Part shown: positions 1 through 33,182 of the stretch, in pieces
How the letters are laid out: the number at the start of each line of letters is the position of its first letter
Numbering within the stretch: the stretch's first letter is position 1
From: Methanobacteriota archaeon
Lineage (GTDB): Archaea > Halobacteriota > Syntropharchaeia > JAUWIL01
Length of the DNA stretch: 33,182 nt
Reading direction: 5' to 3'
NCBI GenBank assembly: GCA_030605385.1
Contig: JAUWIL010000004.1
Span: 1 to 33,182, forward strand
The notes under the pieces: model-generated
The model's database searches: none
Seen by the model: the letters and a program-made list of their open reading frames with translations, nothing else
Told to the model about the DNA's origin: nothing
Translations under genes and position numbers: made by a program

Positions 1-1
1 G

Positions 2-817
2 GACGTGACTACTGCTGAGCAGGCAAAGATTGCGGAGAATGCAGGCGCCATATCGGTGATGGCACTTCATGCCGTGCCTGCTGATATACGGCGCGTCGGC
101 GGGGTTGCGCGGATGGCAGACCCAAAGGTCATATGTGAGATCATCGATGCAGTTAGCATACCCGTCATGGCAAAGGCGCGCATAGGGCATTTTGTTGAGG
201 CTGAGATACTCGAAGCCCTCGGCGTTGACATGATAGACGAGAGCGAAGTCCTTACGCCGGCAGATGAGAAATATCACATTGACAAGACGTACTTTACCGT
301 GCCTTTTGTGTGCGGGGCGCGAGACCTCGGTGAAGCCCTGCGCAGGATCAACGAGGGTGCTGCGATGATACGCACCAAGGGCGAAGCCGGCACCGGGGAT
401 ATAAAAGAGGCGGTGCGGCACATGCGGCTTATACTGGGCACAATACGCGAGCTGAAGGGCATGAATGATCAGGAACTTATGGAGAAGGCGAGGGAGATAG
501 AAGCGCCCTTCGAGCTTGTGAAGGAGGCGGCAGAACTCCAGCGCCTGCCTGTGGTAAACCTTGCAGCTGGTGGTGTTGCCACCCCTGCGGATGCAGCGCT
601 CATGATGAAGCTTGGAGCCGATGGCGTATTTGTGGGCTCTGGCATATTCAAGTCCGAGGACCCGGAGAAAATGGCAGCCGCAATAGTCGAGGCTGTGAAC
701 AACTATGATAACCCTGCGCGGCTGGCAGAGATATCAAAGGGTCTGGGGGATGCAATGAAGGGCATCGACATACGGACCCTTGATGAGAACGAAGTTCTTC
801 AGGTACGCGGATGGTAG
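2..817 (+). CDS. pdxS: Pyridoxal 5'-phosphate synthase lyase subunit PdxS (5' end outside window)
   Basis: Protein [45 protein letters not shown]...[16 protein letters not shown]...[31 protein letters not shown] is typical PdxS; reading frame is open to the window edge. Confidence 0.97.
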
Positions 818-928
818 ACTCTCTGTACTTGAATATAGGTAGACTTTCTGTGCTTGAATACACATTAAATCCACTATTTTAGCAAGCTTTAAACTGGGTT
901 GCGTATTACTACTGTTCCAGACCATTCC

Positions 929-1549
929 ATGATTATCGGCGTGATAGCGATACAGGGAAATGTAGAGGAGCATATTGAAGCTCTCGAAAGGGCGTTGAAT
1001 GAGCGCGGCGAGAGAGATTTTACGATCAGAAGGATAAAACGCGCGGGAATCGTACCTGAGTGCGATGCCGTAGTGATTCCCGGTGGCGAGAGCACTACAC
1101 TCGGACGCCTCATGAAGATAGAGGGAGTGGACGAGGAGATACGTGACGCCACTGCCAGAGGCGTGCCTGTAATGGGCACTTGCGCAGGACTTATCCTGCT
1201 CTCGAAGCATGGTGATAGAACTGCCGAGCGCACAGGTCAGAGCCTCCTGGGTCTGATGGATACGTGGGTGCTGAGGAATGCTTTTGGGAGGCAGCAAGAA
1301 TCGTTCGAAACGCCCCTACAGATTCCAGCGCTGGGAAATAAGCCATTCCATGCGGTTTTTATACGGGCGCCGGCGATTACCCGTACAGGAAAAAACGTGG
1401 AAACGCTTGCAGCATTCAATGAATATACAGTCGCTGCCAGACAGAAAAATTTGCTGGCAATTGCATTCCACCCCGAGCTGACCGGGGACAGCAGGTTTCA
1501 TCATTATTTTCTGGATACTTGTCGAACCGAAGGTTCGACTGTCTTGTGA
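929..1549 (+). CDS. pdxT: Pyridoxal 5'-phosphate synthase glutaminase subunit PdxT (ORF can start at TTG 899; ATG 929 fits the family)
   Basis: MIIGVIAIQGNVEEHIEAL...VIPGGESTTLGRL...GTCAGLILL...AFHPELTGDSRFHHYFL; adjacent to pdxS; last ~11 codons lie in a hairpin repeat. Confidence 0.95.
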   Translation: MIIGVIAIQGNVEEHIEALERALNERGERDFTIRRIKRAGIVPECDAVVIPGGESTTLGRLMKIEGVDEEIRDATARGVPVMGTCAGLILLSKHGDRTAERTGQSLLGLMDTWVLRNAFGRQQESFETPLQIPALGNKPFHAVFIRAPAITRTGKNVETLAAFNEYTVAARQKNLLAIAFHPELTGDSRFHHYFLDTCRTEGSTVL

Positions 1550-1650
1550 AATTGGAAATTTCACGAGATATCTGAAGGCTCTGCCTTCAGAAATATCTTG
1601 CAGAATCTTTGATCCTGCGGGAGACTTGTCGAAAGTTTTGCCTTCGCAAG
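1517..1650 (+). repeat. Hairpin array H1 (type 2 linkers)
   Basis: acttGTCGAACC-gaa-GGTTCGACtgtcttGTGAAATT-gga-AATTTCACgagatatCTGAAGGC-tct-GCCTTCAG...cttGCAGaATC-ttt-GATcCTGCgggagacttg. Confidence 0.85.
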
Positions 1651-1700
1651 ATGGTAAAAAAGATTGTGTGAGGCGGTCAAATATGTACCGCATAGTCGAC

Positions 1701-1853
1701 ACCATACGGTTATCGATAGTTATGCAAATCATCGGGCATGTCTGAAAACCTTTGGTTTTCATACGGTTACAGTGCCCCGCTCTGTAAACATGTCTGAAAA
1801 CCTTTGGTTTTTCATACGGTTGCAAAACTTTATTTTGCAAACATGCAAGATGG
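1701..1853 (+). repeat. Hairpin array H2 (type 1 linkers)
   Basis: catgtcTGAAAACC-ttt-GGTTTTCAtacggttACAGtGC-ccc-GCTCTGTaaacatgtcTGAAAACC-ttt-GGTTTTtCAtacggttGCAAAAc..gTTTTGCaaacatg; degenerate unit at the 5' edge. Confidence 0.88.
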
Positions 1854-1881
1854 TTTTCGTCCTTCTGTCACTACAACCATT

Positions 1882-1899
1882 AAAAAAAGCTTAAATACG
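1882..1899 (+). promoter_or_regulatory. Candidate archaeal BRE/TATA-like element upstream of pdaD
   Basis: aaaaaagcTTAAATACgg ~45 nt upstream of ATG 1944. Confidence 0.35.
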
Positions 1900-1943
1900 G
1901 AGATGGGACTATGGCACTTATCAATTTCTAAAGATGATGCATA

Positions 1944-2402
1944 ATGATACCAACACGCTTCTTTGTTACATCTGGTAAGGCTATCAGTGAGGTTACCGAC
2001 CTTAATGCATTCGACAAAGCGCTCCTGAATGCAGGCATAGGTGAACAGAACATTGTCACGGTTTCTTCGATATTGCCAGCAGGCATAAAGAAGGTCAACC
2101 GTCGCAAGCTGGATATGGGACGCATAACCTACTGCGTTCTTGCCACGATGGGGGGCACCGAGGGGGAGACCATATCGGCAGGCATAGTATATGCATTCCG
2201 TAAGGATGTGCAGGGCGGTTACATTGCAGAAGGGCATGGGCACATGAACAGACGTGCCATGAAAGAAGTCCTTGAATGGAAAGTTAACGAGATGGCGAAA
2301 CTGCGCGGCGTTGAGATAGACGGCATAAAATACGTAGTGGAGGAGCTTTCAATACCCATAGACCACTACGGCGCATGCATAGCTGCACTGGTATTTCTTT
2401 AA
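1944..2402 (+). CDS. pdaD: Pyruvoyl-dependent arginine decarboxylase
   Basis: MIPTRFFVTSGKAISEVTDLNAFDKALLNAGIGEQNIVTVSSILPAG...; SSILPAG contains the expected Ser cleavage/pyruvoyl site. Confidence 0.93.
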   Translation: MIPTRFFVTSGKAISEVTDLNAFDKALLNAGIGEQNIVTVSSILPAGIKKVNRRKLDMGRITYCVLATMGGTEGETISAGIVYAFRKDVQGGYIAEGHGHMNRRAMKEVLEWKVNEMAKLRGVEIDGIKYVVEELSIPIDHYGACIAALVFL

Positions 2403-2457
2403 AAACTATACGCAGATTACCGCATGCTCAATCCATGGACTGATTCTTGACCAATTC

Positions 2458-3558
2458 TTATTTGACCATTACAGGACCTATGAAGCCTGAGCTGAGCATA
2501 TGGTCAGCCAGCACTATAAGCACCATACTTTCGACCACAGGACATATTCTGGGTGGGATAGCGGGGTCATGGCGTCCACTGACACTGATATTAACCTCTT
2601 TCATCTCCTTCATGTCAACAGTCCTCTGTTCCCTGGATATCGAAGATGTCGGCTTCACTGCTGCACGCGCGACGATAGGTTCGCCTGTTGAGATGCCGCC
2701 TATTATGCCGCCCGCGTTATTGGTCTCATAGCGCGGTGAACCATCCCGCAGCACGATTGGATCGTTCATTTCGCTGCCCATCATACCTGCTGACCTGAAT
2801 CCTGCACCTATCTCAACACCCTTCACACTGCCGATACTCATGATTGCTCCTGCAAGGTCAGCATCAAGTTTTCCAAACACCGGCTCACCCAGACCGGCGG
2901 GCACGCCAACCGCAACAACTTCGACTATTCCGCCAACGCTGTCACCTGCATTACGGGCTTCCTCTATGCGCTTGATCATGCGCTCGGCTGCATCTGAATC
3001 GGCACATCGCACAGGGTTGGAGTAAGTATTATTAATTGTATATTCAAGGGGTAACTCTTTCGAGCGCATGCCGCCAATTTCAATACAGTGCGCCGCAACC
3101 TCTATTCCGGCATCTGCCAGCAGCTTGCGTGCTACTGCGCCGGCAGCCACTCGCCCGACCGTCTCACGACCTGACGCTCTGCCCCCCCCTCTGTGGTCAC
3201 GGTGCCCGAAGCGCTGCAGGTACGTAAGGTCAGCATGACCGGGGCGAGGAGTATGACGAATACTATCATAAGGCGTGGAATCAACATCTCTGTTCCATAC
3301 CATCATAGAAATTGGCGTTCCGGTGGTGAGTTCCTCGAATATCCCCGAAAGAATCTCGACTCTATCCTCCTCTGTACGGGGTGTGCTGACTCCGCTCTGC
3401 CCGGGTTTTCGCATGTCCAGATCGCGCTGAATATCCGCCTCGGATAGTTTCAAACCGGCAGGGCAGCCGTCAACTACCACGCCCACGGCTCTGCCGTGGC
3501 TCTCGCCCCACGTGGTAATGCGAAATAATCTACCAAACGAACTGCCAGCCGACGTCAT
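2458..3558 (-). CDS. aroC: Chorismate synthase
   Basis: [29 protein letters not shown]...[29 protein letters not shown]... Confidence 0.97.
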
Positions 3559-3627
3559 AATCGATAAAATACAATGGGGAAGAAGTTATATTTAACTTGT
3601 GGTAGTCAAAATGCCACAATCCAAAAA

Positions 3628-3856
3628 CATGTATGAAATGCGAAGCATGTCTAAAAAGCAACGCTTTTTAGACGGTTGCAAAATCTTTGATTTTGCAAAC
3701 ATGTCTGAAAAACCTACGGTTTTTCATACGGTTGTAGAACGTAGTTCTACAAACATGTCTAAAAGTGGAACTTTTAGACGGTTATGGAACTTCGTTCCAT
3801 AAACATGTATAAAATCTCCTGATTTTATACGGTTATGGAGCTGTGCTCCATAAACA
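3628..3856 (+). repeat. Hairpin array H3 (type 1), between aroC start and aroA stop
   Basis: Units include TAAAAAGC-aac-GCTTTTTA, TTGCAAAATC-ttt-GATTTTGCAA, TGAAAAACC-tac-GGTTTTTCA, TGTAGAAC-gta-GTTCTACA, CTAAAAGT-gga-ACTTTTAG, TATGGAAC-ttc-GTTCCATA, GTATAAAATC-tcct-GATTTTATAC, TATGGAGC-tgt-GCTCCATA alternating with ACATGT and ACGGTT linkers. Confidence 0.93.
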
Positions 3857-5176
3857 TCACAATATTTCAATATCGGCGCCTATTTTCTGCATTTCCTCAT
3901 AGAAGCCCGGGTAGGATACACTGGCGCAGTCTGAACCTTCTATAATAACATCATCTTCTGTGCCCAGTGCGGCAACCGTGAGTGCCATTGCAATCCTGTG
4001 GTCTCCGTGGCTGGATACTGTAGCGCCTTTTATCTGCCCTGGTGTACCGTGTATGGTGAGGCTGTCAGAATGCTCATCTATCTTTACATTCATTCGCGTA
4101 AGTTCTGATGTGATTGTGCTGAGGCGGTCGGTTTCCTTGTACCGCAGGTGCCCCACATTCTCTATTACTGTATCTCCCTCGGCGTATGCCGCGAGGACCG
4201 CAACTGTTGGAACAAGATCCGGGTTGCTGTTCATGTCGATCGTTATCCCTTTCAGCTCTTTTCCCTGTACCTCGACTGTATCATTCTCTTTATCCCAATT
4301 GACTTCAGCACCCATATCGCGCAGTATGTCAATTATACGGGAGTCTCCCTGTGCAGTTTCTTTAAGATTGATCAGGCGCACCCTACCACCTGTCAGTGCC
4401 GCTGCTGCAAGAGGGTATGAGGCAGACGAAAAATCACCTGGTATGGTATAATTCCCCAAGCCATAATGCTGCTTCCCGCTTATAACAAAGCCGCCTTCAT
4501 TTTCTCCCACTTCAACTCCAGCGTGATGCATGATCTCCAATGTCATATCTACATACGGTCTTGACCTGAGTTTACCATCGATCTTGATCTCACTATCGCC
4601 ATTCAACAAAGGACATGTCATCAGCATTGAAGATATGAATTGAGAGCTGACGCCGCCCTCTATACTTACCTTACCGGGTTTTATGGGGCCGTGTATGGTG
4701 AGCGGCGCCCTGCCGTCCTTCGTTTCGGATATGGCTCTGGCACCCATATCACCAAGCACCTTGAGCATTACATCGTTCGGACGTGATTGAAGCGATTCAT
4801 CGCCCGTGAGTGTCGTGTTGCCGCTGCACAGCGCAGCTACACCCACCATAAATCTCAAAGTGGTACCTGAGTTCATTGCATTAATAATATGATCTGGGGT
4901 GCTCGGCCCCCCGTTCACGCCTGTAATTCTAACTATGTCTCCACTGCCTTCTTCTTCGATGGCGGCACCGAACGCCTTGCAAGCTTTTAGGGTGGCGAGC
5001 GTATCATCTGACATGAGGCAGTCCTTCAACACGGTAGCGGCGCCCAGGCTGCCGACCACAAGTGCGCGGTGAGTATAGCTTTTGGATGGAGGGGTGCGAA
5101 GCTCGCCTGATATTCCCCCGCGCTTCATGCCTTTTATTCTCACTCTTCTCGACCCCATGCCTGCACCACTTCTCAT
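3857..5176 (-). CDS. aroA: 3-phosphoshikimate 1-carboxyvinyltransferase (EPSP synthase)
   Basis: GGISGELRTPPSKSYTHRALVVGSLG...NSGTTLRFMVGVAAL...SSQFISSMLMTCPLL...GDHRIAMALTVAALG. Confidence 0.97.
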   Translation of the reverse strand: MRSGAGMGSRRVRIKGMKRGGISGELRTPPSKSYTHRALVVGSLGAATVLKDCLMSDDTLATLKACKAFGAAIEEEGSGDIVRITGVNGGPSTPDHIINAMNSGTTLRFMVGVAALCSGNTTLTGDESLQSRPNDVMLKVLGDMGARAISETKDGRAPLTIHGPIKPGKVSIEGGVSSQFISSMLMTCPLLNGDSEIKIDGKLRSRPYVDMTLEIMHHAGVEVGENEGGFVISGKQHYGLGNYTIPGDFSSASYPLAAAALTGGRVRLINLKETAQGDSRIIDILRDMGAEVNWDKENDTVEVQGKELKGITIDMNSNPDLVPTVAVLAAYAEGDTVIENVGHLRYKETDRLSTITSELTRMNVKIDEHSDSLTIHGTPGQIKGATVSSHGDHRIAMALTVAALGTEDDVIIEGSDCASVSYPGFYEEMQKIGADIEIL

Positions 5177-5282
5177 ATCTTTATTCTTGATACTATACTT
5201 TTAATCCTTAGCATGTCTGTTGTTAATAAAACTAACCACTGCTCAGGTTACTTTTGTGGTATTGGCAGCATAAAGTAGTTTT

Positions 5283-5350
5283 CAAACATGTTTGCGGAAT
5301 CCGAGATTCCGCAACCGTATGAAAACCAAAGGTTTTCATACATGTTTGCA
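5283..5350 (-). repeat. Hairpin array H4 (type 1, reverse orientation; 2 hairpins)
   Basis: aaacatgTTTGCGGAATC-cga-GATTCCGCAAccgtaTGAAAACC-aaa-GGTTTTCAtacatgtttg. Confidence 0.88.
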
Positions 5351-5430
5351 ATCACGCGCCCCGACCTATGTATCCCAATGAGAAATAATATATATGTCCA
5401 AGCGGCTAACTACTGGCATACCATATACTA

Positions 5431-5475
5431 ACATATAGCACACATATAGCACACATATAGCACACATAGCACATA
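5431..5475 (+). repeat. Short tandem repeat, 11-bp period (acatatagcac)n
   Basis: acatatagcac acatatagcac acatatagcac acatagcac. Confidence 0.9.
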
Positions 5476-5616
5476 TGAATCCAGCCGGCTGTAAGAACCG
5501 ATTAAGGCAATAAATCAGGATAGTAACTAACATAACTAACAACAAATGCCATTAATCACTCTCAGGCGCGGATATGACTAAAGCTCTGAAGTACATGTGG
5601 TTGGTGATATGAAACT

Positions 5617-5895
5617 GTGATAATGGAGAAACTCGAACGCGAAGTTGAAATGACAATAAGGCATCTCAGGGTGCTCAAACTCGTAAAAGAGATGGAACCA
5701 ATAGGCATAATGAAGCTGTCTGCAGAGACTGGGCTGCCGAGTCACAAGGTGCGGTATTCTCTGCGCGTTCTTGAGCATGGAGGGCTTATAGCACCATCAC
5801 AGCAGGGTGCAGTTACAACCGAGAGAACCGCAACCTTCTTAAGAGAAATGACGGGTAGAATAAACGCACTGCTGAAGAGTATTCAGCAGATGTAG
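5617..5895 (+). CDS. Small winged-helix DNA-binding protein
   Basis: EREVEMTIRHLRVLKLVKEMEPIGIMKLSAETGLPSHKVRYSLRVLEHGGLIAPSQQGAVTT looks like a wHTH. Confidence 0.75.
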   Translation: MIMEKLEREVEMTIRHLRVLKLVKEMEPIGIMKLSAETGLPSHKVRYSLRVLEHGGLIAPSQQGAVTTERTATFLREMTGRINALLKSIQQM

Positions 5896-5896
5896 A

Positions 5897-6215
5897 GCAT
5901 GTCTGAAAAAGCTTGCTTTTTCATACGGTTGCGGAACTGCGTTCCGCAAACATGTATTGAAGCTCTGCTTCAATACGGTTACAGAGCCCTGCTCTGTAAA
6001 CATGTATAAAACACTGTGTGTTTTATACGGTTACAGAATCTTCGATTCTGTAAACATGTCCGAAAACCTTTGGTTTTCGTACTGTTGTGAAATCTTCGAT
6101 TTCACAAACATGTCTGGAAGCTCCGCTTCCATACGGTTGCGGAATCTCCGATTCCGCAAACATGTTTAAAAATCTTTGATTTTTAAACTGTTGCAGAACT
6201 ACGTTCTGCAAACAT
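5897..6215 (+). repeat. Hairpin array H5 (type 1), 12 consecutive hairpins filling an intergenic spacer
   Basis: Alternating slots: GAAAAAGC/tt, TTGCGGAAC/tgc, GTATTGAAGC/tct, TTACAGAGC/cct, GTATAAAACAC/tgt, TTACAGAATC/ttc, CGAAAACC/ttt, TTGTGAAATC/ttc, TGGAAGC/tcc, TTGCGGAATC/tcc, TTTAAAAATC/ttt, TTGCAGAAC/tac, with ACATGT / ACGGTT(ACTGTT) linkers. Confidence 0.96.
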
Positions 6216-6227
6216 AGGCGAAAGATT

Positions 6228-7073
6228 ATGAAAAAGCTGCAGATAACACTGACTCCCGCGGAATCAAAGCGGCTTATAGCTATCGGGCTAAAAAAGCATC
6301 CGATTATACAGAATGCGCTGCAGAACGGAAGGATAGCAATAGCGCTGGGAACTACCAATGCGTATGTGGTAGAAGAACTGACAGGACGTACAATAGATAA
6401 ACAGCGCTATGCATCGGGCATTACGACAAATAAGACGTGTATAGTGCCCAGGTCAGAGAGGGCTGTGGAAACACTGATAGTAAAGGGGGTGGTGCAGGAA
6501 GCGGGCATCAAGGATGCCATCAATGAGTTGACACCTCCGCATGATGTGTTCATCAAAGGCGCAAACGCAATCGACCCAAATGGAACAGCCGGAGTAATGC
6601 TTGCCAGTCCTGTGGGTGGGACCATTGCTGCAGCTCTGGGAGTTGTAATGGCGCGCGGCGTGCACATGATCATACCTGTTGGACTTGAGAAGACAATACC
6701 TGTAAGCATAAATGAAGTTGCAAAACATGCAGGTAATATGCGCATATACAAATCTATTGGTGCACCTATCGGAATCATGCCAGTTCACGGTCATGTAATA
6801 ACCGAGATAGAAGCCCTCCTCCATCTTGGTGCAGTTAATGCATACCCCATTGGGGCAGGTGGCGTCAATGGGGGAGAAGGGTCGGTAACCATAATCGCTG
6901 ATGTGGAAGATAGAAATGCTGATAAGCTGATGGACGTTATCATGGGTGTGAAGGGCGAGCCGCAGACGACGACGGTGGAAGGAGATTGCATAGAATGTGC
7001 CCGTGATATATGTGTATATAATAAGCTTAATGAGTTGAAAAATAAAGAAGAACACAAAGATGCAAATAAGTGA
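6228..7073 (+). CDS. Conserved archaeal protein of unknown function
   Basis: 281 aa ORF with Gly/Ala-rich central motifs (ASPVGGTIAAALGVVMARGVHMIIPVGLEKTIP, YPIGAGGVNGGEGSVTIIADV) and C-terminal CIECARDIC. Confidence 0.8.
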   Translation: MKKLQITLTPAESKRLIAIGLKKHPIIQNALQNGRIAIALGTTNAYVVEELTGRTIDKQRYASGITTNKTCIVPRSERAVETLIVKGVVQEAGIKDAINELTPPHDVFIKGANAIDPNGTAGVMLASPVGGTIAAALGVVMARGVHMIIPVGLEKTIPVSINEVAKHAGNMRIYKSIGAPIGIMPVHGHVITEIEALLHLGAVNAYPIGAGGVNGGEGSVTIIADVEDRNADKLMDVIMGVKGEPQTTTVEGDCIECARDICVYNKLNELKNKEEHKDANK

Positions 7074-7104
7074 GTGCTAAAGGTAGTCGAATAGTGAATC
7101 GAAA

Positions 7105-7176
7105 GCCGCCATAACTCAGTTGGTAGAGTGTTCGGCTGTTAACCGAGATGTCAGAGGTTCGAGCCCTCTTGGCGGC
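7105..7176 (+). tRNA. tRNA-Asn (GTT)
   Basis: Acceptor GCCGCCA/TGGCGGC, anticodon loop CTGTTAA, T-arm AGAGGTTCGAGCCCTCT, all arms pair. Confidence 0.95.
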
Positions 7177-7589
7177 GTGCGTTTTTTGGTTAAGATGAAT
7201 CGAGGTATTAAATGCCTGTGCATGACATTACTCAATCAAGATGATCAAGCAACTCTTCATACATGCTTTTGTGATTTGTTGTGGTTTTGTACCTACCATA
7301 GTAACTGGTGCGTTTATAGGCTCGAAATTATACAGTATGGTGCACTTATGTGCGCTTATACACTCAAACCAATTATGAATATTATGAAAACAAATTGGCA
7401 GGTTTTGGCAGTTTTAATATAAATAGATTTATAGGATATCGGTGCATAGCACTCTACTGTTTACCCGCATCTGGGGAAATCGATGTTCAGGGCTATATTT
7501 GGGTTTGAGGCGCATAATTATGTTCGCCCATATTCGAATCTATGTAGAACCATTAGTGTATTGCCATTCTATCAGGCGGCGATGTTGAG

Positions 7590-8150
7590 GTGCATATGGA
7601 TTTGATAGTGGGTATTACAGGCACTCCGGGAACTGGTAAAAGTTCAGTTCATAAGGCACTTGGAGTGGATTTGTTAAAGCTGGAGTTAGATGATGTTATA
7701 GCCGAGCAGGGCTTCCATGATGGTGTTGACGAGATTCGCGGATCTCTTATGGCTGAGGTTAATGATCTTAATGACTATGTACATGAGAATTTAAAGGAGA
7801 TGCCGCTGGTAGTATTGTCCGGGCATCTGGCACATCACCTAAATGTTGATGCGGTTGTTGTGCTGCGGACCGATCCAAGAGTGTTGAGGAAGAGACTTCA
7901 TGATAAAGGGTTTGACAAACCCAAAATAGATGAGAATGCTGAGGCAGAGCTTATAGATGTGATTCTTATCGAGTCCGTTGAATCTCACTCCGCTGTGTAC
8001 GAAGTCAATACGACCGACATGGCTGTGGAGGAAACTACCGGGATAGTGAAAGGCATCATCAATGAATTGGTAGAGGGGTGCAACAACAGCGAAGATTCAT
8101 TCTCCAGTCAGTTTAAGCCTGGAAGTATTGACTGGACCGATCAGTTGTAG
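7590..8150 (+). CDS. Adenylate kinase-like NTPase (Fap7/AK6 type)
   Basis: VGITGTPGTGKSSVHKAL Walker A; VVLRTDPRVLRKRLHDKGFDKPKIDENAEAE. Confidence 0.85.
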   Translation: MHMDLIVGITGTPGTGKSSVHKALGVDLLKLELDDVIAEQGFHDGVDEIRGSLMAEVNDLNDYVHENLKEMPLVVLSGHLAHHLNVDAVVVLRTDPRVLRKRLHDKGFDKPKIDENAEAELIDVILIESVESHSAVYEVNTTDMAVEETTGIVKGIINELVEGCNNSEDSFSSQFKPGSIDWTDQL

Positions 8151-8250
8151 TGTAGTGTAAGATTGGGCAATGGAAAATTCTATCGATATATTTGTTCGTG
8201 TACGGTTAATTTTAATATGCTGAAGTACCATCTACCATCTGTCAAGATAC

Positions 8251-8276
8251 ATTACTTGGTATTATTACTTAGTATT
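8251..8276 (+). repeat. Short tandem duplication, 13 bp x2
   Basis: attacttggtatt attacttagtatt. Confidence 0.85.
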
Positions 8277-8311
8277 AAGATACCTCGAACTTGATTGGGA
8301 CGGTATGTTGA

Positions 8312-8935
8312 ATGGTACTCAACTCGCTAAGACCGTACGTTCAGAAATACATTGACGCCATAGCGGCCACAATGAACTCTTTTGGTTTAACGCCCAATAT
8401 GCTGTCTGTTTCATCACTTGTATTGTCCTTCACAGCCGGTCTGGCATATTTCTACTCCATGCAGACCGATTACCTCCTTTTACTGGCATTTTTGTTTGTC
8501 TGCCTCAGTTCATGTTTTGATGCCGTCGACGGCGCTCTTGCCCGCCTGAGGGGGGATGCAAGTCTGCGCGGTGACTTCCTTGACCACGTTGTTGACCGGT
8601 ATGCAGATGTGTTTATAATCTGCGGCATAATATTCGCAGGCCATGCTCCCGGTGTCGTAGGAGTGCTCGCCATAACTGGCATACTACTATCCAGTTATAT
8701 GGGTACACAAGCACAGGCAGTAAACCTGGGGCGCGACTACGGGGGTATGTTGGGCAGGGCAGATCGGCTGATGATAGTAATAATATTGACGCCAATCAGC
8801 TATCTTCACCAGAGTCCCGTAATGGGTCTGACAGTGTTCGGATGGATGCTGGTCTTCTTCGCAGCCGCAGGCCATATAACAGCATTACAGCGGTTCATGT
8901 ACTCGTGGAGAGAACTTTCGAAAAAGTCAGATTGA
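8312..8935 (+). CDS. CDP-alcohol phosphatidyltransferase (archaeal phospholipid synthase family)
   Basis: CDP-OH-PT motif DAVDGALARLRGDASLRGDFLDHVVDRYAD plus multiple TM segments. Confidence 0.9.
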   Translation: MVLNSLRPYVQKYIDAIAATMNSFGLTPNMLSVSSLVLSFTAGLAYFYSMQTDYLLLLAFLFVCLSSCFDAVDGALARLRGDASLRGDFLDHVVDRYADVFIICGIIFAGHAPGVVGVLAITGILLSSYMGTQAQAVNLGRDYGGMLGRADRLMIVIILTPISYLHQSPVMGLTVFGWMLVFFAAAGHITALQRFMYSWRELSKKSD

Positions 8936-8945
8936 ACTTTATTGG

Positions 8946-9104
8946 TGTTTGCAGAATCTCAGATTCCGCAACCGCATAAAACACGCAGTGTTTTAGGCAT
9001 GTCTTGCAAAAGCAAAGCTTTTGCGGAACAGGCGGAGTTTTACTCCGCCATGTTTGCGGAACGCAGTTCCGCAACCATATGGAAGCTGAGCTTCCATACA
9101 TGTA
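8946..9104 (-). repeat. Hairpin array H6 (type 1 with embedded type 2 module, reverse orientation)
   Basis: AGAATC-tca-GATTCcgcaaccgcATAAAACAC-gca-GTGTTTTAggcatgtctTGCAAAAGC-aaa-GCTTTTGCggaacaGGCGGAGT-ttt-ACTCCGCCatgtTTGCGGAAC-gca-GTTCCGCAAccataTGGAAGC-tga-GCTTCCAtacatgt. Confidence 0.93.
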
Positions 9105-9129
9105 ATGTTTTGGTGGTATGCTTTTATAG

Positions 9130-9245
9130 GGCCGGGACCGAGAGTCGAACCCGGGTCGTGGGATGTCTGCAAGCTTTCAGTCAGCACTTTTGCAACTGAA
9201 ATGCTTGCCACAGTCCCATAGGATAACCGCTACCCTACCCCGGCC
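9130..9245 (-). tRNA. tRNA-His (GTG) with intron at 37/38
   Basis: Minus strand G-1 GCCGGGG ... TCCCGGC C73 (His identity pair), anticodon stem TGGGA/TCCCA, loop CTGTGG|A; intron has BHB pairing CTGT/GCAG and AAGC/GCTT. Confidence 0.9.
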
Positions 9246-9390
9246 ATACAATTCACACGGCAAAGAGATAGACTGAGAATGACTGCCGCTCTAAAGTGAG
9301 TATGCTAATAAATAAACCTTTTTGCTTTGTTGATATCTTGCAGGATGGTAACTCCGTATTTTTTAAGATGATCGAAGGCTTTGTCCCCGA

Positions 9391-9446
9391 TACTTGACGA
9401 AATCTTTGATTTTGACTGTTTTGCAAAAGCAAAGCTTTTGCAGAAT
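9391..9446 (+). repeat. Hairpin array H7 (degenerate type 2)
   Basis: acttgaCGAAATC-ttt-GATTTTGactgttTTGCAAAAGC-aaa-GCTTTTGCAgaa. Confidence 0.75.
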
Positions 9447-9522
9447 ATCCTGAGTGATAAAAGTTAAAGTGATAAAAAATTGGTATTGACCTCAAACTGG
9501 ACTCATGCTGGAAAATATATAA

Positions 9523-10539
9523 CTACCGCAGATCGATGATCTCATCTGTACCTGGACCTGTTGAAAGCAGCTTGAAAGGTAGCCCAACATCCTTCTCTGC
9601 ACGTGCAACGAACTCTTTCACTTTATCGCTGAGCTTGTCATAGTCTCTAGCGCCCCTGCATGATGCGTCAACGCGGTCCAGACCGGTAATCGCAATCATT
9701 GTTGCTCCATTTATCATGGCAGAATAGCGCGCCATCTCACCATCCCAGTAGCCTATCCTCCGTGCACGCCCGGTCACTGTGCCGTACTCAGCAATACCAA
9801 GTTTTTCCGCCTCTTCTTTACCAATCTCGGTTTTGAATATGCCCTCCCCCACCCTCGTGGGGAATGCTTTTACGACCATTACAACGTCATCTATCCTCGT
9901 CGGTCCAACTCCCACATCAGATGCTATCTGGGATGCGGACGTGTCCTTCGACGTCACATACGGGTAAGTTCCATAATATATGGATAAATAGAATCCCTGT
10001 GTCCCTTCAAGTATAACATTCTCACCCGCATCAAGAGCCTCATTGACCTCTAGAGGCACATCTGTGATGAAGTCCTTCAGACTGTCGATATCTTTGGCCT
10101 GTTTAGCGATCCTTTTAACGCGGTCAACATTTGCCGGTCCACATCCTGTGCCGGTTGTACCGATGTTCTTTGAAAGATATGAACTGCTCTTGTCCTCTTC
10201 TATATGCTTCTCCTCTATGATCGAGCAGCGCTTGTCAACCCCTATCCTGCTGGCAACTCCGCATTCATTTACCTCCTTCATCAGCACATCAGGATTGACC
10301 AGTACGCCAGCTCCAATGAGTAAACGGGCACTAGGGTGCACAAATCCGGAGGGTATCATGCGCACACCATATTTTCTATCGCCTATATAGACCGTATGTC
10401 CTGCATTGGGTCCGACACCGCCCCGCGCTATTACACTGGCTCCATCTGTCTCCGCAATATGTGCAAGTATCTTCCCTTTTCCTTCATCTCCGAAAATTCC
10501 TCCGACTATTATCGTGCATGACACTTTGATGTGCACCAC
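9523..10539 (-). CDS. purA: Adenylosuccinate synthetase
   Basis: [23 protein letters not shown]...GPNAGHTVY...[18 protein letters not shown]...[25 protein letters not shown]. Confidence 0.96.
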
Positions 10540-10667
10540 CCATTATCAGTTCTATCTACCAGTTCTATCCAACCGCCAACATATGATTATGCCAACGGCT
10601 GTTGATTACAACAAGATATTTGTATCATATCAAGAACAGTTATTTGCAGTAGCATTTGCAGTAGCAT

Positions 10668-11012
10668 TCACTCTTTAATAAGACTCTGTATCCACTTACC
10701 TATACTTGAGCACTGTTCCGGGGAGCAGTCGGCATCGCATCCCGCACATGGCGCGATCTCACCGTCTACAATTAAACAATCGTAATCTGACTTCTTTTTG
10801 GATTTTCTGCTGGATTTCCTGATGGGGTACACCCGATATGTGTTAACCCCATTAAGTGTTTCCTTCTCTCTTTTAACCAGACCGTCATCCTCCAGCCTCA
10901 GCATTATGCGAGAACACTTGCTGCTGCCTATTCCAACCTCCTTCCAGATGTCGCTCTGAAGCAGGCCTTCATCGGCATCCCTTACCATACCAAGAATCTT
11001 CTGCTCTACCAA
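10668..11012 (-). CDS. wHTH transcriptional regulator with C-terminal Cys cluster
   Basis: DADEGLLQSDIWKEVGIGSSKCSRIMLRLEDDGLVKREKE (wHTH) and CAGCDADCSPEQC (possible metal/FeS ligand). Confidence 0.8.
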   Translation of the reverse strand: MVEQKILGMVRDADEGLLQSDIWKEVGIGSSKCSRIMLRLEDDGLVKREKETLNGVNTYRVYPIRKSSRKSKKKSDYDCLIVDGEIAPCAGCDADCSPEQCSSIGKWIQSLIKE

Positions 11013-11064
11013 TTACAACTACCTTCAGTCTATTTTATGGAGTTATATGGGCTCCTGTTATTAT

Positions 11065-11094
11065 GCAACCTTATCTCCAGCAACCTTATCTCCA
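11065..11094 (+). repeat. Short tandem duplication, 15 bp x2
   Basis: gcaaccttatctcca gcaaccttatctcca. Confidence 0.9.
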
Positions 11095-11168
11095 AGAACA
11101 TATATACTCTGGCGTTATACAGCTATATAGCTTGCGGTCTTCCGCTGTTGTTCTCTAAAAACAGTCTT

Positions 11169-11390
11169 TCACCGGACGGGTGTTATTAGAACTATGTTGT
11201 TACCCCTCAATACTATGGATCCGAATATCCTTGACTTCTCCCCGTCGATAACCTCTGCAGTATTGACCATGTACAGGTTGAGATAATCATCCATACCTGA
11301 TAGTGTTCCTTCGAGGATGTATTTCTCTCCCTTCATCTCCACCTGAACCGTGGTACCTATCAAATCCTGTACTTTCTTGTTAGGGTACAA
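11169..11390 (-). CDS. Sm-like archaeal protein (Lsm)
   Basis: MYPNKKVQDLIGTTVQVEMKGEKYILEGTLSGMDDYLNLYMVNTAEV...RIFGSIVLRGNNIVLITP. Confidence 0.92.
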   Translation of the reverse strand: MYPNKKVQDLIGTTVQVEMKGEKYILEGTLSGMDDYLNLYMVNTAEVIDGEKSRIFGSIVLRGNNIVLITPVR

Positions 11391-11531
11391 TGCTATAACT
11401 CCTGCTTTTATACCTGCTTTTATCGGTGTAATTATGTATGTAGCATTTCCTGTTATTTATTAATTTGCCTATTCTACTTGTTAGTCCATATACCTTGCAA
11501 CTAAATAGCTCATGTACCTTATAACTAAATA

Positions 11532-11565
11532 GCACTCATTGGACTTAAGCACTCATTGGACTTAA
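11532..11565 (+). repeat. Short tandem duplication, 17 bp x2
   Basis: gcactcattggacttaa x2 perfect. Confidence 0.92.
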
Positions 11566-11600
11566 TATTTTGTCATTCTCTGATGCCATCTTGATAATGT

Positions 11601-12323
11601 TCAAATTATACGTGTATTCAGCGCCTTAAATCTCACACCTGGAAGCGGCGCCCCTCCATACTCTTCCTTTTCTTCTTTTATATGTCCGATATACTCTCGC
11701 AGCATTCTGTGAAGCTTCTCATCCCCTCCACGTTTTTCAGCTATCATAAGAGGTACCGCTACAATGTGTGCGTCCACAACATCGGATGATAACTCCCGGT
11801 CCGTATTTATTATTTCCATTGTGATGTCTTCAAATCCTGATTTTTCAAGCTGTTCAGGCAACTTCATTATGTCATACCCATATATCCTGTTGGCTGCCAT
11901 GAGTATGTTTTTCAGCATCTGGTCTGTCTCCTGTGCCGGACTCCCTGCTTCTGGTGACCTGAGAATTATCGATATCTTTTTCCTTCCCTGAACAGTCCTC
12001 CTGATCTCTCGAAGAATCGATTTGATGCTGTCCTGGGGATATCGCTCCAGTGCATATAGGACGGATGCAGTACTGATAGATGCATCTTTTATTGGAAGCG
12101 CCCTTGCATCACACAATATGATTTGCATTCCTGCGGCACTCTTTTCTGCCGTGTTCATTATGCGCAATCCTGTCAGGAGCTCCTTCCTTGATGTTGCAAG
12201 TATGACCCTTTCATTTTCACCAAATTCAGCCGTTTTGTGCGCTGAGAACGTGTCCTCCTGTATCAGCAGAATTGTAGACTCTCCGGAGTCACCTCCGTGT
12301 CCGGAATGGCGCTCACCGTCCAT
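11601..12323 (-). CDS. SAM-dependent methyltransferase-like protein (divergent)
   Basis: MQIILCDARALPIKDASISTASVLYALERYPQDSIKSILREIRRTVQGRKKISIILRSPE resembles the class I MTase C-terminal half. Confidence 0.6.
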   Translation of the reverse strand: MDGERHSGHGGDSGESTILLIQEDTFSAHKTAEFGENERVILATSRKELLTGLRIMNTAEKSAAGMQIILCDARALPIKDASISTASVLYALERYPQDSIKSILREIRRTVQGRKKISIILRSPEAGSPAQETDQMLKNILMAANRIYGYDIMKLPEQLEKSGFEDITMEIINTDRELSSDVVDAHIVAVPLMIAEKRGGDEKLHRMLREYIGHIKEEKEEYGGAPLPGVRFKALNTRII

Positions 12324-12472
12324 GCTACGTGTTATTGTACCGCACCTCCAATCGAATGTAGCCCATTTATATTATATTCTGATGCTTCGGATGCTGCGAG
12401 CGGAAATCAGCTTCTTCAATTCCTACTCCACCGGATTGTCTATGGCATGCGCATGTAGTTTAAGCTTTCTGA

Positions 12473-12840
12473 TGTTTGCTGAACAGCAGTTCAGCAACCG
12501 TATGAAAAGGCGCTACCTTTTCAGACATGTTTGCAAAACGTAGTTTTGCAACCGCATAAAACACGCAGTGTTTTAGGCATGTTTGAAAAACGCAGTTTTT
12601 CAACCGTATGAAATGCTTCGCATTTCAGACATGTCTTGCAAAAGCAAAGCTTTTGCGGGACTTGACGAAGGCAGAGCCTTCGGTTGTCTCGCGAACATTT
12701 AGTTCGCAAGACAGGCGGAGTTTTACTCCGCCATGTTTGCGGAACGAAGTTCCGCAACTGTATAAAAAGCGTTGCTTTTTATACCTGTTTGCAAAATCGA
12801 AGATTTTGCAACCGTATAAAACACACAGTGTTTTATACGT
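12473..12840 (-). repeat. Hairpin array H8 (type 1 with embedded type 2 block, reverse orientation), about 14 hairpins
   Basis: Loops include gta, gca, gca, ttc, aaa, aga, attta, ttt, gaa, gtt, gaa, aca; linkers AACCGTAT and ACATGT with internal CTTGACG / TTGTCTCGC / CAAGACAGG. Confidence 0.95.
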
Positions 12841-12988
12841 GCATCCGTTTTAACGCCAACATTTTCCGTAACATACAATTGCTTAACAGCAGCACACAAT
12901 GCATCCGAAAGCTTTTTTATACAATGCTCTTTAAATGGCAGGTTGTATCCAAATCCAAAATAGCATTCTGCAGCTCGGATGAGGTTTT

Positions 12989-13402
12989 TTGACTGTGAGC
13001 CTGATAGATGACCACCTGCCCAAAAAAGAACTCCTGAACAAGCTTGAAGAGATGTTTATATTTCTCCAGCCCAAGCGTGTAGAGCTACTTCTGAGACCAG
13101 CCAGCAAAAGTCTTGACCCGCTTGATGATATTGGTTTGCCTGAGGGGGCCAAGCTGTTCTTCTTACACATTGCGGTCGTAACCGACCAGTGGGAGGGTAA
13201 TGTAGATGGTGATTCGGTGGAGGAGGCTATAGACATGCTGAACCGCTGGGTACTCGTAAACACAAAGAGCGACATATTAGTAGGCTCGCTCAACTTCCTT
13301 AGCGATGATGAGGATAGCCTTCCAGATGCCCTTGAGCGCTATGGCATATATCTTGATGGTCTGGAATACGATCATTTCCTGGAGGTTTATGAATACGAGT
13401 GA
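12989..13402 (+). CDS. Conserved hypothetical protein
   Basis: 137 aa ORF, coding-like composition. Confidence 0.65.
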   Translation: MTVSLIDDHLPKKELLNKLEEMFIFLQPKRVELLLRPASKSLDPLDDIGLPEGAKLFFLHIAVVTDQWEGNVDGDSVEEAIDMLNRWVLVNTKSDILVGSLNFLSDDEDSLPDALERYGIYLDGLEYDHFLEVYEYE

Positions 13403-13501
13403 GGATAACGTGTGGTTTGGATAGTGCGAATGATATATAGTTTAGACCTGTAGAATTATTATTGTGAAGGGGGGGTTCTGCATATACTTAAGTTCCGTCC
13501 C

Positions 13502-13525
13502 AGCTTCTCTATAAGCTTCTCTATA
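13502..13525 (+). repeat. Short tandem duplication, 12 bp x2
   Basis: agcttctctata x2. Confidence 0.88.
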
Positions 13526-13643
13526 ACATTGTAAATAATGGATGTGCTGCTTGTCAGCCCTAAATGCCTGACCTGACATGGAAATGTGTAATGTGCACGT
13601 AATTTGATGATTTGAGCGAAAATTTGGATGGGAGGTATCACAC

Positions 13644-14360
13644 ATGGCAATGGTGGAATATATGCTGGATAAAAATGTAGCTATTGTTACTATGAACAGC
13701 GGGGAAAACCTATTCAATTTTACATTCCTTGGTGAGTTCCTTTCTGTCTTGGATGTAATCGAAAATGATACCAGTGCAAATGTACTTGTTGTGAGGTCGT
13801 CCCATGAAAAGATATTCTCCAATGGGATTGACCTCAAATGGCTCGCTCCTTTTGTCCAGAAAAATGATATGGCCACGGTAAAGAAGTTTCTATATAATCT
13901 AAATGAACTCTTTAAGAGACTGCTTACCTATCCTATGCCTACTATTGCTGCTATAACAGGTCATGCATTTGCTGGTGGGGCCATCATGAGCTGCACCTTT
14001 GATTTTCGGTTTATGCGCTCTGACAGGGGGTTCTTCTGTTTCCCGGAGGTGGATCTTGGAATACCTTTTCTTCCGGGTATGATAGCGATCAGTAAAAAGG
14101 CAATTCCCATGTATAAGTTTGTGGAGATGAAATACATGGGAAAACGTCTTACCGCTTATGAGTGCGAAGAGCATCATATCGTCATGAAGGCATGCCACAT
14201 CGATGATCTAATGAGTGAAGTTCTTTCCTTTGCAAAAGGTCTGAACAAGAGGAGAGAGGTAATTGGTGAGATGAAGAAGGGGATGTATAAGAATATTCTA
14301 CACGCGATAGATGTTGAGGACCCCAAGGTTATTGAATCGGGCAAGCTTTTTTACCTATAA
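13644..14360 (+). CDS. Enoyl-CoA hydratase/isomerase (crotonase) family protein
   Basis: EKIFSNGIDLKWLAPF...PMPTIAAITGHAFAGGAIMSCTFDFRFMRSDRGFFCFPEVDLGIPFLPG. Confidence 0.92.
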   Translation: MAMVEYMLDKNVAIVTMNSGENLFNFTFLGEFLSVLDVIENDTSANVLVVRSSHEKIFSNGIDLKWLAPFVQKNDMATVKKFLYNLNELFKRLLTYPMPTIAAITGHAFAGGAIMSCTFDFRFMRSDRGFFCFPEVDLGIPFLPGMIAISKKAIPMYKFVEMKYMGKRLTAYECEEHHIVMKACHIDDLMSEVLSFAKGLNKRREVIGEMKKGMYKNILHAIDVEDPKVIESGKLFYL

Positions 14361-14384
14361 TATTAAGCTTATTAAGCTGATAGC

Positions 14385-14410
14385 TAAGCTGGTACTCTAA
14401 GCTGGTACTC
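14385..14410 (+). repeat. Short tandem duplication, 13 bp x2
   Basis: taagctggtactc x2. Confidence 0.88.
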
Positions 14411-14595
14411 TGATGGAGTCGCCAGCCGGATAAGTTTTTTTACGATAGTTTTAAGTATGGTATATGCAGTAGGTGTTATAACAGCTGAGATGATAATCGC
14501 TAAGCGCCAAAGCGCCCCGTGCGGATGATGAAAAAAAAAGCTACATAGCTGCATGTAATAATCCAAGGTAATAATACTATGATTTGGTGGTCCTA

Positions 14596-15363
14596 ATGGG
14601 TGTCGTTGATAAAGGAGATATGATAAAAATACTGTATACCGGAAGATTTGATGACAACATAATATTTGATACGACTGACGAGCAAACTGCCAAAGACAAC
14701 GACATATCCGAAGAAAATGTGAAGTATGGAAGTAAAGCCATAATCGTTGGTGAGGGAAACCTCCTGGAAGGATTTGAGGAGGACGTAATTGGCAAAGAAG
14801 TGGGCTACGGCGGGAGCGTTGAAATATCCCCGGATAAGGCATTCGGCGAGCGTAACCCCGCACTGTTAGAGACCGTACCCATAACAAAGTTCAGCGAGAG
14901 ACCGCGCCCTGGGGCGCAGGTAGATCTAGATGGTCGCATGGGCATTGTTGAAACTGTCATTGGGCGAAGGGCACGAGTGGATTTCAACCATCCATTTGCT
15001 GGAAAAACAATATGCTATGACTATACCATCGAGGAAAAAATCGAGGATGCGGAAGAGAAAGTGAAGACCATACTTGACATATACGCCGGAACCGAACTGG
15101 ATGCTAAAATCGAAGATAAGAAGATATCCATTGAAGTGCCTTACCACCATTCTTTTAACCAGCGCCTGATATTCTCGAAGCGCATGATGTCCGACAAACT
15201 TATTGAATATCTCGGCGTGGATGAGGTGCTGTTTGTCGAGCGGTTTGTCGGCCATGAAAAGGCTGCCGAGGATCAAGCTGCAGATGGAAAGGAGAAGCTC
15301 GATGACAGTGATGCACAGAAATCTGAGAATGGTGACGAGAATCAGGCATCGGTCTCTGAATGA
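14596..15363 (+). CDS. FKBP/SlyD-type peptidyl-prolyl cis-trans isomerase (ORF opens at 14584)
   Basis: MGVVDKGDMIKILYTGRFDDNIIFDTT...EGNLLEGFEEDVIGKEVGYGGSVEISPDKAFGERNPALLETVP...HPFAGKTICYDYTIEE. Confidence 0.92.
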   Translation: MGVVDKGDMIKILYTGRFDDNIIFDTTDEQTAKDNDISEENVKYGSKAIIVGEGNLLEGFEEDVIGKEVGYGGSVEISPDKAFGERNPALLETVPITKFSERPRPGAQVDLDGRMGIVETVIGRRARVDFNHPFAGKTICYDYTIEEKIEDAEEKVKTILDIYAGTELDAKIEDKKISIEVPYHHSFNQRLIFSKRMMSDKLIEYLGVDEVLFVERFVGHEKAAEDQAADGKEKLDDSDAQKSENGDENQASVSE

Positions 15364-15414
15364 TGGTAATCCCTAACCCCTATTGGCACTGAGTTCCATC
15401 TTCACCTGGTTGAC

Positions 15415-15978
15415 TTACAGATGTGCCTGTCGGGTCGGTTCTGGCAGTTTATAGCCCCTCAAGACAATCCTTCACGATCCCTATGACGATTCCCAGTGAT
15501 ATTCTGTGCCCTGGAGCGATTATGATCGGATTGCAGCCTTTTTTTGATTTAAGAACTGTTCCGACCGCCCCGCACCCCTGGGATGGTTAATTCCACAGCC
15601 GTCCACCATCAGCAGGTCGGGTTCATTCTCCAGCTCCCTGTATGCGCTTATTACAGCCGGACCTTCCCGGAACGCAAGAAATCCCGGTATATATGGAAAA
15701 TCCACCTTTTGAGCGGTATACTTCCGTTCGATTGGCTCCATTGTATCGTAGTCCAGCAGAACTATTCCTGACAGTATCTCATTGTTGGAAGTGAACGCCT
15801 GGTCCACGCCGGCAATCACGCTGATTTGATCCCTATTTATGCGATCTTCAAGCTCTATTTTATTCCGTATGCCTTCCTGCACAGCTATTAGTTCACTCCT
15901 CAAACCTGCTCTGAGGGATTGATTTGCGCTGAGATTTGCATTTGTTTGGGGGTGGTCACTCGTTTTTTCGCCTTTCAT
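15415..15978 (-). pseudogene. nfi: Endonuclease V with internal deletion and frameshifts
   Basis: N-terminal ORF ...ISVIAGVDQAF...DYDTMEPIERKYTAQKVDFPYIPGFLAFREGPAVISAYRELENEPDLLMVDGCGINHPRGAG then shifts frame to VGTVLKSKKGCNPIIIAPGHRISLGIVIGIVKDCLE then again to GYKLPEPTRQAHL*; the region between HPRGAG and the VGTVL segment is missing. Confidence 0.85.
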
Positions 15979-16231
15979 ACCATGGAGCTTCCTGTGTGTG
16001 GGTTCATGGTTTAGTCTGTCTTTAGGCTGTCTATGCTATATATAGGGGGATTATTTTTATCACTTGAGGGACATATTTTTATGTAGAGTATATCATACCT
16101 AGGATATATCGTACCTTTTATCACCAATAGAATGAATTATTGTGGGCAAAAATTGTTGAAGATGATATTGGATAGTTTTGGAATGGATTTATCGAAATGT
16201 TTTGGAACATATTAATAGTTGCATTTTTCAT

Positions 16232-17059
16232 ATGGTGATGGCTATGAAATCCTGTGCCGGAAAGAGGTGGTTAAAATCAGCAGCGTCCACACTACTTGTT
16301 ATCATACTATTTACAATAATCATCACCTCGGTTGCTAACGCTGTCGTTTCAAATACCGCTTCCATGGTCGTTGGCACGGGCGCTGGAGTCGGTGCAGGAC
16401 TCAGCGACGTGAGCGATTCCGATGTCGATCATGGTGACATAAAAGTTGTCTCCGATGATGGTTACTGGCGTAAATTCGAGACTGATTACAACATCAGTGG
16501 GGGGTGGATGGTACTCGGTGTAAAGGAAGTGCCAGGCATATGGATTCACCGCGGAGGGGAGAATTTTGGAGTTTACGACGAGCCCGTAACCATCGAAGAA
16601 TGTGAAAATCCGGAAAAGATTCACACCACATACCGCTGGGGGGTGTACTATGTAGAGGATTCCAATATTCTCTGCGAGTTTGGCGTATTTGATGATGGGA
16701 TATACCCTGATTCTATTTCCTATACCAGAGTTCTGATTCCGGTTGACGGGTCTCAATCGTTCAATATCACGGCATACCTCCTGTCCTATAATCCCTTTGC
16801 AGATGCTGATGTCGAAGGATTAAGCGGTGCCACGCCGACCCCCCTTGTGATAATGAGTTTAAGCGGAGATATAGAAGAAGATATCGAGAGAATAACTGAT
16901 GAGATAGTTAAAAAGATAGATGAACGAACTGATGAGGGTGAAGAAACTACTGCAGGCGATGGTGATGAATCATCTGATACTATGGAGCTTCTTATTCGCC
17001 TCAATAAGATGCGAAGAATGTTTCATAACCTGAATTCTGCAGAAGTTGTACTCTTATAA
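16232..17059 (+). CDS. Secreted/surface protein, unknown (ORF opens at 16178)
   Basis: N-terminal hydrophobic segment (STLLVIILFTIIITSVANA) followed by a soluble domain and an acidic/charged C-terminus. Confidence 0.65.
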   Translation: MVMAMKSCAGKRWLKSAASTLLVIILFTIIITSVANAVVSNTASMVVGTGAGVGAGLSDVSDSDVDHGDIKVVSDDGYWRKFETDYNISGGWMVLGVKEVPGIWIHRGGENFGVYDEPVTIEECENPEKIHTTYRWGVYYVEDSNILCEFGVFDDGIYPDSISYTRVLIPVDGSQSFNITAYLLSYNPFADADVEGLSGATPTPLVIMSLSGDIEEDIERITDEIVKKIDERTDEGEETTAGDGDESSDTMELLIRLNKMRRMFHNLNSAEVVLL

Positions 17060-17129
17060 TTCTCAATTCTCTTATAAAAATCTGTACCAGAACATAAGCT
17101 TTGGCTCTATCAACACGGGTGCAACTATG

Positions 17130-17167
17130 TATCCCTTATGCTTTAGCTTATCCCTTATGCTTTAGCT
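17130..17167 (+). repeat. Short tandem duplication, 19 bp x2
   Basis: tatcccttatgctttagct x2 perfect. Confidence 0.92.
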
Positions 17168-17243
17168 TTATATTAAGCACATAACTACTATACTGCCAAT
17201 ACTTTGTCAAAACACAGACGCCAAGAGTGTATGCTAACTAAAT

Positions 17244-17963
17244 CTATGCCAATGCCCACATAGCACCAGTAGGTACCGAGCCAATCAGAAACAGAATACA
17301 TAATATCAGTGCCAGTAGCGGACCATACATGTTACTAAACTCATTCCAGTCAAGATGATTTAGTATTGGAACCGGCAGGAAACCCCCTGCACCCAATGCA
17401 AGAATTGACAGGAACGCCGTCAATACCTCAAAGAGCAAAACCACCTCGGGAAGAAACACTGGGGCAGGAATAGCCATACATAGCCCCCCCACGACACACG
17501 AGACTGCTCCGAGACTGAATAGTCCAGTCCACACGAAGCGAGGCCAGTCCACGCGAGCCAGCGTCTGGGTAAGGTACGCAACAACAGCACAGAAGATGCC
17601 TGAGACCAGAAGACCTATCGAAATAAAAAGCACCGGCACCGCACTGACAAGTATTGCAAAAAGCGTAAATATCATCATGTTAATGCCCGTCATAAACACC
17701 AACCATTTATAGTCCCGATATATGGACAGTGCGCTAAGGCTCAGGATGATAAAGCCCAGGCAACCGATGCCAAATCCCGGATACCACCACGGCAGCCCGT
17801 AATTCGATGTGAATATGTAGAGTGAAAGCTCGCCTATGACCATAGACAGGATTATGTACACTGTAATGTATCCAAGATCCTTCGTATCATCATAGGATTT
17901 CTCTGAAGGTGGGAACATTGCTTCCATCACGCTATTGTAAATGTCAGACACGAAATCAAACAA
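17244..17963 (-). CDS. Multi-TM membrane protein, paralogue 1
   Basis: Repeated hydrophobic segments; shares layout (LSLSALSIYRDYKWLVFMTGI) with 18770-19480. Confidence 0.72.
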   Translation of the reverse strand: MFDFVSDIYNSVMEAMFPPSEKSYDDTKDLGYITVYIILSMVIGELSLYIFTSNYGLPWWYPGFGIGCLGFIILSLSALSIYRDYKWLVFMTGINMMIFTLFAILVSAVPVLFISIGLLVSGIFCAVVAYLTQTLARVDWPRFVWTGLFSLGAVSCVVGGLCMAIPAPVFLPEVVLLFEVLTAFLSILALGAGGFLPVPILNHLDWNEFSNMYGPLLALILCILFLIGSVPTGAMWALA

Positions 17964-18245
17964 ATAGCATCACCTCTACTACCTCCACTACCAATAAATA
18001 GAACCGACCCTTCTCTATTTTACCTAACTGCGGCTATGATATATAAATATTGATAACTCTATAAAAGGATACAAAGGATACGAAGGACTCCTGTGGGGGA
18101 GTTGAGTGGGGGGCTGAGGGCCTATGTTGAGGGGGTATGTTTATATTTGGTATGTGCGTGAGGTTACTGGCGCAGCCTTTAGCTTGTCACTATTGGCATA
18201 GTACCATAATCCGTGTGAGAGTTAATGTGTAGATTGCGGCAAACA

Positions 18246-18770
18246 TTATTGCAGTAAGAAAACATACGGGCTGCATTCATGCCAACGTATATCACCAGCC
18301 ATGCACAGCGGTATAACTCCTGAGATGCACAGTGCAGCCATCAGCGCAACAAATCCCATGATTTCATACAATACGATTGTGCCAAAAAAGATGATGGGCA
18401 GCGATACTGCAGCGGCTAAACCAAACACCGACATCACCACCGCCAACAAGAAAACCGTTATGGCTGCGTGCTTTGCCCAGCCACGTCGCCCAAGCACATT
18501 CTCGCTCGCGGCAATACCTGCCATGACAAAAGATATACTCATCAGTACAATACTTCGATGTACGTAGTTTGCCTCGCAAACCCATAAGCATGGGACCTGC
18601 ATGATGACCATGAGAATTCCGAACAGGTTGAGTACGCGCCCTCCATTCTTTATACATCTCCAAAGCGCTCAGACCTATGATTACAAATCCGACGCATGCA
18701 AGATTGGGGTACATGAACCAGATTGGCAGGTCCATCGAATTGACAAAGTAAAAAAATGCCCAAGGTTGTC
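18246..18770 (-). pseudogene. Multi-TM membrane protein, paralogue 2, N-truncated and frameshifted
   Basis: Frame a: ...PIWFMYPNLACVGFVIIGLSALEMYKEWRA; frame b continues VLNLFGILMVIMQVPCLWVCEANYVHRSIVLMSISFVMAGIAASENVLGRRGWAKHAAITVFLLAVVMSVFGLAAA; a one-base indel near 18635 would join them. Confidence 0.72.
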
Positions 18771-19480
18771 TACTGCACAAGCAGATTTAGAGTGGTGACA
18801 ACGTAGAGCATCGACACGAAGATGATCACACTGACCTCATGGCCAACGTACTTATAAGCAATGCGCCTGTAAGCCATTCCATAGAAAAAATACTTCAAAC
18901 GAGTGGGTACGGCACCTGAGATCAAAAGGGCAAGAGCCGCAGATAATGTGCCGATTGCCTCATAGTAAATTATTGTGTTAACGAATACTGGCGGCATTGA
19001 AGTTGCCAGCGGCAGTGATGACGCCATTAAAAGCCCAACTATAGAGCCCATGGTAAACACCAGCAGGATTGAAAATGTTACATGCCTCTGCCAGTCTTTT
19101 CTGGCAATGGTATTAGCACTTGCGGCGAGAGATGCCAGAAAGATGGATGCAAAGAAGAATATTATCGACTGGTCGATGTACGAGAATGTCCCGCTGAAGT
19201 ATACTGATGCCAGCAGAGGTCCCAGCAGCATGATGCCCATAAAGTATACCTCCCGGCGCCAGTCCCTGTAGATGTCGAGTTTGCTGAGGCTGATGATAAC
19301 AGTACCCACCGAGAAGACAACAAGCCCAATGTGCCACAGAGATATGTCCGTGGCATCTATGAGGTAAACAGAGCCGAGTATTCCCATACCAATTGCAAAC
19401 AGTATGAATGTCGAGATGAATACGACATTTCTGGATTTTGAGTCCTTGTATTGCACATCAGCAAAACTCTCTGCGTACAT
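18770..19480 (-). CDS. Multi-TM membrane protein, paralogue 3
   Basis: ISLWHIGLVVFSVGTVIISLSKLDIYRDWRREVYFMGIMLLGP...; ~7 hydrophobic segments. Confidence 0.72.
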   Translation of the reverse strand: MYAESFADVQYKDSKSRNVVFISTFILFAIGMGILGSVYLIDATDISLWHIGLVVFSVGTVIISLSKLDIYRDWRREVYFMGIMLLGPLLASVYFSGTFSYIDQSIIFFFASIFLASLAASANTIARKDWQRHVTFSILLVFTMGSIVGLLMASSLPLATSMPPVFVNTIIYYEAIGTLSAALALLISGAVPTRLKYFFYGMAYRRIAYKYVGHEVSVIIFVSMLYVVTTLNLLVQ

Positions 19481-20163
19481 TATCCTGTTTCACCTGCTGA
19501 TTTTCACCCGTCGATTCTCGATTTTTTGGCAATGTGATAAATTTCCGGACGCTGGTGACTTTGGTTTGGAGTGTGAATGCATATTATAGCTATAACTACA
19601 TATGTTATAATAGTTAAATACCCTACAATAGTATAGATAATTACATATTCTATAATATTTATATATACCTAAGGTTTGAGGTTTGAACAAAAACTGTCAA
19701 AACAGACAATTGAGATTAAAAGCCAAAATAAACACGACCTCTTGAGATTGGTGCTCCGCATATGGTGCATCAATGTTAGCCCCAGCGATAATTAGCCCCT
19801 CCTTATCAGGTAGTACCTTTGCGACCTGATTATTTTAACCTTCTTATTTTGGTTTTTCTGACGCTGGTTAAAGTAGAACAACAGTCCAGGCATCCAACAA
19901 ATCAGCTTGGATGCGGCAGTGTAAACTCTCAATGGTCCAAATAATCCCTAACAAAGCAGTAACAAACATTGCACTGCAACTGCACAGCATAGGAGACCAC
20001 TAAGAGAGTGCTAAACGGAAGAGTGCTAAACATTAGAGAAAGAAGAGAATGAGGGGGAGTCGAACCTGATATCTAAAAGCTTAACCTCTACAGTAGAGAA
20101 ATACGGTGCATAGAACGGATTTATTCATTACGTGAGTGATAGTATGACCTTTGCTGCCCTGCA

Positions 20164-20403
20164 TTAAGACTTTAGCATGCTGAAGGCAAACATAAAAAGC
20201 AGCGCAGATATCAACCCACACCAGAGTAAAATGCTCACCGTAGTGAGGTTCATACCATACAGCACAACCACCAGAATGCTGCCCATCAGAGTTACCACCG
20301 CACCAAACAATATAACAACTACCTCAACAGTTTTCTTAATAGGCTTCGCCGCAGCTGCATCAGAATTTGATCCTTCTAACATAGACATATCTTCACGCCC
20401 CAT
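20164..20403 (-). CDS. Small two-TM membrane protein
   Basis: 79 aa with two hydrophobic helices (TVEVVVILFGAVVTLMGSILVVVLYGM, TVSILLWCGLISALLFMFAFSML). Confidence 0.5.
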   Translation of the reverse strand: MGREDMSMLEGSNSDAAAAKPIKKTVEVVVILFGAVVTLMGSILVVVLYGMNLTTVSILLWCGLISALLFMFAFSMLKS

Positions 20404-20530
20404 ATGTACGCCATAGTTAATAGGTGCGCACCCAATGGATATTGGGCATAACCACAGAAAGAGCTTATTAAAAAGTATATGTTAAAAAGGTTTCTGCCGT
20501 TTATAACCATTTTATGGGACTTTGCCCATA

Positions 20531-20610
20531 TCTCGCGAAAGATTTACTTTCGCAAGACTCGTGGAGCTTTGCTCCACGCTGTCTTGCAGAATCTCCGATT
20601 CCGCAGATAT
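20531..20610 (+). repeat. Hairpin array H9 (type 2)
   Basis: tcGCGAAAG-attta-CTTTCGCaagactcGTGGAGC-ttt-GCTCCACgctgtctTGCAGAATC-tcc-GATTCcGCA. Confidence 0.88.
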
Positions 20611-20715
20611 TTAACAGTTATGTTGGCCAGCGTTGACCAGCGGCGGGCCCATCTCCAACACCAGTTCATATAGTGACATGGTTGATCTGCGGAACTTCAT
20701 GCGGGGGTTCATGAA

Positions 20716-21303
20716 TCAGTTGTAGAACACTTCAGTTTTCCATATCTCGGCCCTGCGCAAGGGATAGGCTCGCTTGGCACTCTTGTAGATATCGGCAGAT
20801 AGCTTACCCAGCACAATCTCCTGCATGTATTGCCCCATCTCCAACGCTTTTGCCTTTTCAGTCACAACGTTGTTCATAATCTGCCGGATAGCACATATCT
20901 GTGAAGTGCGAGCTCGCTTTAGTGTAAAACAAGATGACTTGACGCGTATTTTATATTTGTCCCTGGTGATAACATCGGTATATGCATCAATCTTCGTGGT
21001 GCGGCGCTTAACAAGACTTCTCATATAATCACGGGTCATCTGATGACCCATGAAACGGGTGTTAGCAGCATCATCCGTCACATCGGTTATCTCGAAGATT
21101 AGTTTCGTGTTCTGTTTGGAGTAATCATTTGTCAGATTGCCGAGTGTAGTCTCCAGCTTGCGCCCGACCAAAAGTGACTGGTCATTGGCAACGGTTTCAC
21201 CGGCAATTGTGTTGCCAAACATCTCAGGGGCAAAAATTTTGTACCACCTTTTAGACTTCCACCCAGATGCTTTTGCCTTACCTGCCCTTGTCTTCCTAGC
21301 CAA
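20716..21303 (-). CDS. rps3ae: 30S ribosomal protein S3ae (S1e) (ORF opens at 21321)
   Basis: LARKTRAGKAKASGWKSKRWYKIFAPEMFGNTIAGETVANDQSLLVGRKLETTLGNLTND...KIRVKSSCFTLKRARTSQICAIR. Confidence 0.93.
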   Translation of the reverse strand: MARKTRAGKAKASGWKSKRWYKIFAPEMFGNTIAGETVANDQSLLVGRKLETTLGNLTNDYSKQNTKLIFEITDVTDDAANTRFMGHQMTRDYMRSLVKRRTTKIDAYTDVITRDKYKIRVKSSCFTLKRARTSQICAIRQIMNNVVTEKAKALEMGQYMQEIVLGKLSADIYKSAKRAYPLRRAEIWKTEVFYN

Positions 21304-21440
21304 ACTACATCCTCCAAGCAAGAACGCTATCCAAACTGGTTAGCTTCAGTTGGTTTCATATCCATTGTTATATCCCTTCATAAAGCTTATGGTTCTGCAC
21401 AAAAAATGAGATTGAACGAAAGATTTTGCGCCAGTTCTGC

Positions 21441-21597
21441 GCACTTGTCGAATGCGTAGCATTCGCCTGTCTTGCGGACTGCGTCCGCTAGACTTACCGA
21501 AAGCAAAGCTTTCGGTTGCCTCGCGAAATCTCCGATTTCGCAAGACTTGTTAAAATCATAGATTTTATCTGTCTCGCGGCCTGCGTCCGCAAGATGT
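21441..21597 (+). repeat. Hairpin array H10 (type 2), 6 hairpins
   Basis: cacttgtCGAATGC-gta-GCATTCGcctgtctTGCGGAC-tgc-GTCCGCtagacttaCCGAAAGC-aaa-GCTTTCGGttgcctCGCGAAATC-tcc-GATTTCGCaagacttgtTAAAATC-ata-GATTTTAtctgtctcGCGGcC-tgc-GtCCGCaag. Confidence 0.93.
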
Positions 21598-21636
21598 GAA
21601 AATCACACCACTTTTGCACCTTCATACACTACTACT

Positions 21637-21676
21637 CAACTGCCCTCACTCAACTGCCCTCACTCAACTGCCCTCT
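21637..21676 (+). repeat. Short tandem repeat, 14 bp x ~3
   Basis: caactgccctcact caactgccctcact caactgccctct. Confidence 0.92.
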
Positions 21677-21822
21677 CCGACTGCCCCTGCTACCCCTCAT
21701 TGCGAAAAGGATATATATCACATACCATGTTTTATGATGATACCATCTCGCACATATGCTGTTCCGCACATATGCGTTACTATATGTATATGCGCTGCCC
21801 ATATGTGCCGCTGTCAACCAAT

Positions 21823-22191
21823 CCCGCCTTAACTCAGCCTGGTAGAGTGCGCGGCTGTAGTAAGTTCAGCGCCGGTGAGATAGATGTGTTCGCCTGCGCT
21901 ATTTACCGCACCTATCAAGTGCCTTTACATTCGCAAAATGTAATGTGGCGGCTACTGCCCGCCTTGCCTGCGGAACCGCATTCGCAAAACTTGGCGAAAG
22001 CGTAGCCTTCACATGTCTTGCGAAATCTCTGATTTCGCGAGACTCGTGGAACTTTGCTCCACGCTGTCTCGCGGAACTGCGTTCCGCAAAATCTTGCGAG
22101 TGTCTTGCATTCGCGAGGATTCGTGAATGCTTCGCATTAACAAAACTAGCCAGATACCGCGCTTCCCCCCGTACGAATACGGGAGGCGGGA
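21823..22191 (+). tRNA. tRNA-Tyr (GTA) interrupted by a ~295-nt intron (approx. 21861-22155)
   Basis: Acceptor CCCGCCT (21823-21829)/AGGCGGG (22184-22190) pairs perfectly with C1-G72 and A73; D-stem ACTC/GAGT; anticodon stem CGCGG (21850-21854)/CCGCG (22157-22161); loop CTGTAG|A. T-arm is atypical (CCCGTACGAATACGGG). Confidence 0.78.
21920..22150 (+). repeat. Hairpin array H11 (type 2) inside the tRNA-Tyr intron
   Basis: ctTGCGAAATC-tct-GATTTCGCgagactcGTGGAaC-ttt-GCTCCACgctgtctCGCGGAAC-tgc-GTTCCGCaaaatcttgcgag...GTGAATGC-ttc-GCATTaAC. Confidence 0.9.
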
Positions 22192-22201
22192 TGTATTTCA
22201 A

Positions 22202-22274
22202 GCCTGGGTAATGTAGAGGCCTATCATGAAGCCCTGTCGAGGCTTCGACTCGGGTTCGAATCCCGACTCGGGCG
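22202..22274 (+). tRNA. tRNA-Asp (GTC)
   Basis: GCCTGGG/CTCGGGC acceptor, anticodon stem AAGCC-CTGTCGA-GGCTT, T-arm TCGGGTTCGAATCCCGA. Confidence 0.94.
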
Positions 22275-22402
22275 TATATGAAATGAGGTATCAGAGATGG
22301 TAAAAAAGCAAAACTTAAAAGCAATGTACGGCAGTGTTGTAAGGTGCACGATTCGCCGCCCATACAAGTTCTGCATTGTGTTTGGGCAGTGGTGAAAAAT
22401 AG

Positions 22403-23377
22403 ATGACTAAAAGACACAGACCTAGAAGGGGATCACTTGCATTCAGCCCGCGCAAGAGGGCTCTCAGTCAGATTGCGCGTGTGCGATCATGGATCAGCAG
22501 CGGGGACTCTCCTCGAGTTGGGGGATTCGCAGGATACAAAGCTGGCATGACACATATAATTAAAGTCGACGATAAGTCTAACAGCCTTACTGAGGGTACA
22601 GAAATAAGTGTACCTGTAACTGTTATCGAGACCCCTCCGATGAAAATTGACGGTATCAGATGTTATTCCAAAACTGCATACGGACTCAGGATAATTGGTG
22701 AAGTGCATGCTGATGATGAAAAGCGGGATGAGAGACTTCCAGAAATAGAGAGTGCAGTAACGGATGGCAAAATCAATGTAATAAGGGTCATAGTAAAGGC
22801 CATGCCTAAGCACGTTAAAGGAGTACCCAAGAAAAAAGCCGAAACAATGGAGATAAATATAGTTGGTGGAAGCGTTCAGGATATGTTCAATTATTCTAAA
22901 AGCATCCTCGGAGGCGAGATGCACATATCAGATGTGTTTAACAATGGCGATGTGATAGATGTTTCAGCAGTCACTAAAGGCAAAGGTACTCAAGGACCTG
23001 TAAAACGCTGGGGAACCATAATACAGGATCGTAAAGCGTACCGCTCGAGCAAAGGGAGGCATATAGGCAATATCGGTCCGTGGCATCCGGCCCGTGTAAG
23101 GTGGACGGTGCCACAGCTGGGGCAGACTGGATACCACCAGAGAACTGAGTTTAACAAGCGAATTATGATGATTGGTGATGATGGAGAATCTGCGACACCT
23201 GATGGGGGCTTCACAAAGTACGGTGTGGTAACCAATCCGTACGTAATTATAAAGGGCTCTGTACCTGGCCCATCAAAGCGGCTTGTGCGGATGAGGGGTG
23301 CGATCCGCCCTACAGGCCGCTATATTGGCGCCGAACCAGATATAACCTATATCAGTTTGGAATCGAAGCAGGGGTGA
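22403..23377 (+). CDS. rpl3: 50S ribosomal protein L3
   Basis: RRGSLAFSPRKRALSQIARVRSW...GFAGYKAGMTHI...TKGKGTQGPVKRWG...HPARVRWTVPQLGQTGYHQRTE. Confidence 0.97.
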   Translation: MTKRHRPRRGSLAFSPRKRALSQIARVRSWISSGDSPRVGGFAGYKAGMTHIIKVDDKSNSLTEGTEISVPVTVIETPPMKIDGIRCYSKTAYGLRIIGEVHADDEKRDERLPEIESAVTDGKINVIRVIVKAMPKHVKGVPKKKAETMEINIVGGSVQDMFNYSKSILGGEMHISDVFNNGDVIDVSAVTKGKGTQGPVKRWGTIIQDRKAYRSSKGRHIGNIGPWHPARVRWTVPQLGQTGYHQRTEFNKRIMMIGDDGESATPDGGFTKYGVVTNPYVIIKGSVPGPSKRLVRMRGAIRPTGRYIGAEPDITYISLESKQG

Positions 23378-23383
23378 CGGTTA

Positions 23384-24148
23384 TTGGAGGGTAAGGTAAT
23401 AGATATCAGCGGCAACGTGAAGGGCGCTATCAGTCTCCCATACACATTCACAGAGGATTACAGGCCTGACCTGATAAAGAGGGCGGTTCTGGCAGCGCAG
23501 GCCAACAGGCTGCAACCATATGGGGTCAGCCCTCTGGCAGGACTTTTAACATCAGCAAAGGGGTGGGGTACCGGACGCGGCGCGTCAAGAGTCGCAAGGC
23601 TCAACAACAGCAGTCGGGCTGCAAGGGCACCCCAGACAAGGGGGGGACGGAGAGCTCATCCGCCCAAAGCCGAAAAGGTGCTATCCGAGAAGATTAACAC
23701 AAAAGAGCGGCGTAAGGCCATACGCTCCGCCATAGGTGCAACCACAAGTTCAGAGTTGATTTCGGCACGTGGTCACAAGTTCAACCCCGAGTTACAGTTA
23801 CCCATAATTATCGAAGACAAGATAGAAGATATAGCCAGGACAAACGATGTACGCGATATCCTGGAGACCATCAACCTGTGGAAAGATGTGCTCCGCGCCA
23901 AGAGGGGACGCACTATACGGGCTGGAAGAGGTAAGCTGCGCGGGAGAAAATACAAGAAAAGGAAAAGCATCCTTTTTGTGACTTCTAAAAACTGCAGTCT
24001 GTTCAAGGCTGCCCGCAACCTAAGCGGAGTGGATGTCGTAAGCGTGGACTGCTTAAACGCGGAACTTCTGGCGCCAGGAACGCATGCAGGTCGCTTGACA
24101 GTCTGGACCGAATCTGCCGTAAATGCATTGGAGGGGTTGTACACATGA
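23384..24148 (+). CDS. rpl4: 50S ribosomal protein L4
   Basis: [28 protein letters not shown]...[12 protein letters not shown]...[20 protein letters not shown]. Confidence 0.96.
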
Positions 24149-24408
24149 AGGGGGCGGCCAGAGTCATTAAGTACCCTCACATAACCGAGAAGGGTACATT
24201 ATCCATGGATGAATCCAATTCACTCCACTTTATTGTCGACTCGAGAGCCGGAAAGCACGAAATAAGAAACGAGATAGAGGGTCTATTCAACGTAACAGTC
24301 ATAAGTGTCAGGACCATGATGACGACCAATGGAACTAAAAAAGCGATTGTGACACTTTCTCCGGAAGATTCTGCAGAAGATATTGTAACACGATTGGGGG
24401 TATTCTAG
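24145..24408 (+). CDS. rpl23: 50S ribosomal protein L23
   Basis: [46 protein letters not shown]. Confidence 0.95.
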
Positions 24409-24411
24409 GGT

Positions 24412-25125
24412 ATGGGTAAGCGAATCATCTCACAGAACCGTGGGCGCGGCAGTCCTACATACCGTGCCCCCTCACACAGGTTCAAGGCCAATCTTGAACA
24501 CCTCAAGTTCGATGGCGATGAGGCCATTCGCGGGAAAGTGGTTAGCATAATACATGATACTGCCAGGAACGCACCGATAGCCATGGTGAAGCTCAACGAT
24601 GGAAATACGCATACGCTCCTTGCGCCGGAGGGGGTCCACATAGATGAGGAAATATCGTATGGAGGTACATCTGCGATAAAGCCCGGTAACACCTTAAAAA
24701 TTTCAATGATGCCCGAAGGCGTACCAATATGCAATGTAGAAGCGCGACCTAACGATGGGGGACGCTTCGCCCGCGCGTCAGGCGTGTATGCAACCATAGT
24801 CACCCATGATGAAACTAAAACCGTTATTAAACTGCCCAGCGGTAAAGTTAAATGGCTAAACCCAAACTGTAGAGCTACCATAGGCGTAGTCGCTGGAGGG
24901 GGTAGAGTCGATAAGCCGTTTGTCAAGGCAGGCAAGAAATACCACAAGATGAAATCAAAGGCATCCAAATATCCCAGGGTTAGAGGCGTTGCAATGAATG
25001 CTGTCGACCATCCGTTCGGCGGCGGCGGACGCCAGCACACAAGCAAACCTAAAACCGTTGCCAGGGGTGCACCAGCAGGCCGTAAGGTGGGCAGCATAGC
25101 TGCAAGAAGGACAGGGAGAAGATAG
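24412..25125 (+). CDS. rpl2: 50S ribosomal protein L2
   Basis: [26 protein letters not shown]...[47 protein letters not shown]. Confidence 0.97.
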
Positions 25126-25200
25126 ATTAATTGAAGTAATGTGGATTCAATAACTAATCTGAGGTTAACTGGAAAATTATAGAATGGATGGATATTTCAA

Positions 25201-25620
25201 ATGGCAGGAAAAGGGAAAAAGAGGGCAAGTAAAGTACCTAAGAAAAAAGTTGAGTTTGCATACAAAGGTTATAGTCTTGATGAGTTCCAGAAAATAGAGT
25301 TGGGCGAACTCGCTAAAGTGCTTCCGTCACGACAAAGAAGGAAAATCAAACGAGGGTTCAACAGCGAGCAGAAGCGGTTCCTCCAGCGCATTCAGACAAA
25401 AGACGAGGTGAGAACGCACCTCAGGGATATGATAATACTGCCAAACATGGTCGGTAAGAAAATAGCGATACATGATGGGAAGCAGTTCAACAGCGTAGAG
25501 ATACAACCGGAAATGATCGGACACTATCTGGGAGAATTTGCCTTGACCCGTAAGAGGATTACTCACGGTAGCGCGGGCATAGGTGCAACCAAATCAAGTA
25601 AATTCGTGCCTCTGAAGTAG
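25201..25620 (+). CDS. rps19: 30S ribosomal protein S19
   Basis: LPSRQRRKIKRGFNSEQKRFLQRI...TRKRITHGSAGIGATKSSKFVPLK. Confidence 0.96.
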   Translation: MAGKGKKRASKVPKKKVEFAYKGYSLDEFQKIELGELAKVLPSRQRRKIKRGFNSEQKRFLQRIQTKDEVRTHLRDMIILPNMVGKKIAIHDGKQFNSVEIQPEMIGHYLGEFALTRKRITHGSAGIGATKSSKFVPLK

Positions 25621-25657
25621 ATATTAAAAATTGCAAAGTATCCAATGTGTGACGTGT

Positions 25658-26116
25658 ATGCCCAGGATAAAATACTCGATAGAAATGGACTCCGAGGATA
25701 GTGCAAGAGCCAGGGCTTATGAGTTAGATATCTCGCCAAAGCATGCATATGAATTATGCAGAGAACTCCGGGGTATGCGCATCGTAGATGCAAGGAAGTA
25801 TCTTGAAGAAGTAATAAATATGAAAAGGGCAGTTCCATTCAAGAGGCATAACCGCGACGTAGGTCACCGTAAGAAAATAAAAGGCTGGGATGCCGGGCGA
25901 TATCCGCAGAAGGCGGCAAAGGCGCTTCTGAAGCTTATACAAAATGTGGAGAGTAATGCCGAGTACAAGGGACTTGAGGCTGAGAGATTGCGCATAATGC
26001 ACCTCGCGTCTCATAAAGGGCAAACAACGCGCGGATTCATGCCGCGCGCTATGGGGCGCGCTTCCCCTAATGATGATGAAACTGTAAATATCGAAATAAT
26101 AATATCAGAAACATGA
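25658..26116 (+). CDS. rpl22: 50S ribosomal protein L22
   Basis: MPRIKYSIEMDSEDSARARAYELDISPKHAYELCRELRGM...HKGQTTRGFMPRAMGRASP. Confidence 0.95.
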   Translation: MPRIKYSIEMDSEDSARARAYELDISPKHAYELCRELRGMRIVDARKYLEEVINMKRAVPFKRHNRDVGHRKKIKGWDAGRYPQKAAKALLKLIQNVESNAEYKGLEAERLRIMHLASHKGQTTRGFMPRAMGRASPNDDETVNIEIIISET

Positions 26117-26162
26117 CCAGTAAAAATACTCCAAAGCAGGTCAAAACAGAGGAAACTAAAAG

Positions 26163-27047
26163 ATGGCGATAGAGAAGGAGTTCATCAAGAACGGTCTAAA
26201 GAAGGCAAGAATCAATGAGTACCTCGGCAAGCACGTTGAGCGTGCGGGCTACGGTGGAATGAATATAAATCGGACACCCATGGGTACGCAGATAACAGTG
26301 TACGCCGAAAAGCCCGGAATGATCATAGGCAAAGGTGGTAGAATAATCCAGCGCCTTACAACAAGCCTCAGTACCGAGTTTGACCTGGATAACCCTCAAA
26401 TAGACGTACAGGAAGTCAAAATGCCTGAGTTGAATGCGCAGATGATGGCTACTCGCCTCGCAGGTTCTCTAGAGCGCGGATGGTACTTCCGAAGAGCAGG
26501 GCACTCAACCTTGAACCAGATTATAGGCGCTGGAGCGCTTGGCTGTGAAATAATACTGTCGGGTAAGCTGACGGGTCAACGCTCAAGAAGTGAGAAGTTT
26601 ATCTCGGGCTACATTAAACACTGCGGCCACCCCGCAGAAGAACTCGTTGACATTGGATACGCCGTAGCTAAAAAGAAGCTGGGTGCTGTTGGTGTTCAGG
26701 TAAGGATTATACCAAGTGGTGTTGAACTTCCGGATAATTTTAAACTCAATGTCCCTGCAGAACCTGAACCTGAAATTAGTGCCGCGGCTCAGGTTGACAA
26801 AGAAACGGAGACCGCTGAAGCCCCTGTAGAGAAAGAGACTGTTGAGGCAGGTGATAAAGAGCTGACTGAAGATGCTCCGTCGAAAGAAGATGTTACTGGA
26901 GCAGGTGATAAAGAGCTGACTGAAGATGCTCCGTCGAAAAAAGATGTTACTGGAGCAGGTGATAAAGAGCTGACTGAAGATGCTCCGTCGAAAGAAGATG
27001 TTATTATAGCAGGTGATGAGGCAGAGAAAGATAAGGGTGATGAGTGA
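26163..27047 (+). CDS. rps3: 30S ribosomal protein S3 with repetitive acidic C-terminal extension
   Basis: [60 protein letters not shown]; then ([18 protein letters not shown])x3. Confidence 0.96.
26847..27008 (+). repeat. In-frame 54-bp tandem repeat (3 copies) in rps3
   Basis: gcaggtgataaagagctgactgaagatgctccgtcgaaagaagatgttactgga at 26847, 26901, 26955; nearly identical. Confidence 0.95.
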
Positions 27048-27259
27048 TGGTAATACTCAGGCCAGATGAGATTAGAAAAATGACATCTGCGGAAAGATTT
27101 GGACAGTTGGACAGTATGTGGGATGAACTCATGCGTGAAAGAGCCGTATCTTCAGCAGGTGGAGCGCCTGAGAATCCAGGCAGGATAAGAGAAATAAGAA
27201 GAACAATCGCAAGAATCAAAACGATAGAAAAGGAACTGATGGAGGAAAACCAGAAATAA
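27044..27259 (+). CDS. rpl29: 50S ribosomal protein L29
   Basis: [33 protein letters not shown]...[21 protein letters not shown]. Confidence 0.93.
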
Positions 27260-27558
27260 TGGTGGTTTGCGACAAATGCGGGCTTCCCGAGGACCTTTGC
27301 GTCTGTGAGGAAATCGTCAAGGAGTCTCAGCGCGTCCGAATAACAACGGCCACAAGGCGCTTTGGAAAACTGATAACAATCGTTAGCGGGATTGACGACA
27401 AGAGTATTGACCTGAACGAACTGACCAAAATGCTAAAATCCAAATGTGCGTGCGGAGGCACCATAAAGGATGGGCGCATAGAACTGCAGGGCAATCACAA
27501 AGGAAAAATTAAAAAGATACTTGAAGAAACAGGATACTCCGTTCATGACGATATCTAA
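27259..27558 (+). CDS. Translation initiation factor SUI1/eIF1-like
   Basis: [43 protein letters not shown]...[35 protein letters not shown]. Confidence 0.94.
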
Positions 27559-27826
27559 AAACAATCTGCCATACCACGAATTAATAGGTCTTGAGGCAAG
27601 AGTGGTCAAAAGCACCAATAAAAATCTGGTGGGGTTGGGTGGTAGAGTTGTGGATGAGACGCGCAACACAATAGTGTTGCGTTCCATCGATGGTGTGGAA
27701 AGGGTCATCCCAAAAGATGCTGGTACAATGGCATTCACCCTACCCGATACTACCAAGGTAGAAATCAATGGCAGTATCCTTATCGGCAGACCCGAGGACC
27801 GCATACATAAGAAGCATAAAAGGTGA
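27545..27826 (+). CDS. rnp1: Ribonuclease P protein component 1 (Rpp29)
   Basis: [39 protein letters not shown]...[33 protein letters not shown]. Confidence 0.93.
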
Positions 27827-27835
27827 AGAAACAGA

Positions 27836-28165
27836 ATGGCAGTAAAAGCAAGAGACATAGGGTTGGATGTGCCTGCACCCGAGCAGGAGTGCTCGGACCC
27901 CAAATGTCCATTCCACGGCAATCTCCCAATACGGGGGCAAGTAATGGAGGGGGTTGTTGTAAGCGACAGAATGCATAATACCGCAGTCATCATGAGGGGA
28001 TACGAACTCAAGATAAAGAAATACGAGCGCTATGAAAAGAGGAGAAGTAAGATACATGCCCACAATCCCAAATGCATAGATGCCAAAACAGGAGATAAAG
28101 TGAAGATAGCCGAATGCAGACCGCTGAGCAAGACAAAAAGCTTTGTTATAATACAGAAACTGTAG
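27836..28165 (+). CDS. rps17: 30S ribosomal protein S17
   Basis: [50 protein letters not shown]. Confidence 0.95.
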
Positions 28166-28210
28166 GCAGATCTACGGTTGTGCGTTTGATTTGAAAGATG
28201 AGGATTCAAA

Positions 28211-28609
28211 ATGAAAGGTTTCGCTTCCAGGGTTCCGAGAGCGCTCCAAACCGGGTCAATGCTGAAATGCGTGGATAATACCGGTGCAAGAGCTCTGCAG
28301 ATTATATCTGTGAAGAAATACCGTGGAGTTAAGAAGAGGCAGCCAAAAGCAGGACTCGGGGACATGGTTGTCGTGTCAGTGAAAAAGGGAACGCCAGCCC
28401 TCAGGAAGCAGATATTAAATGCCGTAATAATCAGGCAGAAAAAAGAGTTTCACCGCCCAAGTGGATTGCGAGTTAAATTCGAGGACAATGCCGCCGTGAT
28501 AACAGACCCTGATGGAAATCCACGCGGGACCGAAATAAAGGGGCCGGTTGCTATGGAGGTCGCAGAGCGGTACTCAAAAATAGCGTCTTCAGCGGCGATA
28601 ATACTATAA
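28211..28609 (+). CDS. rpl14: 50S ribosomal protein L14
   Basis: [55 protein letters not shown]. Confidence 0.96.
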
Positions 28610-28639
28610 TAATTATTTGTAATCGGCGTGATACACATC

Positions 28640-28993
28640 ATGAATAAATCAAAGCAGCCCAGAAAACAGAGAAAAGCACTTTACTCGGCACCTGCCCACA
28701 GAAGACACAGGCAGCTCAGAGCGCACCTCAGCAATACACTCTTTGAGAAGTATGGAAAGCGAAGTGCGAGAGTGGCAAAGGGAGATACAGTGAAAATTAT
28801 GAGGGGGGATGATACTGGGCATGAGAATAAAGTCCAGTCCGTTATGCTTGACGCTGGCGTGATATATGTCGACGGCGCCACGGTTGTTAAATCTGATGGA
28901 TCTGAGGTCCCGAGACCCCTACATACATCAAATGTCACAATTACAAAGCTGAATTTGGAGGATAAGGTGAGGGAGGCAAGGTTTTCAAGATGA
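28640..28993 (+). CDS. rpl24: 50S ribosomal protein L24
   Basis: [62 protein letters not shown]. Confidence 0.95.
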
Positions 28994-29709
28994 GCAAGCA
29001 TCAGAAGCGTATATCTGCGCCACGTAGCTGGCCCATAAAACGCAAGACTGAACACTGGGCGGTCAATCCCAGACCCGGGCCGCACCCAAAGCATTCATCG
29101 GTAGCCCTGATGGTAGTTATACGAGATGTTCTTAAGCTGGCTGACAACGCTAAGGAGGCTAAGAAGGTCTTAAAAGAGGGTTCAGTAGTGGTCAATGGGC
29201 GTATCATGAAGGATCACAAACTGCCTGTCGGCATATTTGATATAATATCCATACCCCGGCTCGGCAGGCACTACCGGGTGCTGGTAGACCGCAAGGGAAG
29301 AATAAATCTAACACAGATCGACGAGGAGGCGGCTAGGACCAAGCTGTGCAGAGTGGATGATAAGACTATCATGAAAGACAGTGTGGTTCAGCTCAACCTG
29401 CATGATGGACGTAATATCATTGGAGATAATGATATAAAGACGGGTGATTCTCTGGCTGTGTCTCTGGAGGATGGGGGCATAGTTGGGCGCTTTGCCTACA
29501 GAGTGGGCAGCAAGGCCATGGTCATAGGCGGCAAGCACTCGGGAGAGGTCGGCAGTATAAAAGAAATACGCATCGTCAGGAGTTCACTGCCCAATATGGT
29601 ATTGATAGAAAGGCCTGACGGTGGTAGCGTTTTTGAGACTGTGGAAGATTACGTGTTCATAGTTGGAGAGAACAAAGTAGAGGTCAACTTGGAGGGTACA
29701 GCATCATGA
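28990..29709 (+). CDS. rps4e: 30S ribosomal protein S4e
   Basis: [69 protein letters not shown]. Confidence 0.96.
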
Positions 29710-30284
29710 ATGCCGGCGGACAGCTGTCTGAGGACACTATAGACGATGAGAAGGGGGGCAGCCCTGAAGTGAATGCTTCCCCTATGCGGGCAATCCAGAT
29801 AGATAAAGTAGTTGTACATATGTGCGTTGGTGAGAGCGGTCAGATGCTGGTCAACGCAGAGGGTGTTATGGAGACAATAACAGGGCAGAAACCTGTGAGG
29901 ACTGTCGCTAAAAGAACCAACCAGACGTTTGGCATAAAGAAGGACGAGCCAATTGGTTGCATGGTTACGCTGCGCGGTGATGCAGCAGTAAAATTCCTGA
30001 AAACCGCACTTGGCATCAACCAGAACGTGCTCGACGAATATGTGTTTGATAGTAACGGCAATCTGTCATTCGGCATTGCTGAGCATACAGAGTTCCCCGG
30101 GATGAGCTACGACCCGAAGATAGGTATATACGGCATGGATATACCCGTATCCTTTAAACGTGCCGGTTACAGGATTAAACACCGCAAGATACATCAACAC
30201 CGCAGAATACCGACCAGACATAAAATAGCGCGTGAGGAAGCAATGGAGTACATGACCAAAGAGTTTGGCGTAAGTGTCATGTAA
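29706..30284 (+). CDS. rpl5: 50S ribosomal protein L5
   Basis: IQIDKVVVHMCVGESGQMLVNAEGVMETITGQKPVRTVAKRTNQTFGIKKDEPIGCMVTLRG...HRRIPTRHKIAREEAMEYMTKEFGV. Confidence 0.96.
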   Translation: MNAGGQLSEDTIDDEKGGSPEVNASPMRAIQIDKVVVHMCVGESGQMLVNAEGVMETITGQKPVRTVAKRTNQTFGIKKDEPIGCMVTLRGDAAVKFLKTALGINQNVLDEYVFDSNGNLSFGIAEHTEFPGMSYDPKIGIYGMDIPVSFKRAGYRIKHRKIHQHRRIPTRHKIAREEAMEYMTKEFGVSVM

Positions 30285-30501
30285 GCGCCGCGTAGTCGAT
30301 TCTGCGAGTTCTATCGGTCCTCAATAGGCAAGATATGGGTTTTCTGTTCCTGCAGCGAAATGCGCTCCAATTCCTCCCAAATACCGGCATTGTATCAGAA
30401 AGTAGCAGCGCTAAAAACAAAGACATGATGGGGGGGGCCACCAAAAGCAGAATGTTGATTCTCAGCCATTCGACAGATAGTTTCCTGCTCGTTGTGAAGA
30501 A

Positions 30502-30651
30502 CCACTGGTCAGTAGACCAGTGGCATGTCTGAAAACCTTTGGTTTTCAGACGGTTGCGGAACTTCGTTCCGCAAACATGTATAAAACACTGCGTGTTTTA
30601 TACGGTTGCAAAATCTTTGATTTTGCAAACACCAGTCAATAGAACTGGTGG
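30502..30651 (+). repeat. Hairpin array H12 (type 1) bordered by two CCAGT/ACTGG hairpins
   Basis: CCACTGGTC-agta-GACCAGTGG catgtCTGAAAACC-ttt-GGTTTTCAGacggTTGCGGAAC-ttc-GTTCCGCAAacatGTATAAAACAC-tgc-GTGTTTTATACggTTGCAAAATC-ttt-GATTTTGCAAa CACCAGT-caataga-ACTGGTG. Confidence 0.95.
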
Positions 30652-30754
30652 AATGTCGGTTTCAATGCTGTTACAACCCATCCCAAAACCTCATTGTCCG
30701 ATATCATAACCTTATAAATATGAAAGCATTCCTCATTACTAACTGAATGTGCAA

Positions 30755-30877
30755 GGGCTTGTAGTATAGCGGATATTACAGGGGCCTCCGGAAGCCTTTT
30801 GAGTTAGACTGATAGCATACAAGTGCGCACACGGTTGGAGTGAGCCTCTAACCCGGGTTCGAGTCCCGGCAAGCCCG
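30755..30877 (+). tRNA. tRNA-Arg (CCG) with 51-nt intron (30792-30842) at 37/38
   Basis: Acceptor GGGCTTG/CAAGCCC, T-arm CCGGGTTCGAGTCCCGG, anticodon stem GGGGC/GCCTC, loop CTCCGG|A; BHB: CTCC/GGAG central helix, bulges GGA and TGA, inner helix AGCC/GGTT. Confidence 0.92.
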
Positions 30878-30897
30878 ATACGCAATCATGGTGAAAT

Positions 30898-31031
30898 CTT
30901 GCAAGACGTGTCTGAAAGCGCTTTGCGTTTCAGAGATGCTTTCATACAGTTACAGAGCCCTGCTCTGTAAACATGTCTAAAACGCTTTGCGTTTTATACG
31001 GTTACAGAATCTCCGATTCTGTAAACATGTG
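30898..31031 (+). repeat. Hairpin array H13 (type 1), just 3' of tRNA-Arg
   Basis: TTACAGAGC-cct-GCTCTGTAAacatgtcTAAAACGC-ttt-GCGTTTTAtacggTTACAGAATC-tcc-GATTCTGTAAacatgt plus a degenerate first unit. Confidence 0.9.
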
Positions 31032-31083
31032 TGCATTATGCAAAAACAGCAGATCTAATGGTGGCAGATCAATGGCATTCCTT

Positions 31084-31365
31084 CTATTTACCCTTGCTGT
31101 GGTCCATGCTAAACCGTTTTGATGCCTTCTCTTCGAGATACTTCACACGCTCTCCGAGTTTCTCATGTATGAATTTTTGCACCTTCCCGAGCTCTTCCTT
31201 GCCCCCCCTCAATGCAAGTTCTTTCTTTTCTTCTCCTCTATAAACGATCTTGACGTTAAATTTTTCTGATGCTTCGTGCACCATATCCATTGTCACGCCC
31301 GGCAGCATGACAAGGTCATACTGCATTGACACTTTGCGCGTTCCCTCTGCATCTTCCTCATTCAT
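31084..31365 (-). CDS. Small protein with KH-like pattern, unknown
   Basis: 93 aa; MVHEASEKFNVKIVYRGEEKKELALRGGKEELGKVQKFIHEKL. Confidence 0.6.
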   Translation of the reverse strand: MNEEDAEGTRKVSMQYDLVMLPGVTMDMVHEASEKFNVKIVYRGEEKKELALRGGKEELGKVQKFIHEKLGERVKYLEEKASKRFSMDHSKGK

Positions 31366-31412
31366 TTATGTGCACCTGCTCAAATAGCGATTCCTGCTCG
31401 AATAGCGGATTG

Positions 31413-31452
31413 GTCCATCTCAATTTGTCCATCTCAATTTGTCCATCTCAAT
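31413..31452 (+). repeat. Short tandem repeat, 14 bp x ~3
   Basis: gtccatctcaattt gtccatctcaattt gtccatctcaat. Confidence 0.92.
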
Positions 31453-31756
31453 AAGTTATAGGCACCTTCCTTTTATGTGTTTTCCATTTATAGTGCTTTA
31501 CATCCGTACTTTCAAAAGGCAAAATGATAAATAAACCTAAATCGTTATCCATTTACTGCAGATAATTGAGTCGGTAATTGAGTCGTTGGCTATATGGGCT
31601 ATTGGTTGGGTTATTGCCCGGCCACGGTGAAATGGTCGAGAACCGCCTGCAGGGCATTGGTTGGGCTATTACTTATACAAGTCATCAATAATAACAAGTC
31701 ATCAGCCATACACTTAAAATGATATGATATTCTAAGAGATTGGGATAGCTGGTAAT

Positions 31757-32269
31757 ATGATTATCAAAGGCGGCGCAATAAGGGTCTTCCCCACCGATAC
31801 CAACACCGATGAGATAATATCCGGGAAGTACAAGTACGACGAGCTTGACCTTGATAAGCTCGCGGTGCACACCTTCGAGTCCATAGACCCGACCTTTTAC
31901 GATGATGCCAAAAAACATGATAATCCGATAATAGTGGCAGCAAAGAACTTTGGGTGCGGCTCAAGCAGAGAGCAGGCGCCGTGGGTGATTAAGAGCTGTA
32001 ATGTCTCATGCATCATAGCAGAGTCGTTCGCGCGCATATTCTACCGAAACGGGTTTAATATAGGGCTGTACCTGATCGAGTGCGATGCCATATCCAAGAA
32101 TGTGAGCCAGGATGATGAACTCGAGATCGACCTTGATAAGGGAGTTGTCAGAAACCTGACGCGCAGTGTCGAGCTGGACTTCAAGCCGATACCTCCCTTC
32201 ATGCAGGAACTGTTGGATGCGGGAGGATTAACAAACTACCTGCTGGAGCATGAAGGGTATACGGAGTGA
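31757..32269 (+). CDS. leuD: 3-isopropylmalate dehydratase/homoaconitase small subunit (LeuD family)
   Basis: GGAIRVFPTDTNTDEIISGKYKYDELDLDKLAVHTFESIDPTF...VAAKNFGCGSSREQAPWVIKSCNVSCIIAESFARIFYRNGFNIGL. Confidence 0.92.
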   Translation: MIIKGGAIRVFPTDTNTDEIISGKYKYDELDLDKLAVHTFESIDPTFYDDAKKHDNPIIVAAKNFGCGSSREQAPWVIKSCNVSCIIAESFARIFYRNGFNIGLYLIECDAISKNVSQDDELEIDLDKGVVRNLTRSVELDFKPIPPFMQELLDAGGLTNYLLEHEGYTE

Positions 32270-32433
32270 TTTTGCGAATCTACAAATACAAATCTACGAA
32301 TCTACATAGAAATTGCAATGTAAGCCTCAAGCATCCACATCTCCGCGACCTCATCGTTTATTATTCTACATTTAATGCGCTCGTGGCACTCGTGGAACTC
32401 TGAAGTTTTATGTAACCCTGCCAGATTATGCAG

Positions 32434-32865
32434 TCAATCGCCGGCGGAGATGCGCGAAACGTAAACTTCTACCCGCGGCTTGATATGATACTGCACATAA
32501 GGTAGTTGCGCTAAGAGAGACAGAATTATTGCCCTTTTACCTATTATCTCTGTTATATCTTTGAGCCCTATTTTTCTGCCCCCAATGATCTTATCCCAGA
32601 CAATACGGAAATCCTCCTTTTTTAGCTCCCTTATCACTTCTCCTACCTCAGACTTTACGAATATTGCATTCTCTGTGGATTTTATAATCGTGTTTGATAT
32701 TCCTCTACTTAATGTGCGAATCTCCGGGTTTTGGCTGACGAAGGCTGTTAAGTCTTTCCACACAATATCAAAACTTGGTTTCATTTCATGTTCTCTCGTC
32801 TGGCATGCTGATTTAACAGAGTGGTTTTTACATCCTTTCCAGCAACTCTTTTTTCTTGCTTTCAA
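32434..32865 (-). CDS. Hypothetical protein
   Basis: ORF with coding-like composition; plausible start MKPSFDIVWKDL; overlaps upstream ORF. Confidence 0.5.
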   Translation of the reverse strand: MKARKKSCWKGCKNHSVKSACQTREHEMKPSFDIVWKDLTAFVSQNPEIRTLSRGISNTIIKSTENAIFVKSEVGEVIRELKKEDFRIVWDKIIGGRKIGLKDITEIIGKRAIILSLLAQLPYVQYHIKPRVEVYVSRISAGD

Positions 32866-33163
32866 ACTCCTCTTTGGTTATTATACTATCATCCTTTAGT
32901 TTAGAAAGTTCTCGGATACTCGCAGGGATATCTCTCTCCTCCGCAATAACCTTTGGCTCTGATACTTGAGATATACTCGGATATTCTCTGCTTCTCATCT
33001 CTTCTCCTTCCGATAATATCTCATACGTATAGGTGGCCGTAGTACTTCCGACCACCCCTCCTATTGGTTTTATTAGTTGAATTCTACACATCTCTTGGAG
33101 TTTTTTGCCGCCTAGTGCATTGTTTACATTTGGCGCTCGACCCAATTTCATTTTTTTATCCAC
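32828..33163 (-). CDS. Protein with SHOCT-like C-terminus
   Basis: C-terminal SIRELSKLKDDSIITKEEFESKKKELLERM is SHOCT-like. Confidence 0.65.
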   Translation of the reverse strand: MDKKMKLGRAPNVNNALGGKKLQEMCRIQLIKPIGGVVGSTTATYTYEILSEGEEMRSREYPSISQVSEPKVIAEERDIPASIRELSKLKDDSIITKEEFESKKKELLERM

Positions 33164-33182
33164 ATCACCAGCGTTTATGGTA

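Follow-up and report, generated by a model that had tools for sequence, protein, structure and literature searches.

The archaeal chromosome analysed here carries hundreds of short double-hairpin units of two families, F1 and F2. The units are probably non-autonomous mobile elements that insert whole at TG and form arrays growing in whole units. We suggest that an F1 or F2 unit of ~50-54 nt would go in whole between T and G, which is equivalent to TG on both sides. Each unit edge would then present T|G as a fresh target, and repeated insertion together with recombination between units would generate head-to-tail arrays. Such arrays would gain or lose whole units only. The reaction would be carried out by an enzyme encoded elsewhere that acts on target DNA in double-stranded form and uses a 2-bp core. 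Copying within a hairpin (quasi-palindrome correction), alternating with rounds of mosaic exchange, might preserve the complementarity of the arms. Intra-hairpin copying has been proposed to maintain other perfect palindromes (PMC6649704).

The window is a stretch of 33,182 nt and lies in contig 18 of a 1.87 Mb archaeal assembly. All evidence on F1 and F2 comes from this one fragmented MAG, which is 85% complete and short-read-like. The host DNA is an archaeal chromosome and not mitochondrial, with ribosomal protein ORFs, tRNAs and PolD present. F1 units consist of hairpin A, hairpin B and AT in strict order and span 50-54 nt (~52). Their frame reads GTTT-stem-loop-stem-AACC, then GTNT-stem-loop-stem-GAC, then AT, and adjacent F1 units meet in the junction ...GACATGTTTG.... 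F2 units share the two-hairpin plan but differ in frame (TCTYGC...GCRAGACA, a second hairpin and AAG). Covariance models produced 202 matches for F1 and 100 for F2 in this genome. Stretches around model and BLAST matches (89 stretches totalling 380 kb read for F1) contained 110 F1 arrays of 1 to 7 units each, and these copy numbers are lower bounds. The arrays encompass 285 A and 268 B hairpins with 256 gapless A-B contacts, i.e., complete A+B units, and the spacer AT is found at 162 of 166 tight B-to-A junctions. Arrays often lie at contig ends, and identical tandem units were possibly collapsed in the assembly.

Empty and filled copies of repeat M

Many single F1 units are flanked by GTTCTATTGACTGGT and GGTTAGGACTGGT, which are both parts of the 111-nt repeat M. 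An empty copy of M (G000:C139:716-826) is 100% identical to the sequence deduced from the filled copies. The site T32|G33 is occupied by one F1 unit in L068, L076 and L102, by two units in L059 and L092, and by at least three units in L167, L176 and L183. A second site, T80|G81, contains one unit in L063, L076, L085, L089 and L166. The flanks of filled copies are unchanged and no base is lost or gained beside the unit. Units are hence present or absent at otherwise identical, paralogous sites within one genome. The comparison of empty and filled copies provides our strongest evidence and identifies the two-hairpin pair as the inserting unit. Filled copies of M may themselves have multiplied as composite elements though, and independent insertions into M may then be few. 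The window itself contains an M copy with two F1 units (30493-30662, minus strand; units at 30525-30576 and 30577-30630) that lacks the 48 nt between the two insertion sites. The copy at L101, with one unit, likewise lacks these 48 nt. Recombination between a unit at the first site and one at the second would produce such losses. An earlier note on this DNA had proposed that material is gained or lost in pairs of hairpins. This is borne out by M copies that differ by exactly one A+B+AT unit, and by the A-B-AT phase kept in all arrays.

M is a second dispersed palindromic repeat with more than 20 copies, and it apparently was itself built by nested insertions. The full form has 111 nt and the minimal form 43 nt (AAACCGACATTCCACCAGTTCTATTGACCAGTGGTTCTTCACA). 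Further copies are found at L067, L175, L181, L182 and L184.

Ordinary tandem repeats expanding by slippage or unequal crossing-over, and dispersed by segmental duplication rather than transposition, are a quite unlikely explanation. Unequal exchange would equally yield perfect phase and unit-sized indels. Multi-unit blocks common to several loci also fit such a process, as does one array with near-identical neighbouring units (L118). Single units, however, are found in otherwise unrelated sites having only TG in common, inside an otherwise intact repeat M and inside genes. Neighbouring units furthermore share stems less than expected, which is the opposite of slippage. A common A stem is found in 7 of 140 neighbouring pairs compared to 12.4 expected, and a common B stem in 2 compared to 11.5 expected. 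Collapse of identical units in the assembly could contribute to this dissimilarity, and we do not use it as proof for this reason.

Arrays H6 and H8 and their unit structure

Arrays H6 (8946-9104) and H8 (12473-12840), both on the plus strand, were proposed in the earlier note to be alignable copies with unit-sized indels. A global alignment confirms that they align with such indels, with 125 of 132 aligned bases identical and internal gaps of 52 nt and 51 nt. Reading both arrays also recovered the three strings quoted as common to them, in identical order. Both gaps fit the borders of units, and their placement is ambiguous by a few bases because the unit borders are identical. The modules had been read as a single kind, but two families are interleaved in these arrays. 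H6 is composed of a first F1 unit at 8947-9000 (hairpin A 8947-8973, hairpin B 8974-8998, AT), an F2-type unit at 9001-9051 and a second F1 unit at 9052-9101 (A 9052-9076, B 9077-9099, AT). The F2-type unit has two hairpins in 51 nt including AT and lies between the F1 units at TG borders. F2 units in both H6 and H8 have TG on their borders, as F1 units do.

H8 has five F1 units, located at 12474-12528, 12529-12580, 12581-12632, 12735-12786 and 12787-12840. Hairpin B of the second unit is identical to hairpin B of the first H6 unit. The third unit corresponds to the first extra block of H8. This block was correctly recognized as a two-hairpin unit, but it is one F1 unit of 52 nt at 12581-12632 (equivalently 12579-12630), exactly filling the alignment gap, and not 51 nt at 12584-12634. 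Two F2 units occupy 12633-12734 (102 nt, 2 x 51) where H6 has its single F2 unit, and a match to the R2 model covers 12661-12711. The second extra block, of 51 nt at about 12660-12710, lies within this pair, but it is of family F2 and thus differs from the first block. Compared to H6, H8 has one further F1 unit at the left end and one further at the right end. The hairpins that complete the outermost units of the shared tract are not the same in the two arrays (A of the first unit and B of the last).

Direct copying between H6 and H8, two loci 3.6 kb apart, is unsupported in the form in which it was proposed, since equally good matches to H6 or H8 exist on other contigs. The best genomic match of H6 is on contig C103, with identical F1-F2-F1 order and no gap. 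The double F2 unit of H8 has an almost identical counterpart on contig C73. These matches suggest that H6 and H8 are two members of a genome-wide pool and not demonstrably copies of each other. The hairpin pair stands as the mobile unit, but not as the sole thing copied. Linkage of neighbouring hairpins is as strong across unit borders (z 5.4) as within units (z 3.4-4.3 at equal sample size). Linkage between A and B as a proof that only the pair is copied was rejected on these grounds. Longer segments of several lengths are therefore shared genome-wide, and homologous segment exchange accounts for much of the shuffling. In L077, L090 and L107, F2-type hairpin pairs sit exactly between A and B of an F1 unit, as a nested insertion at the hairpin border.

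A relaxed F1 unit pattern has 8 matches in the window compared to 0.00 expected in shuffles. The window further contains arrays of two F1 units (1738-1842, minus strand) and six F1 units, all different (5899-6213, minus strand), a single unit (5290-5343, plus strand), and one unit with an additional A hairpin (30948-31026, minus strand; unit at 30973-31026). Four F1 units lie between aroC-like and aroA-like ORFs (3647-3855, minus strand). F2-type hairpins lie at 20531-20607 and F2 units at 21990-22091, both on the minus strand. An F2 array at 21444-21594, also on the minus strand, contributed its units at 21494-21546 and 21546-21594 to the F2 model. A solitary hairpin at 9417-9446 on the plus strand is probably a decayed unit. 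ORFs extend across hairpin arrays at 1316-1840, 8942-9199, 12608-12853 and 12684-12992. These ORFs arise from the palindromic sequence and do not merit annotation as genes. A tRNA gene at 9130-9244 on the minus strand, probably tRNA-His(GTG), has an insertion of ~46 nt in the anticodon loop. The gene was detected by the Rfam tRNA model and missed by ARAGORN.

Stem pairing, target site and candidate enzymes

Stems vary among units but remain paired. Across 23 aligned F1 units, 96% of pairing cells are paired, and double changes are found at 13 of 20 stem pairs, with 81 double-changed cells compared to 23 in shuffles. Perfect stems are drawn from a small repertoire (22 A and 20 B), and loops are variable. 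We counted mismatches in hairpins anchored on the frame only, with no pairing required. The 244 A hairpins include 2219 Watson-Crick pairs, 18 G.T, 20 A.C and 11 other pairs, and the 221 B hairpins include 1690 Watson-Crick pairs, 10 G.T, 11 A.C and 6 others. Together, 28 G·T face 31 A·C, and there is no wobble bias. The equal counts indicate that pairing is kept at the DNA level and not in one RNA strand. Regular, mostly intergenic hairpins with strong covariation could also be functional RNA structures such as terminators, attenuators or mRNA stability elements. This is highly improbable given that neither strand is favoured, that orientation and position of arrays relative to genes are near background, that no Rfam family is found at threshold (gathering score) and that arrays also occur within coding sequence. 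Loop inversion within hairpins, which would signal hairpin flipping, was not significant. Among 38 imperfect A hairpins, 12 have chimeric arms, with the left arm of one stem type and the right arm of another, compared to 1.4-3.8 expected. The excess is suggestive only, because the maximum of a transitions-only null is also 12.

The target site was analysed outside M from 72 unique left and 48 unique right flanks, excluding decayed ends. T is found at -1 in 70 of 72 and G at +1 in 40 of 48, with preferences for A at -2, G at -3 and pyrimidines at +2 and +3. Outer preferences are symmetric, with T at -8 in 44 of 72 (p 2e-9) and A at +8 in 29 of 48 (p 1e-6). The overall pattern outside M is T(-8)…GAT|G…A(+8), written as T-N4-GAT|GYT-N4-A. 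Both T(-8) and A(+8) are already present at the first site of empty M. With G as its first base and AT at its end, a unit would recreate T|G on both sides upon insertion, so that arrays could grow at their edges. The dyad-like preference suggests a dimeric enzyme acting on double-stranded DNA.

No element-encoded protein and no reverse transcriptase (RVT_1) were found in the 85%-complete assembly. The lack of RVT_1 there and of a wobble bias in the stems speaks against an RNA-mediated retroelement. There was also no match to the Y1 transposase (PF01797, Y1_Tnp), compared to matches in 5 of 14 controls, and at 85% completeness this absence is not final. The absence of a match nonetheless speaks against movement as single-stranded DNA by a REP-associated (Y1, HUH) or other IS200/IS605-type enzyme, which we consider rather improbable. 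REPINs and BIMEs with their RAYT transposases (PMC3116915, PMC3733652) do resemble F1 and F2 as high-copy, non-autonomous extragenic hairpins of similar size, in interspersed mosaic clusters and with near-absent target duplication. Units of F1 and F2 are though side-by-side hairpins with variable stems and a TG target, rather than one conserved, tagged REP repeated in inverse orientation. Hairpins A and B of F1 differ, orientation is constant throughout, and the F1 frame contains no GTAG. F1 and F2 hence lack two features of REPINs, a Y1 transposase match in the 85%-complete assembly and an inverted REP pair with a GTAG-type tag. The symmetry of the target at -8/+8 is furthermore unlike single-strand guide recognition. 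As to the terminal inverted repeats that MITEs of the DDE type have in common with an autonomous transposon, the two ends of F1 (GTTT...ACAT) do not mirror one another.

A large serine recombinase as the mobilising enzyme is an unlikely variant of insertion at TG by a double-strand enzyme. The only PF00239 match in the genome is a Resolvase+Recombinase gene on contig C54. At this locus (L231:1459-3415, G000:C54:10940-13021), two HNH-Recombinase fusion genes come after the serine recombinase, and then a third, truncated copy. The truncated copy abuts a six-unit F1 array starting at C54:13075. Serine integrases recombine at a central dinucleotide in 2-fold-symmetric sites (PMC3783163), and an arrangement of TG-element-TG would need such central-dinucleotide recombination at symmetric sites. 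The TG core with T(-8)/A(+8) would correspond to a 2-bp core with symmetric flanks. Arrays occur about every 15 kb though, so adjacency to one of them is not improbable. Relatives without F1 also have related short serine recombinases, and a 50-bp double-stranded circle is physically awkward. The HNH-Recombinase gene shows no association with hairpin-rich genomes. The serine recombinase on C54 is hence a weak candidate for the enzyme of F1 and F2.

Arrays in genes, known hairpin elements and relatives

Of the 88 arrays for which 300 nt are available to the left and right, six are embedded in a reading frame that is open in both flanks. All six genic arrays have a length that is a multiple of three and contain no stop codons. 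The array at L110 is also in frame. Interrupted genes include the PolD small subunit, a polyprenyl-phosphate translocase, a B12 radical SAM protein, a family-15 glycosidase and TrpC. The trpC gene (L076:5232-6341, G000:C51:13031-14137) is interrupted by four double-hairpin units, which insert 210 nt in frame and add 70 residues. The protein has 369 aa compared to 253-290 in most relatives, which do not have the 70 residues. The insert is placed between the AEIK..SPS motif, with the active-site SPS, and the next helix. Outside the insert, the flanks align to relatives and solved structures at the expected spacing. Rickettsia palindromic elements are similarly palindromic selfish DNA found in frame in protein-coding genes (PMC10969869). 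Those elements are ~150 bp and, as far as this review says, do not form whole-unit tandem arrays, compared to inserts of 51-210 nt here.

Mobile hairpins have so far been known mainly from fungal and sponge mitochondria, where mobility was inferred and the mechanism is an old puzzle. Double-hairpin elements (DHE) are known from the mitochondria of Allomyces and Schizosaccharomyces, according to PMC10085805 and Paquin et al. 2000 as cited there. Like F1 and F2, DHE have two adjacent hairpins and are short, dispersed, mostly intergenic, without coding capacity and inferred to be mobile. No flanking duplication was reported for the DHE of Allomyces (PMC2800124). F1 matches the structural class of DHE in having two adjacent hairpins as one repeated unit, but not the mitochondrial location. 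F1 and F2 differ further by their archaeal chromosomal location and a copy number in the hundreds, and by their tandem arrays, co-varying stems, TG target and visible empty sites; we claim no sequence relation. GC clusters of yeast mitochondria (PMC4478555) are also short palindromes in tandem arrays with a 2-nt flanking target repeat (AG there, TG here). Their units merge and shuffle, and loops are more variable than stems. GC clusters are GC-rich and mitochondrial though, whereas each F1 or F2 unit combines two different hairpins whose stems come in many versions. Repetitive hairpin-forming elements of sponge mitochondria (PMC2800124) include tandem double and multiple hairpins, but these are mitochondrial and without evidence of empty sites.

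No paper on these archaeal elements was found in our searches of open-access full text. Tentatively, the units could represent an undescribed class of archaeal chromosomal mobile DNA. This possible class would comprise 50-nt double hairpins whose stems are rewritten again and again into perfect palindromes, and a dimeric double-strand recombinase (possibly the serine recombinase with HNH-Recombinase partners) would insert them at TG. It would form tandem mosaics, spread in frame through genes and have independent analogues in other Halobacteriota. A prokaryote that has hundreds of units, with naturally occurring sites before and after insertion, a legible target consensus and arrays in frame within genes, makes several questions directly testable, including the insertion mechanism, the maintenance of palindromes and how enzymes such as TrpC tolerate 17-70 additional residues. 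The units would also illustrate how selfish DNA without genes can fill a genome, and they caution against spurious ORFs called over arrays.

Models of F1 and F2 yielded essentially no matches among 58 relatives of the class, and no match was found in phages, plasmids and viral contigs. A pattern scan of the genome collection recovered a single F1 sequence outside this genome, on contig 149 of Methanophagales SB_Co_68 (JAPWVK010000149.1, L134:15207-18294). The contig matches G000:C19 at 100% identity for 2.8 kb, up to a tRNA gene, and is unrelated beyond it. We rejected it as an independent occurrence of F1, since an identity to C19 ending at a tRNA gene points to a probably chimeric contig. 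In the genomes inspected closely, weak F1-model matches in other Halobacteriota represent separate hairpin mosaics with 3-nt loops. The mosaics of genomes G171 (L222-L228), G090 and G098 (L217-L221) have stems of 8-10 bp, 3-nt loops and regular 6-nt gaps. In G171, the arrangement GTGT-hairpin-TACGTA-hairpin-ACAC recurs at several loci.
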